Assembly (NCBI RefSeq): GCF_000015045.1
Contig: NC_008609.1
Span: 2,799,501-2,863,500, forward strand
Origin: Pelobacter propionicus DSM 2379
GTDB lineage: Bacteria; Desulfobacterota; Desulfuromonadia; Geobacterales; Pseudopelobacteraceae
Reading direction: 5' to 3'
DNA: 64,000 nucleotides
In this document: piece by piece, positions 1 through 64,000 of the stretch
How positions within the stretch are numbered: position 1 is the first letter of the stretch
Layout of the letters: every line of letters begins with the position of its first letter
The notes under the pieces: generated by a model
Seen by the model: the letters and a program-made list of their open reading frames with translations, nothing else
What the model was told of the DNA's origin: nothing
Databases searched by the model: none
Made by a program: the position numbers and the translations under genes

Positions 1-557
1 TATTTCTCTTTACACTCTTTCATGATCCTATAGACGCTAGCAACCCCGATCTTCAGTTCATCAGCAATAGCTTGTTTGGTCATACCTTGCCCGATCAACT
101 CCATGACCTTCTCGGACTGCGCCATTGCAGTTGCCTTCCTACCCTTGTACTTCCCTGCTTCCTTAGCAGCCCGTATGCCTTCCCTTTGTCGCTCTAGCAT
201 CATCTCACGCTCGAAGGTCGCTATTGCACCAAGCATGGTTAACATAAGTTTCCCAGTGGATGTGGTGGTATCAAGCTGAATGTTGAGCACCTTAAAGGCA
301 ACGTGCCTCTCTTCCAGATCCTCAGTGATGCTCAGTAGATGTTTTGTGCTCCTAGCGATTCTGTCGAGCTTACAAACCACCACCGTGTCACCTTCCCGGA
401 CATAATCCAGCATCGCTGCAAGCTCCGGTCTATCAGCATCCGCTCCGCTTGCCTTCTCTTGGTACACCTTGTCGACACCAGCGGCCCGGAGCTGCTCTAA
501 CTGAACGGCCAAGTCCTGTTCTTGAGTACTGACCCTTGCATACCCGATTACAGCCAT
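1..557 (-). CDS. Serine recombinase, resolvase/invertase family (runs to window edge)
   Basis: The minus strand from the ATG at 557 reads MAVIGYARVSTQEQDLAVQL, the N-terminus of small Pin/TnpR-type serine recombinases; the Ser of YARVST is the catalytic nucleophile in this family. Further on are the usual KLDRIARS and GAIATFEREMMLERQ segments and a C-terminal helix-turn-helix (KQAIADELKIGVASVYRIMK). 185 codons are visible and the next two bases at the edge are TA, so the stop is probably one base outside; 185 residues is normal full length. The start is preceded by AGGAGAAT. It likely resolves or inverts DNA of the mobile element occupying the left edge. Family assignment is secure; the specific role is inference. 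Confidence 0.9.
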   Translation of the reverse strand, partial: MAVIGYARVSTQEQDLAVQLEQLRAAGVDKVYQEKASGADADRPELAAMLDYVREGDTVVVCKLDRIARSTKHLLSITEDLEERHVAFKVLNIQLDTTTSTGKLMLTMLGAIATFEREMMLERQREGIRAAKEAGKYKGRKATAMAQSEKVMELIGQGMTKQAIADELKIGVASVYRIMKECKEK

Positions 558-1260
558 ATCATTCTCCTATCAATAACGCTTAAGACGTTGTGATAATATA
601 CTATCAAAATCCATATGTCAATTTATATGATAGGTCTTGACGACATACACCACACCTATCACGGAGGCATGCCCTATTGGTAACAAAGAAAAGATTCAGC
701 GTGCCTGCAAGATCGGAACAAATACGACAACCACCACTAGACAGGTAGGCGGAAGATCAGCGTTAGCCACAAGACCATTCTAAGCAACGGAGTTGTATAT
801 ATCGGAGAATAGATAACAACAGACTGCCACACTAATTCAATACCAATGAAGCCATATAACCACGTAAAAGACAGCAGACACTTAACAGACGTACAAGCCT
901 ATCACGGTATACAGTTATACAGTCGAGCTATTTTGCACCATGAGCTTCAACTTACATATTACAGCAGATGCCACCAAGCTCCTTATCAACTGTTTTTGTA
1001 ATCTGGCTACATTTGTTTGCTCATAATGTTAGCTGTTTATGTTACTGGATATATTTTAAATCATGTTATCTTATGCTGAGCACGAGTAACAATCATAATG
1101 CATAACGTTGAATGTGCTGCATTAAAATCTTGAGTGCTTATAATATATAACGGCTATATTATGTGCATTGCGTACACATACCTGTTTAGGTTCATACCGT
1201 ATGTTATGTTATAAGATTACTGTGTTGTGTGTTATATAAAGTATGCATCTATGCTTATGT

Positions 1261-1300
1261 TGTGCATGGTGTGGTTACATCGTGCATCATGCGGTTACAT
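1261..1300. repeat. Two tandem 20-bp imperfect repeats
   Basis: The 20 bases at 1261-1280 and 1281-1300 match at about 16 positions; both end in GGTTACAT (1273-1280 and 1293-1300) and share GTGCAT near the start. A spacing of about two helical turns would suit a DNA-binding protein of the element, but function is unknown. Confidence 0.5.
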
Positions 1301-1574
1301 GCTGGTGTGCACATGGGTAAGTCAAAGTCTTGCACGTTGTAGTGCTCTTGTCCTGTTGGCAATAGATACGCGGGTATCTGATTCTATAAGTGGTCTGTAT
1401 TGATTCCGTGCAACAAAGAAGTTGGACAGACCAAGGACAGCTATACCTGTCCGCACAAACAACAAGCTCAGCTCTGTAACGTAATGCGTAGGGGAACAAG
1501 CGAGACATACGAAGTATGAACATCCTTGTGCAGCATCAGGCAGCTCACAACATTCGTCAGCTCAGCAGGATCAA

Positions 1575-1596
1575 GCCTCTCCTACCAAGAAGAGGC
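1575..1596 (-). terminator. Weak hairpin downstream of alpA-like gene
   Basis: GCCTCT and AGAGGC form a 6-bp stem around a 10-base loop, about 20 bases past the stop of the AlpA-like gene on the minus strand. There is no U tract, so terminator function is tentative. Confidence 0.3.
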
Positions 1597-1615
1597 CCGA
1601 CCCATTCATCCGAGA

Positions 1616-1792
1616 TTAGCGTACTACAGCTAACAACCCATCAGCCCAAGCTTGCACCTCCGTACGCAGCCACCCTACCCGACCAGCAGCCAACTGCCTC
1701 CGAGCTGGAAACTGCCCCGCCTTCTCCATGTTGTAGATCGTCGTGTAACACAGCCCTGTTGCCCGAACCACATCCTGCCGTTTCATTATCAT
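1616..1792 (-). CDS. AlpA-family DNA-binding regulator / excisionase-like protein
   Basis: A 58-residue protein beginning MIMKRQDVVRATGLCYTTIY and continuing with a KAGQFPARRQL segment and a W-containing end. The order 'helix-turn-helix, FP.R..L, ..VGWL..EV..W' is the signature of AlpA/MerR-like winged-helix proteins (phage-type transcriptional activators or excisionases, usually 60-75 residues). The ATG at 1792 is preferred over the one at 1810 because GAGGGAG lies 7 bases upstream. In mobile elements such proteins activate integrase genes or direct excision, which fits the tRNA-flanking position. No integrase of this element is visible, so it probably lies beyond the left edge. Confidence 0.75.
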   Translation of the reverse strand: MIMKRQDVVRATGLCYTTIYNMEKAGQFPARRQLAAGRVGWLRTEVQAWADGLLAVVR

Positions 1793-1810
1793 GCTGTCTC
1801 CCTCACTCAC

Positions 1811-2247
1811 CCGAATGCGTATCGACGTTCATCAGCATTCACGGCGGCACAAATTTGTTCATCTATAAGTGGTCCCTATTCACCGGCCTACCGGGCTCAC
1901 GAAGGAGACAGAGCCGCGCCTGCACTGACGCGCCCGTGAACGCACCCACAGCCCGTATGAGCGGCCCAGACCAGCAAAGCACACAAAGACCCGTGTCACG
2001 CACCAAAGCCCCACACAGGGCACATACAGAGCACCAGCACGACACAAACAAGGCCAAGGGGAATAAGGGCACCCGCAAAGACTCCGATTATAGCCATGGA
2101 GCAGCAAGAGAGTTACAGCATTGGGGAGTACAGGAGACACGACGCAGACAGGAGGGTTGCATGGTGTTAGCAAGGCTGGAGGTTGCACGAGAGGTTGCAC
2201 ACAAAAAGAAAGGGGTCAAGCCATAAGGCCTAACCCCCTAATTTTCT
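1811..2247. other. Intergenic accessory DNA between alpA-like gene and tRNA-Gly
   Basis: No convincing gene. Open frames on both strands are rich in Cys/Arg/Pro or give out-of-frame tRNA readings. It holds the second copy of a 13-bp direct repeat, TCTATAAGTGGTC, at 1862-1874 (first copy 1383-1395). The tract ends at the tRNA 3' end, so an attachment site is expected at its right border. Confidence 0.5.
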
Positions 2248-2322
<75 letters not shown>

Positions 2323-2377
2323 GCGAAAGCTTGTGTTTTCTATCAAAACCCGGCCTTGTTGTCAACACTTTTTCAGG

Positions 2378-3790
2378 CTATTTTTTCATTCCCCTACTTT
2401 TTCTTTTTACCTGACAACCGGCCCGTCCACCGGTGGCAGCAAAAGGCTCCAGCAGGCGTTGATACAACCGCAGGATTGCAGCCCCCCTGCTGTTCCAGGA
2501 GTGCTCCCGCAGCGCCCGGTCGCGCACCGCACGGGAGAGTTGGGAGAGGCGCCGGCCGTCGCCCAAAAGCTCCGCCATCTTCCACGCCAGGTCCGCGGCA
2601 TCGCCATGCGCGGCATAGACCCCGCTGTCGGCCAGAATCTCGCGGTTGACCGGCGTATCGAACACCAGGGTCGGCAGACCGCAGGCCATGTAGTTGAACA
2701 ACTTGCCGTTGGCCTCGCTGAGCGACAACTTGGGGGAGACGGCCAGATCACCCGCACTCAAGTACAGCGCAGCCTGATCGTAGTCGATCCGGCCGGTGAA
2801 GGTCAGCATGTCGTCCAGCCCCATGCTCCGGGCCTGCTCGCGGTACACCTCTTCGGGATAGCCCATGATCAGGAAGCGGACATTGGCGCCGCGTCCCTTG
2901 AGAATCCTTGCGGACTCCAGCAGCAGGTCCACCCCCTGATAGCTGTTAAGCACCCCCAGGTACACCACCAATGGTATCGTCTCGTCAATGCCCAGCCTGC
3001 GCCGGGCCTCCCGACGTGAATGGGGATAGAAACGCTCCGTATCCACGCCATCGATCACCGCCGAGACCCGTTGGGCAGGCACGCCCCATTCCTTAACCAA
3101 CTGATCAGCGCCCTGGGTGGAGCTGGTGATGATGGCATCGGCGCAGCGGTTTACGGTCCGCTCCACGACAGCAAAGAGCCGTTCCAGCAGGGAACCTGCC
3201 CTGAAGAAACCGTGATCGCGACATTCGGTGGTGAGACTCCCCTGGAAGTCCATGACCAGCGGGATGCCCAATAGCGGCCTGAGAGCCAAGGCGATGCAGG
3301 CCCCCTCGTGCAGATGGGCGTGCAGGATTCGGGGCCTGAAGGAGCGGGCAACGGAGAGCGCCTTGAACAGCAGCAGAATATCCAGCAGCGGCTTCTGCCA
3401 GGAGGGGCCGGCGCTGAGACGGCGGTACCAGGGGATGTTGGGGATGCGCTCGGTGGGGATGCCGTCCATGTCCCTGCCGATGTGGTAGGTGAGGATGCGC
3501 ACATCGCACCCCTGGCGGATCAGCGTCCGCGCCTCCTCAAAAATCCTGACATGGCAGCCGCGATCGGCGAAATAGGGGGTGGGCGCCAGCATGAGGATGC
3601 GCAGCGGGGTTCGAGATTCAAGGCTCAAGGCTCGCTTTTCAGGGTTCGAGGAGCGAAGACCAGAGGAGAGAGCGTCAGGCATGGGTTGAGCCTCGCCGGA
3701 AGCCTGGTCAGCCGTATCCGTCCGGCAAGCCGTTTCTTCGACAACAACGCCCGGGGGAACCCGCCCCCCGGAATAGGTCTTACCCATCAC
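2378..3790 (-). CDS. Glycosyltransferase family 4 protein
   Basis: A predicted GT-B glycosyltransferase of surface polysaccharide synthesis. Conserved sequence starts near residue 62 (LRILMLAPTPYFADRGCHVR), followed by the acceptor-side Rossmann domain and a C-terminal donor domain with VIDGVDTERFYP, VVYLGVLNSYQGVDLLL and KLFNYMACGLPTLVFDTP. The usual Glu of the KLFEYMA-type motif is Asn here. The first ~60 residues are not conserved-looking and include a stretch made by a heptad-like DNA repeat (3607-3652), so the working start may be downstream. The called start is GTG at 3790 behind GAGG; ATG at 3787 is equally possible. It is the last gene of a three-gene minus-strand glycosyltransferase run. 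Acceptor and sugar are unknown. Confidence 0.85.
   Translation of the reverse strand: MMGKTYSGGRVPPGVVVEETACRTDTADQASGEAQPMPDALSSGLRSSNPEKRALSLESRTPLRILMLAPTPYFADRGCHVRIFEEARTLIRQGCDVRILTYHIGRDMDGIPTERIPNIPWYRRLSAGPSWQKPLLDILLLFKALSVARSFRPRILHAHLHEGACIALALRPLLGIPLVMDFQGSLTTECRDHGFFRAGSLLERLFAVVERTVNRCADAIITSSTQGADQLVKEWGVPAQRVSAVIDGVDTERFYPHSRREARRRLGIDETIPLVVYLGVLNSYQGVDLLLESARILKGRGANVRFLIMGYPEEVYREQARSMGLDDMLTFTGRIDYDQAALYLSAGDLAVSPKLSLSEANGKLFNYMACGLPTLVFDTPVNREILADSGVYAAHGDAADLAWKMAELLGDGRRLSQLSRAVRDRALREHSWNSRGAAILRLYQRLLEPFAATGGRAGCQVKRKSRGMKK
3607..3652. repeat. Heptad-like GGTTCGAG repeat copy inside a coding N-terminus
   Basis: The plus strand has GGTTCGAGATTC, then AAGGCTC twice, then GGGTTCGAGGAG. 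The same GGTTCGAGATTC core recurs at about 44190 inside an ABC transporter gene. Here it encodes part of the unconserved N-terminal extension of the glycosyltransferase, so it looks like an interspersed repeat absorbed into the reading frame. Confidence 0.55.
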
Positions 3791-3800
3791 TCCTCACCCC

Positions 3801-4751
3801 TCACTCAGCCCCCAGGTTGATCTTCTCCCTGACCACATAAATCGGCTTGCCCTGGGCTTCGTAGTAGGTGCGGGCGTTGACCTCTCCCAACAGCCCCAGC
3901 ACGATGAACTGCACCCCCATGAACACAAGGAAGGCGGTCAGGATCAGCAGCGGGTTTCTGTTCATGCTGAGATGTTCGAACAGCTTCATGTAGATGGTCA
4001 TGGCGCCGCTCAGAAACCCGGCCATGAGGGTGTACAGCCCCCACTTGCCGAACAGCTGGATCGGCTTGGTGGAGTAGGCCAGCAGAAACTTGACCGTCAT
4101 CAGGTCCAGGATCACCCGCACGGTGCGCGAGATACCGTATTTGCTCACTCCGTGACGGCGGGGATGGTGCCTGACCGGAAGTTCGGTGACCCTGGCCCCC
4201 ACCTGGGACGCCAGGGCAGGCACGAAGCGGTGCATCTCGCCGTACAGGCTGATGCCGTCCAGCACCTCGCGGCGGTAGGCCTTCAGGGTGCAGCCGTAAT
4301 CGTGGAGATGTACGCCGGTAAAGAACGAGATCAGGGCATTTGCCAGGACTGACGGAATCTTGCGGGTGATGAAGGTATCCTTGCGTTCGTTGCGCCAGCC
4401 GGAGACCACATCGTACCCCTCGTGGAGTTTTGCGATCAGACGTGGTATGTCCGATGGATCGTTCTGCAGATCGCCATCCATGGGGATGATGATGTCGCCG
4501 CTGGCTGCGTCGAAACCGGCGGCCATGGCCGCGGTCTGGCCGAAGTTGCGGCGAAACCTGATCACCTTGAGGCGTTCATCCCCGGACGCCAGACGCTTCA
4601 GCGCATCAAAGGATCCATCCCGGGAACCGTCGTCCACCATGATGATTTCAAAGCAGGCATCGACGGGATCCAGCGCACCCACGATGGCGCCATAGAGTTC
4701 GTCGATGTTTTCCTGTTCGTTATAGATAGGCACTACAATACTGAAATCCAC
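3801..4751 (-). CDS. GT2 glycosyltransferase, DPM1/GtrB/ArnC-like, membrane-anchored
   Basis: A 316-residue polyprenyl-phosphate sugar transferase of the GtrB/ArnC type. The GT-A domain begins at once (VDFSIVVPIYNEQENIDEL), with VDDGSRDGS, the metal-binding MDGDLQNDP and SGWRNERKD; two hydrophobic helices follow near residues 225-255 and 270-300. Family members transfer a sugar from a nucleotide donor to undecaprenyl phosphate at the inner face of the membrane. GTG at 4751 is chosen because GGGAG lies 6 bases upstream and the family start aligns there; the longer frame from 4820 adds 23 unlikely residues. It is 10 bases from the next gene (GT4), so the two are probably co-translated. Confidence 0.88.
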   Translation of the reverse strand: MDFSIVVPIYNEQENIDELYGAIVGALDPVDACFEIIMVDDGSRDGSFDALKRLASGDERLKVIRFRRNFGQTAAMAAGFDAASGDIIIPMDGDLQNDPSDIPRLIAKLHEGYDVVSGWRNERKDTFITRKIPSVLANALISFFTGVHLHDYGCTLKAYRREVLDGISLYGEMHRFVPALASQVGARVTELPVRHHPRRHGVSKYGISRTVRVILDLMTVKFLLAYSTKPIQLFGKWGLYTLMAGFLSGAMTIYMKLFEHLSMNRNPLLILTAFLVFMGVQFIVLGLLGEVNARTYYEAQGKPIYVVREKINLGAE

Positions 4752-4847
4752 ATCATGCTCCCTGGCAGGATTCCTTCCTGCCGGCCTGTGCGCCGTTTCG
4801 CGGAGATTGGTGCAGCGCAACCATCGCCCCGGCGCAAGCGTTCACCA

Positions 4848-5801
4848 TCACCAGACTTCCTGCTCGAAACCTTTTACCTGCCTGACCGTTACCTGGCCGC
4901 CCTTGGGCTGCTCCGGCCTTCCTCCCGCGAATCCCCACAAGAGTCCGGCGCCGTTACAGCAGTGCATGACCGGAAAGAGCCCCAGCAGCAGAAGGCTCTC
5001 CGCCACGCCGGAGGCCATGGCCGCCACGACGGTGAAACCGACCACTAGGATGGCATAGGCAAGGAGGGGTAGGCTCCAGAGCGGAGAGGCGGGCAGAAGC
5101 GGCAGCAGCAGCAGGTAACAGACAAAGAGAAGCGGCGCGAAACTGACCACTGATCCGGGCCCGGCCAGCAGGGTCTGCTGCGCCCTCCCCCTGCCGTAGC
5201 CAAACATCTGGCGCATGAAGGCAGCCAGCGTGGGACGCTGGCTGCGCTCCACCGCCATGGCCGGATCGTGCAGCAGGGCATGGCCGGAGGCTGCGATCCT
5301 GTCCAGAAGCTCGTTCTCCTCGTTGGGATAAAGCCGCTCGTCGAAACCGTCAGCCCCGAGAAACAGATCGCGACGGAAAGCCAGGTTGCACAGGATCAGC
5401 TCCTTCTCCGTTGTCCGGCGCAGCAAGCCCGTGGCGCGGTAACGGTTGCGCATGGCGCCGGCGCCAAAAAGCGATGAGAGGACAGCCCCGAAGAGGCGTT
5501 GCAGACGGCTGTCGCCGGCCGGCGTCAGGGAAGGGCCGCCCACGACCGCCACGTCAGATGCGCTAAACGCGTCGGCGCAGCGCCAAAGGGCATCCGGGAT
5601 AGGGCGGGAGTCGTCATCCAGGAAGTAGAGCAGATCCCCCCGTGCCTTGCGGGCTGCCAGGTTGCGCTGCCGACTGGGGCAAGTCCCCTCGGCCACCAGG
5701 ATCTCGAACAGCTCCACGGGGTACTCAAGCACCTTGAGCGCGTTCAGTGCCGTGACCGTCCCGCCCGGCTTTACCGGTATGATAATTGAAAATGTCGTCA
5801 T
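4848..5801 (-). CDS. GT2 family glycosyltransferase with C-terminal membrane segments
   Basis: The N-terminus MTTFSIIIPVKPGGTVTALN is a GT-A fold start; LLYFLDDDSRP carries the Asp-rich metal motif and LYPNEENELLDRI resembles the ED(V)E catalytic region of GT2 enzymes. Residues ~220-295 contain three or four strongly hydrophobic helices (FVCYLLLLPLLP, LLAYAILVVGFTVVAAMASG), so it is membrane-bound. 317 residues from ATG 5801; a TTG at 5816 is an alternative and neither has a strong ribosome site. First gene of the glycosyltransferase run. A 13-bp perfect palindrome (5814-5848) sits directly upstream and would fall in the leader. Confidence 0.8.
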   Translation of the reverse strand: MTTFSIIIPVKPGGTVTALNALKVLEYPVELFEILVAEGTCPSRQRNLAARKARGDLLYFLDDDSRPIPDALWRCADAFSASDVAVVGGPSLTPAGDSRLQRLFGAVLSSLFGAGAMRNRYRATGLLRRTTEKELILCNLAFRRDLFLGADGFDERLYPNEENELLDRIAASGHALLHDPAMAVERSQRPTLAAFMRQMFGYGRGRAQQTLLAGPGSVVSFAPLLFVCYLLLLPLLPASPLWSLPLLAYAILVVGFTVVAAMASGVAESLLLLGLFPVMHCCNGAGLLWGFAGGRPEQPKGGQVTVRQVKGFEQEVW

Positions 5802-5813
5802 CCGTTCCCAAAG

Positions 5814-5848
5814 CAATTGACCATCCCCCTACCGCGGATGGTCAATTG
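5814..5848. promoter_or_regulatory. Perfect 13-bp inverted repeat upstream of the GT2 gene
   Basis: CAATTGACCATCC (5814-5826) and GGATGGTCAATTG (5836-5848) pair perfectly around a 9-base loop. It lies between ccsA and the GT2 start on the same strand. It lacks a U tract, so it may be a protein-binding site, an mRNA-stabilising hairpin or a terminator of unusual type. Confidence 0.6.
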
Positions 5849-5893
5849 GTCGTCTGCTGGTGCGTCGTAGCGCCTTCACAGGGTGTTGTGTAT

Positions 5894-6748
5894 TCAGTTC
5901 GCTCCATAGCTGTGCAGGCCGGAGAGGAACAGGTTAACCCCCAGGTAGCAGAATAGGGTGGCGCAGAAACCGACAATGGAAAGCCAGGCAGCCCGCTTGC
6001 CGACCCACCCCTTGGTGAAACGGGCATGCAGAAAGGCGGCATAAATAAACCAGACTATCAGCGACCAGGTCTCCTTGGGGTCCCAGCTCCAGTAGGTGCC
6101 CCAGGCATAGTTGGCCCAGGCGGCGCCGGTTATGATGCCAATGGTGAGCAGCGGGAAGCCGATCATGATGGCCCGGTAGTTCAAGTCGTCCAGTACACGG
6201 GTGGGAGGAAAGAGCCCCATCAGGCCGCCGGCCGTCACATCCAGAGACGAGCTCATTTCATGGCGCGCCTTGAGCAGGTACATGCAGGACACACCGCACG
6301 CCACGGCAAAGGCGGCATAGCCGAGGAAGCAGGTGATCACGTGATAGAGGAGCCAGTTGCTCTGCAACGCGGGGACCAGCGGCTCGATGCTGCTGTTGAG
6401 CCCCAACTGGGCCCAGGCCATGGCAAGCAGCGCAAAGGGAACCACGAAAGCGCCGATGACGCGGTGGCGGTACTTCAGATCGATGAACAGGTAGATCAGG
6501 ATGATGGTCCAGGAGAAGAAGACCACCGATTCGTAGAGATTGGAAAGCGGGGCATGTCCATAACCGATGTCGTAGGACTCTTTCCAGCGCAGGGCGATGG
6601 CAACGGTCTGGACCCCCAGGCCGGCGTAGGCCAGCAGGCTCCCGGCCAGGCCGACGCCGCTGTTCCTGGTGGCCAGATAGACGAAGAACACAACCATGGA
6701 TACCATATAGGCAAGCGTTGTCAGGTTGAAACAGAGCGAACTGGTCAT
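5894..6748 (-). CDS. ccsA: System II cytochrome c biogenesis protein CcsA/CcsB (ResC)
   Basis: A 284-residue polytopic membrane protein, roughly eight hydrophobic helices. The tryptophan-rich periplasmic heme-binding motif is visible as WGTYWSWDPKETWSLIVW near residue 215, flanked by candidate heme-ligand His in LLYHVITCFLGYA and AAFLHARF. With ResB it forms the System II heme exporter/synthetase that attaches heme to CXXCH apocytochromes outside the membrane. It follows resB by 17 bases on the same strand, the usual operon order. Geobacterales carry several such pairs for their many multiheme cytochromes; which cytochromes this one serves is not visible. Confidence 0.93.
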   Translation of the reverse strand: MTSSLCFNLTTLAYMVSMVVFFVYLATRNSGVGLAGSLLAYAGLGVQTVAIALRWKESYDIGYGHAPLSNLYESVVFFSWTIILIYLFIDLKYRHRVIGAFVVPFALLAMAWAQLGLNSSIEPLVPALQSNWLLYHVITCFLGYAAFAVACGVSCMYLLKARHEMSSSLDVTAGGLMGLFPPTRVLDDLNYRAIMIGFPLLTIGIITGAAWANYAWGTYWSWDPKETWSLIVWFIYAAFLHARFTKGWVGKRAAWLSIVGFCATLFCYLGVNLFLSGLHSYGAN

Positions 6749-6765
6749 GGGCTGTCGATCCTCCC

Positions 6766-8130
6766 TCAGATATTCAGGTGCTTCAGCTTTCCAGCCAGAT
6801 CATCGAACTGCTGGGCAAATGCCGCCTGGTTCTTGCTGGCGTTGCCGTACATGCAGGCGCCTCCCTTGGAGACGACGATCCAGACCCGCTTGTGGGACAT
6901 GAAAAAAGCGAAAAAGAGACCGACAACCATCAACCCGCATCCCAGCCAGACGAACCAGACGCCAGGGTCCTTCGTCACCTGCAGCCCGGTGTACATGCGG
7001 GCATTGCTCCCCTCGTAACCGAATATCAGCTCATCGCCACGCTGGGCATTGATCTCGGGATGATTCCTGAACACCTCGAACACACGCGGCGTCCCGCCCC
7101 GGCTCGTCACCTCGATCCTTGCCGCGGGTCCGTTCAGCTCCGGAATAAATTGCCGCACCTCCTGGGTGGTTTCCAGGAGTTTCAGGGATGTTCCATCACC
7201 CAGGGAAACCGTCTCCCCCTCGTGGAGGGTCAGGCGCCTGCTTCCCGTCCCGCTCCGCGGGGTGAGCGTAAGGTAGTGCTCGCCCCCCTCGTCGGCCTGG
7301 CCGTAGCTGGACTGGTAGAAGGTAAATCCCTTGTAGGTCAGGGGATCGTTGACAATCACCCGTGCATGGGTGTAGGCGGGAACCGCCACACCGTTTTCCA
7401 GCACCGTCAGAATGCTCTTGAACTCCTTCGGAGCACCGGAGTCGTAGGTTGACACGGTAAACTGATCGCAGCGCAGGGTGAAGCCGAGCTGGGTCTCCCT
7501 GCCGTTGCGGGACATGAACGTGCCGACGCTCTCCCCCTCGACGATGTTCACGAAGCCCTTGTCACCGAACAGCGACCCGATGATGGCGCCCGCGAAGATC
7601 ACCAGGATGCTGGCATGGACGACATAGACCCCCAGTCGGCTCCAGGCATTCTTCTGGGCAAACAGGTGGCAGCTTCCCCCCTGCTCGGTCAGTGTCGAGG
7701 TGGCAAACTGCTCCCCCAGGAAATCGGCCAGCCGTTTGCGGGCCACATCCGGCGGCGTGGAAAACGCCACCTGCAGTTTCAGGGAAAGGCCGGCAGCCAG
7801 TGAGTCGTCCAGAACCAGGGCCGGCTGGCTGATAAACCTGAAGACGTGGGGCAGGCGCCTGATGGAGCAGCAGATCAGGTTCAGGCTGAAGACGTACAGA
7901 AGAGCGATGAACCACCAGGAGTGGTACATGTCGAAGAAGCCGAGACGGGAATAGACCTGCAGCTTGAGTGGGCTGATCCGCGCCACGTATTCCGGGGGAA
8001 CCAGCCCCTGGGGAAGTACGGTCCCAATAATGGAGGTCAGGGCAAGGGAGATGAGCAGAAAAAGCGTCAGTTTGAGCGAGCAGAAAAAGTCCCACAGGGA
8101 CTCGATCGGATTGCGTCGGGAAGGTGCCAA
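6766..8130 (-). CDS. resB: Cytochrome c biogenesis protein ResB
   Basis: A 454-residue ResB/Ccs1 protein. Three N-terminal membrane helices (LTLFLLISLALTSIIGTVLPQG, WWFIALLYVFSLNLICCSI, LGVYVVHASILVIFAGAIIGSL) precede a large periplasmic region containing NDPLTYKGFTFYQSSYG, a family hallmark, and a last helix (VWFVWLGCGLMVVGLFFAFFMSH). It works with CcsA in heme delivery and apocytochrome ligation. The start has a well-placed purine-rich site. The region upstream holds the purE terminator, so resB-ccsA is probably its own transcription unit. Confidence 0.93.
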   Translation of the reverse strand: MAPSRRNPIESLWDFFCSLKLTLFLLISLALTSIIGTVLPQGLVPPEYVARISPLKLQVYSRLGFFDMYHSWWFIALLYVFSLNLICCSIRRLPHVFRFISQPALVLDDSLAAGLSLKLQVAFSTPPDVARKRLADFLGEQFATSTLTEQGGSCHLFAQKNAWSRLGVYVVHASILVIFAGAIIGSLFGDKGFVNIVEGESVGTFMSRNGRETQLGFTLRCDQFTVSTYDSGAPKEFKSILTVLENGVAVPAYTHARVIVNDPLTYKGFTFYQSSYGQADEGGEHYLTLTPRSGTGSRRLTLHEGETVSLGDGTSLKLLETTQEVRQFIPELNGPAARIEVTSRGGTPRVFEVFRNHPEINAQRGDELIFGYEGSNARMYTGLQVTKDPGVWFVWLGCGLMVVGLFFAFFMSHKRVWIVVSKGGACMYGNASKNQAAFAQQFDDLAGKLKHLNI

Positions 8131-8252
8131 AAGTATCTCCTGCTGTCCGTTATGACGATCATGGTCACAGCCTGAACGAAGTCGGGATGATAGACCAATT
8201 CATCCTAAAGGTGTAGATTTTTTTGCTCGTGCGGTTACAAGGCAGCGCCCCA

Positions 8253-8287
8253 CTAAAAAGGGATAACAAGCTGAATTGTTATCCCTT
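8253..8287 (-). terminator. Rho-independent terminator of purE
   Basis: AAAGGGATAACAA (8257-8269) and TTGTTATCCCTTT (8276-8287 plus one base) form a perfect stem around GCTGAA; on the minus strand it is followed by a short T run. It lies 70 bases past the purE stop. Confidence 0.85.
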
Positions 8288-8355
8288 TCGCTGTATCGCC
8301 CGTTCCCGGTAGGGGTCACTGCTTGTCATATGCAGTGCAGCTGGTCGGCCCCTTC

Positions 8356-8877
8356 TCAGTGCGCTTCGTCAACCGCCCTGAGAGCCTGCAGATCGGCGTC
8401 ACGTCGTTCAACGTCCAGGGCCATCTCCCGGCGGTAATCCCGCAGAGCCTGAGCCAGACGCTCGTCAGAGAGGGCCAGTATCTGTACGGCCAGGACACCG
8501 GCGTTCTTCGCCCCGGCCTTGCCGATGGCCATGGTTGCCACCGGAATGCCACCCGGCATCTGTACCGTGGAGTACAATGCATCGACGCCGCTCAGGGCGC
8601 CTCCCCCCACCGGAACCCCGATCACCGGCAGGATCGTCTCGGACGCGATCACACCGGCCAGATGGGCGGCCATGCCGGCCCCGGCGATGATAACCTTGAC
8701 TCCCCGTTCGCCGGCCTCAGCGGCCAGCTTTGCCGTCTTGACGGGAGAACGGTGAGCCGACGAGACCCTCATCTCGCAGGGAACATCGAACTGCCCCAAA
8801 AGGTCCGCCGCCTCCTGCATTACCGGCAGATCCGAATTACTCCCCATGATAATCAGAACCTGTGGATTGACATGCAT
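8356..8877 (-). CDS. purE: N5-carboxyaminoimidazole ribonucleotide mutase PurE
   Basis: A 173-residue class I PurE, converting N5-CAIR to CAIR in purine synthesis. Visible are the nucleotide-binding IIMGSNSDLPVM, the SAHRSP segment with the catalytic His, and GGGALSGVDALYSTVQMPGG. ATG 8877 is preferred over 8907 because GGAGGAGAG precedes it and the family begins here. purK is not adjacent. purD and purH lie upstream on the same strand but are separated by the chemoreceptor and a terminator, so purE is probably expressed alone. Confidence 0.95.
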   Translation of the reverse strand: MHVNPQVLIIMGSNSDLPVMQEAADLLGQFDVPCEMRVSSAHRSPVKTAKLAAEAGERGVKVIIAGAGMAAHLAGVIASETILPVIGVPVGGGALSGVDALYSTVQMPGGIPVATMAIGKAGAKNAGVLAVQILALSDERLAQALRDYRREMALDVERRDADLQALRAVDEAH

Positions 8878-8996
8878 ACTCTCTCCTCCCCTCTTTCCAT
8901 GCGGCATAGAAAAACGTTCTCTCAGGATTCGGCAATCAAAACCATGGTCAGCCCCGACCGCCGGACACCGTCTCTCGGAAGCAGCCGGCAGAACTT

Positions 8997-9025
8997 AAAA
9001 CGGCAGGAGCTTCGCACTCCTCCCG
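8997..9025 (-). terminator. Terminator of the FIST chemoreceptor gene
   Basis: On the minus strand CGGGAGGAG (9017-9025) pairs with CTCCTGCCG (9001-9009) around seven bases and is followed by TTTT. It is seven bases past the stop codon at 9032. Confidence 0.75.
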
Positions 9026-9031
9026 TCAGAT

Positions 9032-11059
9032 TCAGGCGTGAGCGGCCGTTGTCAGATTCTTCAGTGTGTCGGCCACCCCTTTTGTGTGGCCGGCCGTCTC
9101 GGTCGTGCGCGCGCTGGACTCCTCGATGACGGCCAAAAGCGACGAGAGGCGGCCCACATCGCTGGACTGGGATTCGATCTCGTTGGCAACCGCGCTGATC
9201 TCGGAAGCCAGGTGGGAGATATTGCTGCCGATCTCCATGGCACTGGTGCGGGACTTTTCAGCCAGCTTGCGCACCTCGTCGGCAACCACCGCGAAACCAC
9301 GGCCGCTGTCCCCGGCACGGGCCGCCTCGATGGCCGCGTTCAAAGCCAGGAGGTTGGTCTGGTCGGCAATCTGCTGGATGATTTCCACCACGCTCTGGAT
9401 GCGGCTGCTGGCATCGGCCAGACCCCGCGCACTGGTGGCTGAGGCAGTGGCTTTGCCGGTCAGGCCGGTGACATTTTCACCCACCTGGTGGATCGCCTGA
9501 ACCTGCTGCTCGATGTGGGAGGCCAGGTCATCCACGGAGCCGTACAGGTCATTGGCGCACGCCTCCAGCTGGCAGGCCATGGCGTCCTGCTGGGCGTTGG
9601 CCTCGTTCAGGGCCTGGCCCAGGTCGTTCAGGCCGGTGAACAGCTGGGCCATGGCCGGCTCCAAGCCGGATGCGTCCAAACGGCTCTCGAAGTGCTGTCC
9701 CCGGAAGTCGTTGATCTGTTTCATCATGACCTGGGACAGGCCGCTCAGCTTGGAAACCTGTCGCCGCAGGAAGAAGGCCTTGAATTCACCGTAATGGGCG
9801 ACGAAGTTGTCCACGTACTCGTCCCGGAACGCTGTACCGGCCGGCACCCGGAAGAAGAAGATGGCGGTCAGGGTCTGATTCAGGTTCAGCCCAAGGATTT
9901 CGCCGAAGGTGGAAAAGCCGGCCACCGCTCCTTCCGGCATGACCCGCCCCATTTCGGAGAGTTCGCGCTCGTTGTTCAGCCGGCGCAGGATGCAGTCGTT
10001 GAGAATGCCGGCCACCGGGTTCCCCGGCTTTCCCTGCATGAAGCGGCTGAAGTCCTTCTGCGTGTTACTGACCAGCCCTGTCCTGCGTACCAGCAGCAGT
10101 TCCTCGCCCGAGGCGATATCACAGAAGAAATGCACCCTGTTATTGGCAATGTCCAGCTTGGAGATGGAGCGCACGAACAGCTCCTTGCCAACCATGATGG
10201 CAAAGGAGTACCCGGCCAACTGGGCCTCAAGGTTGGCGGGAGAACACTTCAGGGCAGTGCAGAGCGCCTCCACAAGGGAGCTGATGTGCCCCTGGCGGTC
10301 AACCACCTGAGTCACGTAACGCTGCTCCACCGACGCGGAGAGAACGTTGAAGCTGCTGCCGGCAGGCTCGAAATTCTGGCTCTTCAGGACCCCGAAACGC
10401 ACGCCTGGCGCCATCTTGACAAAGGCGACCAGGGCATGGTTCTCCAGCTTGCGCTTGCCGTCATGCAGCCAGGTAGTGCGGAAATCAAAGGTGCCACCGG
10501 CCGATCCCCCCACGAACAGGCAGGGAAAACGGCCCGATTCGTACAGTGCTTCCATGAAGAAGGATTCTGAGGCGGAGAGTCCGTCGAAGAGCACGTAGGC
10601 CAGTGTATTGCGGTAGTCGATCTCCATGTCCACCTTGAGCCCGGCGATGGAGGCGGAAATGCGTTCCACGCGGTCCTTGAGGGACATTTCAACGTTGCCG
10701 CGGCGCAGGTCTTCGCACGCCAGGGGAACGCTGACCACCTGGGCGGACGCTATGAGGGACGCGTCGAAGCAGTGCACCACCACCCGATCCCAGCGATTGC
10801 CGGTGGAGCAGTACAGCCGCCCGGCGTCGGCGTGCAGCTCGCCGGCGGTACTGCAGATCATCATGGGCACGCCGGGAAAGCGGGAGGTCAAATCCCTGGC
10901 AACCCGGTCGATGTCGATGTGGGGTGAGACGTAGGCGCTGACGAACGTGGGAGAGATACGAATCTTGGCCACATCGCCCGCCAGAGCAGAGCCGCTGCTC
11001 TGGAGAGCGATAACACCCGAACCGGCGAGCTGCTTCTTTCCAAAACCCAGAAAACCCAT
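9032..11059 (-). CDS. Soluble FIST-domain methyl-accepting chemotaxis protein
   Basis: A 675-residue protein with no membrane helix. Residues ~20-230 fit FIST N ([28 protein letters not shown]) and ~240-380 FIST C ([22 protein letters not shown]), a sensory pair proposed to bind small ligands such as amino acids. After a coiled coil comes an MCP signalling tip at residues ~560-603 ([31 protein letters not shown]), which contacts CheA/CheW. It is therefore a cytoplasmic chemoreceptor sensing an internal ligand. ATG 11059 has AAGGAG 7 bases upstream; the longer frame from 11122 adds 21 unconserved residues. It sits among purine genes with no che genes nearby, so any link to purine metabolism is only positional. 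Confidence 0.9.
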
Positions 11060-11271
11060 GGCAATCTCCTTATTTCGAGCGACAGCTACCGTCCGACAAC
11101 GCCGTGCACACCCTTCTAGCATGCGCAGCAGACATTTTCATGGCAGCATGTCCCTGTTGTACCGGACATTGCCCGGTTATGTCCCAATCAGAGTATCGTA
11201 CTTTTCCACCGTGCGCAGCTTTTTTTCAAGTAGGGATCATTTTTTAATGAACAGGCAATACCTTTCCCGAA

Positions 11272-12543
11272 TCAGCGTCCTATGGCCTTCCTGCCGATAT
11301 CCGTGCGGAACTGCACACCGGGCCAGGAGATGACGCTGGCCGCCTGATAGGCTCGGGCAATGGCCTGTTCAACCGTATCATCCATGGCGGTGACCCCCAG
11401 TACCCGTCCGCCGTTGGTCACGCAGCGCCCCCCATCCTGGGCGGTTCCGGCGTGGAAGACGTACACGTCGTCCAGTTTCGCGGCATCTGCCAGGCCGCTG
11501 ATGGCGTCCCCCTTGCGATACTCGCCCGGGTAGCCTTCGGCCGCCATGACGACGCAGACCGCTGCCCGGTCATGCCACTCAATGTCCATGCCGGAGATAT
11601 CACCCGAGGCGGCAGCCAAAAGCAGCGGCACGATATCCGACTTCATGCGCATCAAGAGCGGCTGGCACTCCGGGTCGCCGAAACGGGCGTTGAACTCCAG
11701 GGTCTTGACCTTGCCGTCCTTGACCATCAGGCCGGCGTAGAGCACGCCGCGGTAGGGACGCCCTTCGGCCGCCATGCCGTCCACCGTGGGGCGCAGCACG
11801 TCACGCATGGCTATCTCGTGGATTTCCCGCGTCACCACCGGTGCCGGGGAATAGGCGCCCATGCCGCCGGTGTTCGGTCCCTGGTCGCCGTCGAAAATCG
11901 CCTTGTGATCCTGGGCGCTGGCCAGGGGGATGATGTTTTTGCCATCGGTAATGGCCAGGAACGAGGCCTCCTCTCCGGTGAGAAACTCCTCGATCACCAC
12001 GCGGGAGCCGGCGCTGCCGAAGGCGTTGCCGCTGAGCATGTCTGTGACGGTGTCCACCGCCTCCTGGCGGGTCTGGGCGATGATGACCCCCTTGCCGGCA
12101 GCCAGGCCGTCGGCCTTGATGACGATGGGCAGGCCGGTACGGTCGATGAACGCCTCGGCCTCCCCGATGTCGCTGAACACGCCGTAGGCGGCGGTGGGTA
12201 CGTTGTACTTCCGCATCAGGTCCTTGGAAAAGGCCTTGCTCCCCTCTATCAGCGCCGCCTGCTGATGCGGTCCGAAAATTTTCAGGTCGTGATTCTCGAA
12301 CGTATCCACGATCCCCAGGGAGAGCGGTTGCTCCGGCCCGACCACGGTCAGGTCGATGCCTTCGTTCCAGGCGAATTCCAGCAACTTGCCCACCTCATCC
12401 GCCCGGATGGGGAGATTCTCGGCCAATCCGGCCGTGCCCGGATTTCCCGGGGCGCAGTAGACCTTCTTCACCAGGGGGGACTGGGCGATTTTCCAGACCA
12501 GCGCATGTTCGCGGCCGCCGCCGCCGACAACGAGTATTTTCAT
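11272..12543 (-). CDS. purD: Phosphoribosylamine-glycine ligase PurD
   Basis: A 423-residue ATP-grasp enzyme making glycinamide ribonucleotide, the second step of purine synthesis. The N-terminus [18 protein letters not shown] is diagnostic; later come [12 protein letters not shown], the ATP-grasp core around [12 protein letters not shown], and GVLYAGLMV...[13 protein letters not shown]. Length is typical. It lies 200 bases downstream of purH on the same strand; the gap carries an interspersed inverted repeat. Confidence 0.97.
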
Positions 12544-12588
12544 GGTTTACACCTCGATCAAATTTTCATGTATAAAAACGACCGTTCC

Positions 12589-12716
12589 CACACAAAGGCT
12601 CACAACTCACGAAGAACGGCAAAAAGCAGAGCCTGCCTGGGAAAACGCCATCCGGGTCGATGGTTCAGGACTGGCGAAGCACTGATATCCTTGTGTTCTT
12701 CGTGCCTTCGTGTGAG
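12589..12716. repeat. Imperfect inverted repeat in the purH-purD gap
   Basis: The arm at 12589-12618 has CACACAAAGGC and ACGAAGAAC; the reverse complement of 12691-12716 has CACACGAAGGC then ACGAAGAAC. The arms are about 70 bases apart and fill most of the 200-base gap between purH and purD. This resembles intergenic interspersed repeats seen in many bacterial genomes; comparison with other loci is needed to call a family. Confidence 0.5.
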
Positions 12717-12743
12717 TTCAGATTCGTTTCCAGGTTTATCGTT

Positions 12744-14309
12744 TCAGTGCCTGAAGTGGCGCATGCCGGTGAAGACCATGGCCATGCCATGCTCGTCCGC
12801 CGCGGCAATGACCTCGGCGTCGCGCATGCTGCCGCCCGGCTGGATCACCGCCCGGATGCCGACACTCGCCGCATTGTCTATGCCGTCGCGGAACGGAAAG
12901 AAGGCGTCCGAGGCCATGACCGCCCCCTCGACCACGAGTCCGGCATGCTCGGCCTTGATGGCGGCGATGCGCGCCGAATTAACCCGGCTCATCTGGCCAG
13001 CGCCCACGCCGATGGTCATGCCATCCCTGCCGTACACGATGGCGTTGGATTTGACGAACTTGGCCACCCGCCAGGAGAACTGGAGATCGATCAGCTCCTC
13101 GGGGGTGGGTTGACGTTTGGTGACCACCTGAAGGTTTTTGAACAGTTCCTGATCGGCGCTCTGCACCAAGAGTCCACCGGTGACCCGTTTGAAATCCAGG
13201 CGCGGCACGACCGTCTGCGGCCATTCGCCGTACACCAGCAGGCGAACATTTTTCTTGGAGGAGACCACCTGCACCGCCTCCGGCGAGGCGGTGGGCGCAA
13301 CGATCACCTCCACGAACTGGCGCTCGCAGATCGCCCTGGCGGTCTCCAGGTCCAGTTCCCTGTTGCAGGCAATGATACCGCCAAAGGCAGATTCCGGGTC
13401 GGTGGAGTAGGCCCGGTCGTAGGCTTCCAGGAGCGAGGAGCCGATGGCAACGCCGCAGGGGTTGGCATGCTTGACGATGACGCAGGTCGGCCCCTCGGTG
13501 AATTGCTTCACGCACTCCAGGGCGGCATCGGTATCGGCGATATTGTTGTAGGAGAGTTCCTTGCCCTGGATCTGGTGGCAGGTGGCAACCGACGCCTCAT
13601 GCTGATCACGCTCCACGTAGAATGCCGCCGACTGCTGGGGGTTCTCGCCGTAGCGCAGTTCCTGGCTCTTCCTGACCTGGAAGGTGAAGGTAGGGGGAAA
13701 GGGGTCCACCCCCTCGCCCAGGCGGGCACCCAGGTAGTTGGAGATGGCGCCGTCATAGGCCGCTGTGTGCTGAAAGGCCTTGACCGCCAGCCCGAAGTTG
13801 GTCTTTGCGGACACTTCCCCCCCGTTTTCCCGCATCTCATCCACGATCGTGGCGTAATCCACGCTGTCCACCAGCACGGTAACGTCGGGGTAGTTCTTGG
13901 CCGCGGAGCGGAGCATGGTGGGGCCGCCGATATCGATGTTCTCGATGGCATCCACCAGCAGGCAGCCTTCCTTGGCAACGGTGGCCTCGAAGGGATAGAG
14001 GTTGACCACCACCATGTCGATGTTCTCGATGCCGAACTCCCGCATCTTGGCCACATGCTCCGGGTTACCGCGCATGCCCAGCAGACCGCCATGCACCTTG
14101 GGGTGCAGGGTTTTGACCCGGCCGTCCAGCATCTCGGGGAAGCCGGTGAATTCGGACACATCCTTCACATCCACGCCCGAATCGCGCAGCAGCTTGGCGG
14201 TTCCGCCGGTGGAGAGTATCTCAACGCCGTAGCCGGCCAGTACCTTGGAAAACTCGATGATGCCCCGCTTGTTGGAGACGCTGATCAGCGCCCGTTTGAT
14301 CTTTGCCAT
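12744..14309 (-). CDS. purH: Bifunctional AICAR transformylase / IMP cyclohydrolase PurH
   Basis: A 521-residue enzyme for the last two steps to IMP. The IMP cyclohydrolase domain comes first ([51 protein letters not shown]), followed by the AICAR transformylase domain with [10 protein letters not shown] and the signature [10 protein letters not shown], ending [20 protein letters not shown]. Length and domain order are standard. It begins the purH-purD run on the minus strand. Confidence 0.97.
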
Positions 14310-14511
14310 GAATTAGATAGCTCCTTCCGGGTAAAAAATATCGTCACTGGTGACTTGGTGAACGGATAACGGCAACGGGTCACCCATCACCATTGAATCC
14401 TTCTGTTTTTCATAACTGAATCCGCCACCGGATGCGGCCGTTTGTTCCTCCCCGGCAGTCCGGAGATCCAGCCGTGGGAGACGGAATGGGCGAAGCGGCC
14501 CATTGCCACGC

Positions 14512-15774
14512 TCATGGGACGGAAAACTCCAGGCTGCGCAGGAACAGCCGCTCGAACAGTGGCGTGCCGGACAGTGGCACGACCCGAAAGCGGAGCGCCA
14601 GTCGTTCCACGGCTTCAAAGCCATCGGGCCGCATGAGGGACCGTTCCGCACCAGCCAGCGCGCCTTCGGGAGTAAAAACGATAGTATGTACCATGCTTGC
14701 GTCGAAAATTCCAACAGTTTTGAGCCATTCGGGACGCACGACAGCGCCGAAGGAGCCGGTCAGCCGCACGCTCGAAAGCCCGGAGGGTGAGATGCCGGCC
14801 CGATGAAAGAGCACCTCCAGGCCGGCCCTGATGGCCCCCTTGGCCAGCTGGACCTGGCGGATGTCCGACTGGGTCAAGAGCAGCATCCGTTGGGCATCGC
14901 GGTGGATGACAAAAGCGTTTTCACCGTCATGGCTGACAACCCTGCCGGCCAGGTTGGAGGAAATTTCGCTGCTGTCACGCAACCTGCCGCCCGGCTCCAG
15001 AATTCCGTGCTGCACGAGCTGGGTGATGGCCTCCAGCACCCCGGATCCGCAGATCCCCAGGGGCAGGACATTCCCGATCACCTCTGTCCTGACCCGGTCA
15101 TGCTCGATACGCACCGAACTGATGGCACCACTCAGGGCCGCCATGCCGCAGGAGAGGTTGCCCCCCTCGAAGGCCGGCCCGGCGGCGGCCGAGGTGGCCC
15201 AGACGGTCTCACCCGCCACCAGCGCCATCTCACCGTTGGTACCCAGGTCCAGGAACAGGGACGGAGCATCGGGCAGGGGCGGCTCATCCCCGGCCCCGAA
15301 CAGAAAGGCCACCGTATCCCCTCCCACGAAACCGCCCGGCATGGGGAAGACATAGGCTTGGGCACGCCCCGCCCACCCCAGTTCCGCAACAGGAAGCCGC
15401 GTGGCAGAGCTGACCTGGGGAAGATAGGGGGGAAAGGCCAGGCGGTTCAGCTCAAGCCCCAGCAGCAGGTGCTGCATTGCCGGGTTGCCGGCAATGGCGA
15501 CCCGCTCCACCAGATCCCAGGCCACACCGGCATCACCGCAGACCCCTTGGGCCAGACGCAGCAGTTCGGCCCGGATCAGGGCCGTCATCTCCCGACGCGC
15601 AGCGGGAGAGGTAACAGCCGCCCCCAGGCGCGACACCACGTCGCTGCCGAAGCTGCGTTGCGGGTTCATGGCGCCCCCCACGGCAAGGCGCTTTCCACTG
15701 ACCGTATGGATCAGAGAGACGGCAAGCGTGGTGGTGCCCAGGTCGATGGCAACTGCGTACATGGCTTTCACCAA
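14512..15774 (-). CDS. ASKHA-domain (DUF4445/RACE-like) protein lacking its ferredoxin domain
   Basis: The protein opens with an ASKHA phosphate-1 loop (YAVAIDLGTTTLAVSLI), followed by GGAMNPQRSFGSDVVSRL, AIAGNPAMQHLLLG, LFLDLGTNGEMAL and GICGSGVLEAI. This is the C-terminal ATPase domain of RACE proteins (RamA-like), which reductively reactivate corrinoid proteins. Known RACE proteins carry an N-terminal [2Fe-2S] ferredoxin domain and run to about 550-640 residues; this one has 420 and starts at the ATPase domain. I found no ferredoxin-like frame upstream. It may need a separate electron donor or have another substrate. No methyltransferase or corrinoid gene is adjacent. Family call is good; function is open. 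Confidence 0.8.
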   Translation of the reverse strand: MVKAMYAVAIDLGTTTLAVSLIHTVSGKRLAVGGAMNPQRSFGSDVVSRLGAAVTSPAARREMTALIRAELLRLAQGVCGDAGVAWDLVERVAIAGNPAMQHLLLGLELNRLAFPPYLPQVSSATRLPVAELGWAGRAQAYVFPMPGGFVGGDTVAFLFGAGDEPPLPDAPSLFLDLGTNGEMALVAGETVWATSAAAGPAFEGGNLSCGMAALSGAISSVRIEHDRVRTEVIGNVLPLGICGSGVLEAITQLVQHGILEPGGRLRDSSEISSNLAGRVVSHDGENAFVIHRDAQRMLLLTQSDIRQVQLAKGAIRAGLEVLFHRAGISPSGLSSVRLTGSFGAVVRPEWLKTVGIFDASMVHTIVFTPEGALAGAERSLMRPDGFEAVERLALRFRVVPLSGTPLFERLFLRSLEFSVP

Positions 15775-15807
15775 ACCTTATAGATGATTCGAACAGCACA
15801 AACAGGG

Positions 15808-15829
15808 GCGCCTCACCGGGGAGAGGCGC
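15808..15829. other. GC-rich hairpin between small ORF and ASKHA gene
   Basis: GCGCCTC (15808-15814) pairs with GAGGCGC (15823-15829) around eight bases. No U tract on either strand; possible weak terminator or leader structure ahead of the ASKHA gene. Confidence 0.35.
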
Positions 15830-15836
15830 GGAGTGA

Positions 15837-15965
15837 TCAATAAAGAGGGGGGTAATGATCGCGGTTGCGCCAACGGCCGGTCAGAGCCATGCCGCAGGCC
15901 AGCAACTCCGCCACCAGAGACAGGAGCGAAAGGAAGGAGAGTCCGGGGGGCTGCAGGTTACCCAC
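15837..15965 (-). CDS. Possible 42-residue membrane peptide downstream of alr
   Basis: A short open frame on the same strand as alr, 19 bases past its stop, starts with GTG at 15965 and reads a hydrophobic segment (LSFLSLLSLVAELLACGMAL) followed by a basic tail (TGRWRNRDHY). GAGGGAG lies about 14 bases upstream, far for a ribosome site. One membrane helix is plausible. No family is recognised and it could be chance. Confidence 0.3.
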   Translation of the reverse strand: MGNLQPPGLSFLSLLSLVAELLACGMALTGRWRNRDHYPPLY

Positions 15966-15984
15966 GCAGCTCGGGCCGTCTCCC

Positions 15985-17118
15985 TCAGCTCAGATATACC
16001 CGCGGCACCCGCTTGCTGATGCCGCAGAAGATCTCGTACGGTATGGTGCCGGCGGCCTCGGCCAGTTCCTCGGCATGAATGCAGTTGCCGGAGTCGTCCG
16101 GCCCCATCAGCACCACCGGGTCGCCCACGCTCACCCCTTTGACACCGGTCACGTCCAGCATGATCCAGTCCATGCAGACCGTTCCCGCCACCCGTGCCCG
16201 TTCTCCCCGCACCAGCGCCTCTCCCCGGTTGGTGAGAGCGCGCACATAGCCATCGGCATAGCCCACCGGCACGCTGGCGATCAGGGTCCGTCCTCCGGTG
16301 GTGAAGCGGCGACCGTAGCTGATGGGGGTGCCCGGCTCCACCCACTTCAACATGGCAATGCGGCTCTTCAGGCGCATGACCGGCCGCAGATCAAGCTGCC
16401 CCTGGAAGTCGGGCGACGGCAGGGCGCCGTACAGGGCGATACCGGGCCTGACCAGGTTGCATCCCGGAATATCTCTCAGCAGGCCTGCCGCGCTGTTGGC
16501 GATATGGACGTAGCGCGGCGCGAATCCGGCCGAACGGGTCTCAGCCAGGGCCCAGGCAAAACGCTCAGCCTGCAGCCGCGAGAAGTAGCGCCCCGACTCG
16601 TTCAGTTCGTCGGCGCTGGCGAAATGGGAGACTACCCCTTCCAGGGAGATGTGCGGCAGGGCGGCCAGCTCGCGCAGGAAGGACGGCACCTCGGCATAGG
16701 GGATGCCCAGCCGCCCCATGCCGGTATCCACCTTGAGGTGCAACTGGGCCTTGCGGAAGAGCTTGGCGGCGGCACGGTCCAGAGCACGGGCCTGCTCCAG
16801 ATTGAAGACGATGGTGGAGATGTTGTAGCCGATGCATTTGCGCTCCTGGCCGGGATAGACACCTCCCAGAAGCAGGATCGGCCTGTCGATGCCGGCCTTG
16901 CGTAGCTGGATCGCCTCGGCAAGAAAAGCCACGCCAAAGGCATTCACCCCCAAGCGCTCCAGTTCGCGGCTGATATCCATGAAGCCGTGTCCGTAGGCGT
17001 CGGCCTTGACGACCGCCAGCAGTTCCGCCTGTGGGGAAACGGATGATCGGATGAGCTGAAAATTGTGGCGCAGGGCCGAGAGGTCGATCTCGGCAAAGGT
17101 TGGACGACTATCGTACAA
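15985..17118 (-). CDS. alr: Alanine racemase
   Basis: A PLP enzyme interconverting L- and D-alanine for peptidoglycan. The PLP lysine lies in [13 protein letters not shown] near the N-terminus; [23 protein letters not shown] (the YG of the PLP phosphate region) and [12 protein letters not shown] follow. The open frame continues to 17286, but the extra 56 residues are not family-like and overlap the divergent thi promoter. I prefer TTG at 17118, 10 bases after AGGAG, giving a normal 377 residues. A GTG slightly upstream cannot be excluded. Confidence 0.92.
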
Positions 17119-17285
17119 GAGAGCGAAACTCCTCACAACGGGCAAATAGATCCAGTTCCGCTTATTAGCATGTCTCTTGGCGGCTGTAAAGGGAAACAGC
17201 GGGAAAGGAGACAGGTGATCAGGGATCGGAAAAGCCAAGGATTCTTGACTATTGCTGGCCCCACCTCTCCCACCCCTCTCAACCA

Positions 17286-17314
17286 TTGACAGAAAAGGCG
17301 AGTTCCAGTATGGT
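17286..17314 (+). promoter_or_regulatory. Sigma-70 promoter of the thi operon
   Basis: TTGACA (17286-17291) and TATGGT (17309-17314) are separated by exactly 17 bases. The predicted start near 17321 lies just before the TPP riboswitch. Confidence 0.75.
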
Positions 17315-17324
17315 AACAGCGTTG

Positions 17325-17415
17325 TAAGGCCCTGGGGGAGTTCGACCGAACTGAGATGATTCCGTGGAATCAGACCCTTTGAACCTGATCCGGTTAATTC
17401 CGGCGTAGGAAAGCG
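17325..17415 (+). ncRNA. TPP riboswitch (THI element)
   Basis: The leader has the conserved aptamer blocks in order: an AGTTCG/GAACT hairpin, CTGAGA (17351-17356), ACCCTTTGAACCTGATC (17374 onward), CGGTTAATTCCGG and CGTAGGAAAG. These match the thiamin pyrophosphate aptamer, with the pyrimidine-sensing CUGAGA and the pyrophosphate-sensing ACCUGAU and GCGUAGG parts. It precedes thiED-thiC and is followed by an intrinsic terminator, so high TPP should stop transcription. AGCGGCT at 17412-17418 is complementary to AGCCGC in the terminator's left arm and could act as antiterminator. Confidence 0.95.
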
Positions 17416-17441
17416 GCTCGCGTGACGATTCCATGAATCCA

Positions 17442-17476
17442 GCCGCCTGATTATGTTCCATCAGAGCGGCTTTTTT
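17442..17476 (+). terminator. Riboswitch expression-platform terminator
   Basis: GCCGCCTGAT (17442-17451) pairs with ATCAGAGCGGC (17460-17470, one bulge) and is followed by six T. It is the only strong terminator between the aptamer and thiED, hence the regulated one. Confidence 0.88.
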
Positions 17477-17505
17477 GTTTCCGGCCAGTAAAAAGGATAC
17501 AGGCA

Positions 17506-18990
17506 ATGAGCGACTCAGGCAAACCGTTCCGTCTCGTCGTCAACAGGAACACGCATTCCTCGCCCATCACGGGAGTCTATCTGGTTACCGACCAGGACGA
17601 CGATCTGGTAGAACGGGTGTCGACGGCCCTCAAGGGGGGCGTCTCGGCTCTGCAGTATCGCGCCAAGGGGAAGGAGCGTTGCCACTGCCTCTCCGAGGCC
17701 GCCGAACTGAAGCGACTCTGCCGCGACTTCGGGGTGGCCTTCATCGTCAACGACGACATGCTGCTGGCCAAGGTACTGGAGGCGGACGGCGTCCACCTGG
17801 GTCAGGACGACGGCAGCGTTGCCCAGGCCCGCGCCCTGCTGGGCCCGGACAGCATCATCGGCAAATCGACCCACGACCTGCGGGAGGCCTTGGAGGCGGA
17901 AGCCGAGGGGGCCGACTACATCGGATTCGGTTCCATGTATCCCACCACCAGCAAATCGGTCAGCCACCTGCCGGGGACGACCGGCCTGATGGAGATCCGC
18001 GACCGGATCAGGCTCCCCATCGTGGCCATCGGCGGCATCACCCCCGCCAATGCCTGTCGGGTGGTGGATGCTGGCGCCGACGCCCTGGCGGTGATCTCCT
18101 CGGTGCTCTCCTCCCCGCGGCCGGACGTGGCTGTGACGGAACTAAAGCTGCTCTTCAACCGCAGGCGCCCCCTGCCCCGCGGCGCGGTGCTGACGGTGGC
18201 CGGCAGCGATTCCGGCGGCGGCGCGGGCATCCAGGCCGACATCAAGACCATCACCCTGTTGGGGAGTTATGCCGCCAGCGTGCTCACCGCCCTGACCGCC
18301 CAGAACACCCGCGGTGTTTCATCCATCCACGGCCTGCCCCCCTCCTTCGTCATGGATCAGCTGGACAGCGTGCTGGCGGACATCCCCATCGACGTGATAA
18401 AGACCGGGATGCTGCATACGCCGGCCATCGTCTCGGCCTTGGCGGAACGGCTAGGGGAACGGACCACCCTGCTGCCGCTGGTGATCGACCCGGTCATGAT
18501 CGCCAAGGGGGGAGCGGCCCTGATGGAGCGCGAGGCGGCCCAGACCTTTCTGGAGCAGTTGATGCCGCTGGCCTACCTGCTCACCCCCAATATCCCCGAG
18601 ACGGAGCGCCTCCTGGGGAGAACGATCCAGAACGAGGCCGAAACCGAGCAGGCTGCCCGGGACCTGCATGCCCTGGGAGCGGCCAATGTGCTGATCAAGG
18701 GGGGGCACATGGGTGGCAGGCTCTCCACCGACATCCTCTTCGACGGCAGAGAATGCCATCACTTCAGCGTCGAGCGGGTATTCACCAGCAACACCCACGG
18801 CACCGGCTGCACCTACGCCTCGGCCATAGCCGCATTCCTGGCCCAGGGAGAACCGCTGCGGACGGCCGTGGAACGGGCCAAGCAGTTCATCACCGCAGCG
18901 ATTCAGCTGGCCCGCCCCCTGGGCAGGGGACACAGCCCGGTCAACCATTTCGCGGCGGCCCAGCAGACCGCAGCGCATCCACTATCCTAG
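17506..18990 (+). CDS. thiED: Fused thiamine-phosphate synthase / HMP-P kinase ThiED
   Basis: A 494-residue fusion. Residues ~20-215 are ThiE (GVYLVTDQDD, ALQYRAK, FIVNDDMLLA, GVHLGQDDG, VAIGGITPANA), joining HMP-PP to thiazole phosphate. Residues ~225-485 are ThiD (AVLTVAGSDSGGGAGIQADI, VIDPVMIAKGG, NTHGTGCTYASAIAA), which phosphorylates HMP and HMP-P. Having both in one chain couples supply of HMP-PP to its use. AAAGGAT precedes the ATG. It is the first gene of the riboswitch-controlled unit; thiC follows 144 bases later. Confidence 0.96.
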   Translation: MSDSGKPFRLVVNRNTHSSPITGVYLVTDQDDDLVERVSTALKGGVSALQYRAKGKERCHCLSEAAELKRLCRDFGVAFIVNDDMLLAKVLEADGVHLGQDDGSVAQARALLGPDSIIGKSTHDLREALEAEAEGADYIGFGSMYPTTSKSVSHLPGTTGLMEIRDRIRLPIVAIGGITPANACRVVDAGADALAVISSVLSSPRPDVAVTELKLLFNRRRPLPRGAVLTVAGSDSGGGAGIQADIKTITLLGSYAASVLTALTAQNTRGVSSIHGLPPSFVMDQLDSVLADIPIDVIKTGMLHTPAIVSALAERLGERTTLLPLVIDPVMIAKGGAALMEREAAQTFLEQLMPLAYLLTPNIPETERLLGRTIQNEAETEQAARDLHALGAANVLIKGGHMGGRLSTDILFDGRECHHFSVERVFTSNTHGTGCTYASAIAAFLAQGEPLRTAVERAKQFITAAIQLARPLGRGHSPVNHFAAAQQTAAHPLS

Positions 18991-19046
18991 CGTTATTTTT
19001 ATGTCTGAAAACGGTAGATGGGAGCTGCCGGAGAGAGCGCATCAGG

Positions 19047-19079
19047 GCTCTTTCGTCGTAATTACCGACGAAATGGAGC
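19047..19079 (+). other. Intergenic hairpin between thiED and thiC
   Basis: GCTC plus TTTCGTCG (19047-19058) pair with CGACGAAA and GAGC (19066-19079) around a short AT loop. An overlapping alternative pairs GAGAGAGC (19031-19038) with GCTCTTTC. No U tract; possibly mRNA processing or stability control between the two cistrons. Confidence 0.45.
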
Positions 19080-19134
19080 GCGAACACAGACAGCTTCCAA
19101 CTACCAAATCTAGGTTTTATACAACGGAGATCCC

Positions 19135-20433
19135 ATGACCCAGCTTGAATACGCCCGCAGGGGTGTCATAACCGAAAAGATGAAGATAGCGGCCCAATCC
19201 GAGGGAGTAGCCCCCGAATTCATCCGCGACGGCATCGCCGCCGGCACCATCGTCATCTGCCACAACATCAAACATCTGAACGGCACGCCACTGCCGGTGG
19301 GAACCGGCCTGCGCACCAAGATCAACGCCAATATCGGCTCGTCATCGGATGACACCGACATGCAGAAGGAGTTGGAAAAGGCACGGGTAGCCGTTAAATA
19401 CGGAGCCGACGCCATCATGGACCTGTCCACCGGCGGGCCGGTGGACGAGATCCGACGCGCCGTCGTGGCCGAGACCAACGCCTGCATCGGCAGCGTGCCG
19501 CTCTACCAGGCCGCCCTGGATGCGGTGCGCGTCAAGAAGAAGGCCATCGTCGACATGACCGTGGACGACATCTTCGCCGGCATCATCAAGCATGCCGAGG
19601 ATGGCGTGGACTTCATCACCGTGCACTGCGGCGTGACCCGCTCCACCGTGGAGAGAATGAAGAACGAGGGACGCATCATGGACGTGGTCTCCCGTGGCGG
19701 CGCCTTCACCATCGAGTGGATGGCCTACAACAACCAGGACAACCCGCTGTTTGAACATTTCGACAAACTGCTGGAGATCACCAAAGAGTACGACATGACC
19801 CTCTCCCTGGGAGACGGCTTCCGCCCCGGCTGCCTGGCCGATGCCACCGACCGGGCCCAGATCCACGAACTGATCCTGCTGGGAGAACTGACCCAGCGCG
19901 CCCAGGCCGCCGGCGTGCAGGTCATGATCGAGGGGCCTGGCCATGTGCCGCTGCAACAGATCCAGGCCAACATACTGCTGCAGAAGCGTCTCTGTCACGG
20001 CGCCCCCTTCTACGTGCTGGGACCGCTGGTGACCGACATCGCCCCCGGTTACGACCACATCACCTGCGCCATCGGCGGCGCCATAGCCGCCGCGGCCGGA
20101 GCCGACTTCCTCTGCTATGTCACCCCCAGCGAGCACCTGCGCCTGCCTGACGTTCAGGACGTGCGTGACGGCGTGATCGCTTCCCGCATCGCCGCCCACG
20201 CCGGCGACATTGCCAAGGGGGTCAAGGGGGCCATGAACAAGGACATCCAGATGGCCAAGTGCAGGAAGAAGCTTGACTGGGAGGGGCAGTACTCCCTGGC
20301 CCTGGATCCGGAGCGCGCCCGCACCCTGCGGGAGAGCTCGCCGGTCTCCGATCACGGTGCCTGCACCATGTGCGGCGAGTTCTGCGCCTACAAGGTCATG
20401 GACGACGCCATGGCCCGCCAGGCAGCCAGCTAA
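19135..20433 (+). CDS. thiC: HMP-P synthase ThiC
   Basis: A radical-SAM enzyme turning aminoimidazole ribotide into hydroxymethylpyrimidine phosphate. Length is 432 residues, the shorter bacterial/archaeal form. Visible are [44 protein letters not shown] and the C-terminal cluster motif CTMCGEFC that binds [4Fe-4S]. ATG 19135 has GGAGATC upstream. It makes the substrate for the ThiD half of the preceding fusion protein and lies under the same riboswitch. Confidence 0.97.
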   Translation: [432 protein letters not shown]

Positions 20434-20474
20434 GGGACAACGGCAGTTTTCCACGCGGCAGGCTTCAGGTTCAC

Positions 20475-20510
20475 GGGGGAGACTCCTGGTACACACCAGG
20501 AGTCTCCCCC
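20475..20510 (+). terminator. 16-bp perfect hairpin after thiC
   Basis: GGGGGAGACTCCTGGT (20475-20490) and ACCAGGAGTCTCCCCC (20495-20510) pair perfectly around ACAC, 41 bases past the thiC stop. No U tract follows, as with two other 3' hairpins in this window. Confidence 0.7.
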
Positions 20511-20808
20511 ATTGTACATCCCCCTCCCCTCAGCAGGTTATCCCTGCAGCTATTTCCATCAGCCGCTGGAATTAATCCCGTTTCAGGCTATTCTCTCTCC
20601 TGCAAGGCACCCCAGGTTGAGTGCCAACCTTCGTCGCGTCGCTCCTCGCCGCTTGTACGTAATCGTTGATATGAAATCGGCATTGACACAGAATTACCCC
20701 CCCGTGCTCCACTGTCAGGTCAGCAGTGGATACGATATGAATACGTTCAGGGCACATGAGTATGCATGACGACAGCAGCGACCCGTGCTCCCCCCAAGAG
20801 GTGATTGC
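20511..20808. other. Intergenic region before the PAS hybrid kinase
   Basis: About 300 bases without a credible gene. There is a small hairpin (CCACTG...CAGTGG near 20707-20730) and TTGACA at 20683 with no clear -10 partner. The kinase promoter probably lies here but I cannot place it. Confidence 0.4.
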
Positions 20809-22794
20809 ATGATATCGGTCTTTATCGTTGATGACAATGGCCAGGGCATGGAGAAGGCGCGGGCCCTGCTTCGTGACCACGGCTATTCGGTTTGCGATTC
20901 AGACCCGGAAGCGGATGACGCGATGCGCTTCCAGTTCGCCATGGACCGCGCCTGTATCCAGGTATTCTGGCTTTTCGAGAACGGTCGCCTCGTTTATGTC
21001 AACGAAGCGGCCTGCCGCTCTCTGGGGTACGGACACGAGGAACTGGCAGGCATGACCGTGTACGACATCTCCCCCCACTGTACTGTGGAAGAGTATGCGG
21101 CGCTCTGGCAGCAGACACGAAAGCAGGGGGTTGATCGGTTTGAAGCAGTGCACCAGACCAGGGATGGCCGCACCTATCCGGTGGAAATCCAGTCGAACTT
21201 CGTTGAATTCGAGGGGTGTGAATACTGCTGCTGTTTCGTGACCGACATCAGTGAACGCAAGCGGGCCGAGGAGAAGCTCCTGCTGCACGAGTTCTGCATC
21301 GAGAAGGCCTCCATCGGCATTTTTTTGATATCGATGGACGGGAGGATTGCCATGGCCAACGAGTGCGCATGCAGGAGCCTCGGCTATTCCAGCGATGAAT
21401 TATGTGCCATGACCGTCATTGACATCGATCCGGCCATTACCGTTGAAAAGATACGTGCAATCGTAGAGCAGCTGGAAACCAACGGCTCCGTGACGCACGA
21501 AACCGTTCACCGCCACAGGGACGGCACCACCTTTCCGGTGGAGATAACGACCAACAACATCGAATTCCATGGAGCCACATATTCCTACTCCTTTGCCAAG
21601 GACATCAGCGGACGGAAACAGGCCGAGGAGAAGCGGAAGCTTCTCGAAACGCAGCTTCACCAGATGCAGAAGCTGGATGCCGTGGGACAACTGGCCGGCG
21701 GCATAGCCCACGACTTCAACAACATCCTCACGGCCATCATAGGGTTTGCCGAGGTCATGGACATGCGCATGGAGCAGGGCGCCCCCCTCCGGCACCATGT
21801 CAGACAGATCCTGGCTGCGGCGGAGAGGGCCGCAGACCTCACCCAGGGACTGCTGGCGTTCAGTCGCAAGCAGGTGCTGCACGTCAGGTGCCTGGATCTG
21901 CGCGAGATCATCGACGGCCTCAAAAAAATGCTGTGCAGGCTGATACCGGAGGACATCGACTTCAGGGTAAAGACCGCGGCAACGGAGATGACCGTCATGG
22001 CGGACAGGGGGCAGATCGAACAGGTGCTCATGAACCTGGTGACCAATGCCCGGGACGCCATGCCAGGCGGAGGAGTGCTGACAATCAAGACCGGCACCGG
22101 CGTCATCGACGAGGAGTTTGTGAGGACAAACGGTTTCGGGGTTATGGGGAATTACGCCTTGATCAGCGTCACGGACAATGGCTGCGGCATGAATGCGGAG
22201 ACGCGGGAAAAGGTCTTCGAGCCGTTCTTTACCACCAAGAGGCGCGGCAAGGGGACCGGCCTCGGCCTCTCCATCATCTACGGCATCGTCAAGCAGCATG
22301 ATGGGTTCATCACCGTCGACAGTTCGCCGGGACAGGGTGCGACCTTCCGCGTCTACCTCCCCCTGGCAGGCAGGGAAAAGGAGGAGACTCGCGAACACCG
22401 TCAGACGCCCCTGCCAAAACGGGGAAACGAAACGGTTCTACTGGTGGAAGACGACGAGGTGGTGCGTGAACTAAACCGGGCCGTCCTGGAATATGCTGGG
22501 TATACGGTGATCGAAACCATCGACGGCCGGGAGGCCCTGGAGAGGTTCAGGGAGCAGAGTCACCGGATGGACATCCTGGTCAGCGACATCATCATGCCCA
22601 ACCTGGACGGAAAGGCGCTCTACGACGAGATCATGAAGATCCGGCCTGACATGAAGGTACTCTTCATCAGCGGGTATGCGGAGGACGCCCTTGACGCCAG
22701 GGGCCTGTTCGAAAGCGAGCACAACTTCATGCCCAAACCGGTCAAACCGTCGGAGCTCCTGAAAAGGGTGCGGGAGATCCTCGACCACCCCTGA
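20809..22794 (+). CDS. Hybrid histidine kinase: vestigial REC, PAS, PAS, HisKA, HATPase, REC
   Basis: A 661-residue soluble sensor kinase. Residues 1-25 ([20 protein letters not shown]) look like the first strand and helix of a receiver but the rest of that domain is missing. Two PAS domains follow (~45-165 and ~170-285; each has the CRSLGY segment and ends DIS.RK). HisKA carries the phospho-His in [17 protein letters not shown]; the ATPase has [21 protein letters not shown] and [10 protein letters not shown]. The C-terminus is a full receiver ([30 protein letters not shown]). ATG 20809 follows AAGAGG. Partner and signal are unknown. Confidence 0.9.
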
Positions 22795-22844
22795 CCACCG
22801 GCGACAGCGGACAGGGAGCATCCCCTGCCGGGTGCAGAAACAGG

Positions 22845-22880
22845 AAAGGGGATGCCCCATACAAGGCATCCCCTTTTTTT
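22845..22880 (+). terminator. Rho-independent terminator of the hybrid kinase gene
   Basis: AAAGGGGATGCC (22845-22856) pairs with GGCATCCCCTTT (22865-22876), followed by a run of T to 22880. Classic intrinsic terminator. Confidence 0.9.
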
Positions 22881-23118
22881 ACTCTCCCCGTCCTGCCGTC
22901 AACCTAAAAGGACCTCCGGCGAGTTCCTTAACAGGTGGGCGACCATATGCCGCTTCAGGCAAATCCCACGCAATGGGGCAGCACACCACGACAAGAATGG
23001 TCTCCCGTTCATTGTTTATTCCGCCCGGGCACTACAGCCGTCGAACAGGACAGGGAGAACGGATAATACGGTGCTATTATTACATCGGCCCTGAAAAGTT
23101 TTCAAGGGATTTAATGGG

Positions 23119-24138
23119 CTATTCCCGGGCAAAACCGAGAAAATCCGTCATACGCCGCACATCGGCCATCAGGCGCTCAAATCCCTGGAATGTGAGGGAT
23201 TGCGGGCCGTCGGAAAGCGCCTTCTCCGGTTCGGGATGCACCTCCACCAGAACGCCGTGGGCGCCGGCCACCAGGGCCGCCAGGGTCATGGGGGGCACCA
23301 GGCTGCGCTTGCCGGTGGCATGGGACGGGTCGATCATCACCGGCAGGTGCGACAGCTCCCTGATCAGCGGCGCCACCGCAAGATCCAGGGTGTTGCGGGT
23401 GGCGGTCTCGAAGGTGCGGATACCCCGCTCGCAGAGAATGACCTGTTCATTCCCCTCGGCCAGGATGTACTCGGCGGCGGCCAGGAACTCCTCCACGGTG
23501 GCGCTCATGCCCCTTTTCAGCAGCACCGGCTTGCGGATCCTGCCCAACTCCCGCAGCAGGTCGAAGTTCTGCATGTTGCGGGCTCCCACCTGCAAGAGGT
23601 CGGCATAGTCGGCCACCAGCCCCACGCTGTCAGGGCTCATCACCTCGGTCACGACCGGCAGCCCGCTCTCCCTGCCGGCCAGGGCCAAGAGTTCCAACCC
23701 CTCTTCACGCAGTCCCTGGAAGGTGTGCGGCCCGGTACGCGGCTTGAAGGCCCCGCCACGCAGCATGTCAGCCCCGGCCTTCTTGACGAACAGGGCGGTC
23801 CTGACGATCTGCTCCTCGCTCTCCACGGCACAGGGGCCAGCCACCACCACCGGACGGCACCCCTGGCCCACACGCACACCGGCCACATCCACGATCGTAT
23901 CCTCGGGATGGAAGTCCCGGGAGACCAGCTTGTACGGCTTGGAGACGTGGATCACCCGCTGCACGCCGGGAAGCTCCAGGATCTTGCTGTCATCCACATA
24001 CCCCTGATTGCCCAGTACGCCGATGGCGGTGCGCTCGCTCCCCGGGATCGGGGCGGCCGAAAAGCCCATCTCCGCCACCGCCTGGTTGACCGCTTCGATA
24101 TCCGCCTGGGTTGCCGTATGATTCATGACGATCAGCAT
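23119..24138 (-). CDS. aroF: 3-deoxy-7-phosphoheptulonate synthase, type I-beta (AroF)
   Basis: The first shikimate-pathway enzyme, condensing PEP and erythrose-4-phosphate. Residues ~1-70 form the small ferredoxin-like domain (MLIVMNHTATQADIEAVNQA) typical of the feedback-regulated Thermotoga-type enzyme; the barrel follows with VVAGPCAVES, GGAFKPRTGPHTFQG, LLQVGARNMQN, CERGIRTFE and MIDPSHATGKR. 339 residues is normal. Transketolase, encoded downstream on the same strand, can supply erythrose-4-phosphate, so the neighbourhood is metabolically sensible. Confidence 0.96.
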   Translation of the reverse strand: MLIVMNHTATQADIEAVNQAVAEMGFSAAPIPGSERTAIGVLGNQGYVDDSKILELPGVQRVIHVSKPYKLVSRDFHPEDTIVDVAGVRVGQGCRPVVVAGPCAVESEEQIVRTALFVKKAGADMLRGGAFKPRTGPHTFQGLREEGLELLALAGRESGLPVVTEVMSPDSVGLVADYADLLQVGARNMQNFDLLRELGRIRKPVLLKRGMSATVEEFLAAAEYILAEGNEQVILCERGIRTFETATRNTLDLAVAPLIRELSHLPVMIDPSHATGKRSLVPPMTLAALVAGAHGVLVEVHPEPEKALSDGPQSLTFQGFERLMADVRRMTDFLGFARE

Positions 24139-24214
24139 CTGGAATTCTCCTTATCCCCGAAACCCGAGCGGCAACCGGTGTGGCCACATCTTGGGCGGCC
24201 ACACGGTGCCGCAC

Positions 24215-24904
24215 CTACTCGTGTCGTTCGCACAGTTTCTGCAGTTTGTCCATGCGGTGGATCAGCACCCGGCTTCCCTGCACCTCGATGATCCCCTCAT
24301 CCTTAAGCTTGCGCAGGGTTCGGGAGATGGTCTCGCTGGCCGTGCCCAGCCGGGAAGCCAGCTCCCCCTTTTTGATCCCCAGGTCGATGTAGGTGATGCC
24401 GCCATAGCTGGCCGCCTTTTCTTCTGCCCGCCGCACCAGGAACGAGGCCAGCCGGGAGGTGACATCGGCGAAGGTGAGCTCCTCGATCTGCCGCACGAAC
24501 TGGCGCAGCATCAGGGAGAGGGAGACCACCAGGTTGAGGGATAACTGCGGCTTGCGACTCATCAGCTCCATGAACCCCTCACGGGGGAGGAAAAGCGCCT
24601 CGCCACTCTCCATGGCGCGGGCCTCGGCCGGGTATCTGCCGTCGCCGAAAAAAGCCGCCTCGGCAAAGGTCTCCCGCGGTTTGACGAAGTGGAGCACCTT
24701 TTCGCGCCCATCCGGGGAGACGCGGCAGAGCTTGATGCTCCCGGCCACCAGCAGATAGAAGCCTGTGGCCTGCTCTCCCTCGCAGAACAGGGACTCCCCT
24801 TTGGCGAACCTGCGTCGCACGGTGATGGTGGCCAGGTCGGCCAGGTCATCACCGGACAGACCGGAGAAGAGCAGGGACTGTTTCAGCTGTTCCACCAGTT
24901 CCAT
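24215..24904 (-). CDS. Crp/Fnr-family transcriptional regulator
   Basis: 229 residues: an N-terminal cyclic-nucleotide-binding beta roll (LFSGLSGDDLADLATITVRR, FYLLVAGSIKLCR), a dimerisation helix, and a C-terminal winged helix with KGELASRLGTASETISRTLR as recognition region. The Cys pattern of oxygen-sensing FNR proteins is absent (isolated Cys only), so it is unlikely to bind an iron-sulfur cluster; its ligand is unknown. It lies between tkt and aroF on the same strand, 10 bases past the tkt start side and 76 bases before aroF, so read-through into it is likely. Confidence 0.9.
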   Translation of the reverse strand: MELVEQLKQSLLFSGLSGDDLADLATITVRRRFAKGESLFCEGEQATGFYLLVAGSIKLCRVSPDGREKVLHFVKPRETFAEAAFFGDGRYPAEARAMESGEALFLPREGFMELMSRKPQLSLNLVVSLSLMLRQFVRQIEELTFADVTSRLASFLVRRAEEKAASYGGITYIDLGIKKGELASRLGTASETISRTLRKLKDEGIIEVQGSRVLIHRMDKLQKLCERHE

Positions 24905-24914
24905 GTACGGACGC

Positions 24915-26921
<2,007 letters not shown>

Positions 26922-26940
26922 CGCTGTTCCTTTTGAGTTG

Positions 26941-27942
26941 TCAGATTGAATGGGTAAAGCCTGGTTTTCGGGGGATGTAACGGCTGCCGTCCTCCATGAC
27001 GACCTCCACCCCTGAAAAACTCGTTACTATACCAACAGCCGTAGCCTGAATGCCACTGTTTTTCACGATACTTTCGATTTTTTCATGGTTTTCCGCCGCA
27101 GCGGTGAAGGCCAGTTCGTAGTCCTCACCGCCGGACAGGATCAGGTGATGGGGGAAGGAGGGAAAACGGGAGGCACGGCGGCGGAAATCGGCGGAGATGG
27201 GGAGGCGCTCCAGGTAGAGGACGCCCCCCACCCCGGACTGCTGGGCTATGTGGCCAAAGTCGGCCAGCAGGCCGTCGCTCACATCGATCATGGCACTGAC
27301 CAGGCCGGATTCGGCCAGGGCGTGCCCCACCCGGGTGCGGGGCGAGGGATCCAGCAGGCGGGACAGAAGTGACGGCTCATCGCACACCGCCCCATCCTCC
27401 AGCAGCGACAGCACCAGGGCGGCATCCCCCAGGGTGCCGCTGACCCAGATCTCGTCCCCTGCCCTTGCTCCGCTGCGGCGCAGAATCAGGTGGGGAAACT
27501 GCTCCGCCATGATGGTCACCGAGATGACCAGACCGTTCTTGGAGGAGCAGGTATCGCCGCCGATCAGGGTCACGCCATGCTCCCCGGCCATGGCCAGAAA
27601 CCCCTCGGTGAAGCGGTCCAGGAACTCCAGCGGAAACCCGGCCGGGATAGCCAGAGAGAGTAGTGCCCAGCGCGGGATAGCCCCCATGGCGGCGACATCG
27701 GAGATGCTCACCCCCAGTGACTTGCGTCCCAGAGCCAGGGGATCATGCCAGGTTGTACGGAAGTGCACGTCCTCCAGCAGCATGTCGGTGGAGGTCAAGA
27801 GCTGCATACCGGGAGTGAGGACGGTCACGGCTGCGTCGTCGCCGATGCCGGTGATCACCCCCTCGCCCCCGGCCACATGGGCGGCGATGCGGTCGATCAG
27901 GCCGAATTCGCCCAGGGTGGAGAGTTTCGTGTCAGTAGTCAT
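26941..27942 (-). CDS. thiL: Thiamine-monophosphate kinase ThiL
   Basis: 333 residues; phosphorylates thiamin phosphate to the active diphosphate. Motifs: GEFGLIDRI at the N-terminus, [11 protein letters not shown] (metal/ATP), [27 protein letters not shown] and [15 protein letters not shown], all family hallmarks of the PurM-like fold. It is not under a visible TPP riboswitch, unlike thiED-thiC. It precedes tkt by 19 bases on the same strand. Confidence 0.96.
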
Positions 27943-27979
27943 GGTATATGGTTCATTCCCCTTCTATGCGGCCACGGCG

Positions 27980-28429
27980 TCATTCGCCTGCCTGGCCTTT
28001 GAACTGGTCCACATCCGTGACAGCCACCGTGAGCCGCGACACGCAGACCAGCCTATCATCATGGTTATGGATTCTGATCTCCCAGATCTGGGTCCTCCGC
28101 CCCAGGTGCAGCGGACGGGCCACGCCGGTGACCCAGCCGGAACGCACCGGCCGCACATGGTTGGCGTTGATCTCCAGTCCGACGATGCGCTTTTTCCCCT
28201 GATCCAGGCAGAGGCCGGCGGCCACGCTTCCCACGGTTTCGGCCAATGCAACCGAGGCCCCGCCGTGGAGTATGCCGGCCGGCTGGTGCGTGCGGCGATC
28301 CACCGGCATCCTGGCCGTGAGATGGTCAGCGCCCAGCTCAACGAACTCGATCCCCAAATGTTCGGCCAGGGTGTTTCGGGAACTCTGGTTGAGCTCTGCC
28401 AGGGTTATTCCGCTATCGCGCAGATCCAT
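27980..28429 (-). CDS. Hotdog-fold thioesterase, PaaI/MenI-like
   Basis: 149 residues from the ATG at 28429, which follows GGAGGGAAGG. The active-site helix AGILHGGASVALAETVGSVAA with its HGG signature, and GLEINANHVRPVRSG, place it among hotdog acyl-CoA thioesterases of the PaaI/DHNA-CoA hydrolase group. Substrate cannot be told from sequence. The lon terminator lies directly upstream, so this gene must start its own transcript, which may include thiL (38 bases downstream). Confidence 0.85.
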   Translation of the reverse strand: MDLRDSGITLAELNQSSRNTLAEHLGIEFVELGADHLTARMPVDRRTHQPAGILHGGASVALAETVGSVAAGLCLDQGKKRIVGLEINANHVRPVRSGWVTGVARPLHLGRRTQIWEIRIHNHDDRLVCVSRLTVAVTDVDQFKGQAGE

Positions 28430-28442
28430 TGACCTTCCCTCC

Positions 28443-28488
28443 AAAAAGGAGGGGGATAGGATGCCATGGACGGCATCGTATCCCCCTC
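28443..28488 (-). terminator. Intrinsic terminator of lon
   Basis: On the minus strand GAGGGGGATA (28479-28488) pairs with TATCCCCCTC (28449-28458), with inner ATGCC/GGCAT pairing, and is followed by TTTTT (28443-28447). The T run ends directly before the ribosome site of the thioesterase gene. Confidence 0.88.
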
Positions 28489-28511
28489 TCCGGTTAGCGT
28501 CTCAGTAACGG

Positions 28512-30983
28512 CTATCCCTTGGCGCTGGCCGGGAGTCCCTGATCGGGCGAATTCGGCGCCGCGGCGCCTCTGGTTGTCCGCTTTTTGGGGACACTCCCCG
28601 CCGGAGTGGCCGCCAGGGGGGGCGGATACTTCTCCAGTGCCAGCTTGAGCACCTCGTCGATCTTGGTCACCGGCACGATCTTTACCCTCTTGAGGATCTC
28701 GGCCGGGACGTCCTCCAAATCCTTCTTGTTCTGGGCCGGTATGATCACCGTTTTCATCTCCGAGCGTACGGCGGCCAGGATCTTCTCCTTCAACCCGCCG
28801 ATGGGCAGAACCTTGCCCCGCAGGGTGATCTCGCCGGTCATGGCCACGTCTTTCCTGACCGGAATGCGGGTTATGACCGAGACCAGGGCCGTTGTCATGG
28901 CGACCCCGGCGGAAGGGCCGTCCTTGGGGATAGCGCCGGCCGGAACATGCACGTGGATCTCATGTTGCTGAAAGAACTCCGGCTTGATGCTCAGTTCCTC
29001 GGCATGGGCGCGGATGTAGGAATGGGCGGCCTGGGCCGACTCCTTCATCACGTCCCCCAGCTGACCGGTGAGGGTCAGGCCGGCCTTGCCCTGCATCTGT
29101 GACGCTTCGATGTGCAGGATTTCACCCCCCACCGGGGTCCAGGCCAGGCCGTTGACCACGCCGATTTCGTTTCTGTCCAGGTCCTCTTCCCGCATGAACT
29201 TGGGCGCGCCCAGGAAGGTATGCAGGTTCTTGGCAGTCACCCGGGTGATGCGTTTCTGCCCCTCGGCCACCTTGCGGGCCACCTTGCGGCAGACCGTGCC
29301 GATCTCCCGCTCCAGGTTGCGCAGCCCGGCCTCGCGGGTATATTTGGCGATGATCTCGGCAATGGCCTCGTCGTCAAAGGCGATGTTCTTCTCCTTCAGG
29401 CCATTCTCCTTCATCTGGCGCGGCACCAGGAAACGCCGGGAGATCTCCAGCTTCTCCTCCTCGGTGTAGCCCGAGAGGGTGATCACCTCCATGCGGTCGC
29501 GCAGGGCCGACGGCACCGGGTCGATCTGGTTGGCGGTGGCGATGAACATCACGTTGGACAGGTTGTAGGGCTGGTTGATGTAGTGGTCGGAGAAGGAGTG
29601 GTTCTGCTCCGGGTCCAGCACCTCCAGGAGCGCCGATGAGGGATCCCCCTTGTAGTCGTAGCCCAGCTTGTCCAGCTCGTCCAGCATGAAGACCGGATTG
29701 TTGGTGCCGGCCTGCTTCATCCCCTGGATGATACGCCCGGGAAGCGCGCCGATGTAGGTGCGGCGATGACCGCGAATCTCGGCCTCGTCACGCACCCCCC
29801 CCAGGGAGATGCGCACGAACTTGCGGTTCATGGCCCGGGCGATGGACTTGCCCAGGGAGGTCTTGCCCACGCCGGGAGGGCCGACGAAGCAGAGGATCGG
29901 CCCTTTCATCTTCTTCTTCAGCTTGCGCACGGAGAGGAACTCCAGGATGCGCTCCTTGATCTTGTCCAGATAGAAGTGGTCCTCATTCAGGATCTTCTCG
30001 GCACGACCGATGTCCAGGCTGTCGCGGCTGGACTTGCTCCAGGGGATCTCCACCAGCCAGTCCAGGTAGGTGCGGATGATGCCGGCCTCGCCGGCATCGG
30101 GGTGCATGTTCTCCAGGCGGCCCAGCTGTTTCAGCGCCTCCTTCTGCACGCTCTCCGGCATTCTGGCGGACTCGATGGCCTTGCGGATCTCGATCAGATC
30201 CTCCTTCCCCTCGCCGTCCCCCAGCTCCTGCTGGATGGCCCGCATCTGCTCCCGCAGGTAGTACTCCCGCTGGTTCTTGCCCATCTCCTCGCGGGCCGCG
30301 CTCTGGATCTTGGCCTGCACGCTTAAGAGTTCCACCTCACGATTGAGCAGTTCGTTGATCTTGGTCAGGCGGGTTATGGGATCCACCGTTTCCAGGAGCT
30401 GCTGGGCGTCGGCAACCTTGAGCCCCATGTTGCTGGCGATCAGGTCGGCCATGCTCCCCGGATCCTGGATATTCTCCAGTATGACTATCACCTCGGGGGA
30501 GACCTGCTTGCCCAGTTCCACAACCTTGGCCAACTGCTCCCGCACGGTGCGCACCAGGGCCTCTGTCTCCAGGGTCGCATCAAGCAGCGGCATATCGTTC
30601 AAGCGTTCGACACGTACCGTATAGAACGGCTTCTCCGAGGTAAATTCGGTGATGCGGGCCTTGGCCAACCCCTGGACCAGGATCTTGATCCTGCCGTCGG
30701 GCAGTTTGAGCATGCGCATGATCATGGCCACCGTGCCGACGCCGTAAATCTTGTCCGGCGGTGGATCTTCCTCGCTGATCTCGTACTGGGTGGCCAAAAG
30801 GATCATGCGGTCTCCCGCCAGGGCGCTGTCCACGGCTTTGACCGACATCTCGCGCCCAACGAAAAGCGGAATGATCATGAACGGGTAGACCACCACGTCC
30901 CGTACCGGCAAGAGCGGTAATTCATCGGGTATTTTCAGCTCTTCCGCATCCTGCTTTTCAATGTCTTTTTCGGTTTCACTCAA
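28512..30983 (-). CDS. lon: ATP-dependent protease Lon (LonA)
   Basis: An 823-residue LonA. N-terminal substrate domain ([24 protein letters not shown]), AAA+ module with Walker [16 protein letters not shown] and MLDELDKLG, then the Ser-Lys protease domain with Ser in [10 protein letters not shown] and Lys in PIGGLKEK. The C-terminus has a lysine-rich tail ([12 protein letters not shown]). The start is TTG at 30983, eight bases after AAGGAG, and it overlaps the hsp20 stop as TTGA, so translation is probably coupled. Lon degrades misfolded and regulatory proteins; pairing with a small heat-shock protein makes a protein-quality-control operon. Confidence 0.97.
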
Positions 30984-31414
30984 GGTGTAATCTCCTTTAT
31001 GGGTACCTGCAGGCCATCACTCTTTGGGCACGTCACCCGCAGCACGCCCAAGCGGTATTCGGCGGTAATGGAGCAGGGATTGCTGTCTCCGGGTATCTGC
31101 ACGGCAGAGCGGAAATCTCCGTACGTGCGCTCCATGCAGATGAAACTCCCCTCGATCTGCTCACGCGGCTTGTGCGCCTCCAGAAGCAGCGTGATGCCGC
31201 AGACCTTGAGGCAGATATCCTCCACGCGGAAACCGGGCAGATCGAACTCCAGTACGACTCCATCACCGGTCTCGTACATATCCATGCGCGGCCGGTTCTC
31301 GGACTCATCGAAGCCATCCTTCAACTCAAGGACATGCAGCAGGTTTTTGATTTCGCCAACCTGACGGCTGTAAAACTCCAGATGGTACGGTTTCTTGCCT
31401 GAAAAACGTGTCAT
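30980..31414 (-). CDS. Small heat-shock protein, Hsp20 family
   Basis: 144 residues from the ATG at 31414. The alpha-crystallin domain is visible as [21 protein letters not shown], through the [19 protein letters not shown] region, to [15 protein letters not shown]. It binds unfolding proteins without ATP. The longer frame to 31588 adds 58 residues that look like leader sequence and cross the probable promoter. Its stop overlaps the lon start by four bases, so holdase and protease are made together. Confidence 0.9.
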
Positions 31415-31471
31415 GGCAGATATCCGTTCATGAAGAAGTGGTAGATCTTCTATTCCCGTATCGGTTTGAAT

Positions 31472-31500
31472 GATGTAACCATTCCAACAGCCGTTGTCAA
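31472..31500 (-). promoter_or_regulatory. Candidate promoter of hsp20-lon
   Basis: On the minus strand TTGACA (31500-31495) is followed after 17 bases by TACATC (31477-31472), a weak -10. No clear sigma-32 or CIRCE-type element was seen. Confidence 0.35.
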
Positions 31501-31540
31501 GGTTGACGGAGCGCCACTTTGCCACAACGTTAAAAATCGG

Positions 31541-31569
31541 TTGACATACGACCGCCCATACAGGATATT
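31541..31569 (+). promoter_or_regulatory. Candidate promoter of speA
   Basis: TTGACA (31541-31546), 17 bases, then GATATT (31564-31569). It would give a leader of about 155 bases before speA. It diverges from the hsp20-lon candidate with little space between, so the two may share regulation. Confidence 0.45.
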
Positions 31570-31732
31570 TCATCCTTTTCGGATGCAAAGGTTCAGATGG
31601 AGCGTCGATTCTCCCCGTTTTCCGGCGACGGCGCTCCGACCCCGCTGATTGCCGTGCGAATCGCCATGGGCTGCGGTTTCTATTTTGGCATTCTATTGTA
31701 TCATTACCACTATCCAGACGAGGAAACGGCCT

Positions 31733-33640
31733 ATGGAGCGCTGGTCAATCAACGATTCCGCGAAAATTTACAATCTCAACAACTGGGGCGGTGATCTCTT
31801 CTCCATCAACAAGAAGGGTAATATCTGCGTCCATCCTTCCCCCAATTCAAAGTATTCCATCGAACTGGCATCCCTGGTGGACGACCTGATCAAGCGTAAG
31901 ATAAAACCCCCCATCCTGCTCAGGTTCATGAACATCCTGGAGGGGCGCATCGCATCCATCAACCGGGTCTTCAGGAATGCCATCCAGACCAACAACTACC
32001 CGGCCCAGTACCAGACCTTCTACCCCATCAAGGTCAACCAGCAGCGCCAGGTCGTGGAGGCCATCGCCAACTTCGGCAAGAAGTACAACATCGGCCTGGA
32101 GGTGGGCTCCAAGCCTGAACTTGTGGCCGCCATTTCCATATCCACCAACAACAGCCTGCCGATCATCTGCAACGGCTACAAGGATACCGAGTTCATCGAG
32201 ACCGTCCTGTACGCCACCAAGATCGGTTACAATATCACCATCGTGATCGAGAAGCTGTTCGAACTGGAGAAGGTCATCGAACTCTCCAGGAAGACCGGCA
32301 TCACCCCCAAACTGGGCATCAGGGTCAAGCTCTCCTCCAAGGGGACCGGCAAGTGGGCCACCTCCGGCGGCGAGGACGCCAAGTTCGGCCTGCGCATCTC
32401 CGAGATAATCACCGCCATCGACCTGCTCAAGCAGTACAACCTGATCGACAGCGTCAAGCTGCTGCACTCCCACATCGGCAGCCAGGTCACCAAGATCGAC
32501 AAGATCAAAAACGCGCTGATCGAGGGGGCCCGCATCTATGTGGAGATGAAGAAGCTGGGGGTCAACCTGGAGTACATCGACATCGGCGGCGGTCTGGGGG
32601 TGGACTACGACGGATCCAAGTCCAGCTACTTCTCCAGCGTCAACTACTCGGTGGAAGAGTACGCCAACGACGTCATCTACCAGATCAAGAACATCTGCGA
32701 CGAGGCGGGGGTGGACTGCCCCAACATCATCTCCGAATCGGGCCGGGCCACCGTTGCCCACTACTCGGTGATGGTCACCAACATCCTCAACACCAACACC
32801 CAGAACCAGATGCCCGACTTCGAATCCATCCTGACCCAGGCGGAGCCCCTCTCACCCACGGTCAGGAAGCTTGTGGACATCTACAAGAGCATCGACCGCC
32901 ACTCCCTGCGCGAGGATTACCACGACACCCTCCAGCTGATCCAGGAGGCGGTCAGCCTGTTCAACCTGGGCTACCTGAACCTGAACGACCGGGCCATGGC
33001 GGAATGGCTGTACACACGAATAATCAAGAAGATCAACAACCTGGTGGAAAAGATGAAGCCGGTCCCCGAGGAGTTGCAGAACTTCAAGCTGAGCATGCGC
33101 CAGACCTATTTCGCCAACTTCTCCCTGTTCCAGTCCATACCGGATTCCTGGGCCATCGACCAGCTCTTCCCGATCATGCCGATCCAGCGGCTGGGGGAAA
33201 AGCCGGACGTGATCGCCTCCATCGCCGACATCACCTGCGATTCCGACGGCGAGATCACCAGCTTCGTGGGCGAGAACGGACGGACCAAGTACCTGCCGCT
33301 GCACAAGATCAGAAAGAACGAGGAGTACTACATCGGCTTCTTCCTGATCGGCGCCTACCAGGAGATACTAGGGGACCTGCACAACCTGTTCGGTGACACC
33401 AATGCCGTGCACATAACCTTCAACAAGAAGACCAACTACCGCATCGACACGGTCATCAGCGGCGACGCCATCCAGCAGTCCCTCAAATACGTACAGTACG
33501 ACGGCAACGAGATACTGAAAAAAGTGCGCGACAGCCTGGAGAACGGGGTCGCCTCCAAGAAGATCTCCATCGAGGAGAGCAGCCACTTCCTGGAACTGCT
33601 GGACAAGACCATCCAGGCCTACACCTACCTGGGTGAATAG
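31733..33640 (+). CDS. speA: Biosynthetic arginine decarboxylase SpeA
   Basis: 635 residues from ATG 31733 (GAGGAAA upstream); the frame extends to 31649 but the extra 28 residues are not family-like. It decarboxylates arginine to agmatine using PLP. The PLP lysine lies in QTFYPIKVNQQRQVVEA; the alanine-racemase-like barrel and KLLHSHIGSQ, YIDIGGGLGVDYDGS, SESGRATVAHYSV and the C-terminal DITCDSDGEIT follow. It opens the polyamine cluster. Agmatine must be turned into putrescine by enzymes not in this window. Confidence 0.95.
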   Translation: MERWSINDSAKIYNLNNWGGDLFSINKKGNICVHPSPNSKYSIELASLVDDLIKRKIKPPILLRFMNILEGRIASINRVFRNAIQTNNYPAQYQTFYPIKVNQQRQVVEAIANFGKKYNIGLEVGSKPELVAAISISTNNSLPIICNGYKDTEFIETVLYATKIGYNITIVIEKLFELEKVIELSRKTGITPKLGIRVKLSSKGTGKWATSGGEDAKFGLRISEIITAIDLLKQYNLIDSVKLLHSHIGSQVTKIDKIKNALIEGARIYVEMKKLGVNLEYIDIGGGLGVDYDGSKSSYFSSVNYSVEEYANDVIYQIKNICDEAGVDCPNIISESGRATVAHYSVMVTNILNTNTQNQMPDFESILTQAEPLSPTVRKLVDIYKSIDRHSLREDYHDTLQLIQEAVSLFNLGYLNLNDRAMAEWLYTRIIKKINNLVEKMKPVPEELQNFKLSMRQTYFANFSLFQSIPDSWAIDQLFPIMPIQRLGEKPDVIASIADITCDSDGEITSFVGENGRTKYLPLHKIRKNEEYYIGFFLIGAYQEILGDLHNLFGDTNAVHITFNKKTNYRIDTVISGDAIQQSLKYVQYDGNEILKKVRDSLENGVASKKISIEESSHFLELLDKTIQAYTYLGE

Positions 33641-33910
33641 GCGTTTCACCGCACCGCAACGACAGTATTGATGAGCACCATCGTCAGCCGCCAATTCCTC
33701 CCCCATCCCCTCTGAAGAGAGAATGGGGAGGGGCTCGGCGTTGCCAGCGAAGGAGAATCTCCCCCCTACCCCTTTTCCCAGAAGCGGGCTTTCTATCCAC
33801 ATCACACATTGGCCTGAAGAGGGTAACGGACCGGAACAAACGGTATAATTCTTATTCAGGCAGGCAATTCGCTGCCGTTCGATTCATGGCAGCAGGAGGA
33901 GCGTACAGAT
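33641..33910. other. Intergenic region with pyrimidine-rich inverted repeat
   Basis: Between speA and the dehydrogenase gene. It holds a run of C-rich and G-rich blocks (CCCCATCCCCTCT near 33700 facing AATGGGGAGGGG near 33722) that can fold, a second C-rich block near 33762, and TATAAT at 33844-33849 without a convincing -35. AGGAGGAG at 33894 serves the next gene. Confidence 0.4.
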
Positions 33911-35107
33911 ATGAGCAAGGTACTGATTATCGGAGCAGGCGGAGTCGGCAGCGTCGTCACCCACAAGTGTGCCCAGCGGCGGGACATCTTCAGCGAGATC
34001 ACCCTAGCCTCGCGGACCAAGAGCAAGTGCGACGCCATCGCGGCCCAGTTAGGCAACAGCATCAACACCGCCCGGGTTGACGCCGACAATGTCCCGGAAC
34101 TGGTGTCCCTGCTCAGACAGGTTCAGCCAAAACTGGTCATCAATGTCGCCCTCCCCTACCAGGACCTGACCATCATGGATGCCTGCCTGGAAACCGGTGT
34201 GAACTACCTGGACACCGCCAACTACGAGCCCATCGACACGGCAAAATTCGAGTATTCCTGGCAGTGGGCCTACCAGGAGCGCTTCAAAGACGCCGGCCTG
34301 ATGGCACTTCTGGGCTCCGGCTTCGACCCGGGGGTGACCAACGTCTACACCGCCCTGGCGGCGAAAAAGCACCTGGACGAGGTTCAGGAGATCGACATCA
34401 TCGATGCCAACGCCGGCTCCCACGGCCAGCCCTTCGCCACCAACTTCAACCCGGAGATCAACATCCGCGAGGTGACCGCCATCTGCCGCCACTGGGAGAA
34501 CGGCCAGTGGGTGGAGTCCGGCGCCCTGGCCACTAAACATTCCTTCGACTTTCCCGAGGGGATCGGCCCCATGAACATCTACCGCATGTACCATGAGGAG
34601 ATGGAGTCGCTGGTCAAACATATCCCCAGCATCAAAAAGGCCCAGTTCTGGATGACCTTCTCGGACAACTACCTGAAGCACCTGGAGGTGCTGCAGAACG
34701 TGGGCATGACCCGCATCGACGAGGTGGAGTTCCAGGGGCAGAAGATCGTGCCGATCCAGTTTCTGAAGGCGCTCCTCCCCGACCCCGGCTCCCTGGGTCC
34801 CCTGACCAAGGGGAAGACCTGCATCGGCGTCATCGCCCGCGGGCTGAAGGACGGCAAACGAAGGCAGGTCTACATCTACAACATCTGCGACCACCAGGAG
34901 TGCTACCGGGAGGTCAGCTCCCAGGCCATCAGCTACACCACCGGCGTGCCGGCGGTGGTGGGGGCGATCATGATGCTGACCAACAAGTGGCACGGAGCTG
35001 GCGTCTTCAACATGGAGCAGTTCGATCCCGAACCGTTCCTGGATGAACTGGGGCCCATGGGGCTGCCCACCGTGGTGGTGGATGGCGGCGACTGGCCCGA
35101 GCTGTAA
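33911..35107 (+). CDS. Carboxy(nor)spermidine dehydrogenase (saccharopine dehydrogenase family)
   Basis: 398 residues. The N-terminal Rossmann motif KVLIIGAGGVGSVVTHKCA and NYLDTANYEP, LMALLGSGFDPGVTNVY are typical of the Lys1/saccharopine dehydrogenase family. Linked nspC and speA point to carboxyspermidine dehydrogenase, which reductively joins aspartate semialdehyde to putrescine (or diaminopropane) with NADPH. A lysine-pathway saccharopine dehydrogenase is less likely in this context. Together with NspC it gives spermidine without S-adenosylmethionine decarboxylase. Confidence 0.9.
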   Translation: MSKVLIIGAGGVGSVVTHKCAQRRDIFSEITLASRTKSKCDAIAAQLGNSINTARVDADNVPELVSLLRQVQPKLVINVALPYQDLTIMDACLETGVNYLDTANYEPIDTAKFEYSWQWAYQERFKDAGLMALLGSGFDPGVTNVYTALAAKKHLDEVQEIDIIDANAGSHGQPFATNFNPEINIREVTAICRHWENGQWVESGALATKHSFDFPEGIGPMNIYRMYHEEMESLVKHIPSIKKAQFWMTFSDNYLKHLEVLQNVGMTRIDEVEFQGQKIVPIQFLKALLPDPGSLGPLTKGKTCIGVIARGLKDGKRRQVYIYNICDHQECYREVSSQAISYTTGVPAVVGAIMMLTNKWHGAGVFNMEQFDPEPFLDELGPMGLPTVVVDGGDWPEL

Positions 35108-35183
35108 CCATCAGACCGGATTTGGCGGTTCACACCTGCCGTCCCCTGGTTGATCCACTATTCCATCAAGAAGGAGTATCAGC

Positions 35184-35642
35184 ATGAAGCGCCTGGTCTG
35201 CATCTGCCTGACCCTGCTCGCCCTCTCTCCCCTGGGAGCGTTTGCCGGCGGCCTGGAAAATTTCCTGGCCAATGTGAATGTCCAGGCCCGGGCCGACCTG
35301 CCCGGCTTCTCCGCCAGGGTCAGTACCCAGTTCGGGGTACCGATCCCGCAGGTTCAGGCGGTCATCGGCTCGGTCCACGAACCTGCCGACGCCTTCATGG
35401 TTTTCCAGCTTGGCCAGATGTCCGGCCAGCCGACGGAGCGGGTGCTGCGCAGCTACAAATCCGGTAAGGGCAGGGGTTGGGGAGTGATTGCCAAGGAACT
35501 GGGCATCAAGCCCGGCTCGGCCGATTTCCACGCCCTGAAGAGCGGCAACCTCTCCTTGAGCGGTCACCCCGACGGCGGCCAGACCTCCCCCGGCAAGGGC
35601 AAGGGGAACGGCAAGGGACATGGCAAAGGGCACGACAAGTAG
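35184..35642 (+). CDS. Small exported protein of unknown function with Gly/Lys/His-rich tail
   Basis: 152 residues, AAGGAG before the ATG, and a clear signal peptide (MKRLVCICLTLLALSPLGAFAG). The mature part has SARVSTQFGVPIPQVQAVIG, FQLGQMSGQPTERVL and GRGWGVIAKELGIKPGS, and the last ~20 residues are a low-complexity run of G, K, N and H. I recognise no characterised family. It sits inside the polyamine cluster, 76 bases after the dehydrogenase and 14 before nspC. The basic tail suggests binding to envelope polyanions; that is inference. Confidence 0.75.
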   Translation: MKRLVCICLTLLALSPLGAFAGGLENFLANVNVQARADLPGFSARVSTQFGVPIPQVQAVIGSVHEPADAFMVFQLGQMSGQPTERVLRSYKSGKGRGWGVIAKELGIKPGSADFHALKSGNLSLSGHPDGGQTSPGKGKGNGKGHGKGHDK

Positions 35643-35656
35643 GGGCAACTCAGCAC

Positions 35657-36835
35657 ATGACCGGCATCGACATCGAAAAAATCCTTGAACTGGCCCCCTC
35701 CCCCGCCTATGTGGTGGACCTGGGACGACTGCGCCACAACCTGGCAATCCTGGACAACGTGCAGAAACGGAGCGGCGCCAAGATACTCATGGCGCTGAAG
35801 GCCTTCTCCATGTGGAGCACCTTCCCCCTGATCAGCCGCACCCTGGCCGGGGTCTGCGCCAGTTCCCCCTGGGAGGCGCGCCTGGGACGTGAGGAATTCG
35901 GCGGGGAGGTGCACAGTTTCGCCGCCGCCTTCAAGGAGCGCGATGTGGTGGAGCTCTTGGAGATCTCCAACCACCTGGTCTTCAACTCCCTTGGCCAGCT
36001 GGAGCGCTTCCGCCCGCTCTGGGAAGCGAAGCATGGAAATGTCTCCATCGGACTGCGGGTCAACCCGGAACACTCCGAGGGGCACACCGCCATCTACGAC
36101 CCCTGCGCCCCCTGCTCGCGCCTGGGCATCCCCCTGGCGGAATTTGAGCGAAGAATCGGTGAGGTTGGTGAGGAGCGCGCCCTGAACGGCGTGGAGGGGC
36201 TGCACTTCCACACCCTCTGCGAGCAGCTCTTCCAGCCGCTGGAGCGCACGGCACGGGCCTTCGAGGAGAAGTTCGGCAGGTTCCTGCCGCGCATGAAATG
36301 GCTCAACCTGGGGGGAGGACACCACATCACCCGGGAGGGGTATGACATCGACGGCCTGGTGGATCTGGTCAGCTACTTCCGGGAGAAGTATGATCTTACG
36401 GTCTACCTGGAGCCGGGGGAAGCCATCGCCATCGGCACCGGCATCCTGGTGGGCGAGGTGCTGGACCTGGTGCACAACGCCATGGATATCGCCATACTGG
36501 ACCTGTCAGCCACCTGCCACATGCCGGACATCCTTGAGATGCCCTACCGTCCCGACATCAAAAACGGCTTTGATCCTGGCGAAAAGGCGCACAGCTACCG
36601 CCTGGCCGGCCCCTCCTGCCTGGCCGGCGACGTGATCGGCGACTGGTCCTTTGAACGGCCGCTCCTGCCGGGAGATCGCCTGGCATTCCTGGACATGGCC
36701 CACTACACCATGGTCAAGACCACCACCTTCAACGGCATCCAGCACCCGGCCATCTGCACCTATGAGCCGGAAACCGGCGAACTCAAGGTCGTGCGCACCT
36801 TCGCCTATGGCGACTTCAGGGCGCGCCTCTCCTGA
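35657..36835 (+). CDS. nspC: Carboxynorspermidine/carboxyspermidine decarboxylase NspC
   Basis: 392 residues from ATG 35657; the frame runs upstream to 35477 over the preceding gene, but the family start is MTGIDIEKILELAPSPAYVV. A PLP alanine-racemase-fold decarboxylase: PLP lysine in KILMALKAFSMWS, then GLRVNPEHSE, GLHFHTLCEQ, LNLGGGHHITREGYD and YLEPGEAIAIGTG; GPSCLAGDVIGDW carries the active-site Cys-Asp-type segment. It removes the carboxyl group of carboxyspermidine made by the dehydrogenase upstream, giving spermidine or norspermidine. Confidence 0.95.
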   Translation: MTGIDIEKILELAPSPAYVVDLGRLRHNLAILDNVQKRSGAKILMALKAFSMWSTFPLISRTLAGVCASSPWEARLGREEFGGEVHSFAAAFKERDVVELLEISNHLVFNSLGQLERFRPLWEAKHGNVSIGLRVNPEHSEGHTAIYDPCAPCSRLGIPLAEFERRIGEVGEERALNGVEGLHFHTLCEQLFQPLERTARAFEEKFGRFLPRMKWLNLGGGHHITREGYDIDGLVDLVSYFREKYDLTVYLEPGEAIAIGTGILVGEVLDLVHNAMDIAILDLSATCHMPDILEMPYRPDIKNGFDPGEKAHSYRLAGPSCLAGDVIGDWSFERPLLPGDRLAFLDMAHYTMVKTTTFNGIQHPAICTYEPETGELKVVRTFAYGDFRARLS

Positions 36836-36836
36836 C

Positions 36837-37046
36837 ATGGCCCTGAAGAGCAAACTCTGGATGACCGGCAGCCTGGAATGGTTCACCTTCATCGACAACG
36901 AAGAGGTCTACCTGGGCAAACGGGAGGTGCCTGTGCCGCTGGAGGAGGGGGACTCCTGGACCAACGAGCTTGGAAACATGTTCAGGGTGATGGATGGGAT
37001 GATCTCGCTCATCGGCAGAACCGAACCGCCCACACGCTGCTGGTAG
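36837..37046 (+). CDS. Small protein of unknown function downstream of nspC
   Basis: A 69-residue frame starting ATG one base past the nspC stop. It reads MALKSKLWMTGSLEWFTFID and later SWTNELGNMFRVMDGMISLI, with globular composition and codon use like its neighbours. No strong ribosome site, but coupling to nspC would explain that. No family recognised. Confidence 0.5.
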   Translation: MALKSKLWMTGSLEWFTFIDNEEVYLGKREVPVPLEEGDSWTNELGNMFRVMDGMISLIGRTEPPTRCW

Positions 37047-37296
37047 AGTCTGAATTCGCCCTGTAACAGACCAATCCGTAGCGACTCTCCCGAGCGCAAC
37101 ACAACAGAACAACTTGAATTCCCCCTTCCTTGACTGTTATATGTCACACACATTTCCGCTCCCCACTGTGCAAATCGTCCCGGGGAGTACCCCCTGATAT
37201 ATGTCCTTCTGAAAAACGCGTGCGGAGTCAGGCGCCAGACAGCCGGGTAGCGCACGGCGAAAACCTGCCTCCCAACGCCACACGCTTGAGGTTTCA

Positions 37297-40200
37297 ATGA
37301 GGAAACAGCCACCAGGTTACATCCCGCACATGGATGACAAACTCTCTGCCGCGCTCCTGCATTCAATCAAGGGCATAGCCTGGGAGTGCGATCCACTCAC
37401 CCTGCGTTTCTCCCATGTTGACCAGGAGGCGGAATCCATCCTGGGCTATCCGTGCCGGCAGTGGGTCGAAGAACAGGATTTCTGGCAGGCCCACATCCCA
37501 ACCGATGACGCGGAGCAATGCGCCATCCAGCTCAGGGAGGCGGCTGAGAAGGGGGAAAGCCGGGAATTCGAACACCGCATGGCCGCGGCGGACGGGAGAA
37601 CCGTCTGGTTCCGCACCATTGTCACTCCGCTCCCCACCGAAGGCGGCTCCATCCGCCTGCAGGGGGTCATGATCGACATCTCCGAGAGCAGGCAAACCAG
37701 GATGCTGCTGCAATCCAGTGAGGAGCGCTTCCAGCGGGCCATGCTGGGCGCCAACGACGGCATCTGGGACTGGAACCTGCTCACCGATGAGGTCTACTTC
37801 TCCCCCCGCTGGAAGGAGATGCTCGGCTACGCTGAGCATGAGCTGGAGAACAATCTCGACAGCTGGTCCTACCTGACGCATCCGGCCGACCTGCAGGCCA
37901 CCCTGACACTGATAAAGGACTACGTGGAGGGGCGGAGCGACACGTTTGAAGCCGAGTTCCGCATGAGACACCGGGACGGCCACTACATCTGCGTCCTGTC
38001 GCGCGGCCTCCTGGCTCGTGACGATGACGGCAGGGGAACCCGCCTAGTGGGTACCCATGTGGACATTACACGACAGAGGCGGGCGGAGGAGGAACTTTAT
38101 CTTGCCCGATACTGCCTGGATCAGGCGCCCATGGGTATTTTCAGACTCGATCAGGACATGAACGTACTCTATGCCAACAGGCATGCCTGCGAGAGTCTGG
38201 GGTATTCCCGGGAAGAGCTCTGCCGGATGTCGGTGTTCGACTTCGACCCGCAGTTCAGGAGGGAAGACCTTCCCAATCATCTAAAAAAAAGACAACAACG
38301 GCATTGCATGACCTTTGAAGCGGTTCACCGGAACAGGGATGGTGTCATCTTTCCCGTGGAAATAACCTCAACCCACTTGGAATATCAGGGAGAAGAGTTC
38401 CTGTTCAGTTTCGCACGTGACATTACTGAGCGCAAAAGGGCCGAGCAGGCCTTAAAGGAGCAGGAGGAGCTGTACAGCGTTATATTCAATCAGGCGCCCG
38501 ACGGTGTGGTCCTGGTGGACGCGGAGACGCTGGAATTCAGGGAGTTCAACGACACGGCCTGCGCAGGGCTCGGCTACAGCCGGGAGGAATTCGCCCGACT
38601 GTCCGTAGCCGATATCAACCCCGAATACGACAAGGAGTGGCACCGGAGCCATATCAACGAGATCATCTCCCGGAATTATGGCGTCTTCGAGACCATCCAT
38701 CGTCACCGCAACGGCTCGCTGCGCAACATGCGCATCAGCGTGAGAACGGTCCAGATTCGGGGGTGCCGCTATCTGCTGTCGTTCTGGACCGACACCACCG
38801 AGCAGGCCAGACTCCAGGAGGAGCTGAGACTGCGGGAATACTACCAGCGTGCGCTCCTGGACAACTTTCCCTCTGCCGCCTGGATCAAGGACAGAGAGGG
38901 ACGCTTCCTGGCGGTCAACAGACAGCTTGCCACCTTTCTGGGGCTAGCGTCCCCCCAGGAACTGGTGGATAAAACCATCCATGATGTCGCCCCCTCGGCT
39001 CTTGCCGACCAAAACACGGCAGAGGACCGCAGGGTACTGACGAGCGGCAGACCAAAACACGACGAGGAAGAGCTTCCGGTAAGCGGTGAAAACCGCTGGT
39101 TCGAGGTCTATATTTCCCCGGTCTCCATCGACGGCCAGGTCGTCGGTACCGTGGGATGCAACTGGGATGTCACCGAGCGGAAAAAGATCGAGCAAAACCT
39201 CAGGGAGAGCGAGGAACGCTACCGCAGGCTGGTGGAGCTTTCTCCCGACGCGATCTTCATCCACAGCGGCAACAGATTCGTTTTCATGAACCAGGCCGCC
39301 GCCAGGCTGCTGGGAGCGAAAACCCCGGAAGAGCTCTACGGCAGGAAACCGCTGGATTTCATCCATCCCGACCAGCGGGAAATGGTGGGGCAGCGGATAG
39401 ACAGGGCACTTGAACGTCGGGACAACCCTCCCATCGAGGAGCTGATGGTCCGACTGGACGGCTCCACCGTGCCGGTGGAGATGGTCTCCGTGCATCACAC
39501 CTACCGGGGCAAAGACGCGGTGCTGGCCATAGCCCGCGACATAAGCGAGCGAATGAAGATTCAGGACGAGCGGGTACGAAGCCAGAAACTGGAATCCCTG
39601 GGGCTCCTGGCAGGAGGCATCGCCCATGATTTCAACAACATCCTTTCCGGCATCCTGGGAAACATCTCGCTGGTCTGCTCAAGACTCGACCCCGACGACC
39701 CTCTCGCCAGCCGCCTCAAAAGCTGCGAAAAAGCGACCATCCGGGCCACCGGGCTGACCCGGCAGCTGCTCACCTTCGCCCGCGGCGGAGAACCGGTCAG
39801 GAAGGTCATCGATCCCGCCCCCCTGATCCGGGAAAGCGCCACCTTCGTGCTGCGCGGCACCAACGTGAAGGGTGACATCCGGATGACGGAAGGCCTCTCG
39901 TGCATCAACGTCGATGCCGGACAGATCAGTCAGGTGCTGAACAACCTGATCATCAACGCCACGCACTCCATGCCGGGTGGCGGGGTAATCATCATCAGCG
40001 CGATGAACGAAGCGCTTCACGAGGGGAATGCGTTCAACCTGGCACCAGGGGATTACCTGAGAATAACCGTCCAGGACCAGGGCTGCGGCATCCCGCCGGA
40101 AAATCTGCCCAAGATATTCGACCCCTACTTCACCACCAAACGAAGGGGGAGCGGCCTGGGGCTTGCTTCGGCCTATGCCATAATCAGACGCCATGGCGGG

Positions 40201-40701
40201 GCGATCGAAGTATCCTCCCGGGTGGGGGTTGGAACGACGTTCACCCTCCGCCTTCCGGCTCAGCCCCAGGTACATGCCGCTGACAGGATGGTTGGACCAG
40301 GGAATGTCCTGTGTGGAAGCGGAAGAATCCTGGTCATGGACGACGAAGAGATCATCCGGGAGGTATCACGGGAAATCCTCCAGTGCGCCGGTTACTGCGT
40401 GGAGTCGTGCTCCGACGGAAGAGAGGCACTGCAGCGCTTCCAGGAGGCGAAAGAGAAAAGCAGACCGTTCGATGCGATCATCATGGACCTGACCATTCCC
40501 GGCGGCATGGGGGGGAAGGAGGCAGCACAGCTCATCCGCGCTGTGGACCCGAACGCGGTCCTGATCGTCTCCAGCGGCTATTCCAACGACCCGGTGATTG
40601 CCACCTACCAACAGCACGGCTTCAACGGATCGGTGGTCAAGCCGTTCTCCTTCCAATCCCTGGCCGGCGAGGTGCAACGGTTGATCAATAAGGGGAAGTA
40701 A
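37297..40701 (+). CDS. Soluble hybrid histidine kinase with six PAS domains and a C-terminal receiver
   Basis: 1134 residues and no membrane helix. PAS domains at roughly 20-130, 140-265, 270-395, 400-515, 525-650 and 655-770, most ending in a D.T/S-ER/K motif (DISESRQ, DITRQRR, DITERKR, DTTEQAR, DVTERKK, DISERMK). The HisKA box is [17 protein letters not shown], the ATPase has NLIINATHSMPGGG and RGSGLGLASAYAI, and the receiver has ILVMDDEEI, IIMDLTIPGGMGG and VVKPFSFQSL. PAS3 resembles the PAS domains of the 20.8-kb kinase, so they may be paralogues. GAGG precedes ATG. Signal unknown. Confidence 0.92.
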   Translation: MRKQPPGYIPHMDDKLSAALLHSIKGIAWECDPLTLRFSHVDQEAESILGYPCRQWVEEQDFWQAHIPTDDAEQCAIQLREAAEKGESREFEHRMAAADGRTVWFRTIVTPLPTEGGSIRLQGVMIDISESRQTRMLLQSSEERFQRAMLGANDGIWDWNLLTDEVYFSPRWKEMLGYAEHELENNLDSWSYLTHPADLQATLTLIKDYVEGRSDTFEAEFRMRHRDGHYICVLSRGLLARDDDGRGTRLVGTHVDITRQRRAEEELYLARYCLDQAPMGIFRLDQDMNVLYANRHACESLGYSREELCRMSVFDFDPQFRREDLPNHLKKRQQRHCMTFEAVHRNRDGVIFPVEITSTHLEYQGEEFLFSFARDITERKRAEQALKEQEELYSVIFNQAPDGVVLVDAETLEFREFNDTACAGLGYSREEFARLSVADINPEYDKEWHRSHINEIISRNYGVFETIHRHRNGSLRNMRISVRTVQIRGCRYLLSFWTDTTEQARLQEELRLREYYQRALLDNFPSAAWIKDREGRFLAVNRQLATFLGLASPQELVDKTIHDVAPSALADQNTAEDRRVLTSGRPKHDEEELPVSGENRWFEVYISPVSIDGQVVGTVGCNWDVTERKKIEQNLRESEERYRRLVELSPDAIFIHSGNRFVFMNQAAARLLGAKTPEELYGRKPLDFIHPDQREMVGQRIDRALERRDNPPIEELMVRLDGSTVPVEMVSVHHTYRGKDAVLAIARDISERMKIQDERVRSQKLESLGLLAGGIAHDFNNILSGILGNISLVCSRLDPDDPLASRLKSCEKATIRATGLTRQLLTFARGGEPVRKVIDPAPLIRESATFVLRGTNVKGDIRMTEGLSCINVDAGQISQVLNNLIINATHSMPGGGVIIISAMNEALHEGNAFNLAPGDYLRITVQDQGCGIPPENLPKIFDPYFTTKRRGSGLGLASAYAIIRRHGGAIEVSSRVGVGTTFTLRLPAQPQVHAADRMVGPGNVLCGSGRILVMDDEEIIREVSREILQCAGYCVESCSDGREALQRFQEAKEKSRPFDAIIMDLTIPGGMGGKEAAQLIRAVDPNAVLIVSSGYSNDPVIATYQQHGFNGSVVKPFSFQSLAGEVQRLINKGK

Positions 40702-40727
40702 AGGGGGAGCTCCCCCTTTACTTCCCC
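40692..40727. terminator. 36-base perfect palindrome overlapping the kinase stop codon
   Basis: GGGGAAGTAAAGGGGGAG and CTCCCCCTTTACTTCCCC are fully complementary with no spacer; the stop codon TAA (40699-40701) is inside the left arm. It lies 21 bases before priA. No U run, so it is terminator-like rather than canonical. Confidence 0.6.
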
Positions 40728-40748
40728 TCCCCTTCTCTGCTATCACTC

Positions 40749-42983
40749 ATGGCTATGCATCAAACTCCCCCCACCATCGTCGAAGTAGCCATTCCGCTCC
40801 CCCTGGACAAGAGCTTCCACTACCTGGTTCCCCCGTCGCTGCTTGAGCAGGCGCAGCCGGGGAAGCGGGTGCTGGTCCCCTTCGGCAGCCGCAAACTCAC
40901 CGGCTATCTGCTGGCCTTCGCTCAGACGGAAGACTGCACCAGACTGAAAGAGATCATCGATGTCCTGGACAGTGATCCGCTCTGGACCGATGGGGAACTG
41001 GAGTTCTTCCGCTGGGTGGCCTGCTACTACCTGTCCCCCCTGGGGGAGGTGATCAAGACGGCGCTCCCCGCCGGCATCAACCCGAGGAGCGCAAAGGGTT
41101 CTGACCAGGCCGTGGCGGGAGGGAGCAGGATCAGGCGCGAGGCGCTGTACCTGCCCGCGGATGGCGCCATGCCGGACCGTGCCCTGGGCGCCAAGGCGGC
41201 CCAACTGCTGGAGCTGCTCAGTACGGAGGGGGAGTTCACGGCAACGGAGCTGCGCAAACGCTTCGGCTCCTGCTCGCCCCAGCTGAAGCGGCTGATGGAG
41301 TTGGGGCTTGTGCGCCGGGAGGAGCGGGAGCTGTTCCGCGACCCCTTCCGGGACGAGACCGTCCAGCCGGACAGGCCGCGCCAGCTCAACCAGCACCAGC
41401 AGGCGGCCCTGGACAGCCTGCTGAGCCGTCTGGACAGCCGGGAATTCTCCCCCTTTCTGCTGCACGGCGTCACCGGCAGCGGCAAGACAGAGGTCTACCT
41501 GCAGGCCATCAGCCATACCCTGGCGCTGGGGATGAGCGCTCTGACCCTGGTGCCGGAGATTTCCCTGACCCCCCAGCTGGTGCGCCGCTTCCGGGCCCGC
41601 TTCGGTGACGGCATAGCCATCCTGCACAGCGGGCTGTCCGACGGCGAGCGCTACGACGAATGGCGCCGCATCCGGCGCGGCCTGGTCCGCATCGTCATCG
41701 GCGCCCGTTCGGCCATCTTCGCCCCGCTGGAGCGGATCGGCATCATCGTGGTGGACGAGGAGCACGACTCCTCCTTCAAGCAGAGCGACGGCCTGCGCTA
41801 CAACGCCCGCGACCTGGCCCTGGTCAGGGGGCGCATGGAGGGGGCGCTGGTGCTGCTGGGATCGGCCACCCCGCTGATCACCTCCCAGTACGCCGTGGAA
41901 CAGGGGAGGCTGGGACTGCTCACCCTGCCGGAGCGGGTGCGGGGCATCCCCATGCCAACGGTGGAAACCGTGGCCATGCAGGGGGTCAAGGGGACCATCT
42001 CCGCCCGCCTGCTCCAGGCACTGGAAGAGACCCTGGCCAGCGGGGAACAGTCCATCATCTTCCTCAACCGCCGCGGCTTCGCCACCTTCCTGGTCTGCAG
42101 CGAGTGCGGTCAGCCCCTGACCTGCCCCAACTGCTCCGTCACCCTCACCTTTCACCGCGGCCGCGGCCAGAGTGTCTGCCACTACTGCGACTTTGCCATC
42201 CCGGCCCCCGGCATCTGCCCCGGCTGCGGCTGCCCGGAATTGAAGGAACTGGGTGCCGGCACCGAACGGGTGGAGCACGAGCTGCGTGAACTGCTGCCGC
42301 ACGCCCGCATCCTGCGCATGGACAGCGACACCACCACCGGCAGGGGGAGCCACGACCGGCTGCTGAGACGCATGAACGACGGAAGCGCCGACATCCTGAT
42401 CGGCACCCAGATGATCACCAAGGGGCATGACTTCCCCAGCGTGACCCTGGTGGGGGTGATCAACGCCGAGGCCAGCCTGCACATGCCCGACTTCAGGAGT
42501 TCCGAACGCACCTTCCAGCTGCTCTGCCAGGTATTCGGCCGTGCCGGCCGCGGGGACACACCCGGCCGGGTGATCCTGCAGGCCCTGGACCCGGGGCATT
42601 ACGCCATCCAGTGCGCCATTGACCACGACAGCGCCGGCTTCTACCGCCAGGAACTGGAGTTCAGGCGCGAGGCGGGCTACCCCCCCTTTTCCTTCCTGGC
42701 ATCCCTGGCCCTGTCAGGCACCTGCGAGGAGGCGGTGGAGCAGCGCGCCGAGGCTGCCGCCCGTCTGCTGCTGAACATCAAACGGGAGCAGAAGCTGCGC
42801 ACCGAACTCCTGGGGCCCGCGCCGGCGCCGCTGTACCGCCTGCGCGGCCGTTTCCGGCGCCGCATCCTGATCAAATCCGCCTCCCGCTCCGAACTGCGCC
42901 GGCTGATCGTCGCCTGGCGCGACCAGCGGGACTCCTCCAGCGTTCGGGAAGCCATGGATATCGATCCGCTGGACATGAGCTGA
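40749..42983 (+). CDS. priA: Primosomal protein N', replication restart helicase PriA
   Basis: 744 residues. PriA reloads the replisome at stalled forks. Order: N-terminal DNA-binding domain (VAIPLPLDKSFHYLVP, GKRVLVPFGSRKLTGYL), winged helix, helicase domain with Walker A HGVTGSGKTEVYL and Walker B VVDEEHD, zinc-binding insert with eight Cys (CSECGQPLTCPNC, CHYCDF, CPGCGC), then QMITKGHDFPSVTLVGV and QVFGRAGRGDTPG. Complete. It is translated from ATG 40749, or 40755 as a second choice. Confidence 0.96.
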   Translation: MAMHQTPPTIVEVAIPLPLDKSFHYLVPPSLLEQAQPGKRVLVPFGSRKLTGYLLAFAQTEDCTRLKEIIDVLDSDPLWTDGELEFFRWVACYYLSPLGEVIKTALPAGINPRSAKGSDQAVAGGSRIRREALYLPADGAMPDRALGAKAAQLLELLSTEGEFTATELRKRFGSCSPQLKRLMELGLVRREERELFRDPFRDETVQPDRPRQLNQHQQAALDSLLSRLDSREFSPFLLHGVTGSGKTEVYLQAISHTLALGMSALTLVPEISLTPQLVRRFRARFGDGIAILHSGLSDGERYDEWRRIRRGLVRIVIGARSAIFAPLERIGIIVVDEEHDSSFKQSDGLRYNARDLALVRGRMEGALVLLGSATPLITSQYAVEQGRLGLLTLPERVRGIPMPTVETVAMQGVKGTISARLLQALEETLASGEQSIIFLNRRGFATFLVCSECGQPLTCPNCSVTLTFHRGRGQSVCHYCDFAIPAPGICPGCGCPELKELGAGTERVEHELRELLPHARILRMDSDTTTGRGSHDRLLRRMNDGSADILIGTQMITKGHDFPSVTLVGVINAEASLHMPDFRSSERTFQLLCQVFGRAGRGDTPGRVILQALDPGHYAIQCAIDHDSAGFYRQELEFRREAGYPPFSFLASLALSGTCEEAVEQRAEAAARLLLNIKREQKLRTELLGPAPAPLYRLRGRFRRRILIKSASRSELRRLIVAWRDQRDSSSVREAMDIDPLDMS

Positions 42984-43173
42984 CCAGCCAAGCGCAACGA
43001 TGTTCCCCTCTTTCCCCTTGCGCCTGCCGGGCAAGACAGGATACATATCAGGACAATTAGTGTCCGAATTATCGCATTAGGCCATATAGTGCCGCGCGAC
43101 GGCGTTGCGCTCCTCCGCAAAATCAGCTACAGTCGCGCCTTCCACGGCAGGATCACAAACCCAGGGAGCATGA

Positions 43174-45051
43174 ATGCACCACGGCGGCATGTACGCTGAA
43201 GAGATCACCGGCAAGGCCTACGACACCCGCATCCTGATGCGCTTCGGCCAGTATGTGAGGCCCTATTCCCGCACCATCGCCGTCGTGCTGGTGACGCTGC
43301 CGCTGGTGGCTGCCTGTCGCCTGGCCCAACCCTGGCTCATCAAGCAGGCCATCGATAACCATATCACCACCGGGCGCCTGGCAGGGCTGGAGGAGATCGC
43401 CCTCCTGTTCCTGGCGTTCCTCATGGGGGAGGCGCTGTTCGCCTACCTGCAGGTCTATCTGTTGCAGTCCGTGGGACAACGGGTCATGTCAGACATGCGG
43501 GCGGAGCTCTTCCGGCACGTCACGGGGCTGCCGGTCTCCTGGTTCGACCGCACCCCGGTGGGGAGCGCGGTCACCCGCCTGACCAGCGATGTGGAGGTGC
43601 TGGGGGAGATGTTCGCCTCGGGGCTGATCACCATCGTGGGAGACATCCTGCTTTTGATCGGCATCGTCTCGATCATGCTCTGGATGGATCCGCGGCTGTC
43701 ACTGGCGACCTTTTCGGTGCTGCCTCCGCTCCTCTGCCTGACCTGGCTCTTCCGCCGCCGCATGCGCCAGTCCTTCCGCGAGGTGCGCGCCCGCCTGGGC
43801 AGGCTGAACGCCTTTCTGGCCGAGAGTATCGGCGGCATGGCCATCATCCAGGCGTTCAACCGGCAAAATGACGAGCAGCGCCGCTTCAACGAGCTGAACG
43901 CTTCCTACCGGGACGCCAACATGCCGGTCATCCTGTGGGACGCCTCGCTCTACGCCATCGTGGAGGCGCTCTCCTCCGTTGCCGGCGCCCTGATCATCTG
44001 GTACGGCGGCGGCCGAATCCTGGCCGGCGCCCTGACCTTCGGCGTACTGGTTGCCTTTCTCCAGTACATACAGAAGTTTTTCGGCCCCATCCGCGACCTG
44101 TCGGCCAAGTACTCGGTCATGCAGGGGGCCATGGCCGCCCTGGAGCGCATCTTCGCCCTGCTGGATACGGAAGATGTCCAGGGTTCGAGATTCGAGGTTC
44201 GAGGTTCGAAGGTTGCCCCCCTACCCCCCAACCACGAACCACGAACCGCCCCTCTCGAACCGGCAACCGCGCACCGTGAGCAACGCCCCCCCCTGATCGA
44301 ACTGCGCCACGTTTGCTTCAGCTACCGTGAGGGGGAAAAGGTGCTGGATGATTTCAGCCTGACCGTGCGGCGCGGGGAGCGGGTGGCCCTGGTGGGGGAG
44401 AGCGGCGGCGGCAAGACCACCATCACCCGCCTTTTGACCCGCTTTTACGAGATTCAGCAGGGGGCCATCCTGATCGACGGCAGAGATATCGGCACCCTGG
44501 AGGTGGCGGAACTGCGCCGCCGCATCGGCATCGTCCTGCAGGACCCCTGCCTGTTCAGCGGGAGCATCGAATTCAACATCCACCTGGGGGACGAACAAGC
44601 CAGGCAGCGGGTACGCCAGGCAGCGGCCGGCGTGGGGGCCGACCGCTTCATCGAGCGTTTGCTTGCCGGCTACGGGGAAGAGGTGCGGGAGCGGGGCAAC
44701 AACTTTTCCGTGGGCGAAAAACAGCTGATCTCCTTTGCCCGCGCCCTGGCCTTCGACCCGGAGATTCTGGTGCTGGACGAGGCTACGGCAAGCGTTGACT
44801 CCGCCGCGGAGCGGATGATCCAGGAGGGAATCAGGGGGCTGATGCGGGGACGTACCTCCCTGATCATCGCCCACCGCCTCTCAACTATCCGGGATGCCGA
44901 CCGTATCGTTGTCGTCCAGCATGGGCGCACGGTGGAAGAGGGCACCCACCAGCAGCTGATGGAGCGGCGTGGGGTCTACCACCGCCTGCACCAGTTGCAA
45001 TTCAGCGAGACCACAGCGACACATACCACCAGAGCGGAGCAGACACCATGA
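43174..45051 (+). CDS. ABC exporter, fused permease-ATPase (MdlB/MsbA-like)
   Basis: 625 residues: six-helix permease domain (~25-320; start YVRPYSRTIAVVLVTLPLV) and ATPase domain (~375-605) with Walker A GESGGGKTT, signature NFSVGEKQLISFARAL, Walker B ILVLDEATASVDS and switch His IIAHRLSTI. The linker (~335-370) holds a repeat-derived insert (GSRFEVRGSKVAPLPP...) encoded by 44185-44275, absent from usual family members. It forms a homo- or heterodimer in the inner membrane; substrate unknown. The globin-PsiE gene overlaps its end by four bases (ATGA), so they are co-translated. Confidence 0.92.
   Translation: MHHGGMYAEEITGKAYDTRILMRFGQYVRPYSRTIAVVLVTLPLVAACRLAQPWLIKQAIDNHITTGRLAGLEEIALLFLAFLMGEALFAYLQVYLLQSVGQRVMSDMRAELFRHVTGLPVSWFDRTPVGSAVTRLTSDVEVLGEMFASGLITIVGDILLLIGIVSIMLWMDPRLSLATFSVLPPLLCLTWLFRRRMRQSFREVRARLGRLNAFLAESIGGMAIIQAFNRQNDEQRRFNELNASYRDANMPVILWDASLYAIVEALSSVAGALIIWYGGGRILAGALTFGVLVAFLQYIQKFFGPIRDLSAKYSVMQGAMAALERIFALLDTEDVQGSRFEVRGSKVAPLPPNHEPRTAPLEPATAHREQRPPLIELRHVCFSYREGEKVLDDFSLTVRRGERVALVGESGGGKTTITRLLTRFYEIQQGAILIDGRDIGTLEVAELRRRIGIVLQDPCLFSGSIEFNIHLGDEQARQRVRQAAAGVGADRFIERLLAGYGEEVRERGNNFSVGEKQLISFARALAFDPEILVLDEATASVDSAAERMIQEGIRGLMRGRTSLIIAHRLSTIRDADRIVVVQHGRTVEEGTHQQLMERRGVYHRLHQLQFSETTATHTTRAEQTP
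44185..44275. repeat. Heptad GGTTCGA repeat element inserted in frame in an ABC transporter linker
   Basis: The plus strand repeats GGTTCGAG three times with small changes (44185-44210), passes a C-rich spacer and then carries AACCACGAACCACGAACC (44229-44246) and CTCGAACC, roughly the reverse complement of the first half. It is thus an imperfect hairpin of about 90 bases. It keeps the reading frame and falls between the two ABC domains. It shares GGTTCGAGATTC with the copy at 3607-3652. Confidence 0.65.
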
Positions 45052-45947
45052 TAACCATGCAGGAACTACGCGAACACTACCGCTTCACCGACGGGGATGC
45101 CGAGCTGCTTCTGTCGCTCCAGTCCCTGGCACAAGAGCATTTGGACAGTTTCTCCCAGGAGTTTTACGACTACCTGTACGGTCTGCCCGACACGGCCGCC
45201 ATCCTCAACAAATGCAACCGGGTCCACCTGCGCCAGATGCACAACACCTGGTTTTTATCGCTCTTCTCCGGCATCTACGACAACCACTACCTGAGCCACC
45301 TGGTACGCATCGGCCACGCCCACGTCAGGGTGGGCCTCAACGTGCATTTCGTCAACGCCGCCATGAACCAGGTGCGCCACTTCCTGCTCAACCTGATCGA
45401 CGGCAGCTACCACGACCGGGAGCAGCGCCGCCTGCTGCGCGAGGCGGTGGAGAAGATGTTGGACATGAACCTGGACGTGATGGGCAGTTCCTACCGCGAG
45501 GAGGAGATGAAAAAGGTCTTCCTCTCCCGCAGGGTGGAATCTTACCTGATCACCGCCACGGAACGCTTTACCTTCGGGCTCAACCTGATACTGGTGCTGG
45601 CCCTGGCAGGGCTCTCCATCTCGGTGGTCTGCCTGTTCGTCTGGGATATCGGTCACATCTTCCAGGGCAACATAGAGAAAGGGATCCTGAGCGCCCTGGG
45701 TGAGCTGCTGATCCTCTGGATGATGATCGAGCTGATGGACAACGAGATCAAGAATCTGAAGGGGGGCAAGTTCAACATCCTGATCTTCATCGGCGTGATC
45801 ATCGTGGCCATAATCCGCGAGATACTGATCTCCACCCTGCGTCACGACGACCTGACCACCCAGGGCTTCCTTGCCGGAACCCTGCTGATCCTGGGGATCG
45901 TCTACTACCTGGTCTCCCTGGCCCAGAAGAACATGACAAAGGGGTGA
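45048..45947 (+). CDS. Globin-coupled sensor fused to a PsiE-like membrane domain
   Basis: 299 residues. Residues ~5-155 fit a protoglobin/globin-coupled-sensor domain: HYRFTDGDAELLLSL, FYDYLYGLPDTAAIL, LFSGIYDNHYLSHL and RIGHAHVRVGLN, in which His92 is the expected proximal heme ligand. Residues ~165-295 have four hydrophobic helices (LNLILVLALAGLSISVVCLF, LLILWMMIELMDNEI, NILIFIGVIIVAIIREI, FLAGTLLILGIVYYLVSLA) with the spacing of PsiE-family proteins. Known globin-coupled sensors end in MCP, cyclase or kinase outputs, so a PsiE output is unusual. It should sense O2, NO or redox state at the membrane; output is unknown. ATGA overlap with the ABC gene before it. Confidence 0.82.
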   Translation: MITMQELREHYRFTDGDAELLLSLQSLAQEHLDSFSQEFYDYLYGLPDTAAILNKCNRVHLRQMHNTWFLSLFSGIYDNHYLSHLVRIGHAHVRVGLNVHFVNAAMNQVRHFLLNLIDGSYHDREQRRLLREAVEKMLDMNLDVMGSSYREEEMKKVFLSRRVESYLITATERFTFGLNLILVLALAGLSISVVCLFVWDIGHIFQGNIEKGILSALGELLILWMMIELMDNEIKNLKGGKFNILIFIGVIIVAIIREILISTLRHDDLTTQGFLAGTLLILGIVYYLVSLAQKNMTKG

Positions 45948-45949
45948 AC

Positions 45950-46558
45950 ATGGCCACCCTGCCCGCAGCCCATATTCTGGCCGGCTTCACCCACGGCTTC
46001 CGCCACCGCCGGGAACTGGCCCGCATCCTGGCTGAGACTCCCGCCAACTGTTCCATCCTGAGGCTCGACCCACACAGACTCAGGGCCGAGGGCATCCGGG
46101 TGCTGGCCCTGGATTTCGACGGCGTGCTGGCGCCCCACGGAAGCCCCGTCCCGCTCCCCGTGGCAGTGGAGTGGATGGATCGCTGCGCCGCGCTCTTCGG
46201 CGAGGCGAACATCTTCATCCTCTCCAACAAGCCGACGGACGAGCGCCGCCAATGGTTCGGGAACCGCTTCCCCGCCATGCGCTTCATCTCCGGCGTACGC
46301 AAGAAGCCGTTCCCCGACGGCCTGGAGAGGGTCGCGGAGATGGCGGTGGTCCCACCTTCAGCCATCCTGATGGTTGACGACCGGCTGCTCACCGGCTGCC
46401 TGGGAGCGCTGGTGGCCGGCGCCCGTCCCGCCTACATCCGCGCCCCCTACGTCTCCTTCAGCCAGCGTCCCCTGGCGGAGCTGGTCTTTATGCTGCTACG
46501 CTCATCCGAGCGGCTGCTGGTCCGCCTGGGGGGGGTAACCTCCCAATATATCGAATAA
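45950..46558 (+). CDS. HAD-superfamily hydrolase, YqeG-like (subclass IIIA)
   Basis: 202 residues from ATG 45950 (AAGGGG upstream; a GTG at 45944 overlapping the previous stop is possible). HAD motif I is LALDFDGVLAPHG, motif II NIFILSNKPTD, a Lys in GVRKKPFPDGL, and motif III ILMVDDRLLTG. No cap domain, as in the YqeG/GEP4 type that includes phosphatidylglycerophosphate phosphatases. Substrate unproven. Third gene of the ABC-globin operon and convergent with the integron integrase. Confidence 0.82.
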   Translation: MATLPAAHILAGFTHGFRHRRELARILAETPANCSILRLDPHRLRAEGIRVLALDFDGVLAPHGSPVPLPVAVEWMDRCAALFGEANIFILSNKPTDERRQWFGNRFPAMRFISGVRKKPFPDGLERVAEMAVVPPSAILMVDDRLLTGCLGALVAGARPAYIRAPYVSFSQRPLAELVFMLLRSSERLLVRLGGVTSQYIE

Positions 46559-46603
46559 AGCCAAGCCTGCCCCACATCTCCACGGCCCTACCGATTCTCC
46601 CAA

Positions 46604-48010
46604 TCAGAAATCCAGCGGGCTCTTCGGCTCTTTCACCGTCCTGACCGGCACGCAGTGGGTGTAGATCATGGTGGTTTTCAGGCTGGAATGTCCCAACAGG
46701 GTTTGAATCACGCGGATATCGTAACCGGCCTGCAGCAGGTGAGTGGCAAATGAGTGACGGAAAGTGTGTGATGTTACCCTCTTGGGGATTTTAGCCCTGC
46801 GCACCGCCGGATAGAGCGCCTCCTGAAGCTCCGATTCATGCAAATGCCAGCGCCGACGCTGGCCGGTTTCCGCAACCAGGGTCAGATTCTTCTGAGGGAA
46901 AAACCACTGGTGGACGAACTCCTTGGGCGCCTTGGGGTATTTCTTCTCCACAGCGTCATCCAGAAACACTCCATCGTACCCGGCGCTCAGGTCCCGGTCA
47001 TGCAGTTCGCCAACCACCTTGATCTGCGCTCGCAATTCCGGCACGAGCGACTCCGGCAACGGCACGGTGCGATCCTTCTTCCCCTTGCCGTGGATGGTAA
47101 GAATGCCGGCGTCAAAATTGAAATCCCGCACCCTCAGTTGAAGACACTCGAACTGCCGCAATCCGCAGCCGAACAGCAGCTTCACCACCAGATTAAACGG
47201 ATAGGAGAGCTGGGCAAGGATGGCGTCGATCTCGGGCCGGGAAAGAACGACCGGGATATACAAAGACTTTTTTGCCCGTGGCACGTCGCGCAGCTCACCG
47301 AATTCCCGTTTCAAGCCGTGGCGATAGAGAAACAATAGGGCATTGAATGCCTGATTCTGGGTTGATGCCGCAACTTTGCATTGTACCGCCAGGTACGTCA
47401 TATATTCCTTCACATCAGCGGTCGCAAGTTCCTGTGGTGACTTATCCTTCAGGAAGCGCTGGAACTGCCGGGACCAGTTGGCATAGGTTTTCAACGTCTT
47501 GCGGGAATAATGGCGCACCTTGATTTCTGCCGCCATCGTGGCCAGCAGTGCATCCCATTCCGGTGATTTTGATTTTTCCTGATATCCAGCCTCGGTATAC
47601 TGAGATGGACTTCTCCTGACGATGAGGCGTTCTGTTTCATCGGGAACAGATTGAGACTCAGCCGGGGCCGACATTTCATATTCTTTCAATTCCGCTACTG
47701 TTCCGGCACCCGCCTCAAGAGAGTAACGTTCCCGAACTTTCGTGTATTCTTCCTCTTGCTTCATCTCAAAATAGAGCGAGACGGCATGGGCAGCCCGCTG
47801 TCGCTGATTGTCAGACTGTTTCTTCTCCCGCAGTTTTTCGCAGAACAGCCGAACACGTTCTGACTTGGATTCAGGAACCGGATACTTATCGCAGAAATCA
47901 AGATAATACCGCAGCCACTTTTTGTACTCCGCATGAATGGCAGCGTCGATTCCCCGCGTATTGAGATGCGCAACATAGCCGGTAAACATGGCATTCGGAA
48001 TAAGTAGCAT
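46604..48010 (-). CDS. intI: Integron integrase (IntI-type tyrosine recombinase) with N-terminal extension
   Basis: 468 residues from ATG 48010 (AAAGGAG upstream). The tyrosine recombinase residues are present: R285 (FGCGLRQFE), Lys in GKGKKDR, H415 and R418 (HTFRHSFATHLL), H441 (LLGHSS) and Y450 (TTMIYTH). The segment LDDAVEKKYPKAPKEFVHQW through RRRWHLHESELQ is the extra patch found only in integron integrases, which lets them bind folded attC hairpins. IntI1 has 337 residues; here ~135 more precede the usual core-binding domain, and residues ~20-90 (YKKWLRYYLDFCDKY) resemble another SAM-like core-binding domain. It reads away from the cassettes, the standard layout. Confidence 0.95.
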   Translation of the reverse strand: MLLIPNAMFTGYVAHLNTRGIDAAIHAEYKKWLRYYLDFCDKYPVPESKSERVRLFCEKLREKKQSDNQRQRAAHAVSLYFEMKQEEEYTKVRERYSLEAGAGTVAELKEYEMSAPAESQSVPDETERLIVRRSPSQYTEAGYQEKSKSPEWDALLATMAAEIKVRHYSRKTLKTYANWSRQFQRFLKDKSPQELATADVKEYMTYLAVQCKVAASTQNQAFNALLFLYRHGLKREFGELRDVPRAKKSLYIPVVLSRPEIDAILAQLSYPFNLVVKLLFGCGLRQFECLQLRVRDFNFDAGILTIHGKGKKDRTVPLPESLVPELRAQIKVVGELHDRDLSAGYDGVFLDDAVEKKYPKAPKEFVHQWFFPQKNLTLVAETGQRRRWHLHESELQEALYPAVRRAKIPKRVTSHTFRHSFATHLLQAGYDIRVIQTLLGHSSLKTTMIYTHCVPVRTVKEPKSPLDF

Positions 48011-48134
48011 GCCAATCTCCTTTGACATTGTTTTTACTTCAGACTATATTGCCCACTAATTAACTCGTGCCTATATTGTGTTGCATATCAAGATCACCAA
48101 CTGAGCCAGGAAGAACCGAAAATTATTTCCGGGA

Positions 48135-48291
48135 GGTTGGCCATAAAACTTTACAACATGCCACATATCATGTTGGCCAGTTTGATTTTATATATATTTT
48201 AGTAACTTGAGTAAATAATGTTTTATGTTTTACGCAGTGGCATCCAGATCTGGTGGAATGTTGACTAGGTCTGATCAATAAGGCGTTGGCA
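48135..48291. other. Candidate attI region of the integron
   Basis: Upstream of intI, GTTGGC occurs three times in the same orientation: 48136-48142 and 48172-48178 (both GTTGGCC) and 48285-48291 (GTTGGCA), the last just before the first cassette gene. CAACATG/CATGTTG forms an inverted repeat at 48154-48175. Repeated GTT-core integrase sites plus a core next to cassette one is how attI sites look. The exact crossover point is inferred. Confidence 0.55.
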
Positions 48292-48857
48292 GTATAGAAC
48301 CTACAAAAAAGGATTTTTATGATGGACATTCTCGGGGCTATTGGAGGAATTGCAGGAGTCGTCTCAACAATTCTGTTCGTCATATTCCGTAACAGCGCTC
48401 AGAAGTACGTTGATGAAAAAGCAAAAAATTTGGCAACAATTGAAGATACTGCCAGGATTACAACAGAAGTAGAGAAGGTGAAGACGGGGTACTTGCTTCG
48501 ATCCCATGCGTGGAAGCAGATTTTCGAAAAAGAATACGCCCTTTTAAAGGAAGTATGGAATTCAACATGGGAATTTCAGGCAACAGCACGGTCCCTTCGG
48601 CCAATAATGGATCATTTGCCCGAAGACACAGACAAACAACGAGAGGTATTTATTGAACGGCATAAAGTCTTTGCTGATAGCGTTAAGAATTTTCGGGATG
48701 TAGTGATAAAAAACAAGCCATTTATCCCGCCTCGTGTTTATGAGATATGCCTTGCCCTTCGCGAGATTGTTGTTGAGTTACAGGTCGATTTTGAAATTAG
48801 CTTCAATGATGATCAGCGCGCGGACTGGAGGAAAATTCACGAATGCGGAAAAAAACT

Positions 48858-50193
48858 CAGTAATTTCCGGTTAGGTCTTTGCATGTCGTCGTTTTTTCTT
48901 TAAAAGTTTGTTTTTGTGGGATTTTTGCTGTGTTCGCATCCGTTTTTGCTCTAGTTCTTCTGCTGCCTCATTGGCGATTTGGTTGCGTAATTCCCGTACC
49001 CGAGTGATGCTGACTGGTTCGTTGTGCTGCTCCCGGCAGTAAATAGCAAGAAGCAGATAGGTTATAAGGCCGCCAAGAAGCTGGACCATCAGCCCGTACT
49101 TGCTCCTGGCGATCAGGTGGTACACCTTGAGATGGCGTTTCCACCAGCCAAAGAAGGTCTCGATGTTCCAGCGGAGCTTATAGACTTCGGCGACTTGTTC
49201 AGCGGTCAGGTCGTACCTGTTGGTAGCGATCCAGTAATCTTTACCGTCAACACGGTAACCAACAAGGCGCAGTTCTTTCTCAGTCTGGTTTACGCCTTTG
49301 GTGCCGAGCATTACGATCCGGTCATAGAAGATAATACTGTCAGGATTGACGGCATTCTCTCTGATGACTATCTTGATCGTATTCTCCCTGATACGACAGA
49401 CAAAGAACTTCTCGGCGGCCTGCCACTTGTCAAAGTGGTCATGGGACTGATACCCGCGATCCATAACGCCGGTTTCGCCTTTGTCGATGATCTTGTCAAC
49501 AAAGGGGCGCTCACCCTCTTTACCGTCGCTGAGGTATATCTTCCTGGGAATGCCCCGGTTGATATCGAAGCCGACATGAGCCTTGGCCTTCTTTGAGCCG
49601 CTTCGGTAATCAGCCCATTCCATGGACAGCACAGCATCAATCAAAGAGCCATCTATGGATACCAGGTTGCCAAGGTGAGCGTATTCGGCCGGAAGCACTT
49701 TGCCTGCTTGCTTGACCAGATGTCCGAATACCTCACTTAGCTGCTCAAGGCCACGGTTATTGATCGCCTCGAAGAAGGCGCTCTTTTTGATCCCCTTGGG
49801 GGGAGCAACGCACTCCTTGGCAAAGTCATTCTGTTCCAGAGCCTGCAGCAGTTCGCTCCCGGAAGAAAACTCTTCAAGGTGATAGAAAATCAGGGCCTTT
49901 AGCTGATCATCAAAGGTCATTTGCAACGGGCGGTACCCCCTGGATTCAAGTTGTTTATCGGACTTGAATCTCTCAAAAACCGGGGTAAGAAGCAATTTGA
50001 AAGCACGTGCTTTTCGTCGTTGTTTCAGTCGCTTGAAAGGTCGCATGTCGTAACTCGTGTAATATTAAGTAGTTACGATGGTGGCCCGCCAATTTTTTAC
50101 TAAAAGTCAAGCAAAAAAAATGTGGCATCACGCTGATTTTGTTACTTTTTTACATTCTCAAAGAACCATGCAAAGACCTAACCGGACGACGCT
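48858..50193 (-). mobile_element. IS4-family insertion sequence, about 1336 bp
   Basis: Flanked by the direct repeat GAAAAAAACT (48848-48857 and 50194-50203). Near the ends is a perfect 19-bp inverted repeat, CCGGTTAGGTCTTTGCATG (48867-48885) and its complement (50167-50185), with weakly matching outer bases. It encodes one transposase. Intact ends and duplication suggest a recent, possibly active insertion. Confidence 0.88.
48871..50046 (-). CDS. IS4-family transposase
   Basis: 391 residues, DDE transposase of the IS4 group. First Asp in LVSIDGSLIDAV, second in GVMDRGYQSHDHF, and Glu in YKLRWNIETFFGWWK, which fits the IS4 signature Y-x2-R-x3-E-x6-K exactly. The C-terminus is strongly basic. 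The stop codon lies in the inverted repeat. No frameshift or internal stop, so probably functional. Confidence 0.95.
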   Translation of the reverse strand: MRPFKRLKQRRKARAFKLLLTPVFERFKSDKQLESRGYRPLQMTFDDQLKALIFYHLEEFSSGSELLQALEQNDFAKECVAPPKGIKKSAFFEAINNRGLEQLSEVFGHLVKQAGKVLPAEYAHLGNLVSIDGSLIDAVLSMEWADYRSGSKKAKAHVGFDINRGIPRKIYLSDGKEGERPFVDKIIDKGETGVMDRGYQSHDHFDKWQAAEKFFVCRIRENTIKIVIRENAVNPDSIIFYDRIVMLGTKGVNQTEKELRLVGYRVDGKDYWIATNRYDLTAEQVAEVYKLRWNIETFFGWWKRHLKVYHLIARSKYGLMVQLLGGLITYLLLAIYCREQHNEPVSITRVRELRNQIANEAAEELEQKRMRTQQKSHKNKLLKKKRRHAKT

Positions 50194-50364
50194 GAAAAAA
50201 ACTGGATGAAAAACTCGAAGAACTTAATGATGAGATTCGTGGCTATATTCACGGCAAAATATATTCAGCAAACCAAGCCATAGACACAGAAACATAATGG
50301 GTTCTCCCATCGGATAAAATGATAATGAGGACGAAACATGAGGGGGCAGCCCTTGAAAGTGGAA

Positions 50365-50450
50365 AACTAACAGCGTAGTTCCCAACCCACTCGGCGGCAG
50401 CTGGTCAGCGCGGAGGACCGCGCTGCCGCTGCGCCTCAGCCCCGTTAGCT
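50365..50450 (+). other. attC site 1 (integron cassette recombination site)
   Basis: AACTAAC (50365-50371) and GTTAGCT (50444-50450) are the outer R'' and R' boxes. Between them lies an imperfect stem: GGCGGCAGC (50393-50401) with GCTGCGCC (50428-50435, one extrahelical base), and CAGCGCGG (50406-50413) with CCGCGCTG (50418-50425). 86 bases. Crossover is expected after the G of GTTAGCT, and the next gene begins 10 bases later. Confidence 0.85.
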
Positions 50451-50459
50451 GAAAGAATT

Positions 50460-50909
50460 ATGACAAAAACAAACACAACGAAATCTGCATTGTTTTTCAG
50501 AGTAATGGTCTTCGTGGCGATTCACGTAGCGACCTTTGCGGCAATACTCAAAATCGAATGGCTGCAAAGCTTTCAAATGGCGGTTCTGGTCATTCCAGCA
50601 GCGAGTTACTTTACGATATTTTTCATTGAAGCAAAATCAAGAATAAACAAAGGATTGCCATATGATGAAGTGTGGAGAGGATGTTTCTGGTTTTCGTTCT
50701 GGGCCGGAGCATCTTTAACACTTCCATTCATCATATTCAGAGTGGGGCCTGATGGCCCCATAAAACTTGAGGACCTCAGCGTCAATTATTTGCTAGCATA
50801 TCCAATAAGTTGTGCAGTGTTTGGTGGGCTTACGGGACTTATAGGCACTGTTCTGATAAATCAGTTTTATGGCGCGCTTGGCGGCAATAACGATAAATGC
50901 AACAGCTAA
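50460..50909 (+). CDS. Cassette-borne membrane protein of unknown function
   Basis: 149 residues with about four hydrophobic helices (FFRVMVFVAIHVATFAAIL, FQMAVLVIPAASYFTIFFI, FWFSFWAGASLTLPFIIF, LAYPISCAVFGGLTGLIGTV). It starts 10 bases after attC site 1, and its stop overlaps the R'' box of attC site 2, so gene and cassette boundaries coincide. GAAAGAAT precedes ATG. No family recognised. The cassette runs about 50445-50957 (513 bp). Confidence 0.8.
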   Translation: MTKTNTTKSALFFRVMVFVAIHVATFAAILKIEWLQSFQMAVLVIPAASYFTIFFIEAKSRINKGLPYDEVWRGCFWFSFWAGASLTLPFIIFRVGPDGPIKLEDLSVNYLLAYPISCAVFGGLTGLIGTVLINQFYGALGGNNDKCNS

Positions 50910-50963
50910 CCAGGCGGCGGCACACAGACGCTGACGCGCTGGTGCGCCCCCACACCGTTGAAA
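50904..50963 (+). other. attC site 2
   Basis: R'' AGCTAAC (50904-50910), identical to the complement of site 1's R' box, and R' GTTGAAA (50957-50963), 60 bases apart, the classic 59-base-element size. Inner stem: GCAC and CAG (50920-50927) pair with CTGGTGC (50939-50945) with one extrahelical A. R' departs from the GTTRRRY consensus at its last base. Confidence 0.7.
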
Positions 50964-50985
50964 AATTTATTGAAGAAAGACCCAT

Positions 50986-51747
50986 ATGAATGATTGGTTT
51001 ACAATAGATCAGGTTGACAAGGAAACTTATATCATCAGCGAATACCGCCACTGGGAGGAAACGCATTGTTATCTCCTGAATGGTTCTGAGTACAGTCTGC
51101 TGATTGATACAGGTCTTGGAATCTGTAATATCTATAATGAGGTCATCAATCTGACTGACAAGCAGATTGCTGCCGTAGCCACTCACATTCACTGGGATCA
51201 TATTGGCGACCATAAATACTTTCCAGACTTTTACGCTCATGAAGAGGAACTAAATTGGCTCAGTGGAGAATTTCCTTTGACGATGGAGCAGATTAAAGAA
51301 ATGGTCGTTGACCGCTGTGACCTACCGGAAGGTTATGATGTAAACAACTATGAGTTCTTTCAGGGTACGCCAACAAAGGTGCTGAAGGACAATGATGTGA
51401 TTGACATGGGAAACCGCTGTATTCAGGTTCTGCATACGCCGGGCCATTCGCCAGGGCATATGTGCTTCTGGGAAAAGGAGCGCGGTTATCTTTTTACCGG
51501 AGACTTGGTTTATAAAGACACACTATTTGCCTACTTTCCGTCCACCGATCCAAAAGCGTACCTCACCTCTCTAGAACGTATATCGACTCTGCCGGTAAAG
51601 CGTGTGTTACCAGCACATCACAGCTTGAAGATTCAACCTGAGATTTTGATTCGAATGCGTGACGCTTTTCGGCAGTTGCAAAATGAGGGCAAATTGCATC
51701 ATGGCAACGGAACATTTAACTACGGAGATTGGAGTGTTTGGCTATAA
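50986..51747 (+). CDS. Metallo-beta-lactamase-fold hydrolase (cassette)
   Basis: 253 residues. Zinc motif THIHWDHIGDH (HxHxDH), then HTPGHSPGHMCFW with the third-site His, TGDLVYKDTLF with the bridging Asp, and LPAHHSLKI with the last His. This is a glyoxalase II/RNase Z-type MBL hydrolase, not a recognised beta-lactamase; substrate unknown. It begins 22 bases after the attC site 2 core with AAGAAAGA upstream, so it should be a cassette gene. I could not find an attC after it. Confidence 0.85.
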   Translation: MNDWFTIDQVDKETYIISEYRHWEETHCYLLNGSEYSLLIDTGLGICNIYNEVINLTDKQIAAVATHIHWDHIGDHKYFPDFYAHEEELNWLSGEFPLTMEQIKEMVVDRCDLPEGYDVNNYEFFQGTPTKVLKDNDVIDMGNRCIQVLHTPGHSPGHMCFWEKERGYLFTGDLVYKDTLFAYFPSTDPKAYLTSLERISTLPVKRVLPAHHSLKIQPEILIRMRDAFRQLQNEGKLHHGNGTFNYGDWSVWL

Positions 51748-51779
51748 TCGAGCTGTGGATTCAATACACAAATTTCAAT

Positions 51780-52205
51780 TTAAAAATGTGGAGAAGCTGA
51801 GGAAAAGGAAAACAGTTGTAAAAATACTTGCCATAGAGGGTTGCACCGCCAAAGAGTCCCAGAGGGGTCAGCCCTTGACACGAGACAAAAATTAAAGGGC
51901 GAGGGTCCAACCAGGCAGAAACAGAGTATGGTAATGGTCCGTCCCATACCATGAAGAACATTAAAGAGGCTGGTTAGTTCTGGATTACCACGTTTGGAAA
52001 GCATCTGGTAAAGACTCTCACGTTTTACATGTGATCTTTCGGCAATTGCCGTCATGCCGCCATTAGCCTGCGCCACTTCCCGCAAGGCTAGCAGCATCGC
52101 TGATTTGTCACCCTCCTCCAAAACCGCATTCAGATATGCAGCGGCATTTTCTGGGGATTTCAGCCATTCATGAAGGTCGGATTCGTAGTCGGTCATATGT
52201 TTCAT
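51780..52205 (-). pseudogene. HigA-like antitoxin with replaced C-terminus
   Basis: Start ATG 52205 (AGGAG upstream, overlapping the toxin stop as ATGA). MTDYESDLHEWLKSPENAAA and LALREVAQANGGMTAIAERS through ESLYQMLSKRGNPELTSLFN are a HigA2-type antitoxin with its HTH. The match ends near residue 90 (HGMGRTI); about 50 unrelated residues follow, encoded by sequence that includes a GGGGTCAGCCCTTGA repeat. Antitoxins of this family have about 100 residues, so the tail was replaced by rearrangement. It may still fold its HTH. Confidence 0.7.
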
Positions 52206-52300
52206 TTTCGTTGCTCCTGATGGTTTTTCCAAAACCGTTGAGCGTTTTCTATATCGCGCTGCTGAGTCCGTTTATCTCCACCGCACAAAAGAAGACCGGG
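52202..52300 (-). pseudogene. Remnant of a HigB/RelE-like toxin (C-terminal 32 codons)
   Basis: The frame just upstream of the antitoxin reads LLLCGGDKRTQQRDIENAQR to a TGA at 52202, the C-terminus of HigB-type killer proteins. Everything before it is gone; the upstream sequence is unrelated GC-rich DNA. So the pair was a toxin-first TA operon, now without a toxin. Confidence 0.75.
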
Positions 52301-52413
52301 CTGGCGGGTCAACTGCCGACCCGGTGGGCGAAGCATGAAATCGAGCGATTGCATTAGTCGTTTTGTTGGTCTATATTTTGACCATAAAGAGATTTGTATC
52401 AAGGAGGAAAACA

Positions 52414-52704
52414 TTGAGAACTATTTCAATCAGTAATGACATTATTCCAATTGCAGAATTTAAAACCAATATTTCCAAGTGGTTCAAAATACTTCAGACA
52501 TCCAGACATCCGCTTATCATTACCCAAAACAGCAAACCAGCTGGTGTACTGTTGTCCGCTTCGGATTACGATGAATTGGTATACCGGAAATCATTTCTAG
52601 ATTCTGTTGAGAGGGGGATTTCGGACGTTGAAAACGGCCGCACCCAAACGACTGGCGAACTACGAAAGACGCTGCAAGCCCGAAGAAGTGCGGGCAATCC
52701 ATGA
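52414..52704 (+). CDS. Phd/YefM-family antitoxin
   Basis: 96 residues from TTG 52414, six bases after AAGGAGG; the ORF from 52363 has no ribosome site. IIPIAEFKTNISKWFKILQ, HPLIITQNSKPAGVLLSASD and YDELVY are the Phd/YefM fold that binds DNA as a dimer and covers the toxin with its C-terminus. It overlaps the toxin start by four bases (ATGA). It probably represses its own promoter just upstream. Confidence 0.9.
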   Translation: MRTISISNDIIPIAEFKTNISKWFKILQTSRHPLIITQNSKPAGVLLSASDYDELVYRKSFLDSVERGISDVENGRTQTTGELRKTLQARRSAGNP

Positions 52705-53000
52705 ACATAACCTGGTCACAGGAAGCTGGTGAAAATCTAGCAGATACAGAGGAGTTCATTGCACGCGATAGTCCGGAGCGCGCTGCCCGGTTTGTAGATG
52801 CCATTATTGACCACGCTGAAGCAATTCTGGCTGACAATCCGAGAAGCGGGAGGACTGTGCCAGAAATAGGTAATCCTGACATACGAGAGCTTATTTACCG
52901 AGGATATCGCGTTGTTTACCGATTGAATGGTGATCGAATCGACATACTTACCGTTTTTGAAGGGCATCGGCTATTGCGACTGAATGAGTCAGGCGATTAG
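52701..53000 (+). CDS. RelE/ParE-family toxin
   Basis: 99 residues: ITWSQEAGENLADTEEFIAR, NPRSGRTVPEIGNPDIRELI, YRGYRVVYRLNGDRIDILTV and FEGHRLL, the standard ParE/RelE fold. ParE members poison gyrase, RelE members cut mRNA on ribosomes; the sequence does not settle which. Intact and paired with the preceding antitoxin. TA pairs are frequent in integron arrays, where they stabilise cassettes, but I see no attC around this one. Confidence 0.9.
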   Translation: MNITWSQEAGENLADTEEFIARDSPERAARFVDAIIDHAEAILADNPRSGRTVPEIGNPDIRELIYRGYRVVYRLNGDRIDILTVFEGHRLLRLNESGD

Positions 53001-53314
53001 GAAATGACAAAAGACAACTCAAAAGAAAGAGAGGCTATTTTTCAATAAGCGACCGACGCCTCCTTCGGGGACGATTTTTCATAAAGAAACTTCATTTAAT
53101 CAATTCATGTGATTTCAACAGGTTATATTGAAGTTACTCAGAAGCAAGTTAGCCATATAGAATCACCACATACAAAACCAGACATCTACGGCCTCGCTCA
53201 ATAACCACATACGGAGGGGGAGACAGCTCAAGCTGTCTCCCCCTCCTGTAGCACGCTGCCGACCCGATCCACCGATCCTCATCATACCGAATCCGGCCCG
53301 GCACCTACCACCAC
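53001..53314. other. Intergenic region, right border of the integron
   Basis: No gene. ATTTTTCA occurs twice (near 53036 and 53082) around a GC-rich imperfect hairpin (GACGCC...GGGGACG). These do not form a convincing attC. The rubrerythrin terminator lies at 53213-53246. Confidence 0.45.
53213..53246 (-). terminator. Perfect 16-bp hairpin after rubrerythrin
   Basis: GGAGGGGGAGACAGCT (53213-53228) and AGCTGTCTCCCCCTCC (53231-53246), two bases apart, 68 bases past the rubrerythrin stop. No U tract. Confidence 0.65.
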
Positions 53315-53821
53315 CTACACGATCTTGACGAACACCGATCCCTTGGCGCCGCACACTTCGCACTTCTCGGGCGCCTGGCGCTCAACCGTGTGGCCGCACA
53401 CCGGGCAGACATAGTAATCGAATTCCTCGCCAGCCGCACCCAGGGTGTCCAGCGCCTTCTGGTACAGACCGGCATGCACCTGCTCCACCGTATTGGCAAA
53501 ACTGAAGGTACGCTTGGCCGCATCTGACCCTTCCTGTTCCGCCTCGGCGATCATCTGGGGGTACATCTCCTTGAACTCGTGGGTTTCGCCGGCAATGGCC
53601 TCTTCCAGGTTCTTGCGGGTATCGGCGATGCCACCGGCCACGCGCAGATGGGTGTGTGCATGCACGGTCTCCGCCTCGGCAGCGGCCCGGAACAGCTTGG
53701 CCACCTGCGTAAAGCCTTCCTGATCGGCCTGCTTCGCGAAGGCGAGGTATTTTCTGTTTGCCTGGGATTCGCCAGCAAAGGCTTCCATAAGGTTCTTCTG
53801 TGATTTAGGTCCATTAGCCAT
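53315..53821 (-). CDS. rbr: Rubrerythrin
   Basis: 168 residues from ATG 53821 (GGAGGAAAC upstream); the frame to 54076 is not family-like. The four-helix diiron domain has Glu/His ligands in EAFAGESQANRKYLAFA, EAETVHAHTHL, GETHEFKEMYP and VEQVHAGLY; a C-terminal rubredoxin-like site has CPVC and CEVC. It reduces hydrogen peroxide in anaerobes using electrons from rubredoxin or similar, in the cytoplasm. Single gene between the integron and the MATE region. Confidence 0.96.
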   Translation of the reverse strand: MANGPKSQKNLMEAFAGESQANRKYLAFAKQADQEGFTQVAKLFRAAAEAETVHAHTHLRVAGGIADTRKNLEEAIAGETHEFKEMYPQMIAEAEQEGSDAAKRTFSFANTVEQVHAGLYQKALDTLGAAGEEFDYYVCPVCGHTVERQAPEKCEVCGAKGSVFVKIV

Positions 53822-54075
53822 GGTGTTTCCTCCTTGCGGGTAATGTAATGCCAGTCTATATAGCACAAAAACTATCCTTTTTGTTGCGTTAAATTCACCA
53901 TCTCCCTGAAAAACCGGGATTCCTTCCTGTTTTCGAAACCATGGCCAAACATACGGAGAGGGGACAGCAGTCCGGCCAGGCTCAAAAGCTGTTAGGTGCG
54001 GCGGGCGGCACATGCTATAGTCCGGCCGGGATGTACGTCTGACAGATTCGAGAAAGGGAATATGGGGAGGATTCA

Positions 54076-54354
54076 ATGGCAGGAGCCGCGTTGTTGCTCA
54101 CGGCTGCACTCATGGTGGGCGTGTGGTGGTACTTCAAGCTCAAGGGAAGGCTTCTGGCCAGGGCCTATAGCTATCTGGTACTGCAGAAACGCCCCGGATC
54201 GACGATGGAAAGCTCCAACTGGATGGCCCTCTCCATCGACATGTACGCGGCCAACCAGGTGAGGCAGGCCACCAAAGAGCATGTTGACGTGGTGTTCAAC
54301 GGCAGTCGACAGGCACTGATAGCGGAGGCCAGAGCGCAGGGCTTTCGCGGCTGA
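54076..54354 (+). CDS. Small membrane-anchored protein of unknown function
   Basis: 92 residues; GGGGAGG eight bases before ATG. One N-terminal helix (ALLLTAALMVGVWWYF) then a basic segment and a soluble tail (SIDMYAANQVRQATKEHVDV). No family known to me. It is convergent with the MATE gene, seven bases away. Confidence 0.65.
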   Translation: MAGAALLLTAALMVGVWWYFKLKGRLLARAYSYLVLQKRPGSTMESSNWMALSIDMYAANQVRQATKEHVDVVFNGSRQALIAEARAQGFRG

Positions 54355-54361
54355 GCAGCCG

Positions 54362-55696
54362 TCAGGCTGACCTCCTCCTGGACAGCATCCTGCCTGACCA
54401 CCAGATCCCGGTCATCCCGGCCAGCATGTCGGTGGCCAGCCTGCCGAAGAAGATCCCCCTGAGCTGGAACAGGTAACTGCCGGCCAAGGAAAGGGGGATC
54501 AGCAGAACCAGCACCCGAATCACGTTGAGCAGGGATGCCTGCAGGGGGTAATGGGCGCCGGTGACGATAAATCCGGCATAGCGATGCACCTCCAGCATGC
54601 CGTAGCCCATGCAGGTAATGTAGATGTAGGAGCAGAGCACATCCACAACCGCTTGTTCCGTGGAGAAGAGTCCGGCCATGGCCGGCGCGAAAAGGATGAA
54701 CACAAGGCCGATGAAGACGCCGTACAGGACGGCGAAGGTCATGGTCCCGTGCCGCGCCGTCCTGATCCGGTCGATCCTGCCCGCCCCGAAGTTCTGGGCC
54801 ACAAAGGGAATCAGCGACATGCCCACGGTCATGGGGATCATGAAGGCGAACATCTCTATCCGCGAAGCCACCCCCATGGCCGCCACCGCGCTATTGCCGT
54901 AACCGGCCGCGAGCCGGGTGATCACCGCGGACGATATGGGGGTCAGTATCATGCCCAGGGCGCCAGGCACGCCGAAGGCGAGAATCCTGCTCCAGGAACT
55001 GAACAGCGCCCCCGGCGCCAGATGCGACGGATCGACAAGCCCCATCCTGCTGGCCAGGATGTACAGTGCCGCCGCCAGGGCCAGCAACTGGGAGATGATC
55101 GTCGCCAGGGCGGCGCCCGCGATCCCCATGTTAGGCATGCCGAACTTTCCGAATATCAGCCCCATGTCCAGGAACACGTTCACCAGCGTGCTGCCCACCA
55201 TCAGGCAACTGACTGCCCGGGTGTTGCCGGTGCTGATGATGATGTCCGCGGCGACGATCTGCAACGTCATGACCGCGGCCCCCAGGTACCACAGGTTCAT
55301 GTAGCGCACGGTCATCTCCAGCACCTGGCCGGAAGCCCCCAACCGGGAAAAGAGGGGGGAGACGGTGACAAGCCCCAGGCCGCAGACCAGAGCGCCGAAC
55401 AGTGCGGCGAGGATCAGGGCATGGGTGGTGAGGGTGGCGGCTTTTGCGCGGTCCTTAGCGCCGATGGCGTGAGCCACCAGCGTCAAGGCGCCGCCGCTTA
55501 AGCCCCGGGTCACGAACATGAGCAGCATGACCACCGGAAAGGTGAAGGATATGGCCGCCAGCGCCTCGGTACCCAGCTTGGCCACAAACCAGGCATTGGT
55601 AAGGTTGTACATGTTCATGGCAAACGTCCCGGCAAGCATGGGGATGGCCATCTTGATGATTGTTGTGAATACGCCCTCACTGACCAGTTTTGACAC
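54362..55696 (-). CDS. MATE-family multidrug/Na+ efflux transporter
   Basis: 444 residues from GTG 55696 (GAGGAG upstream). Twelve hydrophobic helices in two similar halves; TTIIKMAIPMLAGTFAMNMY, GLSGGALTLVAHAIGAKDR and, in the second half, GMSLIPFVAQNFGAGR are MATE hallmarks. Exports organic cations using Na+ or H+. A hairpin at 55747-55785 lies in its leader. Confidence 0.92.
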   Translation of the reverse strand: MSKLVSEGVFTTIIKMAIPMLAGTFAMNMYNLTNAWFVAKLGTEALAAISFTFPVVMLLMFVTRGLSGGALTLVAHAIGAKDRAKAATLTTHALILAALFGALVCGLGLVTVSPLFSRLGASGQVLEMTVRYMNLWYLGAAVMTLQIVAADIIISTGNTRAVSCLMVGSTLVNVFLDMGLIFGKFGMPNMGIAGAALATIISQLLALAAALYILASRMGLVDPSHLAPGALFSSWSRILAFGVPGALGMILTPISSAVITRLAAGYGNSAVAAMGVASRIEMFAFMIPMTVGMSLIPFVAQNFGAGRIDRIRTARHGTMTFAVLYGVFIGLVFILFAPAMAGLFSTEQAVVDVLCSYIYITCMGYGMLEVHRYAGFIVTGAHYPLQASLLNVIRVLVLLIPLSLAGSYLFQLRGIFFGRLATDMLAGMTGIWWSGRMLSRRRSA

Positions 55697-55746
55697 GCCT
55701 GTTCTCCTCACCGCCCATAGGCGGAGGTTGTCCCCCTGCCCACGGT

Positions 55747-55785
55747 AAAACAGGGAGTCGGGCATCGCACCCAACTCCCTGTTTT
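55747..55785. terminator. Bidirectional-looking hairpin in the MATE leader
   Basis: AAAACAGGGAGT (55747-55758) pairs with ACTCCCTGTTTT (55774-55785), with an extra GGG/CCC pair inside the loop. Each strand ends its stem in a T run. It is 50 bases upstream of the MATE start, so it may attenuate that gene or stop transcription from the right. Confidence 0.6.
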
Positions 55786-55799
55786 ACGTTTAAATGGAC

Positions 55800-56032
55800 A
55801 CAAAACATTTACCCAACCACAGAAATCCTTGTCCTCCACCGGTTTTGAAGTCCGCGAAAACCAGGATTTGTCGCATTCTGTGCAGCAAACTTATCAACGA
55901 GGCAGGAGGAAGTCCATATCAATTCCCCAGCATTCCACAGCCAGCCAAACAACATGTCGAAATTGTTTACACTGCTTACAACAATCATTTCAACCATCAG
56001 CAAGATTTCTGACAAAACGGCATGTTACGCAA
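55800..56032. other. Upstream region of the PEP-CTERM gene
   Basis: No gene; an open frame from 55954 continues into the PEP-CTERM protein but its first 46 codons cover the promoter. Possible activator sites: TGTCGAAATTGTTTACA near 55952 and CTGACAAAACGGCATG near 56010. Confidence 0.4.
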
Positions 56033-56050
56033 TTGGCATATTATTTGCTA
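56033..56050 (+). promoter_or_regulatory. Sigma-54 promoter of the PEP-CTERM gene
   Basis: TTGGCATATTATTTGCTA has GG at 56035-56036 and GC at 56047-56048 with exactly ten bases between, the invariant -24/-12 spacing. The start would be near 56060, leaving a 32-base leader with AAGGAG. PEP-CTERM genes in other bacteria are known to be driven by RpoN with PrsK/PrsR. Confidence 0.75.
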
Positions 56051-56091
56051 AAAAAGGCCTTGAGTTCAAAAATGTTAACAAGGAGTTTGGC

Positions 56092-56763
56092 ATGAAAAAA
56101 AGTATCGTTGCAGGTTTGTTGTCCGGATTACTTGCTATAAGTTTTGCAGGCACTGCATCTGCCGACACCATAATCAACAACTCAACCAGCGGCTATTACA
56201 ACTCTTCCATTGGACAAATCTTGGATGGCACAAGTTCATATTTTCCCGCAGCAAATAGTGGAGCCGGAGACCCAATATACAATAACATGTCACCTGCACC
56301 TAACCTTTCAAGTGCCAATGCAATTTTAGGGAACTGGCTTAGCGCATCTCCAAGCTTCAACGCATACTGGTCATTAGCTTCGATACCATCCACATGGGCT
56401 ATTAACGCAGAAACAGCCATTGTTTATACCATTAATGCCGGTTCTACAGGACTCACCAATGTACTTGCGCAGTTTGGAGTTGACAATGGTATATACGTCT
56501 GGCTTGACGGAGAGTATTTAAACGGTTGGATGGCCCCCGGTGGTGCAGGAACGTCTGAATACTCCCTGAACATCGGCTCATTGTCGGCAGGCACACATTA
56601 TATGCAGATTCTGAGGGAAGACCATGGAGGTGCAACCGGCTACAACATCAATGTCTCTGGTGACGCTGCTCCGGTTCCCGAACCAGGCACAATGGTGCTT
56701 CTTGGTGCTGGCCTGCTTGGTCTGGCTGCCTTCGGCAAACGCCGCATGAACAAAGAAGCATAA
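56092..56763 (+). CDS. PEP-CTERM sorting-domain exported protein
   Basis: 223 residues from ATG 56092 (AAGGAG upstream). Signal peptide MKKSIVAGLLSGLLAISFAG, a Ser/Asn/Gly-rich, low-charge exported domain, and a C-terminal sorting signal: VPEPGTMVLLGAGLLGLAAF followed by GKRRMNK. Exosortase (EpsH/XrtA) cleaves at the PEP motif and passes the protein to the surface or extracellular matrix. Exosortase genes are not in the window. Lower GC than neighbours. The exported domain is of unknown function. Confidence 0.92.
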   Translation: MKKSIVAGLLSGLLAISFAGTASADTIINNSTSGYYNSSIGQILDGTSSYFPAANSGAGDPIYNNMSPAPNLSSANAILGNWLSASPSFNAYWSLASIPSTWAINAETAIVYTINAGSTGLTNVLAQFGVDNGIYVWLDGEYLNGWMAPGGAGTSEYSLNIGSLSAGTHYMQILREDHGGATGYNINVSGDAAPVPEPGTMVLLGAGLLGLAAFGKRRMNKEA

Positions 56764-56786
56764 GTCACACAACAAAAGAACAATAC

Positions 56787-56818
56787 AAGAAGGGCGTTGC
56801 TTAAGCAACGCCCTTCTT
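56787..56818 (+). terminator. Palindromic hairpin after the PEP-CTERM gene
   Basis: AAGAAGGGCGTTGCTT and AAGCAACGCCCTTCTT, 16 bp perfect, without spacer, 24 bases past the stop; only a short T-containing tail. Confidence 0.75.
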
Positions 56819-56931
56819 GTTGTCGAATATCTTTACACTCAAAACAATAACATCAAAAGCAGTAATCCTAAGAAAACCATGAACACAATCAAATACACCT
56901 AGCCTCCGGTCATCACATCAAAGCATTTGCA

Positions 56932-57405
56932 TCATGGAGTCGTCCGGAGCAACTCCGGAGGCGTGACCGGTCCCGGCGTCCTGGTGACATTGGGGCGCCC
57001 CTTTTCACCGGTGTAGAAGACCGCCAGACGCACATCATCGCTGCCGACGTTCCTGCCGTTGTGGGGCACATCCTGCACCTCCACGATGTAATCTCCCTGC
57101 CTGAAGGTCAGCGCCGTATTGTCGGCCAGTTCCACCACCAGCGTACCCGACAGCACATAGGCGTACACCGGCACATTGTGCAGATGCCAGCCGGTCCCGG
57201 CGCCGGGAGGGATCACCACGGTCATGGCGGTCACCTCCGGCCGGTCACTGCGCAGGTAGCGGTGTGGCTGGCCGTTGCCGGCCGTGCTGGTCACCAGGCT
57301 CTTTTCCACCCTGACCGCCCCCACATAGTCGCCGGCATGGCCGAGGGCAGCCATGAGGCAGAAAGAGACGACGAGCGGCATGATTCGCAGAGTTCGTGGT
57401 GTCAT
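56932..57405 (-). CDS. Exported cupin-domain protein
   Basis: 157 residues from ATG 57405; ATG 57411 is only two bases from AGGAG. A signal peptide (RIMPLVVSFCLMAALGHAG) and one cupin barrel: GAGTGWHLHNVPVYAYVLSG with metal-ligand His, and FRQGDYIVEVQDVPHNGRN. Small periplasmic cupins of this kind have no agreed function. Monocistronic. Confidence 0.8.
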   Translation of the reverse strand: MTPRTLRIMPLVVSFCLMAALGHAGDYVGAVRVEKSLVTSTAGNGQPHRYLRSDRPEVTAMTVVIPPGAGTGWHLHNVPVYAYVLSGTLVVELADNTALTFRQGDYIVEVQDVPHNGRNVGSDDVRLAVFYTGEKGRPNVTRTPGPVTPPELLRTTP

Positions 57406-57474
57406 GGTCATAGCTCCTGTTTTGAATGAACATGTATCCGGCAGCTAGATTTATCCGGAGGGAGAATCATCGGA

Positions 57475-58389
57475 TCAACACTCCAGCGCGCCGACCAGGT
57501 CGCTGACCCGGGCCACACCGTGCTCCTCCAGCCAGCGTTCCATCCCTTGAGCGATCTCCTGGCTAGCTGAGGGGGTGATGAAGCTGGCCGTGCCCACCTG
57601 CACGGCGCTGGCCCCGGCCAGAATGAACTCCAGGGCGTCCGTGGCGCTCGTGATCCCGCCGATGCCGATGAGCGGCACCTGAACCGCCCGGCTCACCTGC
57701 CAGACCATGCGCAGCGCCACCGGCTTGATGGCCGGCCCGGACAGGCCGCCGGTGATGTTGGCCAGCACCGGCTTGCGGCTCTTCAGGTCGATGGCCATGC
57801 CGGTCAGGGTATTGATCAGCGACAGGGCATCGGCGCCTGCATCGGCGCAGGCCTGGGCCATGACCACCACATCGGTCACATTGGGGGAGAGCTTGACGAT
57901 CAGCGGTTTTTTGGTGGCCCTGCGGCAGGCCGCGACCACCTGGCCGGCACAGGCCGGGTCGGTGCCGAAGACGATCCCCCCCTGCTTCACGTTGGGGCAG
58001 GAGATGTTGACCTCCAGTCCGGCCACCTGGGGGATTTCGTCCAGCCGGCCGGCCAGTTCGGCGTACTCCTCGGGCGTGCTGCCGAAGAAGTTGACGATGG
58101 CGGGCGTGTTCACCCTGGCCAGGAAGGGGACCTTTTCGGCTATGAAGGCCTCGATGCCCACGTTCTGCAGGCCGATGGCGTTGAGCATGCCGCCCGGCGT
58201 CTCCACGATGCGCGGGGTGGGATTGCCCGGGCGCGGCTTCAGCGAAAGCCCCTTGGTGACGAAGGCGCCGATCTTCTCCAGATCCACATAATCGGCGAAT
58301 TCCCGGCCATAGCCGAAGGTGCCGGAGGCGGTCATCACCGGATTGCGCAATTCAAGCCCGGCCAGGTTGACGGTCATATCTGGCTTCAT
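57475..58389 (-). CDS. pyrD: Dihydroorotate dehydrogenase, class 1B catalytic subunit PyrD
   Basis: 304 residues from ATG 58389 (GGAGGAG upstream). FMN-dependent oxidation of dihydroorotate in pyrimidine synthesis. [32 protein letters not shown] with the class 1B active-site Cys region, [32 protein letters not shown] are canonical. Class 1B works as a complex with PyrK, encoded directly upstream (4 bases between stop and start). Confidence 0.96.
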
Positions 58390-58393
58390 GGTC

Positions 58394-59212
58394 TCACTCC
58401 TCCCATCCCAGCTCATGGGCCGGAAAGACCGGTCCCTCCTTGCAGACGCAGCGGTAATCGGGGGTCTCGGCCGTATGCCCGTGGCCGGGGGTAACGCACC
58501 CCAGGCAGGCGCCCACACCGCAGGCCATGTACCCTTCCAGGGAGACCTGGCAGGGTATAGCGTGGTAGGCGGCGATGGCAGCCACGGCCTTAAGCATGGG
58601 ATGCGGTCCGCAGGCGAAGAGCTCCGCCCCACCTTCCAGCTGCTCCAGACGGCTGACCAAAGCCTCGGTCACCAGCCCGCACTCACCCAGGGAGCCGTCC
58701 TCGGTGGCCACGTAGCACTCCACCCCCAGTCGCTCGAATTCCGTGATACAGAGGATGTCGTCCCTGGTCCTGCCGCCGGCGAACAGGCGCACCGGCGACT
58801 GCTGGACCAGGTGGCGGGCCAGCAGGTAGAGCGGAGCCAGACCGACCCCACCCCCCACCAGCAGCTTCTCCGCGCCCGGTGTTCCCAGGTCGAACCCCGT
58901 TCCCAGGGGGCCGAGAACATCCAGCCGGTCGGTGGCGTGCAGGGTGGAGAGGAGCGCGGTCCCCTTGCCCACCACCCGGTAGAGCATCTCGAAGCAGGGC
59001 TGGCTGACGGCGCCGTCGTGGAGCGGGGTGTGGGTAGAGAGGTCGAAGATGCCGAAGGGGCGCCGCAGCAGCGGATCGATGCCGCCACCCACCCGCACCA
59101 TGACGAACTGCCCCGCCCGTGCAGCAGCGAATTCGGGGGGCGCGGTCAGGCGCATGCGGTGGTAGCCGGGCGAGACCTCGGCATTGGAGAGAACCATGGA
59201 GGTGAACTGCAT
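58394..59212 (-). CDS. pyrK: Dihydroorotate dehydrogenase electron-transfer subunit PyrK
   Basis: 272 residues. Ferredoxin-reductase-like: FAD-binding RPFGIFDLS region, NAD-binding [29 protein letters not shown], and the [2Fe-2S] ligands in CGVGACLGC with the last Cys in YRCVC. It moves electrons from PyrD's FMN to NAD. AAGGAG precedes ATG. Operon with pyrD. Confidence 0.95.
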
Positions 59213-59280
59213 GAACGTAACTCCTTGAAAATGATGAAATGGGGGGCCGGGCGCAAAAACGGGCAGAGATCGGGAAAATG

Positions 59281-59751
59281 TCAGACCAGCTCCTTCTCCA
59301 TCAGCAGGGCATCCTCTTTCCCCTCGTAATACCCCTTCCTGACGGCGTAGCGCAGGAAACCGAAACGCTCGTACAGCCCGATGGCAGCCAGGTTAGATGC
59401 ACGAACCTCCAGGACCAGACGTTCGGCCCCCCTCTGGCGGGAAAGCGCGATGGCCTGCTCCAGGAGCAGGGAAGCCACCCCCCTCCCCCGCGCTTCCGGC
59501 GCAACGGCGATATCCATGATCTGCGCCTCCTCGAACAGCGACATGGGGCAGACATAGCCGACAAGGGCGCCTTCGCAGAGGGCTACAAAGGGGAAGGAGA
59601 GGTGGGAGTGGATCTCCTGCAGGAAATGCTCGCGCTTCCAGGGAACGGGAAAGGAGGCCTGTTCGATGGCCATGACGGCGTCCAGGTCGGAACGTTCCAT
59701 GGAGCGTATGGTTAGGGGAGCCGCTTCTGCCATGGCAGGCATGATATGCAA
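59281..59751 (-). CDS. rimI: Ribosomal-protein-alanine N-acetyltransferase RimI
   Basis: 156 residues, GNAT fold. TIRSMERSDLDAVMAIEQAS, then the acetyl-CoA loop VAPEARGRGVASLLLEQAI, LEVRASNLAAIGLYERFGF and VRKGYYEGKEDALLMEKEL, all typical of RimI, which acetylates the N-terminus of ribosomal protein S18. GNAT substrate assignments by sequence are approximate. Divergent from the marR operon with 60 bases between. Confidence 0.88.
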   Translation of the reverse strand: MHIMPAMAEAAPLTIRSMERSDLDAVMAIEQASFPVPWKREHFLQEIHSHLSFPFVALCEGALVGYVCPMSLFEEAQIMDIAVAPEARGRGVASLLLEQAIALSRQRGAERLVLEVRASNLAAIGLYERFGFLRYAVRKGYYEGKEDALLMEKELV

Positions 59752-59791
59752 AAGAGCCGTTAAAGTAAACGCTTTTTGCCTGACGGAGACA

Positions 59792-59821
59792 TTGACAGCA
59801 TACTGATTATATGCATAATCA
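59792..59821 (+). promoter_or_regulatory. Promoter with overlapping MarR-type operator
   Basis: TTGACA (59792-59797), 16 bases, CATAAT (59814-59819). Over the -10 lies the perfect inverted repeat TGATTAT-ATGC-ATAATCA (59804-59821), the size and form of a MarR dimer site. Autorepression of the marR-efflux operon is likely. Confidence 0.75.
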
Positions 59822-59852
59822 CAAAAATTCCGCTGACGAGGACGCCCTCACC

Positions 59853-60296
59853 ATGTACGACATCGAACACAGCATCGGGTTCCTCCTCTCCAAGGCCTAC
59901 CAGCGCGCCTGGGCCATCCTGCGGGAGGAGATCGAACCGTACGACCTGACCCCGCCCCAGTTCTGCCTGCTGGCCTTCCTCTGGCAGCAAGACGGCCTGA
60001 CCCAGGCCGAACTGGCCGAAAAGGGGCAGATCGACCGTTCCACCATCGGCGGCATGGTGGACCGCCTGGTTAAGCTCTCCCTGGTGGAGCGCAGACCGCA
60101 CCCCCAGGACCGCCGCGCCCACATGATCCACCTGACCGGACAAGGGAAAGAGCTGGAACAGCCGTTGTCCGACTGCGCCCAACGCGCCCGGGCCAGGATC
60201 ACCAGCTGCCTGAACGGGCAGGAAGCCAATGAGCTGACACGGATGCTGGAGCTGATGCGCGCCGACCGGAGGTTCTATGAAGTTCCAACCTGTTAG
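59853..60296 (+). CDS. MarR-family transcriptional regulator of the efflux operon
   Basis: 147 residues from ATG 59853. The frame opens at ATG 59811, but that codon lies in the -10/operator and would precede the transcript. Winged helix: LTPPQFCLLAFLWQQDGLTQ, ELAEKGQIDRSTIGGMVDRL, wing RPHPQDRRAHMIHLT. MarR proteins bind phenolic or drug-like ligands and leave the operator. It overlaps the outer-membrane gene by 20 bases, so repressor and pump are co-expressed. Confidence 0.9.
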   Translation: MYDIEHSIGFLLSKAYQRAWAILREEIEPYDLTPPQFCLLAFLWQQDGLTQAELAEKGQIDRSTIGGMVDRLVKLSLVERRPHPQDRRAHMIHLTGQGKELEQPLSDCAQRARARITSCLNGQEANELTRMLELMRADRRFYEVPTC

Positions 60297-61551
60297 CCTG
60301 GCCCTCGTCATCCTGTTAATCTTGGCGTCCCATGCCCGGGGGGCTGCGCTTTCCCTGTCGGACTGCCTCGAAAAAGCGGAAAAGCACAACCCCGAACTGC
60401 GAACGCTGGCCTGGGAACCGATCATGGCGGAACAGAACGTAGCCCAGGCCGTATCGGCACGCTATCCCCGCCTGGACGGCCGGGTCGGCTATACCATGCA
60501 AAAGGATCCCCAGGCCGCGATCATCATGGGACGCGTGGCCGAATTGCAGGATTCCGACTATGCCCACGGCGGACTGGAGGCGCTCTACACCATCTACGAC
60601 TTCGGCAAACGGGAGGCGCGCATCAGCCAGGCCCGCGCCACTGCCGACGCCATACGCAGCAGGTACGATGCCCGGCGCACGGACGTTTCCCTACAGGTTA
60701 TCGAGGTCTACTTCGGCATCCTTGAGGGGATGCAGCTGGTAGAGGCGGCACGGGACGAGATCACCCAGGTGGAGCAGCACCGCCGCATGGCCCAGGCCCT
60801 GTTCGACGAGGGGGTGGTCACCCGCAACGACATCCTGCAGGCCGATGTGCGCCTGGCATCGGCCCGCCAGACCCTGCTCTCCCGGAACAACAGCCTGGAC
60901 AACACCTGGCTGCGGCTGAACTACCTGACCGGCAGCGCCCCCTCATTCCGAGGCGAGTTGAGCAGCGAGGCAGGTATTGGCGACAGGACCGACGCTCCCA
61001 CCGGAGACAGCGCTGCCCTGACCAAGCGCCCCGAGATTCTTGCCCTGCGCAAGGGGGTGGATGCCAGCCAGGCCGAACTCAAGGAGAGCAGGAGCGCCTA
61101 TCTCCCCGAACTGTACACCCGCCTGGCCCTGGAATACGTGGATAACAGCAAGTACCGCGAACAGACCATCATGTCTGCCGGCGTGGGACTCAAGGTAAAC
61201 CTGTTCGACGGTTTCGCCACAACCGCGGCCAGGGACAGGGCGGCGCGGAACCTCTCCCGGAGCCAGGACCTGCTGCGCCAGGGCGAGACGCAGGTGCAAC
61301 TGGAGATATCCACGGCCCGCAACGACCTGCGGGTTGCGGGTGAGCGGATCACCGTGACCGAGACCGCCATTCGCCAGAGCCAGGAGAACCTGCGCATCAA
61401 CCACGAGCGCTATAAAGAGCGGGTCGGCACGGCCACCGAGGTGCTGGACGCACAGACCCTGCTGACCCAGACCAGAACCGACTATTTCCGGGCCCTTTTC
61501 GACCGTCAGGTGGCGGCCGCCCGCCTGAGGCGCGCCCTGGGAGAACTGTAG
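60277..61551 (+). CDS. TolC-family outer membrane efflux protein
   Basis: 424 residues with signal peptide (MKFQPVSLALVILLILASHA). Two repeated OEP halves: LSLSDCLEKAEKHNPELRTL, LEALYTIYDFGKREARISQA, then the second half from KRPEILALRKGVDASQAELK to KVNLFDGFATTAARDRAARN. The trimer makes the outer-membrane channel and periplasmic helical barrel for the EmrA/EmrB-like pump encoded next. Confidence 0.92.
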   Translation: MKFQPVSLALVILLILASHARGAALSLSDCLEKAEKHNPELRTLAWEPIMAEQNVAQAVSARYPRLDGRVGYTMQKDPQAAIIMGRVAELQDSDYAHGGLEALYTIYDFGKREARISQARATADAIRSRYDARRTDVSLQVIEVYFGILEGMQLVEAARDEITQVEQHRRMAQALFDEGVVTRNDILQADVRLASARQTLLSRNNSLDNTWLRLNYLTGSAPSFRGELSSEAGIGDRTDAPTGDSAALTKRPEILALRKGVDASQAELKESRSAYLPELYTRLALEYVDNSKYREQTIMSAGVGLKVNLFDGFATTAARDRAARNLSRSQDLLRQGETQVQLEISTARNDLRVAGERITVTETAIRQSQENLRINHERYKERVGTATEVLDAQTLLTQTRTDYFRALFDRQVAAARLRRALGEL

Positions 61552-61592
61552 CCAAGAACAGTATTGTACTGTCCGATGGAGGGACATGAATC

Positions 61593-62720
61593 ATGACGGA
61601 AGAGACGCACACGCCGGGCCAGAGCCAGGCGGAGCCGGAAGCGGCCAGGGCGGAACCATTGCCCGACACACCCAACGGAAACGGGGGCAAGAAGCGCCGC
61701 GCCCTGATCATACTGCTGATGGCCGGCCTGGTCTGCCTTGTGCTCGGCCTCGCCTGGTGGATCCACGGCAAGAGCCACATCGAGACCGACAACGCCTTCA
61801 TCGAGGCCAAGACCGTGTCCATCTCCTGCAAGGTAGCCGGCACGGTCAAGCGGGTGCTGGTGGAGGACAACCAGTATGTCGGGAAGGGCGATGCGCTGGT
61901 GGAACTGGACCAGGAGGACTACCGGGTGCAGGTGGCCCAGGCCGAGGCAGGGGTGAGTGTGGCCGAGAACGAGACCGGCGGCGAGCAGTTGCGGGCCGAG
62001 GGGGCACGGGCCACGGTGGAGCTTGCCAGGGCCCGCGCCGAGCAGGCCGATCTGGACCTGCGGCGTGGCGAGGCGCTCTTTCGGCGTGAGGTGATCCCCC
62101 GGGAGCAGTTGGACCGGCTCGGAACCGCCCAGCGGGTGGCGCAGTCCCAGCTCAGGGAGGCCCGGGAGGGGTTCAAACAGGCACAGGCCGTGGCAGGCCT
62201 GGCAGGTCCGGGAGGCAACAGGGCCAGGGTGCGGCAGCGCCAGGCGCTGCTGAACGAGGCGCGGCTCAGGCTCTCCTATACCCGGGTGCTGGCCCCCACC
62301 AACGGCTACATCACCCGCAAGGCGGTGGAACCGGGAGCCAACATCCAGGCCGGCCAGCCGCTGATGGCCCTGGTGCCGCTGCAGGACGCCTGGATCATCG
62401 CCAACTACAAGGAAGGGCAGCTCACCCATATCAGGCCCGGCCAGAAGGTGGAGTTTACCGTGGACGCCTATCCCGACAGGAGCTTCACCGGCAGGGTGAA
62501 CAGCATCATGGCCGGCACTGGTGCGGCGTTCTCCCTGCTGCCGCCGGAGAACGCCACCGGCAACTACGTCAAGGTGGTGCAGCGCATACCGGTCAAGATT
62601 TCCATCGACAACAACAGCGACCCGGAACACCTGCTGCGGGTGGGGATGAGCGTTGTCCCCACCGTGCTGGTGGAGCGCTCCACCGGCGAGATACTGAGGG
62701 ATCTGGTCCCGTTCCTGTAG
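61593..62720 (+). CDS. EmrA/HlyD-type membrane fusion protein
   Basis: 375 residues. One N-terminal membrane helix (ALIILLMAGLVCLVLGLAWW), barrel start HIETDNAFIEAKTVSISCKV, biotinyl-lipoyl halves (VAGTVKRVLVEDNQYVGKGD and VLAPTNGYITRKAVEPG), a coiled-coil hairpin between them, and the closing beta-barrel. It joins the MFS pump to TolC. 41 bases after tolC. Confidence 0.92.
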   Translation: MTEETHTPGQSQAEPEAARAEPLPDTPNGNGGKKRRALIILLMAGLVCLVLGLAWWIHGKSHIETDNAFIEAKTVSISCKVAGTVKRVLVEDNQYVGKGDALVELDQEDYRVQVAQAEAGVSVAENETGGEQLRAEGARATVELARARAEQADLDLRRGEALFRREVIPREQLDRLGTAQRVAQSQLREAREGFKQAQAVAGLAGPGGNRARVRQRQALLNEARLRLSYTRVLAPTNGYITRKAVEPGANIQAGQPLMALVPLQDAWIIANYKEGQLTHIRPGQKVEFTVDAYPDRSFTGRVNSIMAGTGAAFSLLPPENATGNYVKVVQRIPVKISIDNNSDPEHLLRVGMSVVPTVLVERSTGEILRDLVPFL

Positions 62721-62818
62721 GGGCGGCCCCGTGTGGCCGCCCCCCTGCAACATGGATTGCGGCACGACATCCCTTATGCCCGCTGTCGGGCACCCACACA
62801 GGGGTGCCCCTACGGTAC
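62716..62818. repeat. Nested inverted-repeat element between emrA- and emrB-like genes
   Basis: TAGGGGCGGCCCCGTGTGGC at 62719 onward contains its own hairpin (GGGCGGCC/GGCCGCCC); at the other end GGGCACCCACACAGGGGTGC then CCCTA is the reverse-complement pattern with its own hairpin. Two small palindromes thus form a larger inverted repeat filling the 101-base gap, like a REP/BIME unit. Confidence 0.6.
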
Positions 62819-62821
62819 ACC

Positions 62822-64000
62822 ATGACAACGACCTCTGAAAAAAACGTCAACAAATGGCTGATCACCATCACGGTCATGCTCCCCACCATCATGGAGATCA
62901 TCGACACCTCCGTGGCCAACGTGGCCCTGCCGCACATGCAGGGGAGCCTGAACGCCGGCACGGACGAGATCACCTGGGTGCTGACCTCCTACCTGGTCAG
63001 CAACGCCGTGGTGCTCCCCATAACCGGCTGGCTGTCGCGCGTCTTCGGCCGCAAGCGTTTCCTGATGACCTGCATCACCCTGTTCACCCTGGCATCGCTG
63101 CTCTGCGGCTCGGCCCCCACCCTGGCAACCCTGATTCTGTTCCGCATCATCCAGGGGGCTGCCGGGGGTGCCCTGATTCCCATCAGCCAGGCCATCCTGA
63201 TGGAGACCTTTCCCCCCCGGGAGCGCGGCATGGCCATGGCCATCTTCGGGGTGGGCGCCATGTTCGGCCCCATCGTCGGCCCGGCCCTGGGGGGCTGGAT
63301 CACCGACAACCTGAACTGGCGCTGGATCTTCTACATCAACCTGCCCATCGGCATGATTGCCCTGGTGATGTGCGGCCTGTTCATCTTCGACCCCGCCTAC
63401 CTGAAGCGGGGCGCACAAACCATGCGGATCGACTACGGGGGACTCGTGTTGCTCACCACCGGCATGGGCGCCCTGCAGGTGGTGCTGGACAAGGGGCAGC
63501 AGGAGGACTGGTTCAACTCATCCTTCATCATCGCCTTCAGCATCATCATGGTGGTTTCCCTGGTCGCCCTGGTCTGGGTGGAGCTGACCCATGACCATCC
63601 GATCATCAACCTGCGGCTGTTCAGGAACATCTCCTTCTCCGCCGGCAACTTCATCATGTTCGTGGTCGGCTTCTGCCTCTACAGCTCCATCACCATGATC
63701 CCGCTCTTCCTGCAGAACCTGATGGGCTACTCTGCCACCGACGCCGGCATGGTGCTGGCGCCGGGCGGCGTGGCAACCCTGATCACCATGCCGCTGGTGG
63801 GGCTCATGCTGCAGAAGCGGGACGGCAGAAAGATCGTCTTCCTTGGCCTGGTGATAGGCGCAACAGCCATGTTCTTCATGCAGCGCCTGAACCTCTTGGC
63901 CTCCTACGGCGATTTCGTCTGGCCGCGGGTGGTGCTGGGAGTCGGGCTGGCCATGATCTTCGTGCCGCTGACAACCGTGACCCTGGCCACCATTTCCCGC
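62822..64000 (+). CDS. EmrB/QacA-type MFS drug exporter (3' end outside window)
   Basis: 393 codons visible. DHA2-family 14-helix transporter: ITITVMLPTIMEIIDTSVAN in helix 1, WVLTSYLVSNAVVLPITGWL, motif A-like LSRVFGRKRFLM, and motif C GVGAMFGPIVGPALGGWI in helix 5. Uses the proton gradient; with the fusion protein and TolC homologue upstream it spans both membranes. The gene continues past 64000; family members have about 510-530 residues. Confidence 0.93.
   Translation, partial: MTTTSEKNVNKWLITITVMLPTIMEIIDTSVANVALPHMQGSLNAGTDEITWVLTSYLVSNAVVLPITGWLSRVFGRKRFLMTCITLFTLASLLCGSAPTLATLILFRIIQGAAGGALIPISQAILMETFPPRERGMAMAIFGVGAMFGPIVGPALGGWITDNLNWRWIFYINLPIGMIALVMCGLFIFDPAYLKRGAQTMRIDYGGLVLLTTGMGALQVVLDKGQQEDWFNSSFIIAFSIIMVVSLVALVWVELTHDHPIINLRLFRNISFSAGNFIMFVVGFCLYSSITMIPLFLQNLMGYSATDAGMVLAPGGVATLITMPLVGLMLQKRDGRKIVFLGLVIGATAMFFMQRLNLLASYGDFVWPRVVLGVGLAMIFVPLTTVTLATISR

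Follow-up and report, generated by a model that had tools for sequence, protein, structure and literature searches.

The window analyzed here is a 64,000-nucleotide stretch of the Pelobacter propionicus DSM 2379 genome (contig NC_008609.1), in which an insertion sequence lies within the first gene of an integron cassette array (Table 1). Two features of the sequence point to an integron: an IntI-type tyrosine recombinase and an attC-like site that follows the cassette gene. In the integrase, only residues from ~162 onward fall within the TIGR02249 model, and the ~160 amino acids before them form an N-terminal extension. The attC-like site matches six of seven outer bases, and its bottom-strand fold beats all 200 shuffles; a second candidate site at 50903-50970 folds more weakly (z -2.44, with 4 of 200 shuffles as good). 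The original prediction that the first cassette gene is interrupted agrees with this arrangement, in which the integron integrase adjoins the gene and the attC-like site closes it. Downstream of the second cassette-like ORF lies a metallo-beta-lactamase-superfamily gene (50986-51747), and toxin-antitoxin-like genes occur near the array at 51780-53000, namely an HI1420-type antidote on the minus strand and a Phd/YefM-ParE pair.

Table 1. Features of the interrupted cassette gene, the inserted element, and their integron surroundings (positions in the window)
Feature	Position	Strand	Evidence or remark
Integron integrase, 474 aa	46604-48028	-	TIGR02249, 357 bits (cut-off 265)
Interrupted first-cassette gene, 5' part, 179 codons plus two bases	48319-48857	+	N-terminal hydrophobic helix, long helices; PHROG 26391-like
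Target duplication, left copy, 9 bp AAAAAAACT	48849-48857	.	
Complete IS4-family (IS4Sa-like) insertion sequence, 1337 bp	48858-50194	-	One of six identical genome copies
Inverted repeat, left end (window orientation), 28 bp	48858-48885	.	23/28 aligned positions matched with other end
Transposase gene, 391 aa	48871-50046	-	DDE_Tnp_1 and NCBIfam IS4 matches; YREK at residues 289-303
Terminator-like stem with T run, within the element and directed at the cassette array	50079-50091	+	Consensus match only
Inverted repeat, right end (window orientation)	50167-50194	.	
Target duplication, right copy, 9 bp AAAAAAACT	50195-50203	.	
Interrupted gene, 3' part, last 31 codons including codon 180 across the junction, with TAA	50204-50297	+	
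attC-like site (AACTAAC ... GTTAGCT) that closes the first cassette	50365-50450	+	Bottom strand folds, z -4.07

The boundaries of the element were settled by comparing its copies. The original prediction had reported a 10-bp repeat, GAAAAAAACT, at 48848-48857 and 50194-50203 directly flanking the element, and this repeat is present at both positions. The target duplication itself, however, is 9 bp long, as it is in all six genomic copies and in three of three delimited relatives: the element ends with the G at 50194, which matches by chance the base preceding the left duplication. The element consequently measures 1337 bp instead of the predicted 1336 bp. Once this G is included, the termini read CAG...CTG and the inverted repeats stand in register. 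Searching the genome itself (4.24 Mb in 3 contigs) with the 1337-base query returned six full-length copies at 100% identity, plus one 35-base match at 89% identity. Perfect 9-bp duplications flank all six full-length copies, and it is this combination of identical copies and clean duplications that fixes both the element ends and the duplication length. The further copies (G000:C3, positions 1900243, 1967503, 2709475, 2964195, and 3705009) occupy the targets GCTCTCTCC, ACTCCTCAT, TATCAATTG, CAATAAACT, and ATGCGGGAT, all different from AAAAAAACT. The A-tract named by the original prediction as the target is thus a true description of the window site but not a rule for the element. Several of these five copies lie in or beside long open frames.

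Homologous elements from other genomes share 81-85% identity and the same ends. Eleven such loci were examined; for three of them a script could place both ends, and all three carry a 9-base duplication and the CAG/CTG ends of the window element. One relative in another genome (G082) is also inserted in AAAAAAAGT. In an assembly from the same genus, bases 1-55 of two contigs (G001, C62 and C185) match the first 55 bases of the element at 93% identity, a pattern that looks as if the sister-species assembly were broken at copies of a related element.

The IS4-family identity that had been proposed is upheld by the transposase, which is encoded by a single ORF, matches the DDE domain model DDE_Tnp_1, and scores 232.8 bits against the NCBIfam IS4 transposase model (cut-off 115). 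The Y-(2)-R-(3)-E-(6)-K motif is exact (YKLRWNIETFFGWWK). The likely catalytic residues are spaced D132-63-D196-99-E296, where D132 and D196 were assigned through the SIDGSLI and MDRGYQS motifs. The IS4 revision of De Palmenaer et al. 2008 (PMC2266710) gives approximate spacings of D(60~110)D(100~150)E, and the second spacer here (99) falls one residue under the approximate lower bound, which we count as agreement with the family. The family's target duplication of ~10 bp corresponds to the 9 bp seen in 6/6 copies. For the IS4Sa subgroup, Table 1 of the revision lists a size of 1150-1750 bp, ends of the form CA------T, duplications of 8-10 bp, and the YREK motif (PMC2266710). Here, both ends (CAGTAATTT and CAGCGTCGT) begin with CA and have T at position 9, and the length and duplication lie within the listed ranges. 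Judged by size, ends, duplication, and YREK motif, the element fits the published IS4Sa subgroup as a putative member. The nearest annotated plasmid elements, in contrast, are distant, with 25-31% protein identity among the 12 plasmid matches listed, some of which are labelled IS4Bsu1 and ISRel1.

The insertion is recent, as the original prediction had proposed. This is supported by the six identical copies, all with perfect 9-bp duplications, so that recency is now based on copy identity and no longer on the open frame. The six copies of 1337 bases show zero differences; with a star tree and an assumed rate of 2e-10 per base and generation, this places their separation within the last two million generations or so (95% limit). 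We consider it fairly probable that the element landed in the cassette gene by chance during its expansion, regardless of the function of the gene, since the five other identical copies are scattered over the genome at varied targets and DNA matches to the element occur in 52 of the 274 genomes examined from the class (own genome counted). Expression in integrons is normally highest for the cassette in first position, however, which makes the lack of effect that such a neutral hit entails not assured.

Removing the element together with one copy of the duplication (48858-50203) yields a single open frame of 210 codons, stop-free until the TAA at 50295-50297, with codon 180 spanning the restored junction, exactly as originally described. 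Any clean insertion into a gene would be expected to give back the frame upon such a deletion; what is informative in the reconstruction is the 31-codon continuation. The open frame by itself is weak evidence of one gene because a second right-flank frame is also open for 25 codons, while the third stops after 1. With the element in place, the present ORF encodes 194 amino acids, of which 179 are native and 15 are read into the element. The intact product is predicted to have 210 residues, mainly in helices, and to be anchored in the membrane by its N-terminus. Its structure prediction is mostly helical and of low confidence (mean pLDDT 67.4, pTM 0.47), and a fold search against the PDB gave no match at E <=0.001.

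By a profile match over the length of the family, the interrupted protein belongs to PHROG 26391, a family of no known function. The members compared were those of phage Cartapus (CAH1234794.1) and Escherichia coli LF82 (WP_000366628.1) and, more distantly, phage Riah (WNL50577.1). These proteins share with the window protein an N-terminal hydrophobic stretch, a length of 203-249 amino acids, and near full-length alignment at 27-31% identity. They differ in being phage-borne and not integron-borne; the window protein extends further by some residues at its C-terminus, and its gene is interrupted. In the Peduoviridae genome of Cartapus, the homologue is the last annotated gene, after gpA, and DNA of this gene region has matches in 111 of 5426 complete E. 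coli genomes. In the only one of the 111 examined, LF82, the homologue sits in a P2-like prophage, in the interval from the replication endonuclease gene to the portal gene, beside a DUF4145 protein.

A weaker relative was located in another integron. In a genome of the same class (G219), a 229-amino-acid protein (L033:1624-2313) is encoded by a cassette gene with an attC-like site on either side, following an integron integrase of which the C-terminal part is present. This protein resembles the window protein in being an integron cassette product that matches PHROG 26391, but it is uninterrupted and matches at residues 10-88 only (E 1.1e-4). The first cassette ORF after that integrase piece (714-1487 of the same locus, G219:C41; 257 amino acids) has no NCBIfam match and, in our reading, resembles a trypsin-type protease. 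A closer relative (E 2.1e-21) is found in a genome of the same family (G651), where the contig stops close by; small ORFs and an attC-like hairpin are its neighbors, and no integrase is in view. Another genome match (G629, L031) reaches PHROG 26391 with E 7.1e-7.

The recurrence of an accessory gene in both phages and integrons suggests a possible phage-related role. More weakly, we infer that the intact protein belongs to the mobile accessory proteins and plausibly acts against phages; the element may thus have switched off a small anti-phage gene whose product is anchored in the membrane. The account of P2-like phages in PMC9122126 describes the replication-portal interval as a hotspot of anti-phage genes that also holds other functions. 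The relatives thus occupy places where defence genes are often kept by phages and integrons. It is unlikely that the cost of an active anti-phage gene led to selection of the insertion, a scenario reported for IS insertions into cas genes. The placement of the LF82 homologue in that hotspot and the cassette relative in G219 would accord with selection, and inactivation of cas genes and other defence systems by IS insertion is on record (PMC10359306). Against it, the window protein and two phage homologues matched 0 families in PADLOC at E 0.1, the window protein had no Pfam match above cut-off and no significant fold match, P2 hotspots hold non-defence genes too, and one allele cannot separate selection from drift. 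Among the papers searched, none mentions the identifiers of the family. More speculatively, the interrupted gene could belong to a family, so far undescribed, of small helical anti-phage proteins with a membrane anchor, found both in chromosomal integrons and in P2-like prophages at their cos-proximal hotspot, with the copy here freshly silenced by the element, a proposal that we regard as doubtful.

The fit of the 31-codon continuation to the homologues was quantified. Against PHROG 26391, the 179-residue part matches at residues 2-170 (63.5 bits, E 4.3e-17), the IS-fused ORF at residues 2-171 (63.2 bits, with no gain from the element-derived residues), and the joined protein at residues 2-196, aligned to profile positions 5-197 of 203 (65.8 bits, E 8.6e-18). 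The joined protein thereby gains 2.3 bits over the 5' part. A profile built from seven phage proteins gave 86.5 bits for the joined protein and 83.7 without the tail (~3 bits added). In controls with 5000 tails each, a score as good or better was reached by 82 shuffled tails and by 42 taken from other frames of the window. A first random-tail control (53 of 1000 reached the joined score, as did 14 of 1000 shuffles) was discarded since its pool included the N-terminal part of the query. The original prediction had named, as the outcome that would count against it, homologues that end before the element or continue differently after it. In the alignment, the phage homologues (~30% identity) instead run past the equivalent insertion point and end slightly earlier than the joined protein. 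With BLASTP, the Cartapus protein aligns across the junction as far as residue 196, and the match of the Riah protein ends before the junction. Homologue support for the tail, and with it for one gene, is real but modest. It is very improbable that the two halves were never one gene, with the 5' ORF ending near the junction and the 31 open codons arising by chance: although another right-flank frame is open and the tail scores just modestly over shuffles, the perfect duplication shows that the flanks were contiguous, the phage homologues pass the equivalent point and end soon after, and the joined protein lengthens the profile match.

The original prediction had also proposed a search for the uninterrupted protein in other integrons. 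This produced the weaker uninterrupted relative in the G219 integron; an IS-free allele was not found in searches of plasmids, phages, viral contigs, and genomes, where the closest homologues located are ~30% identical. The pre-insertion state is therefore reconstructed and not observed. Searches for the uninterrupted gene gave 0 matches among 72,556 plasmid records, and tblastn with the 179-residue part matched 3 of 50,697 phage records, two of them the same phage. In viral contigs, an alignment query matched 15 loci and a single-protein query none. Genome searches for the gene matched 2 of 97 relatives and 2 of 395 genomes of the phylum, and those with PHROG 26391 matched 2 of 198 and 4 of 277 genomes (own genome counted in each). 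Two scans of genome contigs, each with two short peptide patterns of low sensitivity, gave no match. Two candidate matches were set aside as unreliable, one in G095 that involves N-terminal residues only and lacks a PHROG match, and one in G191 that is a stretch within a longer, different ORF.

The locus as a whole is best explained, and we hold this with high confidence, by a recently active cut-and-paste element of the IS4Sa type that hit codon 180 of the first integron cassette gene. The element inserted into the gene at the head of a chromosomal integron array and duplicated 9 bp of target. The insertion swaps the last 31 residues of the protein for the 15 read into the element, and it places an antisense transposase unit between the leader side of the integron and the downstream cassettes. 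The analysis shows the element with its ends, duplication, and copy number, the open frame, and the continuation of the homologues. As an IS insertion, the event is ordinary; the most useful by-product of the analysis is that it links a broken cassette gene to a phage-hotspot family of no known function.

The inferred consequences for the array are loss of function of the first gene product and possible polarity on the cassettes behind it. Because 179 of the 210 residues are kept, the 194-amino-acid fused product could retain activity. Promoter-like sites in the scanned region were not above chance (2 found versus 4.2 expected), and terminator-like sites numbered 8 versus 3.6 expected. Since the terminator-like hairpin within the element faces the array, the downstream cassettes may lose transcription from the leader.
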